DNA of 64,000 bases from a bacterium. GTDB lineage: Archaea; Thermoproteota; Nitrososphaeria; Nitrososphaerales; Gagatemarchaeaceae. The DNA lies in NCBI GenBank assembly GCA_027310575.1, contig DAIDAO010000045.1:1-64000 (forward strand), given 5' to 3'. The translations under genes were made by a program, and so were the position numbers. The notes beneath the pieces were generated by a model, which saw only the letters and a list, made by a program, of their open reading frames with translations, did no database searches and was not told the DNA's origin. The first letter of the stretch is position 1; each line of letters opens with the position of its first letter. Below are positions 1-64,000 of the stretch, in pieces.

Positions 1-2
1 TC

Positions 3-503
3 GGCATCAGCGACATCATGGACTACGAAGGGGAGCTCGCGGTCGTGATAGGGAAGGCGGCGCGCAACGTCAGGCGCTCGGACGCATGGGAGCACGTCCT
101 CGGCTACATGCTGCTCAACGACATGTCGGCCAGGAGCCTCTACCGGGTGCCGCAGGGGCAGGGCACGATGCTCGACTGGTTCTCATGCAAGGCGATGGAC
201 CGTTCGACCCCGGTGGGGCCGTGGATAGTGACAGCTGACGAGGCGGGGGACTTCGCTGACCTGCACGTCGAGACGTACCTCGGCGGGTCCAGGGTGCAGT
301 CAGGGAGCGCCTCCGACATGGTCTTCGACGTGCCGAAGATAATCGAGCACGCCTCCAGCAGGGTGACGCTGAACCCAGGCGACGTGATCTCCACCGGGAC
401 GCCCGCAGGCGTCGGGGTGGCACTGAAGCGGACGCTGCAGAAGGGAGACGTGGTGAAGGTGCAGGCCGAAAGGATAGGCCACCTAGAGAACAGGATCGTG
501 TAG
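3..503 (+). CDS. Fumarylacetoacetate hydrolase (FAH) family protein, 5' truncated by window edge
   Basis: DYEGELAVVIGK, NDMSAR, GDVISTGTPAGVG are FAH-family motifs; frame stays open upstream of the ATG at 18. Confidence 0.88.
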   Translation, partial: GISDIMDYEGELAVVIGKAARNVRRSDAWEHVLGYMLLNDMSARSLYRVPQGQGTMLDWFSCKAMDRSTPVGPWIVTADEAGDFADLHVETYLGGSRVQSGSASDMVFDVPKIIEHASSRVTLNPGDVISTGTPAGVGVALKRTLQKGDVVKVQAERIGHLENRIV

Positions 504-546
504 GCGTCCGGAAATTTGTAAATAACCAACCCCGGCCGCCGAGGCA

Positions 547-2130
547 ATGGAGCTTTACCGCTCCACGGAATCGGTCTGCCCCGCGCACGCAGGCCAGGGG
601 GACTGGAGGAAGATAGAGGCGAAGCTGTGGATAGACCGCTTCAAGAACGAGGTCTGGATGACCAAGCACTGCGAGCGGCACGGCGAGTTCCAGGACCTCA
701 TCTCGACCGACGCCGGCGAGTACCTCAGGGCGGAGAGGTTCGCGCAGAAGGGGAGCGGCGTGCAGGACCCGATCAACTACACAGACGGCGAGTGCCCGAC
801 GCGGTGCGGCCTCTGCTTCGACCACGAGACGAAGACCGTACTCGCGATCATCGACGTGACCAACAGGTGCAACATGAAGTGCCCAGTCTGCTTCGCCAAC
901 GCGGGCGCAGCCGGGTACGTCTACGAGCCCACCCTGGACCAGATCGACAGGATGCTCGAGGCCGCGACGAAGGTCAACTTCCCCAAGGGGATCCACGCCC
1001 TCCAGCTGTCAGGAGGAGAGCCCACGGTGAGGGACGACCTGCTGGAGATCATCAAGCTGGTGAAGCGCCACGGCATCAACCACATCGAGCTGAACACAAA
1101 CGGCCTGAAGGTCGGCGACCCGGACACCGGCCCGGCTTACCTCAGGGCGCTCAAGGACGCCGGGATCTCGACCCTCTATCTCCAGTTCGACGGCCTCACC
1201 CCAGACGCCAGGATGCCCGGGAGGGTCCCTGTCTCGGACGAGGAGGGGAGGTCGATGTCCGGAGAGGGGAGGAGGAAGCTGGCCGAGTACTACACGGGAC
1301 GGCAGCTGAACGTCGCAGACAGCGCGAGGAAGGCGGGCTTCGGCAGCATCGTCCTCGTGGTCACGCTGCAGCGCGGGGTGAACGACGACCAGATGGGGGC
1401 CATCCTGAGGTACGCAGGGGAGAACTCCGACGTCGTCAGGTGCGTCAACTTCCAGCCTGTCTCGATGGCCGGGAGGATGGACAGGAACAAGATCAGGGAG
1501 GTGAGGATAACCAACGCGGACGTGGTGAACGGCGTCGAGCGGCAGACGGGCGGGCAGATCAGGGCGAGCGACTTCTTCCCCATCCCGGTGGAGGTGCCGC
1601 TGGCGAGCTACATCGAGCTCGTCAGGGGGAGGAAGGACTACTACGACAGGTTCTCCACCCACTCCCAGTGCGGCAGGGCGACCCTGGTCTACGTCACCAG
1701 AAAGGGCGGCGAGGTGGCCTTCGACCCGGTCACCAGGCACATGGACCCGGAGAAGCTGTACTCTTCGCTTGAAGGCGCGAGCAGGTCCGGGAGGGCAGCC
1801 GGGACGCTGAAGGGGGTCTACGGCGTCCTGAGGCACACCGACCGGAGGCTGAAAAAGGAGATGTTCTCGCCAATCCTGCTGAAGGGGAACTACAAGGGCA
1901 CTGGGGACTTCATGAGGAAGGTGCTGATGATAGGGGACATGCACTTCATGGACGCGTACAACTTCGACTTCCAGAGGGTGCGCAAGTGCGCCATCCACTA
2001 CATCGTCCCCGACGAGCGCTTCGGCGCCAGGGTCGTCCCCTTCTGCACGATGAACAACTTCCACAGGCCGCAGATTGAGAAGCGGCTCTCGGTCCCCCTC
2101 GCAGCCTTCCGCCCCGGCACCAGGGTCTAG
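547..2130 (+). CDS. Radical SAM protein, tetraether synthase (Tes)-like
   Basis: CNMKCPVCFANA radical SAM cluster motif plus extra Cys pairs (CPTRCGLC), SGGEPTVRDDL, YLQFDGLTP, NFQPVSMAGR; matches my recollection of the MJ0619/MA_1486-type family. Confidence 0.82.
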   Translation: MELYRSTESVCPAHAGQGDWRKIEAKLWIDRFKNEVWMTKHCERHGEFQDLISTDAGEYLRAERFAQKGSGVQDPINYTDGECPTRCGLCFDHETKTVLAIIDVTNRCNMKCPVCFANAGAAGYVYEPTLDQIDRMLEAATKVNFPKGIHALQLSGGEPTVRDDLLEIIKLVKRHGINHIELNTNGLKVGDPDTGPAYLRALKDAGISTLYLQFDGLTPDARMPGRVPVSDEEGRSMSGEGRRKLAEYYTGRQLNVADSARKAGFGSIVLVVTLQRGVNDDQMGAILRYAGENSDVVRCVNFQPVSMAGRMDRNKIREVRITNADVVNGVERQTGGQIRASDFFPIPVEVPLASYIELVRGRKDYYDRFSTHSQCGRATLVYVTRKGGEVAFDPVTRHMDPEKLYSSLEGASRSGRAAGTLKGVYGVLRHTDRRLKKEMFSPILLKGNYKGTGDFMRKVLMIGDMHFMDAYNFDFQRVRKCAIHYIVPDERFGARVVPFCTMNNFHRPQIEKRLSVPLAAFRPGTRV

Positions 2131-2151
2131 GGCGCGCCTGGCTTATTCGCG

Positions 2152-2391
2152 CTACCGGCTCCTGTAGACGCCGACGAGCATCACCCCGACGCTGACGGCC
2201 AAGAAGCCGAAGTCCAGCGCCCACGCGTCCCAGAGCGCGAAGTGGCCTATCAGGGGAAACTCGTAGCTTGGTATGCCGAGGGTCATGTATGTGAACAGCT
2301 CGTCGTCCACCATCAGGAATACGCCGAACAGGAAGGCCCCGACGAGGGCCATGACGTTGTACCTTGCGGGCAGGGCGCGCGTCTTCAGCAT
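2152..2391 (-). CDS. Small membrane protein, hypothetical
   Basis: 79-aa ORF with two predicted TM segments in an otherwise empty gap. Confidence 0.55.
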   Translation of the reverse strand: MLKTRALPARYNVMALVGAFLFGVFLMVDDELFTYMTLGIPSYEFPLIGHFALWDAWALDFGFLAVSVGVMLVGVYRSR

Positions 2392-2492
2392 CGGGCTCCC
2401 CGCGCCCGAAGTGAGTTCTTAACCGAAATGAACTCCTGCTCCGTAGGGAGGTTGTGTCCGGATGCCGCGCCCAGGGCCGGGATGACTGGGCC

Positions 2493-3122
2493 TCACTCTC
2501 GGCCGTACGCGTTCCGTATTCTCTTCAGGTCTGCCTCGCCGAGGCCCGATATCCCCCCGGCCTGACGGCCCGCGAGGAAGATCTTGGCGCTCTCCTCCAG
2601 GACTTCCAGCCGCGAGGCGGCCTCGTGGAGGTCCGCTCCCAGAGAGAAGAAGCCATGGTTCCTTATCCCCACCATGTCGCACTTCCCCAGGGACTCTTCT
2701 ACGGCCCTGGCGCCTGCCTCCCCCGGGACAGCGAAGTCGACCACCTCCAGCCGCCTGACCATGACCGCGTGCTCGGGGGTCATGACCGGCACCGCCACCC
2801 CGGCAGTGATCAGGGCGACGGCCGTCGGCGGGTGCCCATGGACCACGGCGCCAACGTCCTCCCTCAGCCTGTAGGCCGCCAGGTGCGTCGGGAGCTCGCT
2901 CGAAGGATTCTTCTTCCCGAGTACCTTCCCGTCGAGGCTCACCCTGACCAGGTCCCCTTCCGCCACGCCCCCCTTGAAATAGCCCGCGGGCGTGATCAGC
3001 ATCTGCCTCCTCGAGGGGAGCAGGACGCTGGCGTTCCCGCCCACGCCGGAGACCAGCCCCCTCACGTACAGCCTCCTTATGGTGTGGGCGAGCTCCCTCC
3101 CTAGGCGCCCGGGCCCGTTCAT
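2493..3122 (-). CDS. Class II aldolase/adducin family protein
   Basis: GGNASVLLP, SSELPTHLAAYR, VVHGHPPTAVAL, RNHGFFSLG; start trimmed to ATG at 3122. Confidence 0.88.
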   Translation of the reverse strand: MNGPGRLGRELAHTIRRLYVRGLVSGVGGNASVLLPSRRQMLITPAGYFKGGVAEGDLVRVSLDGKVLGKKNPSSELPTHLAAYRLREDVGAVVHGHPPTAVALITAGVAVPVMTPEHAVMVRRLEVVDFAVPGEAGARAVEESLGKCDMVGIRNHGFFSLGADLHEAASRLEVLEESAKIFLAGRQAGGISGLGEADLKRIRNAYGRE

Positions 3123-3201
3123 CCCGAAACGCGCCGGCTCGTAGTCTATTAAATCAGAGAGATTCAGGACTAAATACTCGCGCGCGGCCCGACATGGCGA
3201 A

Positions 3202-3567
3202 ATGGGGACGCCTGCTCCGAAGGACGTCGTGACGTCATACATCGGCGCCCTCGACGCCCAGGAATACGACAGGGCGCTGTCGTATCTCGACGACAGAGTG
3301 AGGATCAGGGGCCCGGCGGGCGAGACCTTCGGCAAGCCGCTGGACTTCATCGAGATGCTCCGGAAGTATCAGGGGAGATACGACGTCAAGAAGGTCTTCG
3401 CAGACGGAGAGGACGTGTGCGTGCTCTACGACCTCGCCACGAACGGGCCCACCGTGTACATGTCGTCCTGGTACAAGGTCAGGGACGGCAGGATAGTCTC
3501 GGTCACCACGGTCTTCGACCCGCGGGCATTCGGGCCGCCTCCGGGCGCGAGTAAAGGCCGGCCCTGA
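3202..3567 (+). CDS. SnoaL-like/NTF2-like domain protein
   Basis: NTF2/SnoaL pattern (YIGALDAQEYDRALSYLDDRVRIRGP...). Confidence 0.65.
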   Translation: MGTPAPKDVVTSYIGALDAQEYDRALSYLDDRVRIRGPAGETFGKPLDFIEMLRKYQGRYDVKKVFADGEDVCVLYDLATNGPTVYMSSWYKVRDGRIVSVTTVFDPRAFGPPPGASKGRP

Positions 3568-3623
3568 CTCTGGAAGATTCTACCAAAAATCATTAATTGC
3601 GGAAGGGCGCTGTGCACAGTGAA

Positions 3624-4004
3624 ATGGAAACAATTACGAAGCAAGAGCTCTCGACCAAGCTGGGCTCGCCCGGCGTGGTCGTCGTGAACGTCCTCGAGCC
3701 AGAAACCTACGACAAGATCCACATCAAGGGCTCCATCTCCATACCAGGAGGCCAGCTCCAGGCCGGACGGTGGAAGGAGCTGGACAAGAGCAAAGAGGTC
3801 GTCACCCACTGCTCCAGCTACACGTGCAACGCCTCGAGAGAGGCGGCCGAGTTCCTAGCAAAGCAGGGATACAACGTGCGAGCATACGAAGGCGGGATGA
3901 AGGAGTGGGCCGAGTCCGGCCTCCCGACGGAGGGAAGGCTCTCCCCGCAGCAGTGGCTCGCCGAGAAGTACAGGCAGTCGCAAACGATGGCTGCACCGGC
4001 GTGA
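3624..4004 (+). CDS. Rhodanese-like domain protein
   Basis: VVVVNVLEPETYDKIHIKGSISIPG and Cys loop CSSYTCNAS; EGGMKEW C-terminal motif. Confidence 0.85.
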   Translation: METITKQELSTKLGSPGVVVVNVLEPETYDKIHIKGSISIPGGQLQAGRWKELDKSKEVVTHCSSYTCNASREAAEFLAKQGYNVRAYEGGMKEWAESGLPTEGRLSPQQWLAEKYRQSQTMAAPA

Positions 4005-4110
4005 AGTCCCCCGGGAAAAGCACGGAGACATCCCTCTCGCCCGGGGGACCGTCCCCCAATTTTCCAGTTGACCGTCTGACGGACCAAAGGCTCTCCGGAT
4101 TGGCGCCCAG

Positions 4111-5187
4111 GTGAACGGTGTGGTCATCATGGCCCAAACAGTCCCGAAGGGAAAGGCCCGCGCCGACATCTCAGCGATAGCGAACACCGTGATAGTCCTG
4201 CAGGAGAACCACACCTTCGACAACTACTTCGGGACCTACCCGGGCGCGGACGGGACAGCCGGAAAGCCGTACTGCCTCCCCGACGCTCCTGGGTCCTCGA
4301 AGTGCGTCAGCCTCTACCACGACGCCAGCATCACCCCAGTGGACATGAACCACAACTGGAAGTCCGCGCACGCCGACTACGATTCCGGGAAGATGGACGG
4401 GTTCGTCTACGCCGAGGGGGACAAGGAGACGATGGGGTACCATGACAGGCAGGAGGTGGGGCGGTACTGGAAGGCGGCCGACGCCTACGTCCTCTGCGAC
4501 AGGTTCTTCACGTCCGTGATGAGCGAAAGCGCCCCCAACCACCTCTTCCTGGTGGCCGGGACGGCCGGGGGTCTCATCGACGACAGGGTCCCGGACATGC
4601 TCCCGTTCCCTCCCATATTCCAGCAACTGGACGCAGCCGGCGTGTCTTGGAAGGTCTACAGCGACACCACCTCCTGGTACAAGAGCTTCTCGTACGTCCA
4701 GAACTCGTCCGCGGCCACGGCGAACTTCAAGAGCGCCGCCGGATTCAAGGCCGACGTGTCCGCCGGCCAGCTCAGCAGGGTCTCGTGGATAATCGGAGCC
4801 CCAGGCGGGGACGAGCACCCGCCGAAGAGCATCCAGGCCGGCATGAACTCCGTGGCCGACGACATAGTGAACTTCGTGGGCGGGAGCCCGTACTGGCGCG
4901 CATCGGCTATCTTCGTGACCTGGGACGACTACGGCGGCTTCTTCGACCACGTCGCGCCCCCGCAGGTCGACAAGTACGGCTACGGGTTCAGGGTCCCCTG
5001 CCTTGTGATCTCCCCCTACGCGAAGGCGGGCTTCGTCGACAGCGCAGCGAACGACCACGCATCGATACTCAGGTTCGTCGAAACCAGGTACGGCCTCTCC
5101 CCGCTCAGCACGAGGGACGCTTCTGCGAACAGCTTCCTGGAGGCATTCGACTTCACCCAGGCCCCGCGCCCCTTCACCCCGATCTAG
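4111..5187 (+). CDS. Phosphoesterase (phospholipase C / acid phosphatase AcpA-like)
   Basis: [49 protein letters not shown]. Confidence 0.88.
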
Positions 5188-5256
5188 CCCGCAGGCCGCC
5201 GCTGGAGAAGCACCCGCACACAAAGCTAATCTGAGACTGCATTCCCAAAGGACTGG

Positions 5257-6186
5257 ATGGACCGGCTCTGCCACACCCGATTTGTGAAGAACGCGAGATT
5301 CCTTCAGAGCGCAGAGGTCGGGTTCATCCCGAAGGCCGAGCCGCTCGACGGCTTCCAGGCGCTCGTGCCCGCTTCGGTGCTCAGGCGGCTGGAGCGCCTC
5401 ACCGTCGAAGAGATCAAGGACGGACGGCTGGCTGAAGCCGTCTCGAAGAGGAAGCCCCCCGCCGCCCAGACGAAGGCAGCCGGGCCGCTCTTCTCAGGGA
5501 CGCTGCGGTTCATGCAGGTCGCCTTCTCCTCTTCCTCCAGAAGCAGGGCGGGCGTGCCGATCTCGGACCTGGAGACTGCCATGAGGTATGCCAGCCTCGC
5601 GGTCGGTCCCATCTCGGCGTACGCGTCCCAGTACGGGCCCAACAGGCTGGCGGTCGCAGTCGCAGCCGTCCCATTCAACGCCGCAGTGACCGACGGGAAG
5701 TACAACGACAGCGTCCTGTCAGGGTGGGTCGACAAGATCGCGGGGGCGAACGGCCTCGGTTCGGACTCCTGCCTCGTCTTCCTCAACCCCCAGGGGGTCG
5801 TCAACACCGACGCCGACCCGACGCAGGGGGTCATGGGGTACCACAACCTGTCGTCGTCCGGCATCCCCTACGTGTTCGTCAACGTCATGGGGGCAGGGCT
5901 TACGATCGACGACAGGCAGGACGTGTACGCCATGGCGCTGAGCCACGAGATCGCTGAAATGACTGTCGACCCCAGAGCTGACGGGAGCAACCCCGAGGTG
6001 TCTGACCCGTGCAGCGGGAACTGCAGCGTCGGCTACCGCAACTACTTCGACCAGGGCGGAAGCTGGCTCGGAGGCGTGCCTCCTCGGAGCTACTCGTTCT
6101 TCACGGACGGGATAGCGACCCCTGCCACTGTGGCCCAGTGCCCGGCGCCAGCCTCGTCCTGCACGTACCCCCCGCCGAGGCACTGA
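5257..6186 (+). CDS. Hypothetical protein with HEIAE metallopeptidase-like motif
   Basis: 309-aa ORF with ALSHEIAEMTVDP and CSGNC; good codon periodicity. Confidence 0.75.
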   Translation: MDRLCHTRFVKNARFLQSAEVGFIPKAEPLDGFQALVPASVLRRLERLTVEEIKDGRLAEAVSKRKPPAAQTKAAGPLFSGTLRFMQVAFSSSSRSRAGVPISDLETAMRYASLAVGPISAYASQYGPNRLAVAVAAVPFNAAVTDGKYNDSVLSGWVDKIAGANGLGSDSCLVFLNPQGVVNTDADPTQGVMGYHNLSSSGIPYVFVNVMGAGLTIDDRQDVYAMALSHEIAEMTVDPRADGSNPEVSDPCSGNCSVGYRNYFDQGGSWLGGVPPRSYSFFTDGIATPATVAQCPAPASSCTYPPPRH

Positions 6187-6271
6187 CGGAGCCCCTGCCG
6201 GTCCCAGTCCCCGCGTCCACCCTAACCGATACGCGTCTCGGCTTAAACGGAAGAAGGAGGGCTCGCCTGGC

Positions 6272-7243
6272 ATGGAAGCGGTAGTCGGGAGGCTGCTGGC
6301 GTCGCAGGAGCCCTCCGTCCGCCTGAAGACCCGCCTAGAGATCCTCTGCGAGAGCGCTGATTCCAGTACCAACGTCAGGCTGCAGGGGGAGGTCAAGAGG
6401 AGTCAGAGGGTCAGGGCGCTGCTCTCCGGCCGGAAGGACGGGGTCATACCCTGCCACCCCTACGCCAAGTGGTTCGGAGCGCACTGGGTCCTCGCGGCGC
6501 TGGCGGACCTCCGGTACCCCGCCGCGGACAGGTCCCTCGCCCCCATGAGGGGCCAGGTGTACGAGTGGCTCTTCTCGAAGCAGCACATGGAATACGTCCC
6601 GAAGCACGAACCGTACGCCGGCCCCTACATGAGGGTCAGGGGGCTCGTGCGGGCCCACGCGTCGGTCGAGGGCAACGCGGTCTACTACCTGAACGCGCTG
6701 GGGCTGGCTGACGGGAGGACTGCAGAGCTGGCCGAAAGGCTGGTCGGGTGGCAGTGGCCGGACGGCGAATGGAACTGCGACAAGAGACCCGGCGCGCACA
6801 CGTCGTCGTTCACTGAGAGCCTCATCCCCATGAGGGGGCTGGCGGCCCACGCCAGGGCCACGGGCGGCCACCGCGACGCGATCGACAGGGCTGCGGAGTT
6901 CTTCCTCGAGCGCAGGCTCTTCAAGCGGAAGAGGGACGGCAGAATCATATCTCCCAGGTTCGCCAAGCTGCACTATCCCTGCTACTGGCACTACGACATC
7001 CTGGCCGCGTTGACTGTCATGAAGGAAGCCGGGTTCGCGAAGGACGAGAGGTGCGCCGACGCCCTCTCTCTCCTGGCTTCGAAGAGGCTCCCGGACGGCG
7101 GGTTCCCGGCGGAGGAGAAGTACTACGCGGAAGGGAGCGGGTGGAAGAGCCGCAGCTCCCCTGTAGGCTGGGGAGGGGTGAGCAAGAACAGGATGAACGA
7201 GTTCGTGACCTGCGAGGCGCTCGGCGTGCTGAGTTACTCGTAG
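6272..7243 (+). CDS. Prenyltransferase/squalene-cyclase repeat (alpha-alpha barrel) protein
   Basis: QWPDGEWNCD and LPDGGFPAE QW-like repeats. Confidence 0.65.
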   Translation: MEAVVGRLLASQEPSVRLKTRLEILCESADSSTNVRLQGEVKRSQRVRALLSGRKDGVIPCHPYAKWFGAHWVLAALADLRYPAADRSLAPMRGQVYEWLFSKQHMEYVPKHEPYAGPYMRVRGLVRAHASVEGNAVYYLNALGLADGRTAELAERLVGWQWPDGEWNCDKRPGAHTSSFTESLIPMRGLAAHARATGGHRDAIDRAAEFFLERRLFKRKRDGRIISPRFAKLHYPCYWHYDILAALTVMKEAGFAKDERCADALSLLASKRLPDGGFPAEEKYYAEGSGWKSRSSPVGWGGVSKNRMNEFVTCEALGVLSYS

Positions 7244-7254
7244 CCTGAGCGGGC

Positions 7255-7806
7255 CTACGCGAGCGTCTGCTGCTCGTCCCTTACGGCGATCTCGTTCTGG
7301 GCGGCCAGCTGCTCCTCGAGCTTCCTGACCCTCCGCCCCAGCTCCTCCAAAGACCGCCCGAGCTCCTCCACCATCGCGGCGAGCTTCTCGTTCTCTCCTT
7401 CGCTCGCAGACTTGATCTGGAACGTCTTCGGCAGCCTCCCTTCCTTGAGCATGAGCATGACGAGCTCGTAGAGCCTCTGCTCGACGACAGGCCCGTCTTC
7501 GGCAGAAACGGGGATCGTCCCTGTGTACATCTGCACCAGCCTGTCGAGGTCCGAGAACCTCCTGTCCTTGTACACCACCCTGTACTGGTACCCTGTCCCC
7601 ACTGCGCCCGAATATGACCAGACGTCTGACTTCTTCGTCCTGTCGAGCTGGGGGCCGTCCATGAGGAACTCGACCTCTCTCCCGTTCATCGGGTTCTTCT
7701 CTGCCAGGTTGGGCTTCAACGAGCCGTTGAGGTAGGAAACCGTGAACTCCTCGACCAGACGGCGCTTCATGCCTCCCCCGAAGCTGCCGTCGCTGGCCTC
7801 GCTCAT
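7255..7806 (-). CDS. Hypothetical protein with C-terminal coiled coil
   Basis: 183-aa ORF; heptad-rich C-terminus (LAAMVEELGRSLEELGRRVRKLEEQL). Confidence 0.7.
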   Translation of the reverse strand: MSEASDGSFGGGMKRRLVEEFTVSYLNGSLKPNLAEKNPMNGREVEFLMDGPQLDRTKKSDVWSYSGAVGTGYQYRVVYKDRRFSDLDRLVQMYTGTIPVSAEDGPVVEQRLYELVMLMLKEGRLPKTFQIKSASEGENEKLAAMVEELGRSLEELGRRVRKLEEQLAAQNEIAVRDEQQTLA

Positions 7807-7951
7807 TCACTCAGTCACCGAATGTGGGCTTCGCCCCTCCTAATGAGAATCTGGGCCAACGAATCTTCATCTCGGAGTCAGTCTTGATTACCCAAGCGGG
7901 GGCATCCTGACACCCGTCCACCTTAAATTCCCGGAGGGTGCGCGCAGCCCG

Positions 7952-8497
7952 ATGCCCGTTTCAGCGAAGGTAGCCATCCTGGTCGAGAACCTCTACGAGG
8001 ACCTCGAGTTCTGGTACCCCTACTACAGGCTGAAGGAAGAGGGGGCGGAAGTGACGGTCGTAGGCACAGGATCGAGCCAGCTCTACAGGGGCAAGCACGG
8101 CCTGGAGGCCAGGCCCGACATCACAGCCGAACAGGCCGACCCAGGGAAGTTCGACGCGGTGGTCATCCCGGGAGGGTATGCGCCGGACTACATGAGGCGG
8201 TATCCAGCGCTGCTTGACTTCGTCCGGGGGATGCACGGGCAGGGGAAGGTGGTCGCTGCGATATGCCACGCGGGGTGGGTCCTGGCGTCGGCCGGCCTGA
8301 CGAAGGGGCTCACAATGACCTGCTTCAGCTCGATCAGGGAGGATGTCGTCAACGCGGGGGCGAACTACGTGGACAGGCCGGTCGTGAAGGACGGGAACGT
8401 CATCACTTCGCGCTTCCCTGCGGACCTGCCCGCGTTCTGCAAGGAGATCATCACGTCCCTGGGCGAGGCCAGGGTCCCCCCGATCAGCGAGAGATGA
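7952..8497 (+). CDS. DJ-1/PfpI family protein
   Basis: VAILVENLYEDLEFWYPYYRL, VVIPGGYAPDYMR, VAAICHAGWVLAS (nucleophile-elbow Cys). Confidence 0.92.
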   Translation: MPVSAKVAILVENLYEDLEFWYPYYRLKEEGAEVTVVGTGSSQLYRGKHGLEARPDITAEQADPGKFDAVVIPGGYAPDYMRRYPALLDFVRGMHGQGKVVAAICHAGWVLASAGLTKGLTMTCFSSIREDVVNAGANYVDRPVVKDGNVITSRFPADLPAFCKEIITSLGEARVPPISER

Positions 8498-8922
8498 ACC
8501 TAGTATCAGCAGGGCTCCTGCTCTTCTGGGGCGTCTACTTCGGGCTCGCGGGGACGGGGAACATCGTCGACTGGCTGACGAACCACGGCTACCGGGGGAA
8601 GCTCTTCCGTTCGTCGAGCAAGAACCTCGAGCTCATGGAGAAGGTGGCGCAGAGGCACGGCTCGGGCAAGCGGGCCATAGACGCCCTCTTCGCTGTGATC
8701 ATGTCCTGGGAGATGCTGTCCGCTGCGACCTATCTGGCCGCGCTCGTCCTCTACGTCTCCGGGAGCCTCTTGCTCCTTCCGTACGCGTTCTTCGTCGGCA
8801 TGGGGCTGTTCGCAGGGCTGATCATAGGCAACGAGGCGTTCGTCTACTACGACGACGAAGAGGAGCACGTCGTCATGCTGCTGGCCCAGCTCGTGTCGTA
8901 CGTGGCTGCCGTGCTCCTCTAG
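8494..8922 (+). CDS. Membrane protein, hypothetical
   Basis: ATGA overlap with the DJ-1 gene; 142 aa with several TM segments. Confidence 0.75.
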   Translation: MNLVSAGLLLFWGVYFGLAGTGNIVDWLTNHGYRGKLFRSSSKNLELMEKVAQRHGSGKRAIDALFAVIMSWEMLSAATYLAALVLYVSGSLLLLPYAFFVGMGLFAGLIIGNEAFVYYDDEEEHVVMLLAQLVSYVAAVLL

Positions 8923-8975
8923 GGGATCCAGCATCCCGCCCAAAGCTTAACATCCGTGGGGTTCGGCCTCCTTCA

Positions 8976-9428
8976 GTGGCTGCGCTGAACGACAGAGTCA
9001 GGTCTTTCCTCAACGACGCGTCCAAGGCGCCTCCGATTATGGGCACCCTCGGCATGCGCCTCGCGAAGCTGGGGGAGGGAGAAGCCACCATGAAGCTGAA
9101 GGTGGACAGGAGGTTTCACAATCCGATGGGCACGCTCCACGGAGGGATCATGACCGACCTCGCGGACGCCTGCATGGGCATAGCCACGATGACGACCCTC
9201 CGGGACAGCGAGACGTTCACGACCATCGAGCTGAAGATGAACTTCCTGCGCCCTGTCATCGAGGGGGAGCTCACCGCCGAGGCGAAGGTCGTCCACAGGG
9301 GAAGGACAGTGGCGATGACCGAGGTCGTCGTGAAAGACCAGGGCGCAAAGGAGGTGGCGAGGGGGATGGCCACCCAGATGGTGCTCCGGGCAGGCGAGCG
9401 CCGGCCCCGGACCGAGCCGAAAAATTGA
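8976..9428 (+). CDS. PaaI-type hotdog thioesterase
   Basis: FHNPMGTLHGGIMTDLADACMGIA and NFLRPVIEGELTAEAKVVHRGR. Confidence 0.9.
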   Translation: MAALNDRVRSFLNDASKAPPIMGTLGMRLAKLGEGEATMKLKVDRRFHNPMGTLHGGIMTDLADACMGIATMTTLRDSETFTTIELKMNFLRPVIEGELTAEAKVVHRGRTVAMTEVVVKDQGAKEVARGMATQMVLRAGERRPRTEPKN

Positions 9429-9522
9429 ACCTGCCGGGGTTTTTGTTCCAAAATTCCGTTCAATAACGTTGGTTCAAAATTCGTCCTGAGATTCGCGGCC
9501 ATGTCAGCGGGCAGCTTGGAGG

Positions 9523-9783
9523 GTGTCCGTCATGCCAGGCCATGACTGCCTGGACAAGGCCCGGGAGATCCGCCGCAGGACAAGCATCATGCTCGGCCTT
9601 GACGCGCACGACGTAGTCAGCGAGCTCTGCAGAGAATGGGGGGCCGCCAACGCCGACGAGTTCTACCAGCACATGAAGTCGCTGAGCGACGACGAGCTGA
9701 GGGCCTACGTCCAGGAGGCCTGGAAGAGGATCAAGCGGAGGAAGCTAGCAATGAAAGCGGAGGAGGTGTCGGCCTACGGTTAG
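9523..9783 (+). CDS. Hypothetical protein
   Basis: 86-aa ORF, start GTG 9523 or ATG 9532; followed closely by next ORF. Confidence 0.55.
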   Translation: MSVMPGHDCLDKAREIRRRTSIMLGLDAHDVVSELCREWGAANADEFYQHMKSLSDDELRAYVQEAWKRIKRRKLAMKAEEVSAYG

Positions 9784-9820
9784 CTCCAGGAAGCCTACCG
9801 ACAAGGAGGCTGAGCGGGTC

Positions 9821-10381
9821 GTGAGGAGCCTCCTCGCGAACGGGGACGAGCTCTTCCAGTTCACGCAGCTCAAGGCCTCACTCCGCCTCCTCAGGGACGA
9901 CGAGACGATCGACAAGGACCTCCTCGGCTACGCCGACAGGGCGATCAGCATCAGGTTCAACGGCCTTCTCAGAGAGGCTGTCCCGAAGGTGGAGAAGGCG
10001 GAGAGGAGCGTGGGGGAGATGCTCTCTGTCACCGACGACCCCCTCCTGAAGGCGGCCAGGAACCGCAGGTACGTGGTGAAGTTCAACGACGTCAGGGTCC
10101 CGTTCGAAGACCTCCGGTACTGGGCTGCGGACGGGGGGTACTCCCTCTCGGTCACGGACAACAGGAACTCCACCATAGTGTCGAAGGAGGAGGGGGGCCG
10201 CTACCTCGTGAAGTGCCCTAAGTGCGACGACCAGCCCGTGAGGCTGATCAGGGAGGGGGAGGAGCTTCAGGCCATAGCCTGCTCCAGGTGCAGGACCAGG
10301 CTGGTGAACGTCGACGCGAAGCCTGCCCGGAGGCCTGCGAGGCGCCGCCTGCGCGCACGTGCCCCGGGCTCACGCAGCTGA
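9821..10381 (+). CDS. Hypothetical protein with zinc-ribbon (CPKC...CSRC)
   Basis: 186-aa ORF, KCPKCDDQPVRLI...ACSRCRTRL; GTG start. Confidence 0.65.
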   Translation: MRSLLANGDELFQFTQLKASLRLLRDDETIDKDLLGYADRAISIRFNGLLREAVPKVEKAERSVGEMLSVTDDPLLKAARNRRYVVKFNDVRVPFEDLRYWAADGGYSLSVTDNRNSTIVSKEEGGRYLVKCPKCDDQPVRLIREGEELQAIACSRCRTRLVNVDAKPARRPARRRLRARAPGSRS

Positions 10382-10445
10382 CGAACACCGGCGGGCGCCG
10401 GCTGCACCCTTTTACTCGGCCAGGAGGCGCTCCTCTCCGACCAGA

Positions 10446-10625
10446 ATGGCCGGCTACGAATTCAAGTGCAAGGACGTCGGCATGAAGTGCGGCTTCGAGG
10501 TGAAGGGCTCCTCATCCAGGGACGAAGTGATGCAGCTCGCCTCCATCCACGCGAAGGCGACGCACGGCATGCAGACGATCCCGCCCGACGTCGCGCAGAA
10601 GGTCAGCTCAGCGATACGAGGCTGA
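10446..10625 (+). CDS. DUF1059-like small protein
   Basis: YEFKCKDVGMKCGFEVKGSSSRDEVMQLASIHAKATHG; start at internal Met. Confidence 0.8.
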   Translation: MAGYEFKCKDVGMKCGFEVKGSSSRDEVMQLASIHAKATHGMQTIPPDVAQKVSSAIRG

Positions 10626-10738
10626 GCCGGCCCCCCGTTTTTCCCGCTCCGCAGAGCAGCCTTTGAAACGCCTGCCGGAGCATACGCAGGACGGCCTGAG
10701 CCTCTGAGCTTCCTTTTCTAGCGCCAGGGCGGGGCACG

Positions 10739-11689
10739 GTGGACATGGCCTTGCCGGCGCTGAAGGACATCGAGTCCGCGGCCAAGAGGATAGCAGGGGT
10801 GGCCAGCAGGACGCCCCTCGTCGAGTCCCCCAGGCTCTCCAGGCTGGCGGGCCGCGAGGTCTACCTCAAGCTGGAGTGCTTCCAACCCATCAGGGTCTTC
10901 AAGATCAGGGGTGCCTACAACAAGATCTCCCGCCTCAGGGAAAGGAGCGTAGTCGCCGCCTCCTCGGGAAACCACGGCATAGCAGTCGCCTACAGCTCGC
11001 GGCTTCTGGGCAAGAAGTGCACTGTCGTGGTCCCGGAGACCATCGTAAAGGAGAAGGCGGAAACGATCATCGACTACGGAGCGGAGCTGGTCAGGGCAGG
11101 GAAGCTGAGCGGCGAGAGGGAGGCCAGGGCCAGGGAGATAGCCGGCCGGACCGGCGCAGCCTTCGTCCACCCCTTCAACGACCCGGACGTGATCGCCGGG
11201 CAGGGCACGTGTGGGCTGGAGATCTCCGAGCAGCTGGACGAGTTCGACTCCGTCCTGGTCCCAGTCGGCGGGGGCGGCCTGATATCCGGGATCTCCATCG
11301 CGCTGAGGGCCAAGAGACCGAAATCGAAGGTCTTCGGTGTGGAACCCAAGGGGGCGGCCAAGCTCACAGGCGCTCTCGCGGCCAGGAAGATAGTGTCAGT
11401 CCCCTCGCCCGCCTCCATGGCAGACGGGCTCATCCCCTCGGCCCTGGGGGAGCTGACCTTCGAAGCGTGCTCCAGGAACGTGGACGGCACTTTCGCAGTC
11501 TCCGAGGACGAGATCTTCAGCGCGACCAGGGTAATGGTGAAGGAAGCCCGAATCGTGGCCGAGCCTTCGGGAGCCGCCCCCCTGGCGCCGCTCCTTTCCC
11601 ACGCCGAGAGCCTCGGGGAGCGGGTCGTGGCTGTGGTCTCCGGCGGGAACATCTCCCTGGACCTGCTGAAGAGCATCCTCGCCTCGTAG
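10739..11689 (+). CDS. Threonine/serine dehydratase (PLP fold-type II)
   Basis: FKIRGAYNKI PLP-lysine motif, AASSGNHGIAVAY, VPVGGGGLISG. Confidence 0.92.
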   Translation: MDMALPALKDIESAAKRIAGVASRTPLVESPRLSRLAGREVYLKLECFQPIRVFKIRGAYNKISRLRERSVVAASSGNHGIAVAYSSRLLGKKCTVVVPETIVKEKAETIIDYGAELVRAGKLSGEREARAREIAGRTGAAFVHPFNDPDVIAGQGTCGLEISEQLDEFDSVLVPVGGGGLISGISIALRAKRPKSKVFGVEPKGAAKLTGALAARKIVSVPSPASMADGLIPSALGELTFEACSRNVDGTFAVSEDEIFSATRVMVKEARIVAEPSGAAPLAPLLSHAESLGERVVAVVSGGNISLDLLKSILAS

Positions 11690-11724
11690 CAAGAAAGATA
11701 TCCCGGCGGCTCCCGCGGGGGTCC

Positions 11725-12195
11725 GTGTATTACAAGAGCCTCGTCGTCTTCGCCCTCTGCACCATCTTCGTGGTGGGCTTCTTCGCAGCCATCAGCTATG
11801 ACACATCAGGGGTGGGGGAGCAGCCGCAGACGCCCATAACCACCTACATCGCGTGCCAGGCCCCGGCCTCAGCGTGCGACACCCTCTCGATCACCTCAGC
11901 CAGCCTCCGCACCGTCAACTACACCGACGAGCTGGGCATAGTCAGCTACGCCACCCTCACGATCGGGGTGATGCCCTCCGGAGCCTCTCCTATCACAGGC
12001 GTGAGCGTCTTCATCGGCAACAGGTCGGCAGGATACGTCCAGGGGCCGTTCGAGCCGGGCGTCGGCAGGACCCTGAACCTGACGATCCCGTCCACAGTCT
12101 CTGTCTCCCCAGGCGTGACGTACCTGGTCAGCGTCGAGGGCTTCTACGGAACCGGCTCTTCCGCCTGGAACTCGACGAGGGTGACCGCCGCCTAG
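11725..12195 (+). CDS. Secreted/membrane-anchored hypothetical protein
   Basis: N-terminal TM segment (SLVVFALCTIFVVGFFAAI) then beta-rich N-glycosylatable domain; GTG start inside longer ORF frame. Confidence 0.65.
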   Translation: MYYKSLVVFALCTIFVVGFFAAISYDTSGVGEQPQTPITTYIACQAPASACDTLSITSASLRTVNYTDELGIVSYATLTIGVMPSGASPITGVSVFIGNRSAGYVQGPFEPGVGRTLNLTIPSTVSVSPGVTYLVSVEGFYGTGSSAWNSTRVTAA

Positions 12196-12272
12196 GCCCG
12201 TGCCGGCAGGGGCTTTCGGTCCAGACGCTGATTTCCGCCCCGCTAAATATGGAGCGCGCACCAATCTCCTCC

Positions 12273-12410
12273 ATGTGCACCGGAGTGGCCGCCTCCCTGC
12301 AGCAGCTGGCCTCGTGGCTGCAGTCGGCAGCCGCGGTCGTCCCCGTCTCGCAGCCCTCCTTCGTCTCCTGGCTGATGTTCGCCGTCAGCGGGGCCGTTCA
12401 ACGCCAATGA
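12273..12410 (+). CDS. Possible small ORF (45 aa), hypothetical
   Basis: MCTGVAASLQQLASWLQSAAAVVPVSQPSFVSWLMFAVSGAVQRQ; TATA-like CTAAATAT about 25 nt upstream of the ATG. Confidence 0.35.
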   Translation: MCTGVAASLQQLASWLQSAAAVVPVSQPSFVSWLMFAVSGAVQRQ

Positions 12411-12473
12411 ACGACGGGCCTCCCCCCTTTCAAAAGTGCCGTATCAATAAGCCTGCATCGCATACCTCACGCG

Positions 12474-12884
12474 ATGATCGACGCGATCAAGCGCCGGTTA
12501 ACGAAGCCTGAAAGAGACCCCTGGGACGCAAACCAGGAGCTCGAACCCGAAGTAGAAGACACCTCAGAGCTTCCGACGGACACCGCGGTCCTGCTGGCAG
12601 CCACCCGGTCGACCTCCACGTTCTCTCCGAGCGACTGGAACCTTGCCGACTACTACAAGGGCATCATACGGACCGCCCTTGACAACGGGGGGAAGTACGG
12701 CGACCACGAGATCTCCATACCTTGGCTGAGGATGATACTCGCAGGCCTTGAGAACAGGCCCATCGAGCCGGAAATGCTGTGGTATATGGCGGGCCAGGAA
12801 GACTCGACAGGTATCACGCCCGGAATCCCCTCCTACGACGCCCTCTTCCCGTCCGACCGGGATCCCTCAACGACTCTAGGGTGA
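12474..12884 (+). CDS. Hypothetical protein
   Basis: 136-aa ORF with no competing frame. Confidence 0.6.
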   Translation: MIDAIKRRLTKPERDPWDANQELEPEVEDTSELPTDTAVLLAATRSTSTFSPSDWNLADYYKGIIRTALDNGGKYGDHEISIPWLRMILAGLENRPIEPEMLWYMAGQEDSTGITPGIPSYDALFPSDRDPSTTLG

Positions 12885-12920
12885 GCGGACAGAGTCGCGC
12901 TTCAGGGCACGAACTCTGTG

Positions 12921-13049
12921 ATGATCCACACTGTCCAGTACACCATCTGCACCAGGCGGGGCCGGACATACATCACAGTTCACCAGACGGCTACGCAAGT
13001 CGGCCCTCCCCCGACGACGCTGCCACGCCACTTAGACTCCCTCACCTGA
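12921..13049 (+). CDS. Possible small ORF (42 aa)
   Basis: MIHTVQYTICTRRGRTYITVHQTATQVGPPPTTLPRHLDSLT in an otherwise empty gap. Confidence 0.3.
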   Translation: MIHTVQYTICTRRGRTYITVHQTATQVGPPPTTLPRHLDSLT

Positions 13050-13138
13050 TAATTCGGTAGCGCAACTCTGCCGCAGGACCAACGCAGGTAACCGCGTTCA
13101 GGGTGAGTCGAGACGAGAAAGAAAAAAGGAGCGGCTAC

Positions 13139-13825
13139 CTAGTCTGATTCTGACTCGTTGTCTTCCGCGACTCCCTCATGAGAGCCGAGGATGACTAGGT
13201 ACCCACTCTGTCCGACTTTCACGTCGAGTTTGATAGCGCCCACCATCGCCGCTGAAGTGGTGTTGCCGTGTATCCCCGCGACGTGGATCTCGAATGTGGC
13301 ACCGCCGCTGGCCGTCCCGCTGCCGAACCCTGACTCGCCCCCTTCATTGAGAGCGAGGTGCCCGCTAGAGACTGTGTAGGTCGTGCCGTTGATGGTGAAT
13401 GAGCCCGAGGAGATCGTGAGGTTGTACCCGTCGCTCGAATGGCTTGTCACTGTGAACGTGAATGACCCTGTGGCGTTGCCTGACTTCACCCCCATGGGGG
13501 ATGAGTCGTTGCCGTGATCGTCCTCACCCGGCATCTGGGTGAACGCGATCCAGTGTCCTGTGAGGTTGGAGAAGGTGAGCTTCTCGCCCACCGTCAGGTT
13601 GAAGTTCTGACCTTGGCCGTTGTCGTTCTCTGACGTGCTGTTGTTCTCTGACGTGTTGTTGTCTTCGTGCCCGCCGGCGTGGGTGCTCATCAACGCTGTC
13701 ATGGAAGATGGTGTGTGGGCGCTCGCACCGGACGCCCTGGCCATTGAGAATGCCAGAGTCCCGGACACAGCGCCGAGCACTAGGAGTGCAGCTATCGCAG
13801 TGGTCGCTATTGCGCGTCTTTTCAT
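13139..13825 (-). CDS. Secreted protein, paralog of 37019..37564
   Basis: N-terminal signal/TM, Ser/Asn-rich linker, SFTINGTTYTVSSG core shared with 37019 protein. Confidence 0.75.
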   Translation of the reverse strand: MKRRAIATTAIAALLVLGAVSGTLAFSMARASGASAHTPSSMTALMSTHAGGHEDNNTSENNSTSENDNGQGQNFNLTVGEKLTFSNLTGHWIAFTQMPGEDDHGNDSSPMGVKSGNATGSFTFTVTSHSSDGYNLTISSGSFTINGTTYTVSSGHLALNEGGESGFGSGTASGGATFEIHVAGIHGNTTSAAMVGAIKLDVKVGQSGYLVILGSHEGVAEDNESESD

Positions 13826-14006
13826 CGAGTCAGAATGAAAGCACGGAGGATATCAAGCAACCATTTTGAACGAAGCTTCAATGCCCTGTCGGCCGGACCG
13901 AGGAAACTTCGCGATTCTTCCTCAGTAACTTTGTCCTGGATGGCAGCCGGCCGCCCAACGCTTAACAGAGGCGCCCGGGCGCTCCCATACTGTTGGCTGA
14001 GGACAG

Positions 14007-14315
14007 ATGATCACCTTCGGAGCCAAGTCGGCCGAGCAGGTCCTGGCAGGGAAGAAGACTGTGACCTTCCGCAAGTGGCCCAAGGCGAGGGCGAAGGTCG
14101 GCGAGGTCTACGACGCAGCCCGGATGGGCTATCCTCCCACGAAGTTCGCCAAGATCCGGGTCACTGGCCTCCGGAGGATAAGGCTCAGGGAGATAGACGC
14201 GGGGCTCGCCAGGCGCGACGGCGCAGCCTCCCCCGCCGAAGTGAAGGCCTACTGGTCCAAGCAGGGCTTCAGGGCGGGCGACGAGCTCTGGCTCGTCGAG
14301 TTCGAGCTGGCCTAG
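14007..14315 (+). CDS. ASCH/PUA-like domain protein
   Basis: MITFGAKSAEQVLAGKKTVTFRKWPKARAKVGEVY is the ASCH N-terminal pattern. Confidence 0.8.
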   Translation: MITFGAKSAEQVLAGKKTVTFRKWPKARAKVGEVYDAARMGYPPTKFAKIRVTGLRRIRLREIDAGLARRDGAASPAEVKAYWSKQGFRAGDELWLVEFELA

Positions 14316-14385
14316 GCGGTGCGATGCCGGCGGGCACCGGCACGTCGGGCAAACCATTTAGCGGAGCCCGAGGAGCCGGCGGTCG

Positions 14386-15087
14386 ATGTTCGACGTCTCC
14401 CTGAAGCTCGACCATTCCCTCCCCTTCTGCGGCCTCTCCAAGCTCTTCCCCGCGGTGAGCATCCAGAGGTGGTGCAACCTGCAGGTCGACATCCTGGAGT
14501 TCCAGGCCTCGAAGGAGGACGCGGAGAAGCTCGAGCCCGCGCTGACTAAGATGCTGAAGGGGCTCGGGGGGCGCCTGATCAGGTTCAACAGGTACTCGTC
14601 CAGGAACCTCGAGGCGGTCATAGGCTGCAGGTGCGCCACGGACAACTCCACAGTGGCAATGATCGAATGGGCCGGGTGCATCCCGGTGATGCCGGTCAGC
14701 TACCGCGGGGGTCAGGAGTACTGCCGCGTCCTCGCCTTCACGAAGGACACGCTGAACGACGCCATATCGAACCTCTCCAAGATGTCAAAGCTCGAGATAG
14801 AGAGCAGGTCAGTGATACCGAGGGAGTCGGCAAGGGGAGCCATAACCGTCCCGGTCGACGAGTTCCTCGGGACGCTCACGAAGAAGCAGCTCGCAGCGTT
14901 CATGGCGGCAATGCAGATGGGCTACTACGGGATGCCGAAGGGCGCCACCATAGACGAGATCGCTTCCAAGCAGGGGATGAAGAGGTCCACCTACGAGGAG
15001 CACCTGCGCAAGGCCGAGCTGAAGATACTGCAGGCCGTGAGGCCCTACGCCGGGCTGGCTTACGTCACAGCGAAGGAGAGCGGGTAG
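14386..15087 (+). CDS. HTH_10 (bacterio-opsin activator-type) transcriptional regulator
   Basis: LTKKQLAAFMAAMQMGYYGMPKGATIDEIASKQGMKRSTYEEHLRKAELKIL. Confidence 0.92.
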   Translation: MFDVSLKLDHSLPFCGLSKLFPAVSIQRWCNLQVDILEFQASKEDAEKLEPALTKMLKGLGGRLIRFNRYSSRNLEAVIGCRCATDNSTVAMIEWAGCIPVMPVSYRGGQEYCRVLAFTKDTLNDAISNLSKMSKLEIESRSVIPRESARGAITVPVDEFLGTLTKKQLAAFMAAMQMGYYGMPKGATIDEIASKQGMKRSTYEEHLRKAELKILQAVRPYAGLAYVTAKESG

Positions 15088-15093
15088 CGGCCC

Positions 15094-15540
15094 CTACTGG
15101 TAGGGGGATCCCTTCCCCCCGCCGTCAACGTAGGGCCGTATCCTCGCCTCGATCATCTGCTTGGGCGCCGCGCCCACGATCCCGTCCACAGGCTCCCCGT
15201 CCTTGAACACCATTATGGTGGGGATGCCCTGGATCTGGAACTGCTGGGAGGTCGCGGGGTTGTCGTCGACGTTGAGCTTCCCGAAGGTGGCCTGCCCGGC
15301 CATCTCTGACGCGAGCTGCTCCAGCACCGGGGAGACGACCCTGCAGGGGCCGCACCACGGGGCCCAGAAGTCGACCACCACCACCGGGTGGCTCTTGACC
15401 ACCTGGCTGAAGTTCGCGTCTGTCAGCTCGACCGGCTCCGCATGCTGAGCCTGCCCGCCCGCCTTGGGCCCGGACTGCTGTTTCAGCATCTCCTCGTACT
15501 TCTTCTCGTTGATCTTCTGCACTTCCTCGTCGAAGGTCAT
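15094..15540 (-). CDS. Thioredoxin
   Basis: VVVDFWAPWCGPCRVVSPVLEQLA, QGIPTIMVFKDGEPV; start at ATG 15540. Confidence 0.95.
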   Translation of the reverse strand: MTFDEEVQKINEKKYEEMLKQQSGPKAGGQAQHAEPVELTDANFSQVVKSHPVVVVDFWAPWCGPCRVVSPVLEQLASEMAGQATFGKLNVDDNPATSQQFQIQGIPTIMVFKDGEPVDGIVGAAPKQMIEARIRPYVDGGGKGSPYQ

Positions 15541-15611
15541 CTTCTTGTCACTCGGTCTCCCGTGGCGCGGCCGCGTTATAGAATTAGCGCCGGCGCCTGC
15601 CGGCACCCGCC

Positions 15612-16787
15612 TCAGTCCTCGGCGCGCCTCGCCCTCCCCGCCATGGCCGGGACGACGACGGAGACTACGACCGTGCCTATCAGGACGAGGGAGTAGGCTG
15701 TCCTTCCGATCAGCCCGGCGTTGAGAGCCACGGACGCTATCACTATCCCCACGGCGCCGCGGCCGGACAGTATGAACGCGATGCGCCTGGGCCCTCCCTG
15801 CTCCCTCCCCTTCATGATGTACCTCGCAGCGGCGTACGTTGCCAGGGTCGCAGGGACGATCGAAGCCAGGAGCAGCGCCCCGAGGGGGGCGAGGAGGCCG
15901 GACTGCGAAGCGGGGAAGTCGGCTTCTACGCCTGCGAGCCCGAAGAAGATCGGTATGAAGAACGCCCTGTTCATCTTCGCGAGCGTGTCAGCCGTCCGCC
16001 TGAAGGCGCTCTTCCCGACGAGCCCGTCGTGTATGATGAGGCCGGCGAAGAACGCGCCGAGGATGTAGCTGACCCCGATTCCCTGCAGTATCACTGCCAC
16101 GAGGAGCCCCCCCACGATGAGCAGCGCGAAGGAGAGCTCTTCGCGCCTCGTGAAGCCCGACGCCCGCTCCAGGACGTCGCGGAACGCGTCCGGATGGGAG
16201 TTGAGCAGCCAGTCGACGACAGCGAAGGCGGCGAGGAAGAGCGCCATGAGGAACACCACGGACAGGGTCCCGCCGAGGGTCCCGGACGCGCCCGCGAGCA
16301 CAACGAACGCCACCACGTCCGTGATGGTCACGGAGGAGAGTATGATCTGGCCCGTCTCCTTCTTGACGAGGTCGAACTCCATCACGAGCACGGACACGAT
16401 CGATATCGACGGGACGCCGATGGCCAGCGCGACAAGCAGGTTCGCCGTGAAGCCGAACGGGAGGAGGACGCTCGCCCCGGCAGTCAGCACGAGGAAGGGG
16501 AGCACGAAGCTGGTCATCGTGACCGCCAGGGAGGGCACGATGCGGGACCTCACGGTCTGCGTGGTCATCTCGAACCCGATGAGCAGCACGACGAAGAACA
16601 GGGCGATCTCGGAGACCGCGGCCGTCTGGGGGCTGGACGCGACTATCCCGAGCACGGTCGGGCCGAGGACGAGGCCGCTGAGCAGCTCCCCGGCCACGGA
16701 AGGGAGGCCGAGCTGCTCGAAGAGCTCCCCTGCTAGGACCGCGACCGCGAGCACCACGAGCACCTCTGTGATGATGTCGAAGGCCAA
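15612..16787 (-). CDS. Cation:proton antiporter (CPA2/KefB-like)
   Basis: About 12 TM; LPSVAGELLSGLVLGP, GAFFAGLIIHDG. Confidence 0.88.
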   Translation of the reverse strand: MAFDIITEVLVVLAVAVLAGELFEQLGLPSVAGELLSGLVLGPTVLGIVASSPQTAAVSEIALFFVVLLIGFEMTTQTVRSRIVPSLAVTMTSFVLPFLVLTAGASVLLPFGFTANLLVALAIGVPSISIVSVLVMEFDLVKKETGQIILSSVTITDVVAFVVLAGASGTLGGTLSVVFLMALFLAAFAVVDWLLNSHPDAFRDVLERASGFTRREELSFALLIVGGLLVAVILQGIGVSYILGAFFAGLIIHDGLVGKSAFRRTADTLAKMNRAFFIPIFFGLAGVEADFPASQSGLLAPLGALLLASIVPATLATYAAARYIMKGREQGGPRRIAFILSGRGAVGIVIASVALNAGLIGRTAYSLVLIGTVVVSVVVPAMAGRARRAED

Positions 16788-16842
16788 CGGTGCTGCCGCA
16801 TCCCCTCCGCTAAATAAACGGCGGAACCCTCCGCCCCTTCTG

Positions 16843-17589
16843 TCAGTAGTTCATCGTCCGTCTGTAGAGCATGAACCCCACCACCATCAGGGCTCCGGAG
16901 AGCCCGGCGAGGGGGGCGAGGAGGCCGAGGTTCACCGACCCAGCCTGGAGCGCCCTGAACGACTGGACGGCCCACGTCATGGGGTTGAAGGCGGACACCG
17001 CGGCCACGGCCGGAGGGAGTATGCTCGACGGGTAGAACTGGGTGCTGAAGAATGAGAGGTAGACCTGGACTGTGCTCCTTACGGTTGCGAAGAGCTCGAG
17101 GCTGTTGGCCATCGAGGCGGCGGCGACCGACAGCCCAGCCACGGCCCCAGAATAGACGAACATGACCAGGAGGCTCACCAGGAAGAAGGGGAACGACAGC
17201 CCGTACAGAAGCGCTATGACGACCGTCCCCGGGAGGACGGTCACCACGGCCCTGAGCATGCCGGAGAAGAGCCTCGAGGCCGCGAAGGTGCTCTTGTCCA
17301 CCGGCAGGGTCAGGAGATAATGCTGGGTGTCCTGGATTATCCTCTCCCTCCACACGTCGCGGCCGGACTGGAACGCAGCCACCGTCGCCGTGATCAGGTT
17401 GGCCCCTGGGGCGATGTACAGGAAGTAGTCGAACCCCACGCTCCTGCTCAGCAGGTTGTTGAGGCTCAGCCCGGAGACGCCGAGGTCGATCATGAAGTTG
17501 ACGAACATGATCACGATCATGTACCTGTCGGCGAAGAACACGCGGAAATCCCGCTCGATGACAGCCGATGCCTTACTCGAACTTCCCAC
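16843..17589 (-). CDS. ABC-2 type transporter permease
   Basis: Six-TM ABC-2 pattern, FNPMTWAVQSFRAL; overlaps upstream permease gene. Confidence 0.85.
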   Translation of the reverse strand: MGSSSKASAVIERDFRVFFADRYMIVIMFVNFMIDLGVSGLSLNNLLSRSVGFDYFLYIAPGANLITATVAAFQSGRDVWRERIIQDTQHYLLTLPVDKSTFAASRLFSGMLRAVVTVLPGTVVIALLYGLSFPFFLVSLLVMFVYSGAVAGLSVAAASMANSLELFATVRSTVQVYLSFFSTQFYPSSILPPAVAAVSAFNPMTWAVQSFRALQAGSVNLGLLAPLAGLSGALMVVGFMLYRRTMNY

Positions 17590-18349
17590 CCTCTATCTTC
17601 CTGAAAAGGAAGGCGCTCCCCAGTCCGAAGAAGATGCCGACGAACAGCAGCAGGATCACCCAGTCATACACCCCGGATGAGTAGGACGCTGGCAGGATGA
17701 TGGCCCTGACGACGTTCGACGCAGAGGTCACGGGCGAGTAGGAGGCGACCGGCTGCAGGACGCCCGGCATGTAGAACAGGGGGTAGATGGCGGCGCTGAC
17801 CCTCACGGTCGCCAGCTCGGCCAGCGCGATCGTGATGTCGAACCTGTTGGCGTTCCTGATGAGCATGGCCAGGGTGATCGAGAGCCCGGAGATGCCGGTC
17901 GCGAGGATGAATATCACGACGAGGGACCCGGCTATCCCGACCGGGGAGAGGTTCCCGTCGACGTACGCCACCAGCACCATCATGGGGGTCACGTAGATCA
18001 GGCCCCGGACGGCCCCCCCGAGCGCCCTCCCGAGCACGAAGAGCGAGTGGCCGAAGGGAAGGCTCAGCAGGTAGTCCAGGAGCCCGAGCTCCTCTTCTTC
18101 GAAGAGGTCCTCCCCTATGATGAACGCTATGGAGGTTATCGTGGAGACGACGAGGCCCACGGAGTAGAAATCGAAGTAGTTGAAATCGAGGGAGGACGCG
18201 AGCCTGCTCACCAGGACCGCGAACACGAACAGCTGGATGAGGAAGAAGATCGTCCTGTTGATGATGATGAAAGGCGACTTCACGAGCGTCCTCAGGTCGC
18301 GCTCGACGAGCCACCTGATGACTGAGAGGGTCGACGGCTTGGCGCTCAC
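17573..18349 (-). CDS. ABC-2 type transporter permease
   Basis: Six-TM ABC-2 pattern; operon with 16843 and 18346 ORFs. Confidence 0.85.
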   Translation of the reverse strand: MSAKPSTLSVIRWLVERDLRTLVKSPFIIINRTIFFLIQLFVFAVLVSRLASSLDFNYFDFYSVGLVVSTITSIAFIIGEDLFEEEELGLLDYLLSLPFGHSLFVLGRALGGAVRGLIYVTPMMVLVAYVDGNLSPVGIAGSLVVIFILATGISGLSITLAMLIRNANRFDITIALAELATVRVSAAIYPLFYMPGVLQPVASYSPVTSASNVVRAIILPASYSSGVYDWVILLLFVGIFFGLGSAFLFRKIEGGKFE

Positions 18350-19272
18350 GACAGCTTCATTCCGGTGTAGTAGAGGAAGACGTCCTCCAGCGAAGGCTCC
18401 TTCAGGTTCACGCTCTGCACGGTCCCCCCTTTGGCCGTGACCACGTTGATCATGTGGGGGAGCAGCCCCCTGCCGTTGCTGAGGACTATCTTCAGCACGT
18501 CCCCCTCGAACCTGGCCTCCTTGACCTCCTCGACCTTCGAGACCTCGCCTGGAAGCTCCGGGATGGGTACTCCGAGCTTCATCTCGATCACGTCCCTCCC
18601 CCTGAGGCTCCCCTTCAGCGCGGCAGGCTCCCCAACCCGGACCATCTCCCCCCTGCTCATGATCCCGACCCTGTCAGACATCCTGTCGGCTTCGTCCATC
18701 ATGTTCGTGGCCAGGACCACGGTGGACCCCTCGTCCCTGAGCTCGTCGATCATGTCCCACACCATCAGCCTTGACGGGACGTCCAGGTAGGCCGTCGGCT
18801 CGTCGAACACCGCTATCTTCGGCCTCTGGACGAACACCTTCGCGTTCTCTATCTTCTTCTTGGTCCCTCCGCTCAGCGTCCAGGTCCTCTTCCTGGCCTC
18901 GCCAGTAAGCCCGAACTTCGCAAGGACCTCGTCGATCCTCTTCTCCCTCACCCCCTTCTCCACCCCGGTCACCTTCGCGTGCCACTCCAGGATCTCCCTT
19001 GCGGAGAGTATCCTGTCGTACTTCGGGTCCTGGAAGCTGATTCCGATGAGGGCCTTGACCTTGTCGGGCTCGGCGCTCGCGCTGTGCCCCTCCACGAACA
19101 CCTCGCCCCTGGTCGGGTTGTACACCGTGGCCATGGTCATTATGAGGGTGGTCTTCCCTGCGCCGTTGGGTCCGAGGAGGCCGAAGACCTCCCTGTCCCG
19201 TATCTCGCAGGTGACGCCCTTCACCGCGTCGACGTTCTTGAAGCTCTTCGTCACGTCCTTGAATTCTATCAT
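18346..19272 (-). CDS. ABC transporter ATP-binding protein
   Basis: Walker A GLLGPNGAGKTTLI, signature LSGGTKKKI, Walker B KIAVFDEPTAYLD; start at ATG 19272. Confidence 0.95.
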   Translation of the reverse strand: MIEFKDVTKSFKNVDAVKGVTCEIRDREVFGLLGPNGAGKTTLIMTMATVYNPTRGEVFVEGHSASAEPDKVKALIGISFQDPKYDRILSAREILEWHAKVTGVEKGVREKRIDEVLAKFGLTGEARKRTWTLSGGTKKKIENAKVFVQRPKIAVFDEPTAYLDVPSRLMVWDMIDELRDEGSTVVLATNMMDEADRMSDRVGIMSRGEMVRVGEPAALKGSLRGRDVIEMKLGVPIPELPGEVSKVEEVKEARFEGDVLKIVLSNGRGLLPHMINVVTAKGGTVQSVNLKEPSLEDVFLYYTGMKLS

Positions 19273-19310
19273 CGCAAACTCCAGGGAGGCCCATAGGCCT
19301 CCGCGCAGCT

Positions 19311-20792
19311 CTACGCCATGAACTTCCGGTCGAAGTAGGCCAGGAGCCTCTCGGGGTTGTAGGCTTCGCCGAACACCTTCTCCTGGAGCTCCTTCGGGGC
19401 GTAGACTGCGCCGTGGCGGTGTATGTTGGTCCCCAGCCACTCCTTCAGCTGAGCTACGTCCCCTTTCTGAAGGGCGCCGGCGATCAGCGCGCCGTCCTTC
19501 ATCTTGTGCCAGATCATCGCTGCGACTATGTTGCCTAGGGTGTATGTCGCGAAGTACCCGAACGACCCGCCGCTCCAGTGGACGTCCTGCAGCGCTCCCT
19601 CCGCGTCGTTCTTCGGCCGCATCCCGAGGTACTCTTCGAAGGTGTCGTTCCAGAGCGAGGGGATCTCGGACACCCTGGCATCCCCGGCGATGACCTTCTT
19701 CTCCACCTCGTACCTGACAGCCGTGTGGAAGTTGTAGGTCAGCTCGTCGGCGTCGACCCGGATGAAGCTCTTCTTCACGGTGTTGAAGTAGCGGTACAGG
19801 CTCTCGTCGTCGTAGCCCCTGACGAAGGGGAGGTTCTTCCTGAGGATGGGGTCCACCAGCTTCACGAACTCGCGGCTCCTGCCGACGACGTTCTCCCAGA
19901 ACCTCGACTGCGACTCGTGGACGCCGTACGAGGCGCCGTCCCACGCGGGGGTGTACGCCAGCTTCTCGCCTATCCCCAGGTTGTATATGGCGTGGCCGCT
20001 CTCGTGCACCGTGGAGTAGAGCGTGGCCTTGAAGTTCACCCCCTCGTACCTCGTGGTGATCCTCACGTCGTCCGGGGCTATCCCGATGGTGAACGGGTGG
20101 GTCGAGACGTCCATCCTGAACCTGTCCGCCGGCATCTTGAGCATCTCGATGACCGCCTGGTTGACGGCCTCCATCGACGCTGTCTGGTACTTGACCGACT
20201 CCAGCGGGTGCTTGGACGGGAACACGCCCGCGGCCGACACCTTCGCGAGCATCTTCTTCGTCTCCGGGATCAGCCTCGAGTAGACCGCGTCCGCGTCGCG
20301 CACCGTGAACCCTTCCTCGTACAGGTCCAGGAGCGCATTGTACGGGTGCTTCTGGTAGCCCAGCTTGTCCGCCATCTTCCTCTCGATCCCGACTATCTTC
20401 TCCAGGTGCGGCTCGAAGAGCCTGAAGTCCGACTTCTTGCGCGCGTTCCTCCACACCACGGTCGCCTCGGTGGTCACCCTCTGGAGCTCCTCCACAAGCT
20501 CCGGCGGCAGCTTGAGGTAGTAGTCGAGGCTCCTCCTGAGCATCCGGACAATCCCCTTCTCTGTCTGGTCCAGGTCCTTCGCCTTCTCCGCCTTCCTGAC
20601 GAGGCCGTCCAGCTCGATGGTCGCCTTCTGCGACATCACTGCGAGCTGCCCGAGGGCGATCCCTCTGGGCCTGGCGCCGCTCTGGGGCATGTGCGTCTCC
20701 GTGTCCCAGCTGAGCACCGCAGTCGAGTGGCCCAGTGCCCAGATCTGCGTGTAGCGCTTCATCATCTCACGGACGATGGGGTTTCGTGCCAA
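19311..20792 (-). CDS. Carboxypeptidase Taq (M32) metallocarboxypeptidase
   Basis: TVHESGHAIYNLG zinc motif, GVHESQSRFWEN, MRPKNDAEGALQDVHW. Confidence 0.93.
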   Translation of the reverse strand: MARNPIVREMMKRYTQIWALGHSTAVLSWDTETHMPQSGARPRGIALGQLAVMSQKATIELDGLVRKAEKAKDLDQTEKGIVRMLRRSLDYYLKLPPELVEELQRVTTEATVVWRNARKKSDFRLFEPHLEKIVGIERKMADKLGYQKHPYNALLDLYEEGFTVRDADAVYSRLIPETKKMLAKVSAAGVFPSKHPLESVKYQTASMEAVNQAVIEMLKMPADRFRMDVSTHPFTIGIAPDDVRITTRYEGVNFKATLYSTVHESGHAIYNLGIGEKLAYTPAWDGASYGVHESQSRFWENVVGRSREFVKLVDPILRKNLPFVRGYDDESLYRYFNTVKKSFIRVDADELTYNFHTAVRYEVEKKVIAGDARVSEIPSLWNDTFEEYLGMRPKNDAEGALQDVHWSGGSFGYFATYTLGNIVAAMIWHKMKDGALIAGALQKGDVAQLKEWLGTNIHRHGAVYAPKELQEKVFGEAYNPERLLAYFDRKFMA

Positions 20793-20880
20793 GGTCGAAC
20801 GGCCCGGGTCCCGCCGGACGGCTTTTCAGCTTTGCCGGCCCGCTGGGAAACCTTCTAGTCCATGGGACACCCGCCCCCGC

Positions 20881-21432
20881 GTGGCTTTGAACCCCGAAGA
20901 CGTCGAGACCTGGACCCGGGCGCTCGCGAGGTTCAGGAGCGAGAAGGACGCCTTCATCGGCACGAGCCGAGGCTCCCCCCTCCCTCAGGAGGAGAGGGCG
21001 GGCTTCGCCGGCCTCAGGTACTTCGACCCGGACCCCTCCTTCCGGTTCGAGGCGCAGCTGCACAGGTACTCGAACCCCGCTTCCGTGATGATGGCGACAA
21101 GCAAGGGCACCCGGCAGCTCTTCAACCGCGTCGGCTACTTCGAGTTCGCCCTGGAGGGGAAGCAGGTCAGGGTCCAGGCGTACCAGTCCGCGGAGAGGGA
21201 CGAGCCTGCAATCTTCATCCCCTTCCGGGACGGGACCTCCGGGAAGGAGAGCTACGGGGCCGCACGCTACCTGGACCTGCAGGTCGAGCACGACGACAAC
21301 TACGCGGTCGACTTCAACTACGCCTACAACCCCTACTGCGCCTACTCCGAGGACTACGTCTGCCCGCTCCCGCCCCAGGAGAACTGGCTCGCGGTCTCCA
21401 TCCGTGCGGGCGAGAAGAAGTATCACGGCTAG
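20881..21432 (+). CDS. DUF1684 family protein
   Basis: RYFDPDPSFRFEA, DFNYAYNPYCAYSEDYVCPLPPQENWL; GTG start. Confidence 0.85.
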   Translation: MALNPEDVETWTRALARFRSEKDAFIGTSRGSPLPQEERAGFAGLRYFDPDPSFRFEAQLHRYSNPASVMMATSKGTRQLFNRVGYFEFALEGKQVRVQAYQSAERDEPAIFIPFRDGTSGKESYGAARYLDLQVEHDDNYAVDFNYAYNPYCAYSEDYVCPLPPQENWLAVSIRAGEKKYHG

Positions 21433-21468
21433 AAACTCCTAAACGGGCAGCCTTCCACGCCGGCGGAG

Positions 21469-22272
21469 ATGATAGTCGCTGTCCTCGGCGCGGGCAAGAT
21501 CGGAGAGGCCGTCGCGCGGGCTGTCGTGAAGTCCCCCAAGGTCTCGCTGGTGCTGGTCACCAAGCGCAACACCTCGTCGCTGAAGCGCCCCCTCCCAAGG
21601 AAGCTGCAGGCCTCCAGCGACAACGTCGCAGCTGCGAGGGAGGCGGACGTAGTGATCCTGGCCGTCAAGGCCGCGGACGCCAAGCGCGTCCTCGACGAGA
21701 TCTCCGCCCAGACCCATGGCAAGCTGGTGATCTCCTTCATGGCCGCAATCTCGCTCGCGAGGCTGGAGCGGCACCTGCCGAAGGCGAAGGTCGTCCGCGC
21801 GATGACCAACATGGCCGCGATGGTGGGGGAGGCTGCCACCGCCTACTCCGCAGGCAAGGGCCTGTCCGAGGCCGACCTGGAGACCGCAAGGTTCGTGATG
21901 GACCGGCTCGGCGAGTCGATCGAGCTCCCGGAGTCGCAGCTTGACGCGGTCACGGCCCTGAGCGGGAGCGGGCCAGCCTACATCGCGATACTCATCGACG
22001 CCCTCGTCACGGCTGGGCTGAAGGTCGGGCTCGCAAGGGACACAGCCTTCAGGCTCGCCACCCAGACGCTGGTGGGCACTTCGAAGCTCCTGCGCGAGAC
22101 CGGCATGAGCATCACCGAGCTCAGGGACGCGGTCACCACCCCTGCGGGGACGACCATCGCGGGGATCTACGAGCTGGAGAAGGGCTCCTTCAGGACCAGC
22201 GTGATCAACGCGGTCGAGGCGGCCACCCAGGCTGCGGAGAGGGTCGCGAAGAAGTTCGAGGCCGAGCACTAG
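21469..22272 (+). CDS. proC: Pyrroline-5-carboxylate reductase
   Basis: VLGAGKIGEAVARAV, VTALSGSGPAYIAILIDAL, TPAGTTIAGIYELEKG. Confidence 0.94.
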   Translation: MIVAVLGAGKIGEAVARAVVKSPKVSLVLVTKRNTSSLKRPLPRKLQASSDNVAAAREADVVILAVKAADAKRVLDEISAQTHGKLVISFMAAISLARLERHLPKAKVVRAMTNMAAMVGEAATAYSAGKGLSEADLETARFVMDRLGESIELPESQLDAVTALSGSGPAYIAILIDALVTAGLKVGLARDTAFRLATQTLVGTSKLLRETGMSITELRDAVTTPAGTTIAGIYELEKGSFRTSVINAVEAATQAAERVAKKFEAEH

Positions 22273-22315
22273 GTTAAATGGCTCCGCCGGCCGAGCCCTG
22301 GAATGTCCCGGAATC

Positions 22316-23488
22316 TTGTCCATGGATAGGCCGACCGTCCTGAGGCTTGTCGTCGCCGCGGCCCTGACGTTCGTCTCCTCGCTGACCGTGGGCAACGCCC
22401 CGTACCTGTTCTTCGGCTACGGCCTGAGCGCGTTCGGCATGCTGGTCACTGGGCTCACCCTCCCCCCTGTGCAGGCGGTCGTGGTCCTGCTGGTCGCCTC
22501 CGGCGCAGCCATGTCCCTGACGGCCTTCACGCACTCGGCGTTCACCCTCGTCGTCGTCGGGGCCGTCCTCGTCCGGACGCTCCAGGTCTACGTGCTCTCG
22601 AGATTCAGGCAGCGCGTCGGGGCCGTCGCAGCTTCAGCTGTCGCGATCATCCTCGGGACGGCCGCGGCTGTCCTCCTGGGCTTCGCCTTCTACGGGGGGG
22701 ACGCGCTTGCGACCACCGCGACCTGGTTCGACGCCATATTCATCCTCCCAGCCTATCTCCTCGCCCGGAGCATGGGCGAGCGCAGGCCTGGGGCTGGCTT
22801 CCTGGGTGCTTCTGCCCTCGCGCTGGCCTTCGCGCTGTTCCTGTCTGCTGGTCCCTTCCTCATCCCTGCTGCCACCCTGGCCGCGGCCGCGCTCCTGGCA
22901 GGTGCTGGCTACATGGTCCTCAGGGGCGCGTCGAAGAGGAGCTCTGCCGCGCTCCTCGTCCTTGTGCTGCTCGCGATGCCGCTGACCCTTTCGAGCAACG
23001 CGGCCGCGCTCTCCTACAACGTGCGCGGCGCCTTCTACCCCCTCTACCCCGACTCGATTTCGTCCTCCCAGTGGACCCAGACCAACTCCTCGTCTGCCTG
23101 CATGCAGGGGGACGTCGCAGGCGCAGGCACCGTGCAGAACGGCGTGTGGAGCCCGCAGAGGCTGCGCGTCCTGAACACCTGCGTCACGGTGAGCGGCGTG
23201 GTGGAGGGGCTCAGCTCCAACTCCGGCCCGGCCAACGACAACGACTTCGGCATCGACCTCAGGCTCGACCCCCAGTACGGCGGCCTCCTCACGGTCGCCA
23301 ACGTCGTCCTCGAGGGCGGGCTGATGCACGCCGAAGTGGTCCCTTCGCAGCAGGGGGCCCTGGCAGGGGTGCTCTCGCAGCTGAGGCCGGGAGACAGGAT
23401 AACGATAACCGGGGCGCTGGTGCTCGACACCGACCACGGCTACGGCGCCGAGATCCATCCGGTGTGGGCCATCGCGGTCCTGCCCTAG
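22316..23488 (+). CDS. Polytopic membrane protein with soluble C-terminal beta domain
   Basis: 390 aa, multiple TM helices then a ~150-aa soluble domain with Cys pair. Confidence 0.75.
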   Translation: MSMDRPTVLRLVVAAALTFVSSLTVGNAPYLFFGYGLSAFGMLVTGLTLPPVQAVVVLLVASGAAMSLTAFTHSAFTLVVVGAVLVRTLQVYVLSRFRQRVGAVAASAVAIILGTAAAVLLGFAFYGGDALATTATWFDAIFILPAYLLARSMGERRPGAGFLGASALALAFALFLSAGPFLIPAATLAAAALLAGAGYMVLRGASKRSSAALLVLVLLAMPLTLSSNAAALSYNVRGAFYPLYPDSISSSQWTQTNSSSACMQGDVAGAGTVQNGVWSPQRLRVLNTCVTVSGVVEGLSSNSGPANDNDFGIDLRLDPQYGGLLTVANVVLEGGLMHAEVVPSQQGALAGVLSQLRPGDRITITGALVLDTDHGYGAEIHPVWAIAVLP

Positions 23489-23534
23489 GGGGATATGGCA
23501 CCTGCCTGAGGAAGAGGAGACGGCGGACGTCGCG

Positions 23535-24593
23535 GTGATCGGCGCAGGCGTCGTCGGGCTCGCAGTCGCGTTCAGGCTCTCGAAGTCCGGCCTGCGCGTC
23601 GTGGTGGTCGAGAAGGAGGAAGGGCCGGGGATGGGCGTGACTTCGGGCCAGGCCGGCGTCATCCATGTGGTGCAGCTCCCCTTCGGCTCCCTGAAGAGCA
23701 GGCTCGCCAGGGAAGGGAACAGGATGTACGACGGCCTCTGCAGGGAGCTCGGCGTCAAGCTCGACCGGATGCCAGCCCTCCTCGTCGTGAGGGGGTGGGT
23801 GAAGGTCCCGGCGCTCGCCGCTGCCTTCCTCTACCTGAAGCTCGGCCTCCGCGGAGAGTTCAGGACAAGGCTGATGAGGGGCAGGGGCCTGCGGGCGCTG
23901 GAGCCCCTCCTCGCCGACGGCGTGAAAGCGGGCCTGGTCGTTGAAGGGTACGGCACGGTAGACGTCGCGGGGCTCGTGTCGAGGCTGAAGGCGGCGTCGG
24001 AGGAGAACGGAGCCAGGTTCGTCTTCGGGTGCAGGGTCACAGCCGCGAGCAGGACCCCGGCCGGGGTGGTCCTCCATACGACCCGCGGCGACGTCAGGGC
24101 CAGGTCGGTCGTCAACGCGGCCGGCCTCTACTCCGACGACGTCTCGCTCTCCCTGGGAAGGGACCTTGGAAGGCTGGACCCCGGCCTAGGGGTAATGGCG
24201 GTCTACTCGGGCCTCGACCTGAGCTGCGTCGTGGCTCCCCTTCCGCTCGGGGTCGGGAAGAGGACGAAGGGGGGCGCCATAATCCCAGCCACGGACGGCA
24301 CTGTGATCGTGGGCCCCACTCTCCGGATGGCCGCTTCGAAGGACGACGTGGCCCACAACCAGGACGACGTCGACATCCTGGAGGGGAAGTTCGCCCCGCT
24401 TCTCAGAGCGGCCGGGAACCTCGTCAGGGTCTACGCGGGCACTCGGCCCCTCTCTCCCACGAGGGACTTCATTATCGACTTCGACAGGGGGGCAAGGACC
24501 GTGAACCTGGTCGGCATCGAGTCCCCCGGCCTCACCGCCGCGCCCGCGATCGCGGAGACTGTGGAGAGGATGATCAGGGAGGCGCTGCGATGA
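23535..24593 (+). CDS. FAD-dependent oxidoreductase (DAO/glycerol-3-phosphate or L-2-hydroxyglutarate dehydrogenase-like)
   Basis: DVAVIGAGVVGLAVAFRLSKSG (dinucleotide fold begins upstream of the GTG at 23535, so true start is a few codons earlier); GTRPLSPTRDFIID. Confidence 0.85.
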   Translation: MIGAGVVGLAVAFRLSKSGLRVVVVEKEEGPGMGVTSGQAGVIHVVQLPFGSLKSRLAREGNRMYDGLCRELGVKLDRMPALLVVRGWVKVPALAAAFLYLKLGLRGEFRTRLMRGRGLRALEPLLADGVKAGLVVEGYGTVDVAGLVSRLKAASEENGARFVFGCRVTAASRTPAGVVLHTTRGDVRARSVVNAAGLYSDDVSLSLGRDLGRLDPGLGVMAVYSGLDLSCVVAPLPLGVGKRTKGGAIIPATDGTVIVGPTLRMAASKDDVAHNQDDVDILEGKFAPLLRAAGNLVRVYAGTRPLSPTRDFIIDFDRGARTVNLVGIESPGLTAAPAIAETVERMIREALR

Positions 24594-25984
24594 GCGGCGG
24601 AGGAGACCTCTACGCGTGCGTCGACGTGGGGACGTCGAACATCAAGCTGTGCGTCTACGACTCCGAGCTGGTCCGCAGGCACTCGGAGACGGCCTCGGTC
24701 CCGGTCGACGCCCACGGGCTCCAGGACGCCGAGCTCCTGTACAGGGCGGTCAGACACCTCCTCGACAGGGGGAAGGAGCTCGGAGCCAGGTCTGCCGGCC
24801 TCGCCACCTACCGGGCCTCGACGGTCGCGTGGCGCAAGGACGGGACGCCTCTGACCCCGGTCGTCACTTGGACAGACAGGAAGGTGACATCCACATACAG
24901 GGGGCTGCCTGCGTACTTCAAGCTCATCGGGAAGATCCCGCCCCTGGACCTGATCATCTCCCCCTACTCGCCCGTGATGAAGTTCCTGAGGCTCAGGGAG
25001 CTGAACCCCGCGCTCCCGGAGGACTGCATGCAGTGGACCGTGGACGGCTATCTCGCGTACAGGCTCACTGGAGAATTCGTCTCCGATCCGACGAACGCCT
25101 GCCTGACAGGCCTCGTCGACCCGCGCAGCATGAAGGAGATCGGGATCGTCAGGTCACTCTTCAAGCTGAAGTTCCAGGCCCCGCGCCTGGTCGAGAACTC
25201 GGAAAGGATAGGCGACGCAGGGGGGATCGAGCTGAACGCGCTCTCCGCCGACCAGCAGGCCGCCTGCATCGGCGAATGGGCGCTCGAAAAGGGGTCTGCG
25301 AAGGTCACGAACGGCACAGGGACCTTCGTCGACGTCCCCACGGACGGCTTCGCACGGCGGGGGGAGCTGATCCCCATGGTCCTCCTGAAGCACAGGGGCA
25401 GGGTCTGGTACGGGGTCGAGGGGTATCTGCCCACCACGGGGGTGGCTGTGAACCTCCTGCTCAGCATGGGCCTGATCAGGGGGTACGACGACCTGGAGGT
25501 GGCCGGGGACGGCGGCGTCCTCTTCATCCCAGCCCTGACCGGCCTCCAGGTCCCGCGCGCCCCTGACGCGAAGGGGATGGTGACGGGGCTGGACATGGGG
25601 TCGGACCGGAGGGCGCTCGTGTCCGGCCTGCTGAAGGCCATAGCCTTCCACGTGCGTTTCGTCCTCGAGCAGGCGGGGGAGAGGCCCAGGGTGCTGAAGG
25701 CCGACGGCGGCCTTTCGAAGTCTGGCGAGCTCCTGAGGAGGATCTCCGCTGCCGCGAACGTGGACGTGGTGCGCTCCGCAGACCTCGAAGCGACGTCGCG
25801 CGGGCTAGCGATGTTGCAGATAGCTGCGACCGGCAAAGGGAGGCTGGAGGACCTCGCGAAGGTCAGGCAGGAGACAGAGGTTTTTAGCAGAAAGCCGGAT
25901 GCGGTCATGGAGGAAGAATACGAGAAGTGGCGGAATCTGACAACCTGGCTCAAGAGCTCGCCGAAGTCCTCCCCGGCCGAGTGA
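24590..25984 (+). CDS. FGGY-family carbohydrate kinase
   Basis: ACVDVGTSNIKLCVYD, TWTDRKV, DQQAACIGEWALEKGSAKVTNGTGTFVDVPT, KADGGLSKS; ATGA overlap with upstream gene. Confidence 0.88.
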   Translation: MSGGGDLYACVDVGTSNIKLCVYDSELVRRHSETASVPVDAHGLQDAELLYRAVRHLLDRGKELGARSAGLATYRASTVAWRKDGTPLTPVVTWTDRKVTSTYRGLPAYFKLIGKIPPLDLIISPYSPVMKFLRLRELNPALPEDCMQWTVDGYLAYRLTGEFVSDPTNACLTGLVDPRSMKEIGIVRSLFKLKFQAPRLVENSERIGDAGGIELNALSADQQAACIGEWALEKGSAKVTNGTGTFVDVPTDGFARRGELIPMVLLKHRGRVWYGVEGYLPTTGVAVNLLLSMGLIRGYDDLEVAGDGGVLFIPALTGLQVPRAPDAKGMVTGLDMGSDRRALVSGLLKAIAFHVRFVLEQAGERPRVLKADGGLSKSGELLRRISAAANVDVVRSADLEATSRGLAMLQIAATGKGRLEDLAKVRQETEVFSRKPDAVMEEEYEKWRNLTTWLKSSPKSSPAE

Positions 25985-27282
25985 CGACCGACGTCGGCGC
26001 GTACCTGAAGGACTGGTGGCCGCTGCTCTGGGTCTCTGACCAGCCCCTCGGGAGCGCGCTCGCAGCGGTCAAACCGTTCAACGTCGACGAGCTTTCGAAG
26101 CTGGTCAGGTTCGCAGCTTCCAGGGGGGTCCCCCTGTACGTGAGGGGAGGGGGCAGCTCTGTCACAGGCGCGTCCATCCCCTCGAGCGGCATCGTGGTCG
26201 ACACCTCGGCGCTGAACCAGGTCCTCGACCTCGACGAGTCGAACAGGACGGTCACGGTCCAGGCCGGGGTCAGGCTGAACGCGCTGGAGGCGAAGCTCAA
26301 CGAGAAGAGGCTCACCCTCTCCCAGTTCCCCCAGTCCTTCGAGCTGGTGACCGTCGGCGGCTACGTCTCGACCCTGGGGACGGGCGAGTACAGCACCCTC
26401 TACGGCGGGATCGAGGACTCGGTCCTGAGGCTCGAAGTGGTCCTCCCGACGGGGGAGGTCGTCTGGACCCGCAGGCGCGGCGCCCCCAGGTCGTCGGTCG
26501 GCCCGGACCTCAGCAGGCTCTTCCTCGGGGCGGAAGGGTCGCTCGGCATAGTCTCGGCCGCAGAGCTGAAGGTCAGAAGCGTGCCAGCCCACGTCTGGAA
26601 GGCCGCGTTCAGCTTCCCGACCTTCGAGGCCGCGGTCAACGCCGCAAGGAGCCTGGTCGAGCTCGACGTGAAGCCCGGGGTCTGCCGCGCCTACAACGAG
26701 CTGGAGTCCCAGTTCCAGTTCGGGGTGGCGGGCTGCACCCTAGTTCTCATCTACCATTTCAGGTCGGAGGCTGTCCTGAACGCGGTCAGGGCCGAGGTCC
26801 AGGCGCTGCTGCGGGAGGGCTCGGCGCCAGCGGACCCCGCGATCGTCGACGCGTGGCTAGAGAAGCGGTTCAAATTCAGGGAGCAGCTCGAGTCGGTGAA
26901 GAACCTCGGCTACACCCTGGAGACCCTGGAGGTCGCGTCGAAGTGGACGAGGCTGCTCGAGCTCTACTACGACGCAGTCGGCGCCATCAGCGGCCTGGAG
27001 GGGGTGGGCGGGGTCGGCGCCCACGTCTCCCATCTGTACGAGCAGGGCGCCTGCATCTACTTCACCGTCCTGTTCAAGCCCAGGAAGGAGACCTACTGGG
27101 GGATGTGGGAGGCGATGGAGAAGGCGACCAAGGCCCACGACGCGACGATCTCCCACCATCACGGGGTGGGGATGCTGAAGAAGATCTACGCCAAGGACGA
27201 GATCCCCCTGGGACTCCTCAGGAGGATCAAGCAGGCCGTGGACCCTGACGGTGTGATGAGCCCCGACAGGCTCCCGGAGTGA
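25927..27282 (+). CDS. FAD-binding oxidase, alkyldihydroxyacetonephosphate synthase/GlcD-like
   Basis: YVRGGGSSVTGASIP, YGGIEDSVLRLEVVLPTGEV, FLGAEGSLGIVSAAELKV, ISHHHGVGMLKK. Confidence 0.87.
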   Translation: MAESDNLAQELAEVLPGRVTTDVGAYLKDWWPLLWVSDQPLGSALAAVKPFNVDELSKLVRFAASRGVPLYVRGGGSSVTGASIPSSGIVVDTSALNQVLDLDESNRTVTVQAGVRLNALEAKLNEKRLTLSQFPQSFELVTVGGYVSTLGTGEYSTLYGGIEDSVLRLEVVLPTGEVVWTRRRGAPRSSVGPDLSRLFLGAEGSLGIVSAAELKVRSVPAHVWKAAFSFPTFEAAVNAARSLVELDVKPGVCRAYNELESQFQFGVAGCTLVLIYHFRSEAVLNAVRAEVQALLREGSAPADPAIVDAWLEKRFKFREQLESVKNLGYTLETLEVASKWTRLLELYYDAVGAISGLEGVGGVGAHVSHLYEQGACIYFTVLFKPRKETYWGMWEAMEKATKAHDATISHHHGVGMLKKIYAKDEIPLGLLRRIKQAVDPDGVMSPDRLPE

Positions 27283-27284
27283 GC

Positions 27285-28226
27285 CTAGTAGATCATCTCG
27301 TCGCTGGCTTCGAGAGCGCCGCCGGCCGAAAGGAACCTGGGCGCGGTCAGCCTTCTGCGCCTGGCTTCTGCCAACACCGAAAGCTGGACCTGGAAGACGG
27401 CATGGAAGAGCCGCTCTGCCGGCGACCTCCCCCAGCTGCGCAAGACTCTCGACTCGTACCCCCCCTTCGCGAGGGCACGGCTCATCTTGCGCGCCATCCC
27501 CGACGGGTCGAAGCAGTCGAAGCCGTTCACTGCGTCCTGCTTGCCGAGGGAGAACAGCTCCAGGTGGCTGAACTCCTCCAGCAGTTCGCCGTGCGCCCTC
27601 GCGCCAAGGACTTCGTACGTCTTGGCAGAGGCGTAGAGCGCCGCAGGGTGAGCCATCGAGTTGCCGAGGAAGTACGTGGTGCCGTCCCCCCGGGCGAATC
27701 CCAGGCCCCGCCCAGCCGCAGCCCGGAGAGCGCCGCCGAAATCGCACGGACCGTCGGCCCCCACGATCCTCAGGACCGCGGAGAGGCAGAGGCTGAATGA
27801 GAGCATGCCTGCCGTCCGCGGCCTGTACTCCATGGGAAGCTTGATCACGCGGTCGGTGACGCCTGCCAGCCTGCTGTCTGGGTCGGCGGTCAACGCGGTC
27901 GTCCCCTTCGCATGGCCCTTGACCCTCGACGCTGCCAGGACGTTCGACGACGTGCGGCCGGAGACTGAGATGAAATACGCCTCTGCCCCGTCTGCGAATT
28001 CCGGGGTGCTCGCGAGGACGTAGGGGTCGAGGGCGAGGCACCTCCCTCTTGTGGCGTAGAACCCCGCCAGGGCTGCCGCATGGGAATCGCCGGCCCCCAC
28101 GAAGATGGACCCCTTCTTGGCCCGGGGGAGTTCCCGGCGCCCGAAGGTCTGCAAGACCCCGGGCTGCTTCTTCACCTCGTCGGCCAGGTCCTGAATGAGG
28201 TCTCCCGCCACGTGGCCGACTGGCAT
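27285..28226 (-). CDS. SIS-domain sugar-phosphate isomerase-like protein
   Basis: GSIFVGAGDSHAAALAGFYATRGR, AYFISVSGRTSSNVLAASRVKGHAKGTTALT. Confidence 0.85.
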   Translation of the reverse strand: MPVGHVAGDLIQDLADEVKKQPGVLQTFGRRELPRAKKGSIFVGAGDSHAAALAGFYATRGRCLALDPYVLASTPEFADGAEAYFISVSGRTSSNVLAASRVKGHAKGTTALTADPDSRLAGVTDRVIKLPMEYRPRTAGMLSFSLCLSAVLRIVGADGPCDFGGALRAAAGRGLGFARGDGTTYFLGNSMAHPAALYASAKTYEVLGARAHGELLEEFSHLELFSLGKQDAVNGFDCFDPSGMARKMSRALAKGGYESRVLRSWGRSPAERLFHAVFQVQLSVLAEARRRRLTAPRFLSAGGALEASDEMIY

Positions 28227-28308
28227 GCGCCGTCTAATAACGGAAAGGGTGCCTCCAAGAAGCCTGACTTCCGAAAACTGGGGCGGTGACCCGCGGGCCT
28301 TCCGCGGA

Positions 28309-29553
28309 TCACTCGTCTTGTTCGTGCACTACACTGCAGCTGGGCGAAGCGGACGTGAGCTGGCAGGAGAGTTGGAGGTTGGCCCCCATCGACGCTATGA
28401 TGTGGACCCCGTAGACCTGGCCGGGGCTGGTCGACGGAACCAGGACGAACTTCGACTCCCCGAAGGACATCTGGCCAGAGAAGGTGAGGGTGACGCACTG
28501 TCCCTTCGCGAGGGTCAGTCCCTGGTCCCCGCTCTCTGACTGGCTGCCGTTAACGAGGGCCATCTTCAGCGCGGCGCAGGAAGTCCCTGTCACAGTGGAG
28601 TTCAGAGGCACGAAGACGACCTCGTCAGCGTGCTCCATCTCGCACCTCACATCGCCGGAAGTGCTGTTGGACATGGTCGAAGTGGACGTGTAGCTCCCCT
28701 CCGTCTCGTTTGACTGGGTCTGGGTCTGATTCCCTGATTCGGAGCCGCATGCGAGTCCCGCGGCTGTGAAGTTCCCGTGGATGCCGATCGCGTTCAGGAC
28801 CACAGAAGAGTTGCCGCTGTTCTGCACTTGGACTGTGATCGTGGTGCTGTTCCCCGAGACGGACAGAGCCGTGAGGCTTGCCGTCACGTTGCCCTGCGCG
28901 CTCTCGAGCTGGTTCCTGTCCTCCGATGTCAGCGTCTGCTGCGACCCGACCTCTTCATGGTCCTGGCCGCCGGTCCTGACTATCCCTACGGCGGACGGGA
29001 TCATCTGGTAGCCGCTGGGGGTCTTGACTATCACCGGGTTGAGCTGGAGGAGCGCGACAGAGCTACCCTGGATCGCCGATGGCTTCGCAAGGGTGACTGT
29101 CAGCATGCTCCCGCCTGTAGCCAATGTCACCGGGGACTTGGTGCCGTTGACATCGATGCTGATGCCGGTGACTGCGAGGGTGAAGGAGTAGATCACTGAC
29201 CCGTTCGGCAGGGTTGCCAGCGCTATGGTCTGGGACACGTTCTGCAGCGCGAGGACGTCGAGGGTCGCAGAGCCGCCGGACGGCGTCAGAGTGACCGTCT
29301 TCATGCTCTGCTGGGCCCCGCCGGCAGGTTCGCCGACGAGGAGCGCAATGGACGAGTAGGTCAGGTTGAGGGAGGTGGTCCCCCGTGGGACGATGGGAGG
29401 GTCGGTCAGCCTGATCGCCAGACTTGCCGAATTGCCTCCTCCTATGCCTGTGTTGACTGGCTGGTTGAGATACAGCGTGGATGATACTATGATGATTGCC
29501 GCTACCGCGAGCGCGGCCGCAGTGTACTTCAGTGCTTGTCTTCTTACGGACAT
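28309..29553 (-). CDS. Secreted DUF4382-like protein
   Basis: N-terminal TM; LAIRLTDPP...LNLTYSSIALLV, LDVLALQNVSQTIALATLPNGSVI. Confidence 0.75.
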   Translation of the reverse strand: MSVRRQALKYTAAALAVAAIIIVSSTLYLNQPVNTGIGGGNSASLAIRLTDPPIVPRGTTSLNLTYSSIALLVGEPAGGAQQSMKTVTLTPSGGSATLDVLALQNVSQTIALATLPNGSVIYSFTLAVTGISIDVNGTKSPVTLATGGSMLTVTLAKPSAIQGSSVALLQLNPVIVKTPSGYQMIPSAVGIVRTGGQDHEEVGSQQTLTSEDRNQLESAQGNVTASLTALSVSGNSTTITVQVQNSGNSSVVLNAIGIHGNFTAAGLACGSESGNQTQTQSNETEGSYTSTSTMSNSTSGDVRCEMEHADEVVFVPLNSTVTGTSCAALKMALVNGSQSESGDQGLTLAKGQCVTLTFSGQMSFGESKFVLVPSTSPGQVYGVHIIASMGANLQLSCQLTSASPSCSVVHEQDE

Positions 29554-29672
29554 TTGTGGACTCCCTCTGCCTGCCTAGGTGGATATTGCTAGGCCCTTGA
29601 ATGCCTCGCAGAGGGCCTGAAACCGGCCGTTCAACCAGCTTGAATGACGGCGCCCTTCGGGGGCGTATTCGG

Positions 29673-30116
29673 TCACTTCCAGGTCGCCAGCCTCCGCCAG
29701 ACACGGACAGTCTCATACCACACCACTGCCACCAGGGCGAGAGACGACCCCGCCAGGAACGGGAGGTACGCTGGCGTCGAGACTGACATGTACGCGAAGT
29801 ATCCCACGAGCGCGGTGAAGAGGACCGCGACGAACAGGAGCTGGGGGACCACCACGGCCCCAACCTTGACGTACCCTTCGAGCAGCTGCTTCGTCGTGTC
29901 CTTCGTGGCAAGGTAGCGGCCGTAGCCGTCCTGGGAGGCGTACCCCGCGTCTATGAGCCGCTTGAGGTGATACGAAGCCAGGGAAGCCGTGGAGAACTGC
30001 AGGCCGCTCTGGACGTCCTTGAGCTCGCACGGGCCGTGCTGGAGGACGTAGAGGTAGACGCGCAGGGTGTTCCCCTTGATCTCCAGACCGGGGCCGGAGC
30101 CCTGGGCCCTGCTCAT
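29673..30116 (-). CDS. Membrane-anchored winged-helix transcriptional regulator
   Basis: N-terminal HTH (VYLYVLQHGPCELKDVQSGLQFSTASLASYHLKRLIDAGY) followed by two TM helices. Confidence 0.82.
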   Translation of the reverse strand: MSRAQGSGPGLEIKGNTLRVYLYVLQHGPCELKDVQSGLQFSTASLASYHLKRLIDAGYASQDGYGRYLATKDTTKQLLEGYVKVGAVVVPQLLFVAVLFTALVGYFAYMSVSTPAYLPFLAGSSLALVAVVWYETVRVWRRLATWK

Positions 30117-30170
30117 TCGTAAGCCACCTGTCCAGCCCTGCTCATTTAACGCTAGGGCCTTGAAACCCGT

Positions 30171-30584
30171 CTAGAGCCTCGGGTTCGTCCTGTTGACGAA
30201 CTCCGTGACCACGCCGTGCGCCGGGTTGGCCTGAAGCGCCTCCAGGCTGACGGACGGGTTCTCCCTCAGGGCCTCGCGGAGGCTCTCCATGAACCTGCTC
30301 GGGTTCTTCACCTCGTCTCTGTTGGCCTCGGAGACCACCGACTCGTGGTCGCAGACCACCGTGAACCTCGCCATCGAACCCTTCAGGTCGTCGATCGCGA
30401 ACAGGACCGCCAGCACCTCGGCGTCGTCGCTCTCCTCGGCCTCCACCTTCTTGACGTTCCGCCTCCCGCTCCCCTCGACGACGTAGCCCACGTAGGCCTC
30501 ACGGTGGAGCGAGGGGTCGTGCATGTTGAGTATCTTGGCGTCGACGTACACTTTCGGGGACTTGGCCCTTCCGAACAGCCTCAT
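30171..30584 (-). CDS. RNase H-like fold protein
   Basis: VYVDAKI, EESDDAEVLAVLFAIDDL, VVCDHESVV resemble RNase HI D-E-D; start trimmed to ATG 30584. Confidence 0.6.
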   Translation of the reverse strand: MRLFGRAKSPKVYVDAKILNMHDPSLHREAYVGYVVEGSGRRNVKKVEAEESDDAEVLAVLFAIDDLKGSMARFTVVCDHESVVSEANRDEVKNPSRFMESLREALRENPSVSLEALQANPAHGVVTEFVNRTNPRL

Positions 30585-30645
30585 CGTCTTCCGCTTCGCC
30601 GGGCCCTTTCCCTTCTTAAATAACGCGTGAGGCTGCGAAACCCGC

Positions 30646-31164
30646 ATGAGCTCCGACGCGTTCATCGAGATGCTGGCCCCGTCCAGCGGGGAGAAGATCC
30701 TCGACATCGGCGCGGGGAGGGGCAGGGTCGCGGACCGCGTCATGAGGGCATCGAATGGCGCGGAGGTGTACGCTGTGGAGCCCGACGAGAAGAGGGTGGC
30801 GTCGATGCGGCGGGAGTTCCCGGCGATCAAGAGCTCTGTGGCCGCTGCCGAGAGCCTCCCATTCCCCGACTCTTACTTCGACAAGGCCTACGCGACCATG
30901 GCCCTTCATCACTTCGCGGACCTTGACAGGGCCCTCCGCGAGGTCGCCCGCGTGCTGCAGCAGGGGGGCCGGTTCGTCATACTGGATGTGGAGCCCAGCT
31001 CCCTGCTGGGAGGGATCTTCAGGCTCTTCGCCAGTCTGATGGGGGAACACCTGAATCTCCTGAGCGAGGACCAGCTCTTGGCGAGGACGGCCCCTGAAGG
31101 GTTCAGGGTGGGGCGCTCGGAGAGGCACGGTTCCCGCTATCTCGTCGAGCTGTCGCGCCCCTGA
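30646..31164 (+). CDS. Class I SAM-dependent methyltransferase
   Basis: KILDIGAGRGRVADRV, FPDSYFDKAYATMALHHFADLDRALREVARVLQQGGRF. Confidence 0.93.
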   Translation: MSSDAFIEMLAPSSGEKILDIGAGRGRVADRVMRASNGAEVYAVEPDEKRVASMRREFPAIKSSVAAAESLPFPDSYFDKAYATMALHHFADLDRALREVARVLQQGGRFVILDVEPSSLLGGIFRLFASLMGEHLNLLSEDQLLARTAPEGFRVGRSERHGSRYLVELSRP

Positions 31165-31198
31165 CGGTTATCTACCTGGACGGACGACGCGCGACCGC

Positions 31199-31888
31199 TT
31201 GCCGACGATAGAGCTGGGCGCCCGCAGGATCGAGTACTCTGTCGTCAAAGGGACCAGTCGGAGGTACACATACTTCAGGTTCAGGGAGGACCTGACCCTC
31301 GAGGTGGTCCTTCCGAGAAGCGGCGGGGTCGACGTAGAGAAGGCCATCACGGACAGGTCCGGCTGGCTTCGGCGGGAGTACGAGAGGCTGTCCAGGACGA
31401 GGAAGGTCCTGAGCAAGGGGGAGGTCATGTACGACGGCGACCTCCTCAGGATCGTCTTCTCCGAAGGCGACGAAGGACACCCCATCCCCGAGCCGTCGAA
31501 GGGGATCGTGACCTTCCGGGCAGGCGACCCAGGGAGGGTCAGAGAGCTGGTCCGCCGGTGGTTCCTGAGAGAGAGCTCCGCATACGTCGTGAAGAAGGTC
31601 GCCGAGATGGCTCCGAAGATGGGGGTCAGGCCGAGCCGGGTGGACGTGAGGGAGATAGGCAAGTGGGGGTACTGCACGCGCGGAGGGAGGCTCTCCTTCA
31701 GCTGGCAGCTGATCGCTCTGCCGGAGAGGCTCAGGGAGTACGTGGTCATCCACGAGCTGAACCACCTCGCCCACTTCGACCATTCCGCCGCCTTCAAGCG
31801 GAGGCTCGCTGAGTTCTGCCCGGACTTCCGGGAGCGGGAAAGGGAGCTGGACCTGGTCGCCCCCTACGACAGGCTCGTCCTGTCCTAG
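31199..31888 (+). CDS. YgjP/DUF45-like metal-dependent hydrolase
   Basis: GYCTRGGRLSFSWQL, VIHELNHLAHFDHSAAFKRRLAEFCPDF; TTG start. Confidence 0.9.
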   Translation: MPTIELGARRIEYSVVKGTSRRYTYFRFREDLTLEVVLPRSGGVDVEKAITDRSGWLRREYERLSRTRKVLSKGEVMYDGDLLRIVFSEGDEGHPIPEPSKGIVTFRAGDPGRVRELVRRWFLRESSAYVVKKVAEMAPKMGVRPSRVDVREIGKWGYCTRGGRLSFSWQLIALPERLREYVVIHELNHLAHFDHSAAFKRRLAEFCPDFRERERELDLVAPYDRLVLS

Positions 31889-31962
31889 CCCCGCGTCGCC
31901 ACCTTCCCAGGAACCTTTTTCTCCGCACCCTGCCTTCCTCGCCAGAGGGAACCTCTGCTGAA

Positions 31963-32068
31963 ATGCTACTGCGGGTTCACCTGCGCGACCGAAGCCGAGC
32001 TGAAAGAGCACGTGATGAGGGCGCATGGTGCCAGAGACGGCGACTGGAAGGGCTGGATCAGCCGCTGA
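31963..32068 (+). CDS. Possible mini zinc-finger ORF without canonical start
   Basis: Frame reads KCYCGFTCATEAELKEHVMRAHGARDGDWKGWISR*; C/H spacing resembles a zinc finger. Confidence 0.3.
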
Positions 32069-32237
32069 CCTTCTGCTGCTTTCTGAACCTGCGCCTGTTC
32101 CAGAGGCTGACCGCCACGTAGAGCACGAAGATGACGGCTATCGCCACCGGGCTGGTGAAGAGCTGGAAGTACACCAGGACAAGGACGAAAGCCGCGACTA
32201 TGGGGAGTGCGAGAAGGAGCTTTGTCCTCGGGCTCAA
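32058..32237 (-). CDS. Small two-TM membrane protein (59 aa)
   Basis: TTG start: LSPRTKLLLALPIVAAFVLVLVYFQLFTSPVAIAVIFVLYVAVSLWNRRRFRKQQKVSG. Confidence 0.5.
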   Translation of the reverse strand: MSPRTKLLLALPIVAAFVLVLVYFQLFTSPVAIAVIFVLYVAVSLWNRRRFRKQQKVSG

Positions 32238-32338
32238 CGGGGCCGCGTCCCGGCGCGTCTACATAAGGCCTAGGAGCGCGCAACGGGCGCAGGACGGTCA
32301 AAGGTGAAAACCAGGCCTTCCGGCCCCTCCCCGGGAGG

Positions 32339-33571
32339 ATGAGCAAGCCTTGGTCCGGAGTCATGGCTTCAACCAGGGGGCTGGCCTTCCAGGGGAACGT
32401 CAGGATCCTGGCGGTCACCAGCATGACGACAGGGACCTACGTCACGATGCTCAGCGCGCTCCTCCAGCCGTTCGTGGTTGAGTCGCTGGGCTTCAGCGTC
32501 TTCGTACTTGGCATGCTCGTCGCGATAGGCGCAAGGCCCACGGGCTTAGCGAGCTCGCTCGTGCAGCCGTTCGCGGGCAGGCTTGCTGACCTCGTCGGAA
32601 GGAAGCCCCTCATCCTCGCAGGGAGCGTCGTCGGCATCTTCTCGATGGTCTCCTTCGTCCTGGCCGCAGCCACGAGGGGCCTCGTCCCCCTCCTCATAGG
32701 GTACGTATTCTTCGGGCTCGCACTGCTCGGCTATCCGGCGACGCAGGCGGCCATCGCCGAGAGCGTGTCCATGGACCAGCGGAAGATGAAGGTGGCGTTC
32801 AGCCTGGTGTTCCTGTTCACGTACCTCCCTGGGGTCTTCGCGCCGGGCGTCGGCGGCTACGTCGCCAGCGCTGTCGGCTACGGGGTGCTCTTCGGCGCCG
32901 CAGCGATACTGGAGGCGGCCAACCTCGTCATGCTCGTCTCGAGCTTCCAGGAGACGCGCCTGCCCCCGGAAGCGACCGAAGCGCCCCGCCAGCCGGCCAG
33001 ATTCTCGCTCAGGCAGACCTTCGGAGTCCCGCGCGACCTGCTCAGGACGTTCGTCCCGTTCGCAATGGACGCCTTCTGCTTCGGGATTGGCGGCGCCCTG
33101 ATCTACGGCATGTGGAGCAGCGCCTTCGGCTTCACGGCTACGGAGGTGGGCCTCATAGCGTCCGTCCTTTCCGCATCCATCGTGGCCACGCAGTACGTCT
33201 CGACCAGGCTCCTCATCAGGGTTGGGTCCAGGAGGATGCTCGCATTCGGGGAGTTCCTTACAGTCGTCGTCCTCGCAGGTTGGCTGGCCTTCCCGACCGT
33301 GGCTGCCGCGGTCCTCCTCGCAGTGGTCTTCGGATTCTCCGTCTCTGCCTGGGTCCCTGCCCTGTCGTCCCTTCTCATGACCGTCGCGCCCGTCGGGGAA
33401 AGGGGGAGCGTAGGCGGGAAGCTGGCGGCGTTCAGGGGCATAATCGGGATGCCTGCGCCGTTCATAGGCGGGTACATCTTCACCTCCTTCGGATACTACG
33501 TGCCGCTCTACCTCAGCCTCGTGGGCGAAGCCTTCACCACCATCGCCCTCCTGAAGCTCCTCCCCCGCTAG
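32339..33571 (+). CDS. MFS transporter
   Basis: 12-TM pattern, FAGRLADLVGRKPLILAGS. Confidence 0.92.
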   Translation: MSKPWSGVMASTRGLAFQGNVRILAVTSMTTGTYVTMLSALLQPFVVESLGFSVFVLGMLVAIGARPTGLASSLVQPFAGRLADLVGRKPLILAGSVVGIFSMVSFVLAAATRGLVPLLIGYVFFGLALLGYPATQAAIAESVSMDQRKMKVAFSLVFLFTYLPGVFAPGVGGYVASAVGYGVLFGAAAILEAANLVMLVSSFQETRLPPEATEAPRQPARFSLRQTFGVPRDLLRTFVPFAMDAFCFGIGGALIYGMWSSAFGFTATEVGLIASVLSASIVATQYVSTRLLIRVGSRRMLAFGEFLTVVVLAGWLAFPTVAAAVLLAVVFGFSVSAWVPALSSLLMTVAPVGERGSVGGKLAAFRGIIGMPAPFIGGYIFTSFGYYVPLYLSLVGEAFTTIALLKLLPR

Positions 33572-33630
33572 GAGAAGCGTTCCGATTCGGGGGTATCACG
33601 GATAAATATCAAAGTTGGAAGGTCGGCTGC

Positions 33631-33993
33631 GTGAGCTATCAGCTAACGGGAGCCCAGGAGAGGCGGAGGAACAACGAGACCAAGGCCAACGAGTTCTACA
33701 CGCGCGTGCGCCAGCAGGAGCAGGAGCTCCGGGAGCTCCAGGAGAAGCTGGGGAACACAGAGAGGCAGTACGCCGAGCTCCAATCCCAAAAGTCAGACAT
33801 GGACGCAAGGATGCGGGCGCTGAACGCCACCATCGAGGGGACGAACCGCTCCCTGACCGACCTGAAGTCGCAGATAATGGGGAAGAAGCAGGCGATCGAG
33901 CGGGACCAGGCCGAGATGGACAAGTTCCAGAACGAGGTCGTAAGGCTCGACCGAGAGATCGGCGAGCTGATGAGGAACAGGCAGCCCAAGTAG
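33631..33993 (+). CDS. Coiled-coil protein, hypothetical
   Basis: GTG start; long heptad repeats (VRQQEQELRELQEKLGNTERQYAELQ...). Confidence 0.7.
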   Translation: MSYQLTGAQERRRNNETKANEFYTRVRQQEQELRELQEKLGNTERQYAELQSQKSDMDARMRALNATIEGTNRSLTDLKSQIMGKKQAIERDQAEMDKFQNEVVRLDREIGELMRNRQPK

Positions 33994-33996
33994 CCG

Positions 33997-35940
33997 CTAC
34001 TTTCTCAGTCGGCCGGCCAGCCCTGTCTTCTCCAGCATCCGGACATACCTCGGGTCTTCGCGGACGCCGTCAAGCTCGCGGTCGATGCCCATCGAGAAGA
34101 CCCCTCTGTCGTGGAGGTCGAAGGCCTTCTCCAGCACCTCGAACCCCTTGTCCTTGTCCCCCATCTTGAAGTAGGCGCAGGCGACGAGGTAGAGACTCAC
34201 CCTGTCCGACGCAGGCGCCGACTCGAGCTCTCGGAGCGCGCTCCTTGCTTCTTCGACCCTTCCTAGGAACACGTCTACGTACGCCCTCGCCATCTTCAGG
34301 CTGACCGGGCTGCAGACGGACCCGTATTTGGCGAGCGCCTCCTCCGCCTCTCGGTACCTTGACGCCCAGAGGCATATCTGAATCAACGTCGGATAGGCAG
34401 GTTCGAAGCTCGGGTCCATCTCGATCACCTTCTTCGCCTGCACCATGGCCTCGTCGTACCTGCCCGCGTAGAAGAGCCCGTCGGCGACGTTCGTGTTGAT
34501 GATTAGTGACAGCGGGCTGAGCTCGAGGGCGCGGGTCACCTCTGCCCAGCCTTCATCGAGCCGCCCCTGCCATCCAAGATAATGGGCGTACCATTGGTGG
34601 GCGGAGGGGTAGCTCGGGTTGAGCTCGATGGCCCTCCTGAACTCGGACCCGGCCCTCTCCCAGTCCCGTTCGTACGCCAGGGCCTCGCCCGCGAGGACAG
34701 CGTGCGCCTCGGCCAGGTCGTCATCGAGCGAGAGCGCCTTCAGGGCGTATTCTTTCGCCTTCGGGTAGAACCCCTCGGGGTCCTCGTAGTTGTTCGCCGC
34801 CATGACATGGTACACCTGGGCAAGGCCCGCGTACCCTAGAGCGAAGGTCGGGTCAAGCCCAATCGCCTCCTGCATGAGCTCCGCGGCCTTCCTCAGGGCC
34901 TCGGGGGTCCGCTTGTTCCAGTAGTACATCCCCTTCAGATACACGTTGTGGGCCCTCGGGTCTGTGCTGGCCCCCCTCCCCATCCGCCTCTTCTCCGACT
35001 CAACGAGCCTGACCTTGAGCGCCTCGGCGACCCTCTCTGCGACCTCGCTCTGGACCGTGAAGACGTCGTCCAGCTGCTTGTCGTAGTTCTGGGCCCATAG
35101 ATGCCCCTCGCTCCTGGCGCTGATCAGCTGGACTGTAATCCTGACCTTGTTCCCCGCCTTCCTCACGCTCCCCTCGATCACGGTCCCCACGTTCAGCTCC
35201 CTTCCAACGTCTGCGATGCGCTTCGGCGCGTTCTTGTACTGCATCACCGAGGTCCTTGCGATCACGGTCAGCTCGCTGACTGCGGACAGGGCCGTGATCA
35301 GCTCCTCGGTCATCCCGTCGGCGAAGTACTCGTCGTTCGGGTCAGGGCTCATGTTCTTCAGTGGGAGGACAGCGATCCTGTGCTCGTCCAGGTCCGCTTC
35401 CTGCTCACGCGTCAAGTCCCAGGGCATCACCACCTTGTAGGCCTCTACCTGAAGCTTGACGTTCTTTAGTGTCTTGGACCCGAGCTTTTCGAGCGGCAGC
35501 TCGACCTTGTTGCTCACATGGTCGTAGACCTGCCCGGAGATGCAGACCCCTCCGGGGTCGGCGAGAGGCTCGATCCTGGACGAGACGTTGACCGCGTCCC
35601 CGAGTATGTCCCCGCCGCTGTGGACGACGTCCCCGACGTGGATCCCGATCCTTATCTGGAGCCGCCTCCCCTCAGGGAGCCCGCTGTTCCTCTCGTGCAT
35701 CGCCTTCTGAATCTCCACGGCGCACCTGACAGCGTCAAGGGCGCTCGACAGCTCGACGAGGAATGCGTCCCCTATCGTCTTGACCTCCTTCCCGCGGTAT
35801 CGCGCGACGATGGGCCGCACCAGCGACCTGTGTTCTTCCAGCAGCTGTAGCATCAACGCCTCGTTCGTCTGGCCGAGCGAAGTGAAGCCGACGACGTCGG
35901 TGAACATTATTGCGGCCAGCCTCCTTTCGCCTTCGGACAA
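33997..35940 (-). CDS. Class III adenylate/guanylate cyclase domain + TolB-like + TPR protein
   Basis: IMFTDVVGFTSLGQ, KEVKTIGDAFLVEL, GDAVNVSSRIEPLADPGGVCIS; then RIAVLPLKNMSPDPNDEYFADGMTEELI and TPR repeats; TTG start. Confidence 0.93.
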   Translation of the reverse strand: MSEGERRLAAIMFTDVVGFTSLGQTNEALMLQLLEEHRSLVRPIVARYRGKEVKTIGDAFLVELSSALDAVRCAVEIQKAMHERNSGLPEGRRLQIRIGIHVGDVVHSGGDILGDAVNVSSRIEPLADPGGVCISGQVYDHVSNKVELPLEKLGSKTLKNVKLQVEAYKVVMPWDLTREQEADLDEHRIAVLPLKNMSPDPNDEYFADGMTEELITALSAVSELTVIARTSVMQYKNAPKRIADVGRELNVGTVIEGSVRKAGNKVRITVQLISARSEGHLWAQNYDKQLDDVFTVQSEVAERVAEALKVRLVESEKRRMGRGASTDPRAHNVYLKGMYYWNKRTPEALRKAAELMQEAIGLDPTFALGYAGLAQVYHVMAANNYEDPEGFYPKAKEYALKALSLDDDLAEAHAVLAGEALAYERDWERAGSEFRRAIELNPSYPSAHQWYAHYLGWQGRLDEGWAEVTRALELSPLSLIINTNVADGLFYAGRYDEAMVQAKKVIEMDPSFEPAYPTLIQICLWASRYREAEEALAKYGSVCSPVSLKMARAYVDVFLGRVEEARSALRELESAPASDRVSLYLVACAYFKMGDKDKGFEVLEKAFDLHDRGVFSMGIDRELDGVREDPRYVRMLEKTGLAGRLRK

Positions 35941-35986
35941 CCGACGCGCGACACACCCGCTTTGAAATAAAGACTCCCGTGCCGGT

Positions 35987-36271
35987 TCAGATGGCGAGGC
36001 CGAAGCCCTGGACGAACGACTCGGCCCTTCTCATCTCAATCAGGAAGCCGACCCCCTTCGGGGTCATGCTGTACGTCCTGTTCTCCCCTTCCTGCTTCAT
36101 CTGAATGAGCCCCTTGGCCGTGAGGTCGTCGAGGTACCTCACCATCCTCTCATGTGAGAGGTTGGCCTTGTAGAGTATGTGCGTCGGCTTCGCCTCCCCC
36201 TCGTCCCTGACTGCGTTGAGGATGTCCAGGTTTATCCTCAGGACGCTCCTCTGCTTCTCACCCTGGGACAA
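35987..36271 (-). CDS. Winged-helix transcriptional regulator (archaeal small wHTH)
   Basis: LDILNAVRDEGEAKPTHILYKANLSHERMVRYLDDLTAKGLI...YSMTPKGVGFL. Confidence 0.88.
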   Translation of the reverse strand: MSQGEKQRSVLRINLDILNAVRDEGEAKPTHILYKANLSHERMVRYLDDLTAKGLIQMKQEGENRTYSMTPKGVGFLIEMRRAESFVQGFGLAI

Positions 36272-36896
36272 CCACTTCGCTCCTTACGACAAAGACCAGA
36301 AGTGAAAGGAACCCGAGGAACTGGACCGCAGTGCCGAAGAGGAAGAGCAGCGTCCCCAGGGTCAGCACTGACAACAGCAGCATCAGGTGGGCCGCGAGTA
36401 TGAGCGCGAATCCGAGCAGGACCATCGACGACATGCCGTTCTTCTTCCCCGACCTGAGCAGGAGCCCCTGGAAGACCACGAACGCCAGGAGCACGACCGA
36501 GACGAAGTAGCTCAGCAGGGAGAAGCTGTAGAGGCTTGCAGCCCAGCCGACGAAGACGACCGGCGCGGCAGCCTTCGCGGCGCCCCGATAGACTGCGCGC
36601 CCGTAGCCGACCGCAATGACGAGGTACGCGGCCATCTGGACGGTCAGGTAGGTGAAGGAGGCGAGCAGCGTGAGCGCCCTGTCCGCGGGGAACTCGACCA
36701 GGAGCCTCCCGGTCAAGAGCGACGTGCCGGCGTCGACGGCCAGCCCGATCCCCAGGAGCGCGAAACCGACGCTGATGGCCCCGAGGACCGGGTTCCCGAC
36801 GAGCCTGTTGAACCTGTATGCGTAGTAGCTCGTAAGGAGCGCAACGACCGCGCTGAGCAAGTTCAGTGAGAACGTTATGACCGCGCCTGCAGGCAT
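36258..36896 (-). CDS. Polytopic (about 6-7 TM) membrane protein, possible sensor
   Basis: Hydrophobic ORF overlapping the wHTH gene; start trimmed to ATG 36896 with TATA-like TTAAAGC upstream. Confidence 0.72.
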   Translation of the reverse strand: MPAGAVITFSLNLLSAVVALLTSYYAYRFNRLVGNPVLGAISVGFALLGIGLAVDAGTSLLTGRLLVEFPADRALTLLASFTYLTVQMAAYLVIAVGYGRAVYRGAAKAAAPVVFVGWAASLYSFSLLSYFVSVVLLAFVVFQGLLLRSGKKNGMSSMVLLGFALILAAHLMLLLSVLTLGTLLFLFGTAVQFLGFLSLLVFVVRSEVVVPG

Positions 36897-37018
36897 CGGC
36901 GGGAGTTCGCGACTGGTTGGAAGCTTTAACCTTTCGGAGACACCGTCTGGACGGAAAGTCAAGACCGAGCTTTCCGCCCCGCTATATACGGACGGGCCCC
37001 ACGAAGAGCCGAACGAAG

Positions 37019-37564
37019 ATGAACGCGAAGAAGATAGCAATCGCGACCACGGTCGGGGCGTTCGCCGTCATGGCCCTCCTTGTCGCGTACCCCGCGATAG
37101 CGGCCTCGCCGGCGGCTCCACAGAGCTCCGACCTCAATCAGATGCTCCAACGCTCAGCGTACATGAACGCGCAACGGATCCAGCTCAGCAGCGGCCAGAC
37201 GATCACCCTGACAAGCGTCGCCGGCGGCTACTGGGTGGTCGGGGACCGGGCATCCAACGGCACCGCTTCCGGCTCCATGACGCTCAAGGTGTCGGGATCG
37301 CTCACGGGCGGTTACATCCTCAACGTGACCGGCGGCGCATTCGAGATCAACGGAACCACCTACACGATCTCAAGCGGCACGGCAGAGCTCGGACCCTACG
37401 GCGTGCACTTGCTCGGCCAAGGCCTGGCAGGGACCGCGCAGTTCCTCTTCCTCGGCAGGGACCTGGGCAGGTTCGGCAGCGCCAACTACGGGGTCCTCAG
37501 GGTCGACCTGAAGGACGGGACATCTGAGTTCGCGGCGCGACTGCTCGTGACCGTCTCGGCGTAG
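37019..37564 (+). CDS. Secreted protein, paralog of 13139..13825
   Basis: Signal peptide MNAKKIAIATTVGAFAVMALLVAYPAIAA; AFEINGTTYTISSGTAELG. Confidence 0.78.
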   Translation: MNAKKIAIATTVGAFAVMALLVAYPAIAASPAAPQSSDLNQMLQRSAYMNAQRIQLSSGQTITLTSVAGGYWVVGDRASNGTASGSMTLKVSGSLTGGYILNVTGGAFEINGTTYTISSGTAELGPYGVHLLGQGLAGTAQFLFLGRDLGRFGSANYGVLRVDLKDGTSEFAARLLVTVSA

Positions 37565-37680
37565 AGGAAGCGCGGAGTCAGCCGCGCCCCTCCCCCCTCT
37601 TGAAGGCCCGGCAGACGGAGCCCTGAGGCCCGCAAACGGAATCTTAAACAACGGGCCGTACTTCCGCACGAGGGACAGAA

Positions 37681-38199
37681 ATGAACGTGACCGAAGCCGT
37701 GAAGACGAAACTCGACTCGAGGGAGTTCTCAGACAGACCCGTCGGACCTGAGATCAAGCGGGCGGTCCTCGAGGCTGCCAGGCTGACCCAGAGCGGGGTC
37801 AACTCTCAGCACTGGCGGTTCGTCCTGGTCCAGAACCCGAAGAGCCTCGCGACGCTTGCGGCAGACAGCACATCGGGGTCGTGGGTCGCCGGTGCCAACT
37901 TCGCGGTCGTAGTCTGCACCGACCCGAGCAAGGGATTCCACGTGCTGGACGCAGGTCGGGTCGTCCAGGACATGGAGCTTACTGCCTGGGACCACGGCGT
38001 CACTTCGAGGATCTACACGGGCATCAAGCAGCCGGAGATGAAGAGGGACTTCGGGATACCTGAGAGCCTGAACGCGACGGTCGTGGTCGGATTCGGATAT
38101 CCCAAGCGCAAGATCCTCGGCAGGAAGGATCGGAAGCCTCTCTCAGAGGTCGCGTTCTTGGAGAGGTTCGGGAATCCGCTCGGCGGCCTCTCCGGCTAG
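37681..38199 (+). CDS. Nitroreductase family protein
   Basis: REFSDRPVGPEIKRAVLEAARLTQSGVNSQHWRFVLV. Confidence 0.88.
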   Translation: MNVTEAVKTKLDSREFSDRPVGPEIKRAVLEAARLTQSGVNSQHWRFVLVQNPKSLATLAADSTSGSWVAGANFAVVVCTDPSKGFHVLDAGRVVQDMELTAWDHGVTSRIYTGIKQPEMKRDFGIPESLNATVVVGFGYPKRKILGRKDRKPLSEVAFLERFGNPLGGLSG

Positions 38200-38243
38200 C
38201 CTCGACGACAGGAATATACACCGCTGGCTGTGGCGACCGATCC

Positions 38244-38795
38244 ATGATCGTATCTACACTCGAACTCGGCGCCCCGGCGCCGGACTTCGACCTCCCCGGG
38301 GTGGACGGCAAGAGACACACTCTCTCCTCCTTCGCCGGGAAGCCGGTCCTTGTGGTGATTTTCTCCTGCAACCACTGTCCCTACGTGAAAGCCTACGAGG
38401 ACAGGATGGTGTCCATCCAGAGGGACTACGCGAACAGAGGCGTCCAGCTCGTAGCCATCAACTCGAACGACGACAAGGCCTATCCCGAGGACAGCTTCCC
38501 CGAGATGGTCAAGCGCTCGAAGGAGAAGGGCTTCAACTTCCCCTACCTCAGAGACGAAGCGCAGAAGGTGGTCGAGGCCTACGGCGGAGTCTGCACCCCT
38601 CACGTGTTCGCATTCGACGGCGCCCGGAGGCTCCGCTACAGGGGGAGGATCGACGACTCCAAAGAAGCTTCCAAGGTCAGCACCCACGACCTCAGGAACG
38701 CCCTCGACGACCTGACAGCCGGACGGGAGGTCAGGGTCCCAGACACAAGGCCCTTCGGCTGCAGCATCAAGTGGTACTCCATGAAGCCCGCGTGA
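38244..38795 (+). CDS. Thioredoxin-like redoxin/AhpC-TSA family protein
   Basis: LGAPAPDFDLPGVDGK, VVIFSCNHCPYVKAYEDRM. Confidence 0.92.
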   Translation: MIVSTLELGAPAPDFDLPGVDGKRHTLSSFAGKPVLVVIFSCNHCPYVKAYEDRMVSIQRDYANRGVQLVAINSNDDKAYPEDSFPEMVKRSKEKGFNFPYLRDEAQKVVEAYGGVCTPHVFAFDGARRLRYRGRIDDSKEASKVSTHDLRNALDDLTAGREVRVPDTRPFGCSIKWYSMKPA

Positions 38796-38832
38796 GGCCG
38801 GAGCAGGATTGGTCGTCGGTCGTTTCCAGGTG

Positions 38833-39273
38833 ATGACCCTGTTGCAGGCAGCCAGGGCCTACGTGCTCGGCCTGCCGCTGGAATCCGCGTATTCATGGGG
38901 CCTGAACAGGGCGATCTTCATCGCCGCGGCGAAGAGGGGTTTCAAGGGCGGGCCCGCGGGCGGCGGGCAGGGCGCCGGGGCGAAGAGTTCGAAGGGGAAG
39001 GGCACCTACTTCCTCGGAGACGACATGGCGTTCAAGACCGAGAGGGACGGGGTCCTCCTCTTCACCATAGGCGGCAAGGTGCAGACCAAGGAAGAGTTCG
39101 ACAAGCGGGTCAGGTCGAGGTTCGGGGAGAACTACTCCGCAGCCTGGAAGGAGGCGCTGGCGTACGTCAAGGGTTTCGACAGGGACATCCTGCTCTCGGC
39201 TGACGAGTTCTTCCGAACGGTCTACAGGCCGGTGCGGGACGAGCTGGCTGAGAAGTGGTCGTCTGCACGCTAG
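38833..39273 (+). CDS. Hypothetical protein
   Basis: 147-aa ORF, no recognised domain. Confidence 0.6.
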   Translation: MTLLQAARAYVLGLPLESAYSWGLNRAIFIAAAKRGFKGGPAGGGQGAGAKSSKGKGTYFLGDDMAFKTERDGVLLFTIGGKVQTKEEFDKRVRSRFGENYSAAWKEALAYVKGFDRDILLSADEFFRTVYRPVRDELAEKWSSAR

Positions 39274-40118
39274 GCGTACTTCTGCTGCCTGAGCCAGGAG
39301 TGGATCGCGAGCGAGGCGACCGCCTCCATCGTCGTGTTCCTCTCCTCCGCCGCCCTCCGCAGACCGTCCGCCACCCGCGGGTCGAGGAGGATCTCCAGCT
39401 TCACTGCGTGGAGGTATGAGACCTCCTTCCTGATGTCCTCCACAGGTCTCTGCGGGGCCATGACAAAGTGGCTCACGACGTTCTCCGCCTCCGGAGTGGG
39501 AAGCGGGGCTATCGTTTCTGCCAGCTCCCTGAGCTGGGTGGCCCTCTCCCGCTTGGGGAGCTCCTGCACTGTCGGGGCCTCCTCCGCCCTGTGGAGGAAG
39601 GTCGCATGCTTCACCGGCAGGACCCCCTCCTTCCTCTCCTTGGGTAGTGGCGCCTGCTTGACGGTTATGTCCGCCTTGGCTTCCCTCCTTATGCTGCGGA
39701 CCGCCTCAACAGCGCTGATCCTGTCGTCTACGTAGCGCCTCGACTTGCCGAGAGCCTTCGCCACCTGATCAGACGAGCCGTACGCCCGGGGGTTGGCCTT
39801 CCTCAGGGCGACGATTGCGTCGTATTCCTCCTCCGGCTCTATGTCCCTTCGCTGTATGTTCTCTACAAGCGAAACGATGATCGCTTCCTCATCGGTCATC
39901 GGCCTGACGATTGCCGGTATCTTCTTGAGCCCAGCGATCTTCGCAGCCTCGAACCTCCGCGACCCGACGACCAGTTCGTACCTCCCCCCGATCGGCCTCG
40001 CGAGGACCGGCTCCAGTACCCCCTTCTCTCTGACCGAGTCGACCAGGTCCCCGACGTCCCCCGGGCTCTTCCGCACGTTGGTCTTCCCAACGAACAGCTT
40101 CGACACCTCGACCGCCAT
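39270..40118 (-). CDS. ParB/RepB/Spo0J-like nuclease-domain protein
   Basis: VGDLVDSVREKGVLEPVLARPIGGRYELVVGSRRFEAAKIAGLKKIPAIV...SLVENIQRRDIEPEEEYDAI and HTH; start ATG 40118 or 40172. Confidence 0.9.
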   Translation of the reverse strand: MAVEVSKLFVGKTNVRKSPGDVGDLVDSVREKGVLEPVLARPIGGRYELVVGSRRFEAAKIAGLKKIPAIVRPMTDEEAIIVSLVENIQRRDIEPEEEYDAIVALRKANPRAYGSSDQVAKALGKSRRYVDDRISAVEAVRSIRREAKADITVKQAPLPKERKEGVLPVKHATFLHRAEEAPTVQELPKRERATQLRELAETIAPLPTPEAENVVSHFVMAPQRPVEDIRKEVSYLHAVKLEILLDPRVADGLRRAAEERNTTMEAVASLAIHSWLRQQKYA

Positions 40119-40221
40119 GATGGCGCCTGTCTGCTCCTTCCAGCTCTGCTGCGACGTAGAGAACTTGGCCAAAATCCGCTGAGATCATCTCTGCAGGGTT
40201 TCTTAAAACTATCCGGGACGC

Positions 40222-41550
40222 TCAGTCGAACTTGATCTTCGACCTGTACGCGTCCAGGTCGAGGAAGCCGTGGCCGCTTATGTTGGCCAAGATGCACTTC
40301 TCCTCCCCGGCCGCTTCGGCCTTCCTCGCTTCATCTATGGCTGCCCTCACGGCGTGGGCCGACTCCCCGGCGATCAGCCACCCCTCGGTCTCAAGGAACA
40401 GCTTGGCGGCTTCGAATACCACGACTTCGTCGCTCGGATACGCCACGGCCCTCACGAGCCCCTTGCTCCTGAGAGCGCTGATTATCGGCGCAGCGGCGTG
40501 GTAGCGGAGCCCGTCCGACTTGATCGGCGTCATGGACGTCTCGTGTCCCAGGGTGTACATCATCATGAGCGGGGTGTGCCCGGCGGTGTCCCCGAAGTCG
40601 TACCTGTACTCCCCCTTGACGAGGTTCGGCGCAGCCTCCGACTGCGCAGCCAGGAACTCGCACTTCCTCTTCTTCTGCAGGACCTCGCCCAGGAACGGCA
40701 GAGCGATCCCTCCGAAGTTCGAGCCCCCGCCCAGGCATCCTATCACCAGGTCCGGGGCGTCGTCCACCATCTCGAACTGCCTTATCGACTCCAGCCCGAT
40801 TATCGACTGATGGATCAGCACGTGGTTGAGCACCGAGCCCAGGCAGTACACCCTGTCCTTCCCGAGGTCCGTGTACTCGAGCCCCTCGGACACCGCGATC
40901 CCGAGAGAGCCGGGGTGCTTCCGGTCCGTCGACAGCAGCTTCCTCCCGAAGGCAGTCTGGTCGCTCGGCGACGCGTAGACCTTGGCCCCGTACATCTGCA
41001 TCAGGAGCTTCCTCTCCGTCTTCCAGTCGTACACTGCCCTGACCCAGAAGACCACGGTCTTCAGGCCCAGGAGCGAGGCGGCGTACGAGAGCGCGGTCCC
41101 CCACTGCCCGGCCCCGGTCTCTGTGACCAGGGTCGTCTTCCCCTCCTTGGCCGCGTAGTACGCCTGCGCGATGGCCGTGTTGACCTTGTGCGACCCGGTC
41201 GGGCTGAGGTCCTCGCGCTTGTAGTAGATCCTGACCTTCTTGAGGCCGAGCCTCTGCTCCAGCCTCCTCGCGCGGTAGAGGGGCCTCGGGCGCCCTGCGT
41301 GGATGTACAGCTCCCTGACCTCCTCTGGGATGTCGATCCAGCGCGACGCCGACGCCTCCTGCCTCAGGCACTCCCCCACGAGCCTCTTCTGCAGGGCCTG
41401 CATCCTCGACTCGCCGTCCCCCGGCTCCTTCGGCGGTGGGAGGCCGCCCGGTATGTCAGGGACTATGTTGTACCACTTCTTGGGCAGCTCGTCAGGGGTG
41501 AGGGCGATCTGGTCCGAGCGCAACGGCGCACCATGTACACCTCTGCACAT
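40222..41550 (-). CDS. trpB: Tryptophan synthase beta subunit-like (TrpB2 type)
   Basis: [51 protein letters not shown]; long N-terminal extension typical of TrpB2. Confidence 0.92.
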   Translation of the reverse strand: [442 protein letters not shown]

Positions 41551-41623
41551 TAACCCTCTGCCGGGTGATTCGGGACCTGCGCAGGATGAAACCTTATACT
41601 CGGGCGAAGCGCTTTGGGCTCTG

Positions 41624-42013
41624 ATGCTCACCCAGGAAGAGATGGAGAAGCTGAAGGCCAAGCTGGACAGGGAGTCGGTGGACGTCTGCTTCAACAAGGG
41701 GACCGAAGCGCCCTTCACGGGGAGGTACTGGGACAACCACGAGAAGGGGACCTACGAGTGCGTCGTCTGCCGGACCCCCCTCTTCAGCTCCGACACGAAG
41801 TTCGAGTCTGGGACCGGGTGGCCGAGCTTCTTCCAGCCTGTCTCGAAGGACGTCGTCAGAGAAGACACTGACAGGAGCCACGGCATGGTCCGGACCGAGG
41901 TGAGCTGTGGAAGCTGTGGCGTCCATCTTGGCCACAAGTTTGACGACGGCCCTCGCCCGACGGGGCTGCGCTACTGCATCAACTCCGCGGCGCTCGAGTT
42001 CAAGAAGGCGTAG
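41624..42013 (+). CDS. msrB: Peptide methionine-R-sulfoxide reductase
   Basis: GTEAPFTGRYWDNHEKGTYECVVCRTPLFSSDTKFESGTGWPSF, GLRYCINSAALEF. Confidence 0.96.
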   Translation: MLTQEEMEKLKAKLDRESVDVCFNKGTEAPFTGRYWDNHEKGTYECVVCRTPLFSSDTKFESGTGWPSFFQPVSKDVVREDTDRSHGMVRTEVSCGSCGVHLGHKFDDGPRPTGLRYCINSAALEFKKA

Positions 42014-42018
42014 TCCAC

Positions 42019-42618
42019 CTACAGCGCCTGCCAGTAGTCCCCGTATCTCCTGACCAGCCCGAAGGCGTCCACCTCGATCTCTGACCTGAACCCAGACGCG
42101 CTCCTGTAGACGTACAGGCGCTCCCCCTTCCTTTCGTAGCTCTGCCGCAGAGGCTCGACGGCCAGAGCCGGGAACCTCACCCAGGCCGCGGTCAATTCGA
42201 CCCTGGACCCGACTCCGGGCCTCGTCCTCCTGATGGGGAGCGTGTTGGTGGCAGGGCTCGCCCCAAGGTCGACGTCGGCGCACCCGCGCAGCCGCCCGTC
42301 CTCCCTCCCCTGCACGTACCATCTCGACTCCTTCACCTCGATCTGGAGAGAACGGCGTTCGCCCAGGATGACCTGTTCGACGTGCACGCCCTTCGTCGCC
42401 CATCCGGGGTCCGTCTCGACGAGGTAAGTGACAGCTGCAGGGCCTGCCCCGAACCGCCTCACCAGGCTCCCCTCCAGCAGCCAGCCGGACGCCGTCCGGG
42501 AGACTACGCAGCGCTCCACACCGGCGGGCTTCGAGCCCGCCCAGACCACTACGCGGGGGCCGCCAGGACGTCTCATTCTCGTCTCATGAGACCGGCTTCC
42601 CCCGTTGATAAAGTCCAA
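42019..42618 (-). CDS. Putative glycolipid-binding (DUF1089/PF06475-like) protein
   Basis: YLVETDPGWATKGVHVE, SPATNTLPIRR, AAWVRFPALAVEPLRQSYER. Confidence 0.8.
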   Translation of the reverse strand: MDFINGGSRSHETRMRRPGGPRVVVWAGSKPAGVERCVVSRTASGWLLEGSLVRRFGAGPAAVTYLVETDPGWATKGVHVEQVILGERRSLQIEVKESRWYVQGREDGRLRGCADVDLGASPATNTLPIRRTRPGVGSRVELTAAWVRFPALAVEPLRQSYERKGERLYVYRSASGFRSEIEVDAFGLVRRYGDYWQAL

Positions 42619-42668
42619 AGGCGGGGTCCAGCCTTCGCCGGGGCCTTCGGCTTCTCATCCGGCTGAAC

Positions 42669-42682
42669 TTTGGTTAACCAAA
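42669..42682. promoter_or_regulatory. 14-bp perfect palindrome TTTGGTTAACCAAA in divergent intergenic region
   Basis: Read directly; lies between start of 42618(-) and 42809(+). Confidence 0.5.
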
Positions 42683-42808
42683 AGGGAGCGCCAAATTGAC
42701 AGCCTATCCCTTAGGGGGCCCCGGCGGGGCAGGCTCACCGCTTTGTCATCATCAGGCCTCAGAGCCCCAACCCGCCCCGGGAACGCCCTGTCGAGAGGGC
42801 ATCATGGG

Positions 42809-43282
42809 GTGCTCAGGCCGAAGGGCCTCGTCACGCGCAAGGACGTGAAGCCTCTGTTCAGCATCGCCCAGGTCCCGCACAGGAAGCAGAGGTATGAGAC
42901 GGTCGGGGACTGGATCCCGGGGAAGCCTGCCCAGATCAGAGTGAGCAGGATGAAGGACCAGAGGTACGTGTTCCTCGTCGCCCTCCACGAGATGATAGAG
43001 TACGAGCTCTGCAGGATGCACGGCATCACGGACAGGGAGGTGGTCGCCTTCGACGTCAACTTCGAGGCCGAGAGGCGGATGAACCTCCACCCGCTGGACG
43101 CGGAGCCGGGGGACCACCCCAAGGCCCCGTACAGGAGCGAGCACGAATTCGCGACGATGATCGAGATGATGGTCGCGCAGAAGCTGGGGGTCAGCTGGTC
43201 TGACTACGAGAAGACCATACTTTCGCTCGGCCCCAGGCCGAAGAAGGTCCTGGTAGGGCCCCAGCTCAAGGAAAGAAGGTAA
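42809..43282 (+). CDS. Hypothetical protein with HExxE-type motif
   Basis: LVALHEMIEYELC; GTG start inside longer ORF frame. Confidence 0.65.
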   Translation: MLRPKGLVTRKDVKPLFSIAQVPHRKQRYETVGDWIPGKPAQIRVSRMKDQRYVFLVALHEMIEYELCRMHGITDREVVAFDVNFEAERRMNLHPLDAEPGDHPKAPYRSEHEFATMIEMMVAQKLGVSWSDYEKTILSLGPRPKKVLVGPQLKERR

Positions 43283-43303
43283 GGGCCCGGCCTGCTTCAC
43301 GGC

Positions 43304-43313
43304 CTTAAATAAC
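43304..43313 (+). promoter_or_regulatory. TATA/BRE-like promoter element CTTAAATAAC
   Basis: 34 nt (element start) upstream of ATG 43338; identical 10-mer at 30615-30624 upstream of ATG 30646. Confidence 0.55.
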
Positions 43314-43337
43314 AAGAGCGAGCCGTACCTGCCGCGA

Positions 43338-43748
43338 ATGTCAGCTTCTGAAGCCAAGTCCATGCCCATCAGGGGCGTTTCTGGTGCGATGTCATCCATG
43401 GAGAGGCTGATGCCTCCATACAACGACATCACCTTCTGGCTGGTCGCCAACGTCGTCCTGTTCCTGTACGTTGGAATCTTCGAGCTCGCCAACTCTTACG
43501 GGCCGGGCGCCTACTACTCGGCGGGGGCAGTGGTGCTCGCGGTCATCTACCTCCTCCTCTGGATGTTCCGCAGGAACAACAAGAAGATGGCAGACCAGTG
43601 GATCATGATCATCTCGGGCCTCGCGGTCCTTGGTGACCTTGCTGTCATGGGCTACCTGTTCCGTGGCAGCTTCTCGGGCGCCAGTGCCCTGCTCGACGTG
43701 GCTGGGCTGATGCTGTTCAGGACGACGTACAAAGAATATCGCGGCTAG
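43338..43748 (+). CDS. Membrane protein, hypothetical
   Basis: 136 aa, about 4 TM. Confidence 0.7.
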   Translation: MSASEAKSMPIRGVSGAMSSMERLMPPYNDITFWLVANVVLFLYVGIFELANSYGPGAYYSAGAVVLAVIYLLLWMFRRNNKKMADQWIMIISGLAVLGDLAVMGYLFRGSFSGASALLDVAGLMLFRTTYKEYRG

Positions 43749-43853
43749 ACGTGGCCCGGACACAGGACTCCACCGCCCGACCAGCGTGAGCCTTGGACGC
43801 CAGCAGAAGACAAGACGTGGGGTTTAAATCACTTCAAGATTTCTGGTGCACGA

Positions 43854-44279
43854 ATGGTCGGAGCCCCGGACGCGGCCGCGCTTATCGGCGAAGTCCCCTT
43901 CTTCGCAGGCCTCGATGCGAAGCGGAAGAAGGTCGTCGCTTCTCAGGGCAAGGAACTCTCGTACAACGCTGGGGATCCAATCGTGGAAGCCGGGTCCATG
44001 GGGGTTGGTTTCTACCTGATCCTGGACGGCAAGGTCGAGGTCAGAAAGGGAAAGAGCATCCTGGCCTCTCTCGGCAAAGGGCAGTTCTTCGGAGAGATGT
44101 CGCTCATCGACGAGGAGCCTAGGGCGGCAGATGTAGTGGCGGTGTCGCCGACGAAGTGCTGGGCGCTTTCGTCGTGGTCCTTCGGCGCCTTGGTCAAGTC
44201 GAACCCGGAGGTCGCCCTCACGATGCTCAAAGAACTGGTGAAGAGACTCCGGGCCGCACAGAGCTCCCCGACTTCCTGA
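43854..44279 (+). CDS. Stand-alone cyclic-nucleotide-binding domain (cNBD/Crp-like) protein
   Basis: GDPIVEAGSMGVGFYLILDGKVEV, phosphate-binding cassette FFGEMSLIDEEPRAADVVA; no HTH follows. Confidence 0.9.
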   Translation: MVGAPDAAALIGEVPFFAGLDAKRKKVVASQGKELSYNAGDPIVEAGSMGVGFYLILDGKVEVRKGKSILASLGKGQFFGEMSLIDEEPRAADVVAVSPTKCWALSSWSFGALVKSNPEVALTMLKELVKRLRAAQSSPTS

Positions 44280-44316
44280 CTCCGGAACCCCTGGTTGGCA
44301 TCGCGGCCCTGAGACA

Positions 44317-45105
44317 TTGAAAATAGGACTCAGCACCTGGTCCCTGCTGAGCCTCGACGTCTGCTCTGCTGTCAAGACCATAGGGGATGCGGGGTTCGAA
44401 TACGTGGAACTCTGGGGGGAAGTCCCCCACGCCTATCCGGGGTGGGTGGATAGGCACAAGCTAAGAGAGGCGCTCTCCTCGTACGACATGGTGGTCACGA
44501 TGCACGCGCCATTCACCGATCTCAACCCCGCCACCCCTTTCCAGCCCGTGAAGGGGGCGGTCGAAAAGACCCTGGAAGACTTCGTCAGGCTTGGGGAGTT
44601 CCTTGGGGCGAAGATGGTCACGGTCCACCCGGGGAGCGTCCACAGCGAGAGCCTCGTCCCCTCTTCGGCCGAGAACTCTGTCGCCTCTCTCCGTAAGATG
44701 GCCAGGGCGGCCGGGGGACGATTCTCCATCAACGTAGAGAACCAGGTGAAAGGCAAGTCGAAGTATCACTTCCCCCTTGCCAGCACTGTCGAATCGCTCG
44801 ACCTGATCCTCGCCGAGGTTGAGGCGCTCCGCTTCACCCTCGACACGGGCCATGCCCATGCAAACGGCCAGGACCCTCTCGCTCTGGCCGAGAGGCAATG
44901 GTCGAAGCTGGCTGAGGTCCACCTGAGCGACAACGCCGGCGCCTCCGACGACCATCTCATCCCAGGTGAGGGGACCTCCCGCACCAAGGGGCTCATGGAG
45001 AAGCTAGCAGGCACGGAAACCCTCCTGTGTCTCGAGCTGGACCCCCACAGGTACACCCCCGACCAGGTCCTTCAGGCTTCGGTTTCGTTCAAAAACAGTA
45101 TATAA
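44317..45105 (+). CDS. Sugar phosphate isomerase/epimerase (xylose isomerase-like TIM barrel)
   Basis: KIGLSTWSLLSLD, VHPGSVHSESL, RFTLDTGHAHANGQDPL; TTG start. Confidence 0.85.
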   Translation: MKIGLSTWSLLSLDVCSAVKTIGDAGFEYVELWGEVPHAYPGWVDRHKLREALSSYDMVVTMHAPFTDLNPATPFQPVKGAVEKTLEDFVRLGEFLGAKMVTVHPGSVHSESLVPSSAENSVASLRKMARAAGGRFSINVENQVKGKSKYHFPLASTVESLDLILAEVEALRFTLDTGHAHANGQDPLALAERQWSKLAEVHLSDNAGASDDHLIPGEGTSRTKGLMEKLAGTETLLCLELDPHRYTPDQVLQASVSFKNSI

Positions 45106-45140
45106 TATACGGAGGCATACGTAAGCCAGGGGGGTCGGGC

Positions 45141-45647
45141 TTGAAGACTTCTCTCGTAGCCGCAGTCCTCGTCGTCATCGTGGTAGCAGGGGCTGCAGCG
45201 GTCCTGTTTCTCTCCTCACCGACGGGAAGCCTCGTGGTAGGGGTGAAAGACGCTCCTTCGACGGGAGCCGTCACCCACATCTACCTGACGATGACAGATC
45301 TGACTTTGCAGGGGTCCGGGAATTCCAGCACCACGTACAAGGTGAACGCGACCACGTTCGACCTCCTCGGGCTTACCAACGTGACAAAGTGGCTGGGCAA
45401 GAGCAGCGTGCCTGTGGGCGACTACACCATGGTGAGGTTCACGGTAACGAGCGCCATAGCCACGGTCAGCGGTGCGAACGTGACCCTCAAGGTCCCCAGC
45501 GGAGAGATCAAGGTCCCGATCCACTTCACCATAGCCTCGGGCAAGACCACCACGGTGGTCCTTGACATAACCGCGGACATGACTGCCATCAGCGCAGCGA
45601 ACGAGCTCAGGCCTGTCGTCACGGGCCTGGTCACACCGCCAAGATGA
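45141..45647 (+). CDS. Secreted DUF4382 protein
   Basis: N-terminal TM then GSLVVGVKDAPSTGAVTHIYLTMTDLTLQ...FDLLGL; TTG start. Confidence 0.78.
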   Translation: MKTSLVAAVLVVIVVAGAAAVLFLSSPTGSLVVGVKDAPSTGAVTHIYLTMTDLTLQGSGNSSTTYKVNATTFDLLGLTNVTKWLGKSSVPVGDYTMVRFTVTSAIATVSGANVTLKVPSGEIKVPIHFTIASGKTTTVVLDITADMTAISAANELRPVVTGLVTPPR

Positions 45648-45651
45648 CGAC

Positions 45652-46143
45652 ATGGAGTCCGTCCCAGACGACCTGAAGGAGGTGCTCGCCCCGAACGAGC
45701 AGGTCCAGCTGTACATCAGGCAGAAGATCTACCATCCGAAGATCAACATAGATTCCGTGGTCATCACGAACGAGAGGATAATCCTCAGGCACCCGCACGC
45801 CATGCGGCTGAGGAAGGACTACACAGACTACAACTACCAGGACGTCTCGAACGTCGTCCTCGACAAGGGGATACTCCGCTCGACAGTCAGGTGCACTCTG
45901 AGGCTCGGCGGAGAGCCGCTCGCCCTGGGCGATCTGCCCAACTCCGAAGCGGAGAAGGCCTATGGTCTGATACGGGAGAACCTGGTCAGATACCAGTCCC
46001 CGTTCGCCGCTCCCCAGTCGGGCATACCCCCGTTCCGCCAGACGGCGGCTCCGTCGGCCTTCGCCCCAGGGACCTGCAGCAAGTGCGGCGCCCCTCTCGG
46101 GGCCGGGCAGAAGTACTGCGGCAGCTGCGGCGCCCCTGTCTAG
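45652..46143 (+). CDS. PH-like domain + C-terminal zinc ribbon protein
   Basis: INIDSVVITNERIILRHPHAM..., CSKCGAPLGAGQKYCGSCGAPV. Confidence 0.75.
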   Translation: MESVPDDLKEVLAPNEQVQLYIRQKIYHPKINIDSVVITNERIILRHPHAMRLRKDYTDYNYQDVSNVVLDKGILRSTVRCTLRLGGEPLALGDLPNSEAEKAYGLIRENLVRYQSPFAAPQSGIPPFRQTAAPSAFAPGTCSKCGAPLGAGQKYCGSCGAPV

Positions 46144-46146
46144 TCC

Positions 46147-47709
46147 CTAGCGCCGGGCAATCTCTACGAGTTCGAAGGGCTGTCTCCCCTTCGACGCTGG
46201 GAGACCCGAGATCCCCCCCACCAGACTCTCCGCAGCCACCCCTCTCCTCTCCAGGACCTTCGCAAGCATGAGAGACGTGTTCCCGGCCATGCAGACGACG
46301 AGCATCGGCCTGCCGTCTCTCGGGACGAGGCGCTCGAACCCCTCCGACGGCTCCGCTCCGTTGAGCACGGCCTGCACGTCCCTGACGTCGGCCACCATTA
46401 CCTCGGACTCCGCGCACCCGAGCGACGAAGCGATCGCCCTGACCCCCTCGGCCTTGGGGACGAACATGTTGTGGGCCCAGACCACGGCCCCGTACTCTCC
46501 GATAGACGCGGCCGCTTCGTCCAGCCTGACCTGGTCCCTCTTCCCCCTCCTGGCGACCGCCCCGACCTCGGAGAGGTACTTCGAAGCCCCGTCAGCCACG
46601 ATGACCGCGAACTTCTTCCCGACGCCGTAGTTGATGAGCTCCATGCAGGCGTAGAGTGCCAGCGCCCCGCTCTCCCCCACGTCGTACCCCTTCCCGTTCA
46701 GGAACTCGAAGAGCCTGCTCGCCTCCTCGAAGTCGACCTCGTGCGCTCCGAGGTAGGATGCGGGTTCGAAGAACTTCAGCCCCGCGGCCTTCTCCTTCGT
46801 CCGTATGCCGGCCACGTCCTGGCCCGACAGGGGGAATACGACCCTCACCCCCTTCCTCCCGTGCTTGGACGCGACGTACCGGCTCAGTCCGAGCGCGGTC
46901 CCGCCAGTCCCGAAGGCGCACACGAAGTCTGTCTCACCGAGCGAGGCGCCCGACCTGCCCAGCTGCTGGTCGAGCTCGGGCCCTGTGACCGTCCTGTGGA
47001 CCTCGACGTTCAGCTCGTTGTCGTACTGTTCGGTGCAGAATCCGCCGTAAGCCTGCGCAAGCAGCTTCGCCAGGCCGATGGCGTCCTGGCGCGCGAGCAG
47101 GGACTCGGCCTCTCCCCGCACACTGTCGAATGGTTTCGTGTCGAAGCCCAGCTGTCCGAGCTGCTGCCTGACGCTCGCAGCCACGCCGGCGGCCACGAGC
47201 AGGTCCGCGTCCCCCTTCAGCCCAGGGGCAGGGCAGATGTCGATATCCAGGTTGATCAGCCTGACCCCGTCTTTCTGCAGCCGGTCGACCACCCCCTGCT
47301 GGAGCCTCCTGGAGACCAGGGCCACGACGTCGAGGCCGAGCTTCCCGATGGCGCCCAGCGCGAGGCCGAAGTTCCCTGAAGTCGCCTCGAACACCGTCTG
47401 GCCCTCGGCCAGCTTTCCGGAAGAAATCGCGTCCCTTACTATGGCGACCGCGGGCCTGACCTTGACCGACCCGCCTTCGATCTTGGAGTCCAGCTTCGCG
47501 AAGACCCGCGTCCCGTCTCTGTCCAGGTCGAGCCCGTACTCCGAACGGGCGCACTCGAGCAGCACGTCGGTCACGTCCACCAGTGGGGTGGGGTTGGCGA
47601 CCGACCCCCCCTCCAGGTGAGGCACCCTGGCCCAGACCTCGGAGTCGAACTTGGCCAGGAGGGTCGTGTCAACCGTGGTGCCCTGCATAGAGGGGTCCGT
47701 CGCCGGCAT
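46147..47709 (-). CDS. Cysteine synthase-like PLP enzyme fused to C-terminal rhodanese-like domain
   Basis: GGSVKVRPAVAIV (PLP Lys), FEATSGNFGLALGA, CAFGTGGTALG; C-terminus VVCMAGNTSLMLAKVLERRGVAAESLVGGISGL. Confidence 0.85.
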   Translation of the reverse strand: MPATDPSMQGTTVDTTLLAKFDSEVWARVPHLEGGSVANPTPLVDVTDVLLECARSEYGLDLDRDGTRVFAKLDSKIEGGSVKVRPAVAIVRDAISSGKLAEGQTVFEATSGNFGLALGAIGKLGLDVVALVSRRLQQGVVDRLQKDGVRLINLDIDICPAPGLKGDADLLVAAGVAASVRQQLGQLGFDTKPFDSVRGEAESLLARQDAIGLAKLLAQAYGGFCTEQYDNELNVEVHRTVTGPELDQQLGRSGASLGETDFVCAFGTGGTALGLSRYVASKHGRKGVRVVFPLSGQDVAGIRTKEKAAGLKFFEPASYLGAHEVDFEEASRLFEFLNGKGYDVGESGALALYACMELINYGVGKKFAVIVADGASKYLSEVGAVARRGKRDQVRLDEAAASIGEYGAVVWAHNMFVPKAEGVRAIASSLGCAESEVMVADVRDVQAVLNGAEPSEGFERLVPRDGRPMLVVCMAGNTSLMLAKVLERRGVAAESLVGGISGLPASKGRQPFELVEIARR

Positions 47710-47716
47710 GGTTTAT

Positions 47717-47730
47717 ATAACATATGTTAT
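47717..47730. promoter_or_regulatory. 14-bp perfect palindrome ATAACATATGTTAT overlapping TATA-like box in divergent promoter
   Basis: Read directly; between starts 47709(-)/47688(-) and 47744(+). Confidence 0.6.
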
Positions 47731-47743
47731 CTCTGCATGAATC

Positions 47744-48082
47744 GTGAAGCCCGCTTACACCGCCCCTGAGGTCCCGGACGAGAAGGTCACGCCCGCCCTG
47801 GTGAGGGACGAGCTGCTGAAGTGCTTCGAGAGCGCCAACGGCGAGTTCGCAGAGCTGATGCATCAGCCGGTCACAGACGAGCAGCTGAAGCGGCAGGTGA
47901 AGACCTTCGTGGAGGGGGTCTTCTCGCAGTGCGGGGTCGACTACGTCTCCCCGACAAAGGACGGGATCCTCGCGGCCATAGCCGAGTGCAAGCGCAACGC
48001 AGAGCAGATGATGGGCTCCCGGGGCGAGGAGATAATCAAGCACCACTATTCTGAAATGATGAAGCTCGTGGACAGGCTCTAG
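47744..48082 (+). CDS. Hypothetical protein
   Basis: 112-aa ORF, GTG start, TATA-like box 24-32 nt upstream. Confidence 0.7.
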   Translation: MKPAYTAPEVPDEKVTPALVRDELLKCFESANGEFAELMHQPVTDEQLKRQVKTFVEGVFSQCGVDYVSPTKDGILAAIAECKRNAEQMMGSRGEEIIKHHYSEMMKLVDRL

Positions 48083-48088
48083 CCCTGC

Positions 48089-48544
48089 CTAGCCTTCTTC
48101 TTTCTTCTGTTCACGCCTGAACTTCTCGGGGGGCCCCATGTACAGGCTCGAGGGCGCTTCCTTCGGGAGCACATACCGGACGTAGGGGTACCCGCGCTTG
48201 TCGTGGTAGACGTCTGAGCCCTCCTCCCCCTTCCTGAATGCCTTCTCGAATCCATCCCAGTCCTGGTCATGGATCGCCTTGAAGATGGGCTGGAGGTACT
48301 CCTTGTCGTAGGCGTCAAGGTCCTCTGCATACTTCGGCCTCGTGACCTTCGCAGTCCTGAAGGCCGCCCTGAGCTGGTTCAGCTGGTGCGCAGCCATCTT
48401 CCAGTTCCCCCCCTTCGCCGCGTAGTAGGCGTTCGTGTAGCGCTCCCCTGTCTCTTTCATCAGGGCCGCCATCCCCGGCTGGATCTCGGCGAGCTGGTCT
48501 ATGGTCATCTCGCCGTGGTGCGTCTTCGCCTTGATGTCGCTCAT
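48089..48544 (-). CDS. Hypothetical helical protein
   Basis: 151-aa ORF (YAAKGGNWKMAAHQLNQLRAAFRTAKVTRP...). Confidence 0.72.
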   Translation of the reverse strand: MSDIKAKTHHGEMTIDQLAEIQPGMAALMKETGERYTNAYYAAKGGNWKMAAHQLNQLRAAFRTAKVTRPKYAEDLDAYDKEYLQPIFKAIHDQDWDGFEKAFRKGEEGSDVYHDKRGYPYVRYVLPKEAPSSLYMGPPEKFRREQKKEEG

Positions 48545-48684
48545 CGGCTTCGCCCCCCTGGTCCCAAAGCGGGCAAGAAAAGGCCTAGGGTGGGGGCCTG
48601 ATGGGGGTGAGCGGCTCCCTGGGGCCTGAAGGCTGGGGGAAGTTCGGTTCCCTCGGGAAGGACGCGCGAGGGGTGCGGAACAAC

Positions 48685-49629
48685 CTATGCCTCGGCCTCC
48701 CTCGGCGTCACCTGCAGGTCGACCACCTTCTCCGCCCTCAGGATCCTTAGGCTGACCGCGTTCCCGACGACGTCGCCGGAGAGCGCCCTGTGGAGCTCGA
48801 ACTCGTCCGTGGCCCTGGCGTCTCCCAACCTCAGAATGACGTCCCCGATGGCGACCCCCGCGGCCTTCGCAGGGGACCCCACGTCCACCGCCCTTACCAG
48901 GAGCCCCTCATCCTGGCCGACGTCAGCCGCGTTGCCGACGTCCTCAGGCAGCTCGATCGGCTCGACCACGACCCCTAGGAACCCCTTCTTCACCCTCCCG
49001 TCCTTGGAGATCTTGTCGACCGTCTCCTTCAGGGAGTCGACCGATACGGCGACCCCTCTTCCGGCGAAATAGGCCACATTCATCCCCACGAGGTTTCCGG
49101 ACGCGTCGACCAGCGGTCCCCCAGAGTAGCCCGGGTTCAGCTTGGCGTCAGAGACCACCGCGTCTTCGATCATGGCACCCCAGAACCCCCTCATGCTTCT
49201 CCTGTGGCTCGTCACTATACCGGAAGTCGCCGAGACTCTCCGGCCGTAGGCGTTGGCAAGAGCGAGCACGAACTGCCCCACCCTGACGCCGTCGGCCGTC
49301 CCGAACTTCACCGGGGCGAGCCCCGATGCCTCGACCTTCAGGACCGCCACATCCGAGTAGGGGTCCCTGCCCAGGACCTTGGCCTCGAGCTCCGCGCCGT
49401 CCCCGAGGGTCACAGTCGCCTCGGAAGACTGCCCTACGACGTGGCCTGCCGTTACGATGAGCCCGTCCTGCGACCAGGCCATCCCTGTGCCTCCTCTTCT
49501 GCCCGCGTTGACGCTCACCACGGAAGGCGAGACGCCGTCGGCCAGCTCCGCTACAGCGTCTGAAAATGACTGCAGGAGCCGGATCCCCTCTGTCTCTGTC
49601 ATCCTGTCGATATCACCTGCCGTGGCCAT
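48685..49629 (-). CDS. S1C serine protease with PDZ domain (HtrA/DegP-like)
   Basis: GLIVTAGHVVG (His), SDVAVLKVE (Asp), DAKLNPGYSGGPLVD (Ser; note GYSGG), PDZ GVAIGDVILRLGDARATDEFELHRAL. Confidence 0.92.
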   Translation of the reverse strand: MATAGDIDRMTETEGIRLLQSFSDAVAELADGVSPSVVSVNAGRRGGTGMAWSQDGLIVTAGHVVGQSSEATVTLGDGAELEAKVLGRDPYSDVAVLKVEASGLAPVKFGTADGVRVGQFVLALANAYGRRVSATSGIVTSHRRSMRGFWGAMIEDAVVSDAKLNPGYSGGPLVDASGNLVGMNVAYFAGRGVAVSVDSLKETVDKISKDGRVKKGFLGVVVEPIELPEDVGNAADVGQDEGLLVRAVDVGSPAKAAGVAIGDVILRLGDARATDEFELHRALSGDVVGNAVSLRILRAEKVVDLQVTPREAEA

Positions 49630-49671
49630 GGTCAGGCGTCTACTTGTTGAGCAGGTTCGGGCGGTACCGGC

Positions 49672-50295
49672 TCACATCGCGTACGGTGTGGAGTACGATA
49701 TCCGCATGAGCGCCGGCCTGGCTCCCGGCCGCGGGCTGGTGTAGAGCCTCGAGATCCTCCCCATGAGCTGATGGGCGGCGCGCACCGCCTTTGGAAGGTC
49801 CGAATCCTTTGCGACCTTCGCGTCCACCTCCAGCTGGTCTCCGGAGAACTTCGCGCTGATCAGGGCGGACCCGTCCTCAGTCACCCATTTCATGACGAAC
49901 CCTTCCTCGCCTTCCGACATCCCCACCCACCTCATGGTGTCGAACCACCTCCCCTTGAGCGCAGCAGCGATCGTCCCTGCGCTCGCCTCGTACGGCAGGA
50001 ACGTTTGGAGAATGGGGACCCTCCTGGTCGCGTCGAAGGGCGCCCTCAGGGAGAACGACTCCTTCGCCTTGTCTGTGACGCTGTACCCGTCCGGGGACCT
50101 GACCACCATGCCGACATCTTCCAGGCGCTCCAGCGACCTGGAAAGCGTCTCGGGGTGCGCACCCGTGATCCTCCTGAGCCCGTCGAAGGTGAAGACAGAC
50201 AGCCCTTCTTCTTCAATCGCCCTGACCACTTCGGCGTCTCTGGGGCTCACCGATGCATCCTCGTCTTCCGCTCGAGCGCCTTCGCTGTTCCGCAA
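49672..50295 (-). CDS. HTH-containing hypothetical regulator
   Basis: TFDGLRRITGAHPETLSRSLERLEDVGMVVRSPDGYSVTDKAKE winged-helix. Confidence 0.8.
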   Translation of the reverse strand: MRNSEGARAEDEDASVSPRDAEVVRAIEEEGLSVFTFDGLRRITGAHPETLSRSLERLEDVGMVVRSPDGYSVTDKAKESFSLRAPFDATRRVPILQTFLPYEASAGTIAAALKGRWFDTMRWVGMSEGEEGFVMKWVTEDGSALISAKFSGDQLEVDAKVAKDSDLPKAVRAAHQLMGRISRLYTSPRPGARPALMRISYSTPYAM

Positions 50296-50345
50296 AGAAC
50301 TCTGGGCTTGAATACCCTCGCCTCTTTAAAAAACAACCGCGGACT

Positions 50346-50735
50346 TCACGCGCCGTCCTTCCGCCTGCGGAAGACCAGGTTCCTCCCCTCCTTCTCCATC
50401 TCCAGGCTCCCCTGCGCGACCATGACGTAGAGGCACATGAGGAGGTCGAACCTCATGGCTACCTTGTCTTCCGAGCCGAACGCGTCCTCCAGCCTTCCGT
50501 CCTTGAGGAGCGACCCCGAAGTGACCTCCTCCTTCCCCACCACCTTCGACAGAGCCTGGACCTTGGTCGCCGAGACGTGCGTCATATGGAAGGAAAGCGA
50601 TCCCCTGTTGCTGGGGCTGAACACGAGGAAGTCCCCTCCCGCTGTCCTGAAGACCTGATACTCCTGCCTGACCGCTTCAACCGTCCCCACTGGGACGAGC
50701 GCATTGAAGAAACCCGAGACGTCTGCCCGGCTCAA
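50346..50735 (-). CDS. Hypothetical protein
   Basis: 130-codon ORF from TTG 50735 with TATA-like GGCATAAATG about 26-30 nt upstream; ORF track gives longer upstream start. Confidence 0.6.
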   Translation of the reverse strand: MSRADVSGFFNALVPVGTVEAVRQEYQVFRTAGGDFLVFSPSNRGSLSFHMTHVSATKVQALSKVVGKEEVTSGSLLKDGRLEDAFGSEDKVAMRFDLLMCLYVMVAQGSLEMEKEGRNLVFRRRKDGA

Positions 50736-50816
50736 GAGGCCACCCTTTCTCCCGCGGATGCATTTATGCCTCCCCACCAATAGTGCAGAAATATTCCTCC
50801 GGCCAGGCTCGGACGT

Positions 50817-51293
50817 ATGCAACTGTCCGGGAAGGCCGTCACGGTCGCGGCCGTCGCGCTCGCGGCGATCCTCGTCGGCTACACGCTGTATTCCATGAGC
50901 ATCGTCCCGGGGAACGTCGCCTCCACGCCCACGTCCTTCTCCGTCAACGGGAGGACGTACGAGTTCACCTACATCGCCACGACTCAGGCCGAGCGCGAAG
51001 CCGGGCTGATGAACAAGACGATCACGAACACCACGACCATGCTCTTCGCGTTCCCGTCCTTCGGCGAATGGTCGTTCTGGATGTACAACACCTATTCGAG
51101 CCTGGACATGATCTGGGTCAACGGCACCTCCGGCAGGGTCGTCTATCTGGTCACGTCGGCGCAGCCCTGCTTCGACAGAAGCGCATGCGCAGTCTACACG
51201 CCGTCAGCTTCGGCCGACTACGTGATCGAAGCGAAGGCGGGGTTCGCCGCAGCCAACGGGATCGCTGTCGGGACGACCCTCAGCTTCGGCTGA
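50817..51293 (+). CDS. DUF192 family protein, membrane anchored
   Basis: ATTQAEREAGLMNKTIT, MLFAFPSFGEWSFWMYNTYSSLDMIWVNGTGRV pattern. Confidence 0.9.
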   Translation: MQLSGKAVTVAAVALAAILVGYTLYSMSIVPGNVASTPTSFSVNGRTYEFTYIATTQAEREAGLMNKTITNTTTMLFAFPSFGEWSFWMYNTYSSLDMIWVNGTSGRVVYLVTSAQPCFDRSACAVYTPSASADYVIEAKAGFAAANGIAVGTTLSFG

Positions 51294-51375
51294 CCGCGCT
51301 TCGAGCCGCTTCTCACAATCGTCTACTTACTTTGACCACACCTGCTTTTGCCCCCGGCGGAGCCCTTCGTCGGGC

Positions 51376-51687
51376 ATGCAGGCAGCCCCCAAGCCGCCGA
51401 TGACGCGCGCCCAGAAGCTGCGGTGGTACGCCGGCCAGCTGATGGCGGACGCAGCCAGCGACGAGAAGTCCGGGGACTCCGAGAGTGCGATATCGCGCTA
51501 CCTCCAGGCAGCCGACATCCTGCTCCTCCTTGCCAAGGTCGAAGAGAGCTACACAGCCTGGAAGTACTACACCGACACCGCCGCCCAGTGCCAGCAGAAG
51601 GCCCGGAGGCTGATTGCCCTGGCCCCGAAGGATGACGCTCCGCCCCGTCCGCAGGTGCAGCCGTCGGGCGCCGCCCCGCCTTCTTAA
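51376..51687 (+). CDS. Small helical MIT-like domain protein
   Basis: LMADAASDEKSGDSESAISRYLQAADILLLLAKVEESYTAWKYYTDTAAQCQQKARRL. Confidence 0.6.
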   Translation: MQAAPKPPMTRAQKLRWYAGQLMADAASDEKSGDSESAISRYLQAADILLLLAKVEESYTAWKYYTDTAAQCQQKARRLIALAPKDDAPPRPQVQPSGAAPPS

Positions 51688-51715
51688 TATACCACGGACC
51701 GCAAATTCGCACTGC

Positions 51716-52228
51716 ATGACGAGGTGGGAGTGCTATCGTTGCGGCCACATCTTCGAGGGCGAGAACACCCCCGACGAGTGCCCTAACTGCCACTACTCCC
51801 TGACGTTCTGGATCGAAGCCTCGGAGGCCAAGGTTCCGACGGTCAGGAGCTTCGTCAAGTCCGACCCTCTGATGATAGACGCGAACGAGTCGGTCCTGAG
51901 GGCCGCCCAGATGATGAGGGAGAAGAAGAGCGGCAACATCCTCGTGCTCATCAACGGCGAGCCGAAAGGGATCCTGACCGAGCGCGACGTCCTCTACAGG
52001 GTCGCCGCAGACGACCTCGTCTCGTCCACTATCCCCGTGAGGAAGATCATGACCTCCCCGATGATATCCGTGGAGGCAGACGCCCCGCTCGCCGAGGGGG
52101 TCCAGCTGATGGCGAAGCACAGGATCAGGACGGTCTTCGTCACCGACCATGGGAAGCCTCTGGGGCTGCTCAACATGAGGGCGATCGTCGGCGACCAGTT
52201 CAAGGTCGCCAAGAGCTTGGAGTCCTGA
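51716..52228 (+). CDS. CBS-domain pair protein with N-terminal rubredoxin-like zinc ribbon
   Basis: WECYRCGHIFEGENTPDECPNCHYS then two CBS repeats. Confidence 0.92.
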   Translation: MTRWECYRCGHIFEGENTPDECPNCHYSLTFWIEASEAKVPTVRSFVKSDPLMIDANESVLRAAQMMREKKSGNILVLINGEPKGILTERDVLYRVAADDLVSSTIPVRKIMTSPMISVEADAPLAEGVQLMAKHRIRTVFVTDHGKPLGLLNMRAIVGDQFKVAKSLES

Positions 52229-52243
52229 CTCTTCGGAGTCATC

Positions 52244-52690
52244 ATGTCGAAGCAGGGGCCGGTTCAGTCCACGAGAACCGTGCTGTTCGTCTGCGTGGAA
52301 AACACCTTCAGGAGCGTCCTCTCGGAAGCGCTGTTCAATTCGAGGGCGCCCCCGGGCTGGCGTGCGGAGAGCGCGGGCGTGACCCCGGCTGGAGCCGTGA
52401 ACCCGAACGTGCGCGGGCTTCTTGGCGAGCTGGGCATCGTCTCGGGCGAGAGGACGCCGAGGCTGGTCACCCCTGACCTCGTCGCGAAGGCCTCCAGGGT
52501 GGTGACATTCGGTTGCCTGGACAGGTGCCCCCCCGGGGCAGAGGGGAAGGCGGAAGACTGGCCGGTCCCAGGGGCGACTGGGAAGACGTTCGACGAGCTG
52601 CGGGCGATCAGAGACGGGATGTCGGTGCGGGTCGACAACCTCATCAGACAGCGCTGCGCGCCGTTCGGGAGCGCGAACGAGCGGGGGTGA
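52244..52690 (+). CDS. Low-molecular-weight phosphotyrosine phosphatase/ArsC-like protein
   Basis: VLFVCVENTFRSVLSEALFN (C-X5-R-S loop), RAESAGVTPAGAVNPNV. Confidence 0.85.
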   Translation: MSKQGPVQSTRTVLFVCVENTFRSVLSEALFNSRAPPGWRAESAGVTPAGAVNPNVRGLLGELGIVSGERTPRLVTPDLVAKASRVVTFGCLDRCPPGAEGKAEDWPVPGATGKTFDELRAIRDGMSVRVDNLIRQRCAPFGSANERG

Positions 52691-52702
52691 AGACATCCTT
52701 CA

Positions 52703-53068
52703 ATGGCTGCGCCAGAAGTCGAAGTCCTCAGGGGCGAGCTCCTGAAGGCCGCGCGGGCACGGGGGACGATGGCATACGGCGAGCTGATGAAGATCATGGG
52801 GGTCTCGAGGGGGAGGCCGCTCTTCGACGCCATAGTCGCTGTGGACAGGGCAGAGCACGCCCGTGGCGCGCCTGGTTTCGCGGCAATAATCGTCCGCAAG
52901 GACACGGGCTTCCCTGGAGGGGGGTTCTTCTGCGACGACGACCTCCCTGCGTCCCTGCGGAGGCCCTTCTCGCGCGCCAACGACCCGAAGCTCTCGGCGG
53001 CTGAAATGAACTACGTCAAGGATGCCCAGAAGAAGATCTGGGACTACTATTCGAACGCCGGAGCCTGA
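52703..53068 (+). CDS. Hypothetical protein
   Basis: 121-aa ORF (MAYGELMKIMGVSRGRPLFDAIVAVDRAEHARGAPGFAAIIV). Confidence 0.65.
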   Translation: MAAPEVEVLRGELLKAARARGTMAYGELMKIMGVSRGRPLFDAIVAVDRAEHARGAPGFAAIIVRKDTGFPGGGFFCDDDLPASLRRPFSRANDPKLSAAEMNYVKDAQKKIWDYYSNAGA

Positions 53069-53796
53069 GCCATCCGTCCCCTGAGGTCTCTCAGTGCTTT
53101 CGCCGGGTCAGGTGATTCGGTCACCGACCTCCCCACTATGACGAAGTCAGCTCCCCCTCCTGCGCCCGAGGCTGCGTCCCCTCCCTGCGGGCCTATCCCC
53201 GGGGAGAAGATCAGGCAGTCCTTCCCGACGATCCTCCGGGTCTCGGCGATCTTGTCGAGCGTCTTCGCAGACACTACGACGCCGTCCGCGCCCCAGTCCC
53301 TCGCCCTGGCCGCGAACGTCCTGTAGAGGGGAACCCCCTTCTCGTCGCTCAGCCCATAGCCTTCCCCCGCCCCCCTGTGGCTCATGTACACCAGAAGGAT
53401 GACCCCGCCTCCGTCGATGTGCATCCGTTCGATCACCTTCCCAAGCCCTTCTTCGCGGCCGACGAAGGGGTTCGCTATCACCGCGTCGAAGCCGAAAGCG
53501 AGGAGGGAGTCCACGACGTTGAGGTTCGTCGACTCGATGTCGTTCAGCTTCAGGTCTGCAATCAGCGGCAGCCCCTCCCCCTTGCAGGCGTCTATCACCC
53601 CCCTGATGCCGCTGAGGCCGTACGGCAGCAGGAGGTGATGGTTCACCTTGACCGCGGCCACGGCTCCTTTGGTGGCTGAAAGGACCCTCTCAGCCCGGGC
53701 CAGCCTCGCGTCGTACGGGTCCGAGAAGTCGAGCGCGAGCACTACCCTGCTGTCGTTCTTCTTCGCAGACCGCAACATCCTCTCCCTGAACTTCAA
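53047..53796 (-). CDS. pyrF: Orotidine 5'-phosphate decarboxylase
   Basis: VVLALDFSDPYDARLARAERVL, LIADLKLNDIESTN, IFSPGIGPQGGDA. Confidence 0.93.
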   Translation of the reverse strand: MKFRERMLRSAKKNDSRVVLALDFSDPYDARLARAERVLSATKGAVAAVKVNHHLLLPYGLSGIRGVIDACKGEGLPLIADLKLNDIESTNLNVVDSLLAFGFDAVIANPFVGREEGLGKVIERMHIDGGGVILLVYMSHRGAGEGYGLSDEKGVPLYRTFAARARDWGADGVVVSAKTLDKIAETRRIVGKDCLIFSPGIGPQGGDAASGAGGGADFVIVGRSVTESPDPAKALRDLRGRMAQAPAFE

Positions 53797-54728
53797 GGCG
53801 TGCCCCCGCTGAAACCGCCCCGGTGCGCCGCGCCGACCATGTCAGCCAACTTTGCGAGCCCCTTCCTCTCCATGTAAGAGAGTATCCCCACGTTGACCTC
53901 ATTGAAGGTATCGAACCTCCTGACCGTGGCAGTCCCGAGCTGCACCGCGTCCGCACCTGCGAGGAAGAACTGCACCGCGTCCTCCCACCTGGCGACGCCG
54001 CCGCACCCCATTATCGGCACGTCTAGCTCCTCCCTCAGCTCGTAGACGCAGCGCAGGGCGACAGGCCTCATCGCCCCTCCCGACAGCCCGCCGTAGCCGT
54101 TGGACAGCGCAGGCCTGCCGGACTCCACGTCGACGGGGAATGCCCTGACCGTGTTCACTGCGGTCAGCCCGTCTGCCCCCGCGTCCACCGCGGCTCTGCC
54201 TACCTCGACCAGCCGCTCGGTGTTGGGGGAGAGCTTGGCGAAGACGGGCTTCCTCGTGCTCCTCTTGACCGCCTTCGTCACCCTGGCCACCAGCTCCGGG
54301 CTGTGGCCTATCTCCGTCCCCACCCCAGCCACGTGGGGGCAGCTGAGGTTCAGCTCGTAGGCCGCGAAGTCGTTGCCATCGAGGGTCTTGGCCACCCGCT
54401 CGAACTCCCTCTCGTCCCCCCCGAAGATCGAAACTATGACCGGGAGCCCCCTGCCCCTGATCTCGGCCAGCTCCTCCGAGAACCTCTCCGCCCCGGGGTT
54501 CGGCAGCCCCGCGGCGTTGACCATCCCGGCTTCCACTTCGACGAGGGTGGGCTCGGGGTATCCCTCCCTCGGGACAGCGCCTATCGACTTCGTGACTGCC
54601 CCTCCTGCCCCGACCCTCAGCGCCCCCAGCACCTTGGCGAGGGAGCTCCCGTGGACCCCCGAGGCCAGAACGGTCGGGTTGGACAGGTGCAAACCCCCCA
54701 TTTCCACAGCGATTGCATCCACGCTCAA
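53793..54728 (-). CDS. pyrD: Dihydroorotate dehydrogenase
   Basis: NPTVLASG, ELNLSCPHVAGVGTEIG, FAKLSPNTERL, GGLSGGAMRPVALRCV, MGCGGVARWEDAVQFFLAGADAVQLGTA. Confidence 0.95.
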   Translation of the reverse strand: MSVDAIAVEMGGLHLSNPTVLASGVHGSSLAKVLGALRVGAGGAVTKSIGAVPREGYPEPTLVEVEAGMVNAAGLPNPGAERFSEELAEIRGRGLPVIVSIFGGDEREFERVAKTLDGNDFAAYELNLSCPHVAGVGTEIGHSPELVARVTKAVKRSTRKPVFAKLSPNTERLVEVGRAAVDAGADGLTAVNTVRAFPVDVESGRPALSNGYGGLSGGAMRPVALRCVYELREELDVPIMGCGGVARWEDAVQFFLAGADAVQLGTATVRRFDTFNEVNVGILSYMERKGLAKLADMVGAAHRGGFSGGTP

Positions 54729-55348
54729 CTCCTTCCCCCCTCCATCTGCTTGACGACCGCCTGGTAGTCCTGCTTCGTGACCTTCTTCTTCTCATAGAGC
54801 GTCTCGACCAGCTCCTTGACGTCGATGAAAGAGGCGAGCTTCACCCCCGAGCGCGCGAGGTTCGCCTTCCCCCCTTCGAGCCTGTCCACCAGCACGAGGG
54901 CGTCATCGGCGACGCACCCGGCCCTTCTCAGCGCCTCGACCGCTGACAAGATGCTCCCGCCAGTGGTGACCAGGTCGTCGACGACCAGGGCGCGCCACCC
55001 TGGCCGGACCGCGCCCTCGACGAGCTTCGCGAGGCCGTGCCCCTTCTCCTCCCTCCTCACATAGACCATCGGCTTCCCCAGCAGGTACGCAAGCAGGGAC
55101 GAGATCGTCACCCCTGCGGTCGCCACGCCGGCGACCACGTCGAAGTCCTTCTCTCCCATCTCCTTCACCTCGGCCAGGTACGCGGAAATCGCCAGCCTAT
55201 AGGCCTCGGGGTCGCTGGGCACCACCCTGAGGTCCAGATAGTATGAGCTCGACCTGCCGCTCGCAAGGGTGAACTTCCCGAACCTGAGGGCACCGATGCG
55301 GAAGAGCGCCTCGGCAAGGGCCAGCCTGCCGCTGACGGTCTCAGACAT
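54725..55348 (-). CDS. pyrE: Orotate phosphoribosyltransferase
   Basis: KFTLASGRSSSYYLDLR, MVYVRREEKGHG, ALVVDDLVTTGGSIL. Confidence 0.95.
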   Translation of the reverse strand: MSETVSGRLALAEALFRIGALRFGKFTLASGRSSSYYLDLRVVPSDPEAYRLAISAYLAEVKEMGEKDFDVVAGVATAGVTISSLLAYLLGKPMVYVRREEKGHGLAKLVEGAVRPGWRALVVDDLVTTGGSILSAVEALRRAGCVADDALVLVDRLEGGKANLARSGVKLASFIDVKELVETLYEKKKVTKQDYQAVVKQMEGGRS

Positions 55349-55409
55349 CGAGAAGCCGCCCCTGAAGTCGGGTTTAAGCCTTGAACGTCTCGGTTGCTGC
55401 GGTCCCCGT

Positions 55410-56069
55410 CTACCCTTGATTCACCACGTCTTGGCCGAGCGCCCTCTTGACCTCGATGTCCTCCACCTGTCCGAAGTCCCTGTAGAACTCGCCTATCGCG
55501 AGGAATGGCCCCGGGGTCTGGAGGCACACGACCCTCGTCCCGTCCTCTGCCAGGGTCTCGACGGCGTCCCTCGGGGCTACGGGCACGGCGACCACGATCT
55601 CCTTCGGCTTCCTCTTCTTCACCGACATCACGGCCGCGCCAACAGAGCTCCCTGTCGCGATCCCGTCGTCCACTATCAGGACGACCTTCCCGTCGAGTTC
55701 GGGGTAGGGCGCGTCCCCCCTGAGCCTCTGCATCCTGTCCCTCACCTCCTCCCTCTTCTTCCTGATCTGGTCGTCGAGGTATTCGGGGGTCGCTCCGAGG
55801 GACGCTGCAGCCTGCCTGTCCATGATGACGTCCCCTTCCTGAGTCACCGCCCCGAGCGCGAATTCAGGCTCCCCGGGCGCCTCGATCTTCCTCGTCACCA
55901 CTATGTCCAGGGGAGCCCCCAGTCCCTTCGCGACCTCGTTCGCGACTATCACCCCGCCTCGCGGGATTCCTAGGACCACCACGTCCTTCCCTCTGAACCC
56001 CTTCAGGGCCTCCGCCAGCTTCCTGCCCGCCTCCACTCTGTCTTTGAAGATCAAGGGATCCCCGCCCAC
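55410..56069 (-). CDS. Phosphoribosyltransferase-like protein
   Basis: VVVLGIPRGGVIVANEVAKGLGAPLDIVVTRKI, KVVLIVDDGIATGSS. Confidence 0.92.
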   Translation of the reverse strand: MGGDPLIFKDRVEAGRKLAEALKGFRGKDVVVLGIPRGGVIVANEVAKGLGAPLDIVVTRKIEAPGEPEFALGAVTQEGDVIMDRQAAASLGATPEYLDDQIRKKREEVRDRMQRLRGDAPYPELDGKVVLIVDDGIATGSSVGAAVMSVKKRKPKEIVVAVPVAPRDAVETLAEDGTRVVCLQTPGPFLAIGEFYRDFGQVEDIEVKRALGQDVVNQG

Positions 56070-56132
56070 GGTCGCACCGGGTGATATTTGGCTGATAACT
56101 TAAAGCGAGCTACCTGCGCCAGAATTCCTGTC

Positions 56133-56507
56133 ATGGCTGTAAAGCCCGCCGGAACCGTCAAGCCCCAGAGGGTCGACAGGGCGGTCAAGACCCAGATCGA
56201 GTGGCTCGTGGACAGGCACGACGGGGCCCCGAACTTCGAGATGCGGAGGTTCACGATCAAGCCTGGGGGGAGCATCCCCAAACACTACCACCCGGACGTC
56301 GAACACGAGCAGTACGTCCTCAAGGGGAGGTACAAGGTCGGCATCGGGGACGAGGTCCACGTCGTGAAGGCTGGGGACTCTATCTACATCCCAAAGGGGA
56401 CGCCTCACTGGTACAGGAACACGGGGAGGGGCAACGCAGAGTTCATCTGCATCGTCCCGAAGAAAGAGCAGTACGACTCCATCTACGTAGAGGCGGAGAG
56501 CTGCTGA
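56133..56507 (+). CDS. Cupin domain protein
   Basis: PGGSIPKHYHPDVEHEQYVLKGRYKVGIGDEVHVVKAGDSIYIPKGTPHWYRN. Confidence 0.93.
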   Translation: MAVKPAGTVKPQRVDRAVKTQIEWLVDRHDGAPNFEMRRFTIKPGGSIPKHYHPDVEHEQYVLKGRYKVGIGDEVHVVKAGDSIYIPKGTPHWYRNTGRGNAEFICIVPKKEQYDSIYVEAESC

Positions 56508-56517
56508 ACCCAGGGCG

Positions 56518-56916
56518 TCACTGAACCCTGGGGAACCTTGCCAGGGGTGCGCTCGGGCCGACGACCCAGACCTCCCACTCGCCCCTGATCTTCATGTCGA
56601 CCGAACCCAGCCTCCCCTGCGGCACCGCGAGTATCCTCCTCACTGAGCCCGTCCTGAAGAGGTAGGGCTGGAACCAGACGCTCGAATGGCGCTTCGCGCC
56701 GAGCCTCTTCATGTTGGGACGGGTCTCGCACTCCACGAGGACTATCTCCTCAGCCCCTCCCTTGGACCTGTAGCCGAGGAGGTCTGGCCTGTACGAAGAC
56801 CACGACACCTTCTCCCCGGGAGGGAAGAGCGGCTCTTCGATCACAGCGTAGTCCTCCCTTTCCAGCTCCCCCCTGACTACGGCCTTCATCGAACGGTGGA
56901 CGGGAGACTCTGCCAC
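56518..56916 (-). CDS. Hypothetical protein, nuclease-like
   Basis: 132-aa ORF; SYRPDLLGYRSKGGAEEIVLVECET suggests PD-(D/E)XK-like core. Confidence 0.6.
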   Translation of the reverse strand: MAESPVHRSMKAVVRGELEREDYAVIEEPLFPPGEKVSWSSYRPDLLGYRSKGGAEEIVLVECETRPNMKRLGAKRHSSVWFQPYLFRTGSVRRILAVPQGRLGSVDMKIRGEWEVWVVGPSAPLARFPRVQ

Positions 56917-57089
56917 GTCCGACCTGGCGCGCGCATCCGATTTGTCTCTTGGGATGGGCCAAAGTGGACCAGGGAGTCAAAGGTTTCCAGACGCGGGCAT
57001 GACCAATCAAATTGCGGCGGCCCTGGCGCGGAATCTTCTCGGCCGTGATACGGTGGTCAACAGAAAATTCGTTCTTTGTCAGCAACTAA

Positions 57090-57520
57090 AGCCAAGCTAG
57101 CATAACATGCTCGCGAACCAGTATGGTGGTAGCTCTCTCGCTGTTGGCTCTGCCGACGGCCTGGGGTGCAGTCCGAGTCGACGCCGGTTACGCGCGAGGT
57201 CGGGAATATTCCGGGCTGCCCCTCGGTCAGAGGCAGAGTCTTGTGCCCGCCAGAGCCCGGTGCGGTCGGACGACCGCGCCTCGGGAAGGTGGAGAAGCGC
57301 AAGCGGGGGGTGGAGACGCACGAAGGAGGAGGTACGCAGGAGGGCGGAGAACCCTTCTTCGTCCGAGCGAGGTGTGGAGCTCCATGCTTAGCACCGGACA
57401 CGGACGGCGAAGTGTTCGAACCCCGAAGGTGCACCGAATCCCGAAGGCGGCTCAACACCCGAGTGCGATTCGAAACCGGAACGAGGCGTGGAAGGAAGAT
57501 CGCATCTGACGCTGATGGGC
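57090..57520 (+). ncRNA. Candidate structured non-coding RNA (class unknown; strand inferred)
   Basis: No plausible CDS; nested complementary segments e.g. CCGGGCT 57211-57217/AGCCCGG 57254-57260, GCGGTC-GGAC-GACCGC 57262-57277, CGAGG 57195-57199/CCTCG 57279-57283, AGCCAA 57090-57095/TTGGCT 57144-57149. Confidence 0.35.
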
Positions 57521-57581
57521 AGACGAAAACAGCGAGGGGCGGCTTTGTCCTTAACTAGACGCCTCCTGACGGGGTCTTATC

Positions 57582-57914
57582 TTGAGCGAAGTCACTGCCC
57601 AGAACGGGGACACCGTGTCCGTCCACTACCTCGGCAAGTTCCCAGGCGGAAAGGTGTTCGACACGAGCATGAAAGCGGAAGCGATGAAGTCAGGGCTGTA
57701 CAACCCTGCCCGCGACTACAAGCCCCTGCAGGTCGTCCTGGGGCAGCACCAGGTCATCAGCGGCTTCGAGGAGGCCCTCGTCGGGATGAAGATCAACGAG
57801 ACCAAGGAGATAACCCTCCCGCCCGAGAAGGCCTACGGAAAGTCAGGAAGGCATCCCATGGCCGGGAAGACGCTTCAGTTCAGGCTGCTCGTCACGAACA
57901 TCAAGAGACCCTAG
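57582..57914 (+). CDS. FKBP-type peptidyl-prolyl isomerase
   Basis: NGDTVSVHYLGKFPGGKVFDTS, VVLGQHQVISGFEEALVGMKINETKEITLPPEKAYG. Confidence 0.94.
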   Translation: MSEVTAQNGDTVSVHYLGKFPGGKVFDTSMKAEAMKSGLYNPARDYKPLQVVLGQHQVISGFEEALVGMKINETKEITLPPEKAYGKSGRHPMAGKTLQFRLLVTNIKRP

Positions 57915-58539
57915 AAGCATGGGAATGGGCCCGCTCGTGCCTTTCGTACCAAGCCCTCACCTTGGCCCTGTTGCCGCACCCCGTCGAGCTGCACCACTTC
58001 TTGGTCCCGCTTCTCGTCTCGTCTAGGAAGACCCAGCCGCACCCCTCCTCTTCGTTGGCGCACTCCCTGACCCTCCCCAGCTGATCCGAAGTCAGGAGGT
58101 CGGCCGCGGATTTCGCGATCGGCCAGAGCATCCTACCCTCCGCTCCCTTGCCGGGGACCGTCGCCCATCCGTACTCTTCGCCTGTCCTTATGATGCTCGA
58201 CGAGACCGGATAGTCAGATAGGAACCTGTTGAGGATGCCGACGTCTTCTACGCTCGGGTGCTCGTCATGAGCCACAGCCGAGAAGATCCTGTATATCGTC
58301 TCTCGAAGCTGGAGCGCCTTCCGGAGCGCGCTTTCCTCGGCATGCTCCTCCCTCGCCCTCCTCAGAATCGATGGCGCCTCGTCGCTGGGGATTATGCCCT
58401 TCTTGATGCTCCAGTCAACCAGGGAGCTGAACGTCGCGAGGCTGTCCGCCCGCTTCTCCCCGTTCCTCCAGTCCACCGTATTCGAGAAGTCAAGACCGAG
58501 TTCTAGGCTGGGGTTCTCGTCCACGGTTCTCGCCATCAC
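57901..58539 (-). CDS. CGNR zinc-finger / ABATE-domain regulator
   Basis: LGLDFSNTVDWR, CGWVFLDETRSGTKKWCSSTGCGNRAKVRAWYERHERA. Confidence 0.92.
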   Translation of the reverse strand: MMARTVDENPSLELGLDFSNTVDWRNGEKRADSLATFSSLVDWSIKKGIIPSDEAPSILRRAREEHAEESALRKALQLRETIYRIFSAVAHDEHPSVEDVGILNRFLSDYPVSSSIIRTGEEYGWATVPGKGAEGRMLWPIAKSAADLLTSDQLGRVRECANEEEGCGWVFLDETRSGTKKWCSSTGCGNRAKVRAWYERHERAHSHASRVS

Positions 58540-58585
58540 TTTCGCGCTCCCCTGTGTGTTATATTAACCTAACTACCAAACATCG

Positions 58586-58599
58586 CTTAACTAGTTAAG
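58586..58599. promoter_or_regulatory. 14-bp perfect palindrome CTTAACTAGTTAAG in divergent promoter, flanked by TAACC-type repeats
   Basis: Read directly; TTAACCTAACTACC at 58564-58577 and CTAACCAACTAACC at 58610-58623. Confidence 0.65.
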
Positions 58600-58637
58600 A
58601 CATAAATACCTAACCAACTAACCCCCTGACGGTCGTT

Positions 58638-58832
58638 ATGTCGAGAACAACCCAAGCGGAACTGACGGCGGCCGAGGTCACCGGTCCTATTTCTGGGGCC
58701 AGAGCCGTCCCCATAGAGGCGGCCGGGGGAGCGAAGGAGGTCGCCGACAAGGTGAGGCAGGGGAAGGCGGTCCTCAAGATAGTCGAGACCCCGTGGGGGG
58801 TCGAGTTCTACGTAGTCGAGGTGGAGGCCTGA
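58638..58832 (+). CDS. Hypothetical small protein (64 aa)
   Basis: ORF with TATA-like ATAAATA about 30 nt upstream. Confidence 0.6.
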   Translation: MSRTTQAELTAAEVTGPISGARAVPIEAAGGAKEVADKVRQGKAVLKIVETPWGVEFYVVEVEA

Positions 58833-58834
58833 GC

Positions 58835-59197
58835 ATGAGCAGGGAAGGAAGGGTGCAGGTCGTGGTCAGGAGCCGCCAGGTCCCCTCCAGGACCGTCGAG
58901 TTCCCGTCGCGCCAGATGCTCCCGACGGGGGGCCGCTACGGCGCGGGGCTGGAGAGGGGGGTCGTCTTCGAGTCCGTGCTGGACGACGAGCACCGCAAGG
59001 CAATCGAGGAAGGGCGCAGGCTCGCCTGCAGCCTCGGGCTCGCACTGGAGGTGGTAGACCAGTCGAAGCTGGGCCTGTTCAGGCGCATGCTGTCGTCCCT
59101 GCGGGGAAGCGAACCCGCGGGCGTCAGCGTCGTCGTGTCTCCCCTCCCGGCGGGGGCGCAGATGGGCCCGCCGCACGCCATGGCGCAGGGGCGTTAG
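58835..59197 (+). CDS. Hypothetical protein
   Basis: ATG two nt after stop of upstream gene; 120 aa. Confidence 0.65.
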   Translation: MSREGRVQVVVRSRQVPSRTVEFPSRQMLPTGGRYGAGLERGVVFESVLDDEHRKAIEEGRRLACSLGLALEVVDQSKLGLFRRMLSSLRGSEPAGVSVVVSPLPAGAQMGPPHAMAQGR

Positions 59198-59210
59198 GGC
59201 AGTCCAGCCG

Positions 59211-60071
59211 TTGAACCGTCAGTCCAACGGGGTCGCGCTTACTGTCGGGGCCAGCCTGATCTGGGGGACCAGCTTCGTCGCGACGAGCGTCGGGCTGCAG
59301 TACTCGAACGCGTACGTGCTGCTCTTCGAACGGTTCCTCATCGCGAGCGCAGCCATCTTCGCGGTGGGCTTCTTCATCAGGTCGGCGAGGGTCTGGCCGG
59401 AGCTCCCGAGGGCCCGGACGTGGGTCCTTGGAGGGGTCTACGCTGCCTCGTTCCTGCTCCAGTTCCTTGGGCAGGCAATCTCCGGGGCGTCGGCATCGGC
59501 CCTGCTCTCGAACCTCTTCGTGATCTTCGTGCCAGTGGCGGCCTACTTCGTCCTCCAGGAGCGCCTCCCGAACGCGTCCAAGGCCGCGGTGGGGCTCAGC
59601 GTCTTCGGTGCTTTCCTCGTCTTCCCGTCGGGGCTCCAGTTCTCATCAGGCACGGCCGGGGACCTGCTTCTCGTGGGGTCCGCCCTCGGGTACACCGTCT
59701 TCATCGTCCTCGGGAAGAAGTACGACGTCTCGTCCCTGTCGAGCTCCTTCGCAGTGATCGTGTCTATGACCGTGATAATGGCCCCGGTGGCGTTCCTGGC
59801 CGGCGGTCCCGTATCCCTCGGCACCTTCGCGGTCGCCGGCGCCCTGGAGCCTGCGCTCTGGCTCGGCGTCCCCTGCACCGTGATCGCCCTGGCGATGTAC
59901 ACCCGGGGCCTCGCTTCGATCCGTGCCACCCAGTCGGCGACGCTGCTGCTCCTTGAAATCGTGGTCGGGGTGGCGCTGTCCGTCTGGCTCCTCGGCAACG
60001 TGCTGAGCGCGCCTCAGGTGCTCGGGGCCGTAGTCATCTCGGTCGCAGTGCTGCTGTCTTCACGCGGCTGA
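59211..60071 (+). CDS. EamA/DMT-family transporter
   Basis: 10-TM pattern, ASLIWGTSFVATSVGL, GASASALLSNLFVIFVPVAAYFVLQERL. Confidence 0.9.
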   Translation: MNRQSNGVALTVGASLIWGTSFVATSVGLQYSNAYVLLFERFLIASAAIFAVGFFIRSARVWPELPRARTWVLGGVYAASFLLQFLGQAISGASASALLSNLFVIFVPVAAYFVLQERLPNASKAAVGLSVFGAFLVFPSGLQFSSGTAGDLLLVGSALGYTVFIVLGKKYDVSSLSSSFAVIVSMTVIMAPVAFLAGGPVSLGTFAVAGALEPALWLGVPCTVIALAMYTRGLASIRATQSATLLLLEIVVGVALSVWLLGNVLSAPQVLGAVVISVAVLLSSRG

Positions 60072-60187
60072 ACCCGGCCTACGGGAGGCCCGGGGCGCCG
60101 AAAACCCTCAAAACCTTCACTCTTCTTGTGTATTCGCCTTGACACCGAAGCTATTTACCTCAAGGCGGCCATCCCGTTGATACAGGC

Positions 60188-60469
60188 ATGGCAAAAAGAG
60201 CCTTCACGATAGACATCGGGACGGAGAAGATCCAGGTCGAGGGGCACGCCCACCAGAACGTGGCCGTGAAGTACCTCATGAAGCGCCGCAGGAGCCTCAT
60301 ATTCACGAAAGACCCGGCGAAGGTCGAGAAGCTCTTCTCAGAGGTCCCGAAACGGATCAGCATCATCGGGGCGAACGTCACGAAGACCTACAACGTCAGC
60401 TGGGAGAGGGTGAGCACAGGCGAGTTCGCAGGGGCCAGGTTCACCTTCACGCTCGAAGAGGTCAAGTAG
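60188..60469 (+). CDS. Hypothetical basic protein (93 aa)
   Basis: Conserved-looking ORF with leaderless-type context. Confidence 0.65.
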   Translation: MAKRAFTIDIGTEKIQVEGHAHQNVAVKYLMKRRRSLIFTKDPAKVEKLFSEVPKRISIIGANVTKTYNVSWERVSTGEFAGARFTFTLEEVK

Positions 60470-60506
60470 GACATCCTTTTCAGCAGGCCCTTCCTGGCGC
60501 GCCAAG

Positions 60507-60704
60507 ATGGCACCAGGTTACAGGCGGGACGCTTACAGCGACGCCATAGACAGGATCAGGTCGCAGCACGCAGATTCGATCAAGCACGCCAAGCTGACGG
60601 TCGAGTGCCCGAAGTGCGGGACGAAGCAGGTCATAGCCGAGACCCCGGGCAGGCGCGTCTGCGTGAAGTGCGGCTTCGAGTTCCGTCCGCTGCAGGAGCG
60701 CTAG
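60507..60704 (+). CDS. Zinc-ribbon protein (65 aa)
   Basis: VECPKCGTKQVIAETPGRRVCVKCGFEF. Confidence 0.7.
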   Translation: MAPGYRRDAYSDAIDRIRSQHADSIKHAKLTVECPKCGTKQVIAETPGRRVCVKCGFEFRPLQER

Positions 60705-61099
60705 CCCTTCGCGAAGTGCTTCTTCAGGGGCTCCCAGTAGTACTCCTTCCACCCCTCCGCGTAGTACTCCAGCTGCTCCTTCGGCACCTTCGAATGGACC
60801 ATCGTCAGCTCCGTCTGCTCCCCCTTCGGCCTGAGCCTGATTTCCATCCTTGACTGCGGGTATCCCTCGGGCCATTCGGTCGTGCTCCACAGGTGCACTA
60901 TCTTCTTCCCCTTCTGCAGCTCGACGTACTTCCCAGAGATGTATCCGTCCCCGGCAGTGAACTTCCCGCCCACCCTCGGGCTCCCGGTCGCAGCCTGACC
61001 TGTGAACGCTGCGTGCTGCTTCGGGTCTACGTAGGCCTCGTACACCTCCAGCGGGGCCGCGCCTATCAGTACCGTCTGCCTGATGGTGCCGAACTTCAC
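60701..61099 (-). CDS. SRPBCC/AHSA1-like protein
   Basis: IRQTVLIGAAPLEVYEAYVDPKQHAAFTG...YYWEPLKKHF; GTG start overlaps 61096 ORF by 4 nt. Confidence 0.87.
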   Translation of the reverse strand: MKFGTIRQTVLIGAAPLEVYEAYVDPKQHAAFTGQAATGSPRVGGKFTAGDGYISGKYVELQKGKKIVHLWSTTEWPEGYPQSRMEIRLRPKGEQTELTMVHSKVPKEQLEYYAEGWKEYYWEPLKKHFAKG

Positions 61100-61317
61100 G
61101 CCCGCTTCTTCCAGGCCTGCGCCCGCTTGCAGAACTCCTCTGCTTCGCCCACGGCCCTTTCGCACCGCCTGTAGTGGCCGATGACCTCCCGGAGCAGCTC
61201 CTCTATGGGGGTCGGGGCGCCTGGGCACTCGGAGTCTAACTGCGCGCGTATCTCCATCAGAGGCTGCCAGACGTCGGTCGGGACCACGACGGGCACTCCC
61301 TGCTTGCTCTTCGCCAT
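61096..61317 (-). CDS. Hypothetical protein (73 aa)
   Basis: Coupled to SRPBCC gene; VPTDVWQPLMEIRAQLDSECPG... Confidence 0.65.
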   Translation of the reverse strand: MAKSKQGVPVVVPTDVWQPLMEIRAQLDSECPGAPTPIEELLREVIGHYRRCERAVGEAEEFCKRAQAWKKRA

Positions 61318-61359
61318 GGCCTCCGGTGGAGGGCGACGGTATTTCTGGGTTGAGCGCGC

Positions 61360-62376
61360 CTAGAGCCCTATGCTGTTGATCAGCCCGCCCGAGTTGCCGT
61401 CCATCACCAGGACGATCTTCCCGTTCTTGTGGTCGTACCTGGCGAACCACACGGGCGCATGAAGGAGCTCTGCTTCCCCGACGTCCGACTGGGTCGACAG
61501 CTGCTGGATCATGTGGTGGGCGGCGTGGGCCCTGTCCGACTGGAGCTGGTCCACGAGCGTCTTCGCCTGCGTCTTTGCGACCTCCTCCCCGACGTCGCCG
61601 TTCATGACCTTCATCCCCTTCACCTTAGTCTCGTCGAAGAGCACCCTGTCTTCGAGCCTGAACTGGTAGTCCCTGGGCTGGTACTCGCCGAGCGCCTTCA
61701 GACCGACTATAGGGAAGTTGTAGTCGTTGTCCATCTGGTAGGCCCTGCTGTTGCCCTGCCCTCCACCGAAGCCTCCGCCACCCACCATGGTTCCGAGCAC
61801 CATCCCTGTCACCAGGCCCCCTCCGCCGAATCCGTTCCTCCTCCCGCCCCCGATGGCTCCCCCCATTATGCCTGCGAGCGCGGCCGTTGTCGCGATCTGC
61901 CCCGCCTCCGCCGCCATGTCCACTGCCACGAGCGAGGTCCTCGCGGAGACCGGGATGAGCCAGTAGGGGACGATCGCCAGGCTCAGCTCCTCGAGCGTGG
62001 ACGACTCCTGCAGGTGCCTGTGAAGAAGCCCCCTGTCCATGAGGCCGTGTATCTCCTTCAGGACGTCTTCCTGCTGGGTCAACTTCGCAGGGAGCATGGT
62101 GTGCTTGCTGATGCTCTTCCACCCCTCGTTCCCCAGCGAGACGCTGCTCCCGCAGTACGCGCACGTGATCAGCATCTCTCCGAACTTGGGCGATATCGGG
62201 GCGCCGCAGCTAGGGCACTTCAGGGACGTGGCGCCGGTCGGCGCGAGCACCTGCTGGGTCTGCGGTTGCTGCTGTTGGCCCGAGACCATGCTGACCTTGA
62301 AGCCGCACTTGTAGCAGAACCCGGCATCGTCAGGAAGCTGGGCGCCGCACTTCGGACAGAACAGAGCCACGGTCAC
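61360..62376 (-). CDS. Double zinc-ribbon, glycine-rich membrane protein (YdjG-like)
   Basis: FCPKCGAQLPDDAGFCYKCGF, LKCPSCGAPISPKFGEMLITCAYCGSSV, Gly-rich hydrophobic segment. Confidence 0.75.
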   Translation of the reverse strand: MTVALFCPKCGAQLPDDAGFCYKCGFKVSMVSGQQQQPQTQQVLAPTGATSLKCPSCGAPISPKFGEMLITCAYCGSSVSLGNEGWKSISKHTMLPAKLTQQEDVLKEIHGLMDRGLLHRHLQESSTLEELSLAIVPYWLIPVSARTSLVAVDMAAEAGQIATTAALAGIMGGAIGGGRRNGFGGGGLVTGMVLGTMVGGGGFGGGQGNSRAYQMDNDYNFPIVGLKALGEYQPRDYQFRLEDRVLFDETKVKGMKVMNGDVGEEVAKTQAKTLVDQLQSDRAHAAHHMIQQLSTQSDVGEAELLHAPVWFARYDHKNGKIVLVMDGNSGGLINSIGL

Positions 62377-63471
62377 CTACAGCTTGCTTCCGCAGTTGTT
62401 GCAGAACTTCGCTCCGGCCGTGATCGGGCTCCCACAGTTGGGACAGAACTTGCCAGAGCCTGCGGGCGCGGGGGGCCCTTCAGGTGCGGGCATGCTCGCA
62501 CCGCAGTTCGGGCAGAACTTCACTGTGGCCGGGACAAGAGAGCCGCAGCTGGGGCAGCTCCTGTTCATCACGTTCTGGCCCATACCCTGAGCCATCTGGC
62601 CTCCGATAGCATAACCGACTCCAAGACCCGCGCCCAGCCCAGCGGTCACCCCTGCCCCGCCCGACGGGTTCTTCGCGGCGTCGTCTATGGCCTTTCCTGT
62701 CTGGTACTGCATGTAGTTCACCCCCAGCACCTGCATCTCCGACCTGGTGTCTATCGCCTTCTGCACCTCGTCGGGGAGGCTGATGGTCAGCCCCGAGATC
62801 TTGTTGACCTCGATTCCGAACTGCCCGAGGTGGTCCGGCCCCGCAGCCAGGACCTCCTGCTCGATGTTCGTCAGGTTCGCCGCCAGGTCAGTCACCTTGA
62901 GCCCCTGCTGCTTCATCTTCCCGAGGGCGTTGTAGACGAGTATGACGACCTGCTCCTTGACCCTCCCCTCCACGTCGTCCGAGGTGTCTGCGCCGAACGT
63001 CCCCACGAACTGGTTGATGAACAGCTCAGGGGACGATATCTTCCACCTGTACTCCCCGAAGACCCGCAGGTTCACGATGCCGAACGTGGGGTCTGTGAAC
63101 TGGTACGGCTGGGTGCTGCCGAACTTCCCGTCCAGGTAGCGCTTGGGGACGTAGTAGACCTCGGCCCACTGAGTGACCCCTGTGAAGAACTTCAGCAGCT
63201 TCCCGACAACGGGCGCGTTGAAGTCGGTCAGGGCGTACCTGTTCGGCTGGTCGAAGTAGGTGAGCGCCTTGCCGTCCCTGTAGAACACAGCGATCTCGTC
63301 CTCCCTGACCACGATGTTGTCGTTGAGCCTGATCTGCCGGGGCGCCTTCCACAGGACGTTGTAGACCCCTGGGGCGGGCTGCTTGAACTGGTCGTCCCAC
63401 GCGAACGTGGTGGACCCGAATACGCTTCCGCCTGTCGCAGGCACGGGGTCGCTCTTCTTTCCAAACACCAT
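62377..63471 (-). CDS. SPFH-domain protein with C-terminal zinc ribbons (YdjI-like)
   Basis: FGEYRWKISSPELFINQFVGTFG..., three C-terminal CPxCG ribbons (SCPSCGSLVPATVKFCPNCGASM...KFCPNCGSPITAGAKFCNNCGSKL). Confidence 0.88.
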   Translation of the reverse strand: MVFGKKSDPVPATGGSVFGSTTFAWDDQFKQPAPGVYNVLWKAPRQIRLNDNIVVREDEIAVFYRDGKALTYFDQPNRYALTDFNAPVVGKLLKFFTGVTQWAEVYYVPKRYLDGKFGSTQPYQFTDPTFGIVNLRVFGEYRWKISSPELFINQFVGTFGADTSDDVEGRVKEQVVILVYNALGKMKQQGLKVTDLAANLTNIEQEVLAAGPDHLGQFGIEVNKISGLTISLPDEVQKAIDTRSEMQVLGVNYMQYQTGKAIDDAAKNPSGGAGVTAGLGAGLGVGYAIGGQMAQGMGQNVMNRSCPSCGSLVPATVKFCPNCGASMPAPEGPPAPAGSGKFCPNCGSPITAGAKFCNNCGSKL

Positions 63472-63476
63472 CGCGA

Positions 63477-64000
63477 TCACTGCCCGAGGGCTATGCCCTC
63501 TATCGCCTCCGTCCTCTGAGACCACTTCTGCCTGATGTCGGCCACCGTCCGGGCGAACCCGTTCAGTGCTGTCTGAATCGAGTTGGGAGCCAAACCGTCG
63601 TACGTGAGGCTGCCAGGCGACGTCGCCTGGTCGAACTGGAACACCGCGCTCACGAACGAATAGTCGTAATCGTACAGCTTGTTGAGCCTGTCTTCGTTGA
63701 TCTGGATCGGCGCGACCCAGCCGGCGTACCCCTGCGCCGCGTGCCTGACCTCCCCGCTGAGCGTCTGCACCTGGGCGATCAGCGAGCCGACGCTGGTGAG
63801 GTTGGTCAGGTCGTTGTTAGCGGACACCTGCTTCCTCAGCTGCTGGAGGTTGTCCTTTGCGTGGTCGAGCTTGTCCGCGACCTGGTTCCTCAGCAGCTCG
63901 TCGGATACCCTGATGTCCTCCTTGCTCCTGTACCCTCTCAGCCCTGGGATGAGAAGCTCGAGCTTCTTCGCGACCCCTCTGTTCGCGTCCACCTGCTGCC
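63477..64000 (-). CDS. Helical/coiled-coil protein, N-terminus beyond window
   Basis: Frame open through window edge (QQVDANRGVAKKLELLIPG...). Confidence 0.7.
   Translation of the reverse strand, partial: QQVDANRGVAKKLELLIPGLRGYRSKEDIRVSDELLRNQVADKLDHAKDNLQQLRKQVSANNDLTNLTSVGSLIAQVQTLSGEVRHAAQGYAGWVAPIQINEDRLNKLYDYDYSFVSAVFQFDQATSPGSLTYDGLAPNSIQTALNGFARTVADIRQKWSQRTEAIEGIALGQ

What the first reader, a model, noticed from the sequence alone, without database searches (positions are those of the whole stretch)
43854..44279. Stand-alone cyclic-nucleotide-binding protein as possible receptor for the nearby cyclase
A 141-aa cNBD with an intact-looking phosphate-binding cassette (FGEMSLIDEEPRAADVVA; conserved Glu and Arg) and no DNA-binding or enzymatic domain. 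It lies about 8 kb from a class III cyclase. Together they suggest a complete archaeal cNMP pathway whose output partner is unknown.
Basis: inference. Interest (0 to 1): 0.6.

Follow-up and report, generated by a model that had tools for sequence, protein, structure and literature searches.

The report
Archaeal stand-alone cAMP-receptor domain
A soil-type archaeon carries one small protein built to bind cyclic AMP; across its family this gene comes and goes with enzymes that should make cyclic AMP, and it sits beside a conserved metal-enzyme gene that is its most likely working partner.

Summary
Window 43854-44279 (+) encodes a 141-aa protein that is only a cyclic-nucleotide-binding domain (PF00027, 72.6 bits), the only one in its genome. 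The phosphate-binding Glu81 and Arg90 are invariant in all 48 aligned homologues from its archaeal family. The genome has two class III cyclases. Cyclases of the family keep the full adenylate-cyclase residue set.

Joint absences fall in separate lineages. Ten of 49 cNBD loci lie within 2.5 kb of a cyclase; 1.3 expected. The 8-kb gap in this window is weak evidence alone.

A divergent endonuclease-IV-like TIM barrel (44317-45105) lies next to the cNBD in all 25 readable loci of the genus, and in swapped order in another genus; all nine metal ligands are invariant.

Best reading: a cAMP receptor subunit acting through protein contact, probably on that enzyme. Binding, product and contact are untested. 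Domains known; arrangement new.

The parts
43854..44279 (+). Stand-alone cyclic-nucleotide-binding domain protein, 141 aa
   Evidence: PF00027 72.6 bits; only cNBD in the genome; homologues in 38 of 46 family genomes; AF2 model pLDDT 80, best PDB matches CRP/GlxR/TtCAP and PKA-R
44088..44141 (+). Phosphate-binding cassette, residues 79-96 (FGEMSLIDEEPRAADVVA); Glu81, Arg90
   Evidence: F79, G80, E81, R90 and A96 identical in 48 of 48 family homologues; cNBD-like proteins elsewhere in the phylum have W and K/W at the E and R positions
43823..43829 (+). TATA box of a leaderless promoter (TTTAAAT), within a longer conserved element GTGGGTTTAAATC in most relatives
   Evidence: Same spacing to ATG in nearly all genus loci; only near-match in the window
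44317..45105 (+). AP_endonuc_2 / endonuclease-IV-like TIM barrel, 262 aa, likely co-transcribed partner
   Evidence: PF01261 79.6 bits; follows the cNBD on the same strand in 25 of 25 readable genus loci, precedes it in G310; nine EndoIV-type ligands invariant in 26 of 26 and aligned with the genome's own EndoIV
33997..35940 (-). Class III adenylate cyclase (catalytic domain at 35437-35916) with C-terminal TPR repeats, 647 aa
   Evidence: PF00211 73.1 bits plus TPR families; catalytic set D-K-D-D-N-R intact; best solved relative 3mr7

Best explanation
The protein is a single-domain cAMP receptor. TPR-bearing class III adenylate cyclases (two cyclases in this genome, up to fifteen in relatives) make cAMP; the cNBD binds it through Glu81/Arg90 and passes on a conformational change by touching another protein, since it has no output domain of its own. 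In this genus the likeliest target is the metal-dependent EndoIV-like TIM-barrel enzyme encoded 37 bp downstream, so the pair would act like a regulatory and a catalytic subunit. Shown here: the domains, intact motifs, co-occurrence with cyclases, repeated linkage, strict pairing with the TIM barrel. Inferred: cAMP as ligand, cyclase activity, physical contact, and direction of regulation.
For: Intact PBC, invariant in 48 homologues; closest solved sequences are PKG, PKA-R and CRP cNBDs. Family cyclases all carry D-K-D-D-N-R, the Lys/Asp pair that specifies adenine. cNBD and cyclase co-occur: 35 both, 7 neither, 3 cNBD only, 1 cyclase only; p=1.7e-5, and 0.007 at 85% completeness or more; the one cyclase-only genome (G316) is cut by a contig end inside the TIM gene. 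Joint absences (G304, G301, G315) fall in separate rpoB lineages. Cyclase within 2.5 kb of a cNBD in 10 of 49 loci against 1.3 expected, with the linked cyclases from several branches of the cyclase tree. TIM-cNBD adjacency in 25 of 25 genus loci and in reversed order in G310; the TIM gene is missing in the genus genomes that lack the cNBD, apart from the contig-broken G316.
Against: No binding or enzyme assay. In the window the cyclase is 8 kb away and not in the operon. Other genera of the family have the cNBD without the TIM barrel, so the TIM barrel cannot be the general target. Conserved neighbours can share expression without touching. Most ammonia-oxidising relatives have class III cyclases and no cNBD, so the cyclases do not need it in general. 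Genomes are mostly MAGs, so absences are uncertain, and the linkage statistic ignores shared ancestry.
Confidence: 0.55

Rival explanations
1. Adaptor or buffer: the cNBD binds cAMP but acts on many or other partners (for example the TPR part of the cyclases, or simply as a cAMP sink), and the TIM-barrel neighbour is only co-expressed.
For: Genera g130, g132 and g133 have the cNBD without the TIM barrel, and in g130 and g133 it is often beside a cyclase. Many cyclases per genome but usually one cNBD.
Against: Adjacency of cNBD and TIM barrel is complete in the genus and recurs in swapped order in G310, and absence of the TIM gene tracks absence of the cNBD within the genus.
Confidence: 0.22
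2. Signal-off module: the TIM barrel is itself the cAMP phosphodiesterase and the cNBD is its sensor, so the pair ends the signal rather than carrying it.
For: The nine ligand positions of a trinuclear EndoIV site are all kept, a site that hydrolyses phosphodiesters in EndoIV; CbiR of the same superfamily hydrolyses a small-molecule phosphodiester (PMC7733943). The cell has a separate true EndoIV. A cNBD that switches on a phosphodiesterase is known in Bdellovibrio Bd1971 (PMC8846402).
Against: No member of this superfamily is known to me to cleave cAMP; the superfamily also holds isomerases and epimerases. The TIM barrel is missing from family members that have cyclases.
Confidence: 0.13
3. 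The domain no longer works as a cNMP receptor; it binds another ligand or is a structural module, and co-occurrence with cyclases reflects shared lifestyle or genome size.
For: No binding data; degenerate cNBD-fold proteins exist elsewhere in the phylum; in the window the residue pair after the PBC Arg is AA while most relatives have SA, so ligand preference is not fixed by sequence.
Against: Glu and Arg of the PBC never change in 48 sequences down to about 30% identity; repeated physical linkage to cyclases.
Confidence: 0.1

Closest known systems
cNMP-binding domain family (PF00027): PKA/PKG regulatory domains, CRP/GlxR, SthK and MloK1 channels
   Same: Fold, phosphate-binding cassette with Glu and Arg, PRAA motif as in PKA
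   Different: No kinase, HTH, channel or enzyme attached; 141 aa in all; archaeal
Class III adenylate cyclase with TPR tail (PF00211; solved relative 3mr7)
   Same: All six catalytic positions intact, C-terminal TPRs
   Different: Archaeal; literature says very few archaeal cyclases are class III (PMC8646023); expanded to 15 copies in some relatives
Bd1971 of Bdellovibrio: cNBD that activates an attached phosphodiesterase (PMC8846402)
   Same: cAMP/cGMP sensing by a cNBD proposed to control a phosphodiester-cleaving enzyme
   Different: Here the cNBD and the enzyme are separate genes, the enzyme is a TIM barrel of another superfamily and not an EAL domain, its substrate is unknown, and regulation is not shown
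AP endonuclease 2 superfamily: endonuclease IV, CbiR, MJ1311 (3wqo)
   Same: The linked TIM barrel keeps all nine metal-ligand positions; best solved relative MJ1311
   Different: CbiR model 54 bits against a cut-off of 105 and EndoIV models weaker; shorter loops than EndoIV; the genome has its own EndoIV

Membership tests
cNMP-binding domain (PF00027) | Profile match over the whole domain | tested here: met
   72.6 bits, positions 2-89 of 89
cNMP-binding domain (PF00027) | Phosphate-binding cassette with Glu and Arg | tested here: met
   E81, R90; 48 of 48 homologues
cNMP-binding domain (PF00027) | Binds a cyclic nucleotide | not testable with these tools
   needs ITC or thermal shift
CRP/FNR transcription factors | C-terminal HTH DNA-binding domain | tested here: not met
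   No HTH; protein ends after the C-helix; CRP equivalog 40 bits against a cut-off of 266
Class III nucleotide cyclase (window 33997-35940) | Two metal Asp, adenine-selecting Lys and Asp, transition-state Asn and Arg | tested here: met
   D-K-D-D-N-R
Class III nucleotide cyclase (window 33997-35940) | Makes cAMP | not testable with these tools
   needs enzyme assay
Endonuclease IV (window 44317-45105) | Nine ligands of the trinuclear metal site | tested here: met
   26 of 26, aligned to own EndoIV; ligand identities of EndoIV from general knowledge
Endonuclease IV (window 44317-45105) | Passes the curated EndoIV model | tested here: not met
   TIGR00587 25 bits against a cut-off of 129.65
CbiR (window 44317-45105) | Passes the curated CbiR model | tested here: not met
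   NF041277 54.2 bits against a cut-off of 105

The most novel reading that the evidence does not exclude
A two-gene archaeal cAMP effector: a free-standing cNBD that acts as the regulatory subunit of an EndoIV-like metallo-TIM-barrel enzyme, fed by a many-to-one set of TPR-type class III cyclases. It would be an archaeal cAMP pathway with maker, receptor and target all named.
Probability: 0.3. Interest if true: 0.75.

Novelty: new variant of a known kind. Interest (0 to 1): 0.5.

Why it matters
cAMP has been measured in several archaea for decades, but the cyclases are said to be mostly unknown, few archaeal ones are class III, and the 2021 survey read here names no archaeal cAMP effector protein in the passages I searched (PMC8646023). 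This family offers a compact, testable set: cyclases with intact active sites, in most genomes a single receptor, and a conserved candidate target. If binding is confirmed it would let archaeal cAMP signalling be studied with defined parts.

Tried and rejected
Proximity alone as evidence: rejected, 8 kb is near chance for one genome. CRP-type regulator: rejected, no HTH. TIM barrel as the cell's repair endonuclease: unlikely, a separate EndoIV is on contig C56. Assignment to CbiR: fails the curated cut-off. Family name (GC 64%; same order as the ammonia oxidisers but another family; resembles Gagatemarchaeaceae/UBA183, PMC10640624) is inference, not a result. Known phosphodiesterases: only three generic metallophosphoesterases found, not pursued. 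The AF2 model used 10 bacterial relatives in the alignment, so its closeness to CRP folds is partly a bias of that alignment.

Full report
What is there. The ORF at 43854-44279 (+) is a 141-aa protein that is a cyclic-nucleotide-binding domain and nothing else. Seven ortholog comparisons give dN/dS of about 0.08-0.18, with dS saturated in the distant ones. It has its own promoter: a TATA box whose centre lies 28 nt before the ATG, at the same spacing in nearly all relatives of the genus, so the message is probably leaderless. An AlphaFold2 model (pLDDT 80, cassette region about 62) matches cAMP receptor domains in the PDB.

The receptor motif. Phe79, Gly80, Glu81, Arg90 and Ala96 are identical in all 48 family homologues aligned. 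The two residues after the Arg are AA here, as in PKA, and mostly SA in relatives. Other PF00027 proteins of the phylum that could be aligned have lost the Glu and the Arg. An intact cassette on a stand-alone domain is therefore a mark of this family within the phylum sample.

The maker. The window cyclase (33997-35940, -) and the second cyclase of the genome (contig C8) keep all six catalytic positions, as do all family cyclases that could be aligned (39 rows, a few of them the same gene). The exceptions are nine cyclases from other families of the order, mostly Arg to Lys. The Lys/Asp pair predicts adenylate cyclase, which agrees with a cAMP-type cassette. Product and ligand are not tested.

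Do they go together? In 46 genomes of the family, 35 have both, 7 neither, 3 only the cNBD and 1 only the cyclase; Fisher p=1.7e-5, or 0.007 in genomes at least 85% complete. The cyclase-only genome G316 has a TIM-barrel fragment that starts at a contig end, so its cNBD is probably just missing from the assembly. On an rpoB tree the joint absences G304, G301 and G315 (88-95% complete) fall in separate lineages; G337, also lacking both, has the same rpoB stretch as G322, which has both, and is only 60% complete, so it says little. At phylum level the link is loose: most ammonia oxidisers have cyclases and no cNBD.

Are they near each other? Ten of 49 cNBD loci have a cyclase within 2.5 kb; 1.3 were expected. 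The Poisson figure (1.5e-6) does not correct for ancestry, and G312/G313 share one arrangement. The linked cyclases fall on several branches of the cyclase tree, so linkage arose or was kept more than once. In G318, G332 and G302 the two genes are divergent neighbours; in G344 a cNBD paralogue and a cyclase are 80 nt apart on one strand.

The partner. Immediately downstream lies a TIM barrel of the AP endonuclease 2 superfamily (44317-45105). It follows the cNBD on the same strand in all 25 readable loci of the genus, and in another genus (G310) it sits just upstream instead. A conserved pair in two orders argues for shared function. All nine metal-ligand positions of endonuclease IV are invariant in 26 sequences and line up with the cell's own endonuclease IV, yet the protein fails the curated EndoIV and CbiR models. 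It is probably a metal-dependent hydrolase or isomerase of unknown substrate.

How it works, most likely. Cyclases raise cAMP; the cNBD binds it; lacking an output domain, it must act by contact. The co-encoded TIM barrel is the leading target in this genus, as a regulatory/catalytic subunit pair. Genera without the TIM barrel must use something else, which keeps the adaptor reading alive. The TIM barrel being a cAMP phosphodiesterase is possible but has no direct support.

Novelty. Both domain families are known. The combination (single-domain receptor, many cyclases, EndoIV-like partner, archaeal) is a new variant. Against the literature, archaeal class III cyclases are called few (PMC8646023); nine paper searches did not turn up this arrangement, but the library is partial and that is not proof of absence.

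Noticed in passing
L142:749-1324 and 1404-2759 (genome G344); also L138, L141: cNBD paralogues with an N-terminal rubredoxin-like zinc ribbon; in G344 one is 80 nt upstream of a class III cyclase on the same strand, which looks like an operon.
   Followed up: partly
window 43820-43830; The cNBD promoter element GTGGGTTTAAATC is conserved beyond the TATA box in most relatives; in the complete genome G318 it is the only exact match, which hints at a dedicated regulator.
   Followed up: partly
Phylum sample, (e.g. L028-L034): Ammonia-oxidising relatives carry up to seven class III cyclases (Nitrosopumilaceae-like family f2) but mostly no cNBD, and several have Lys in place of the transition-state Arg; what they make and what reads it is unclear.
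   Followed up: no
(G331, G340: 15 each; G332: 11; G317: 10): Strong copy-number expansion of cyclases, many in long open frames of about 650 codons, in 1.5-2.1 Mb genomes of the genus.
   Followed up: no
L099:4986-9649 and equivalents in about a dozen genomes: In a sister clade the cNBD-TIM pair follows a MoxR-type AAA ATPase operon instead of the MsrB/unknown genes seen in the window clade.
   Followed up: no
L008, L010, L011, L016, L017: cNBD-fold proteins with a degenerate cassette (LGWSSL...) in other families of the phylum, with a shared gene neighbourhood where it was read (L150-L153).
   Followed up: no
window 45027-46143: DUF4382 protein and a bacterial-PH/zinc-ribbon protein downstream of the TIM barrel.
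   Followed up: no
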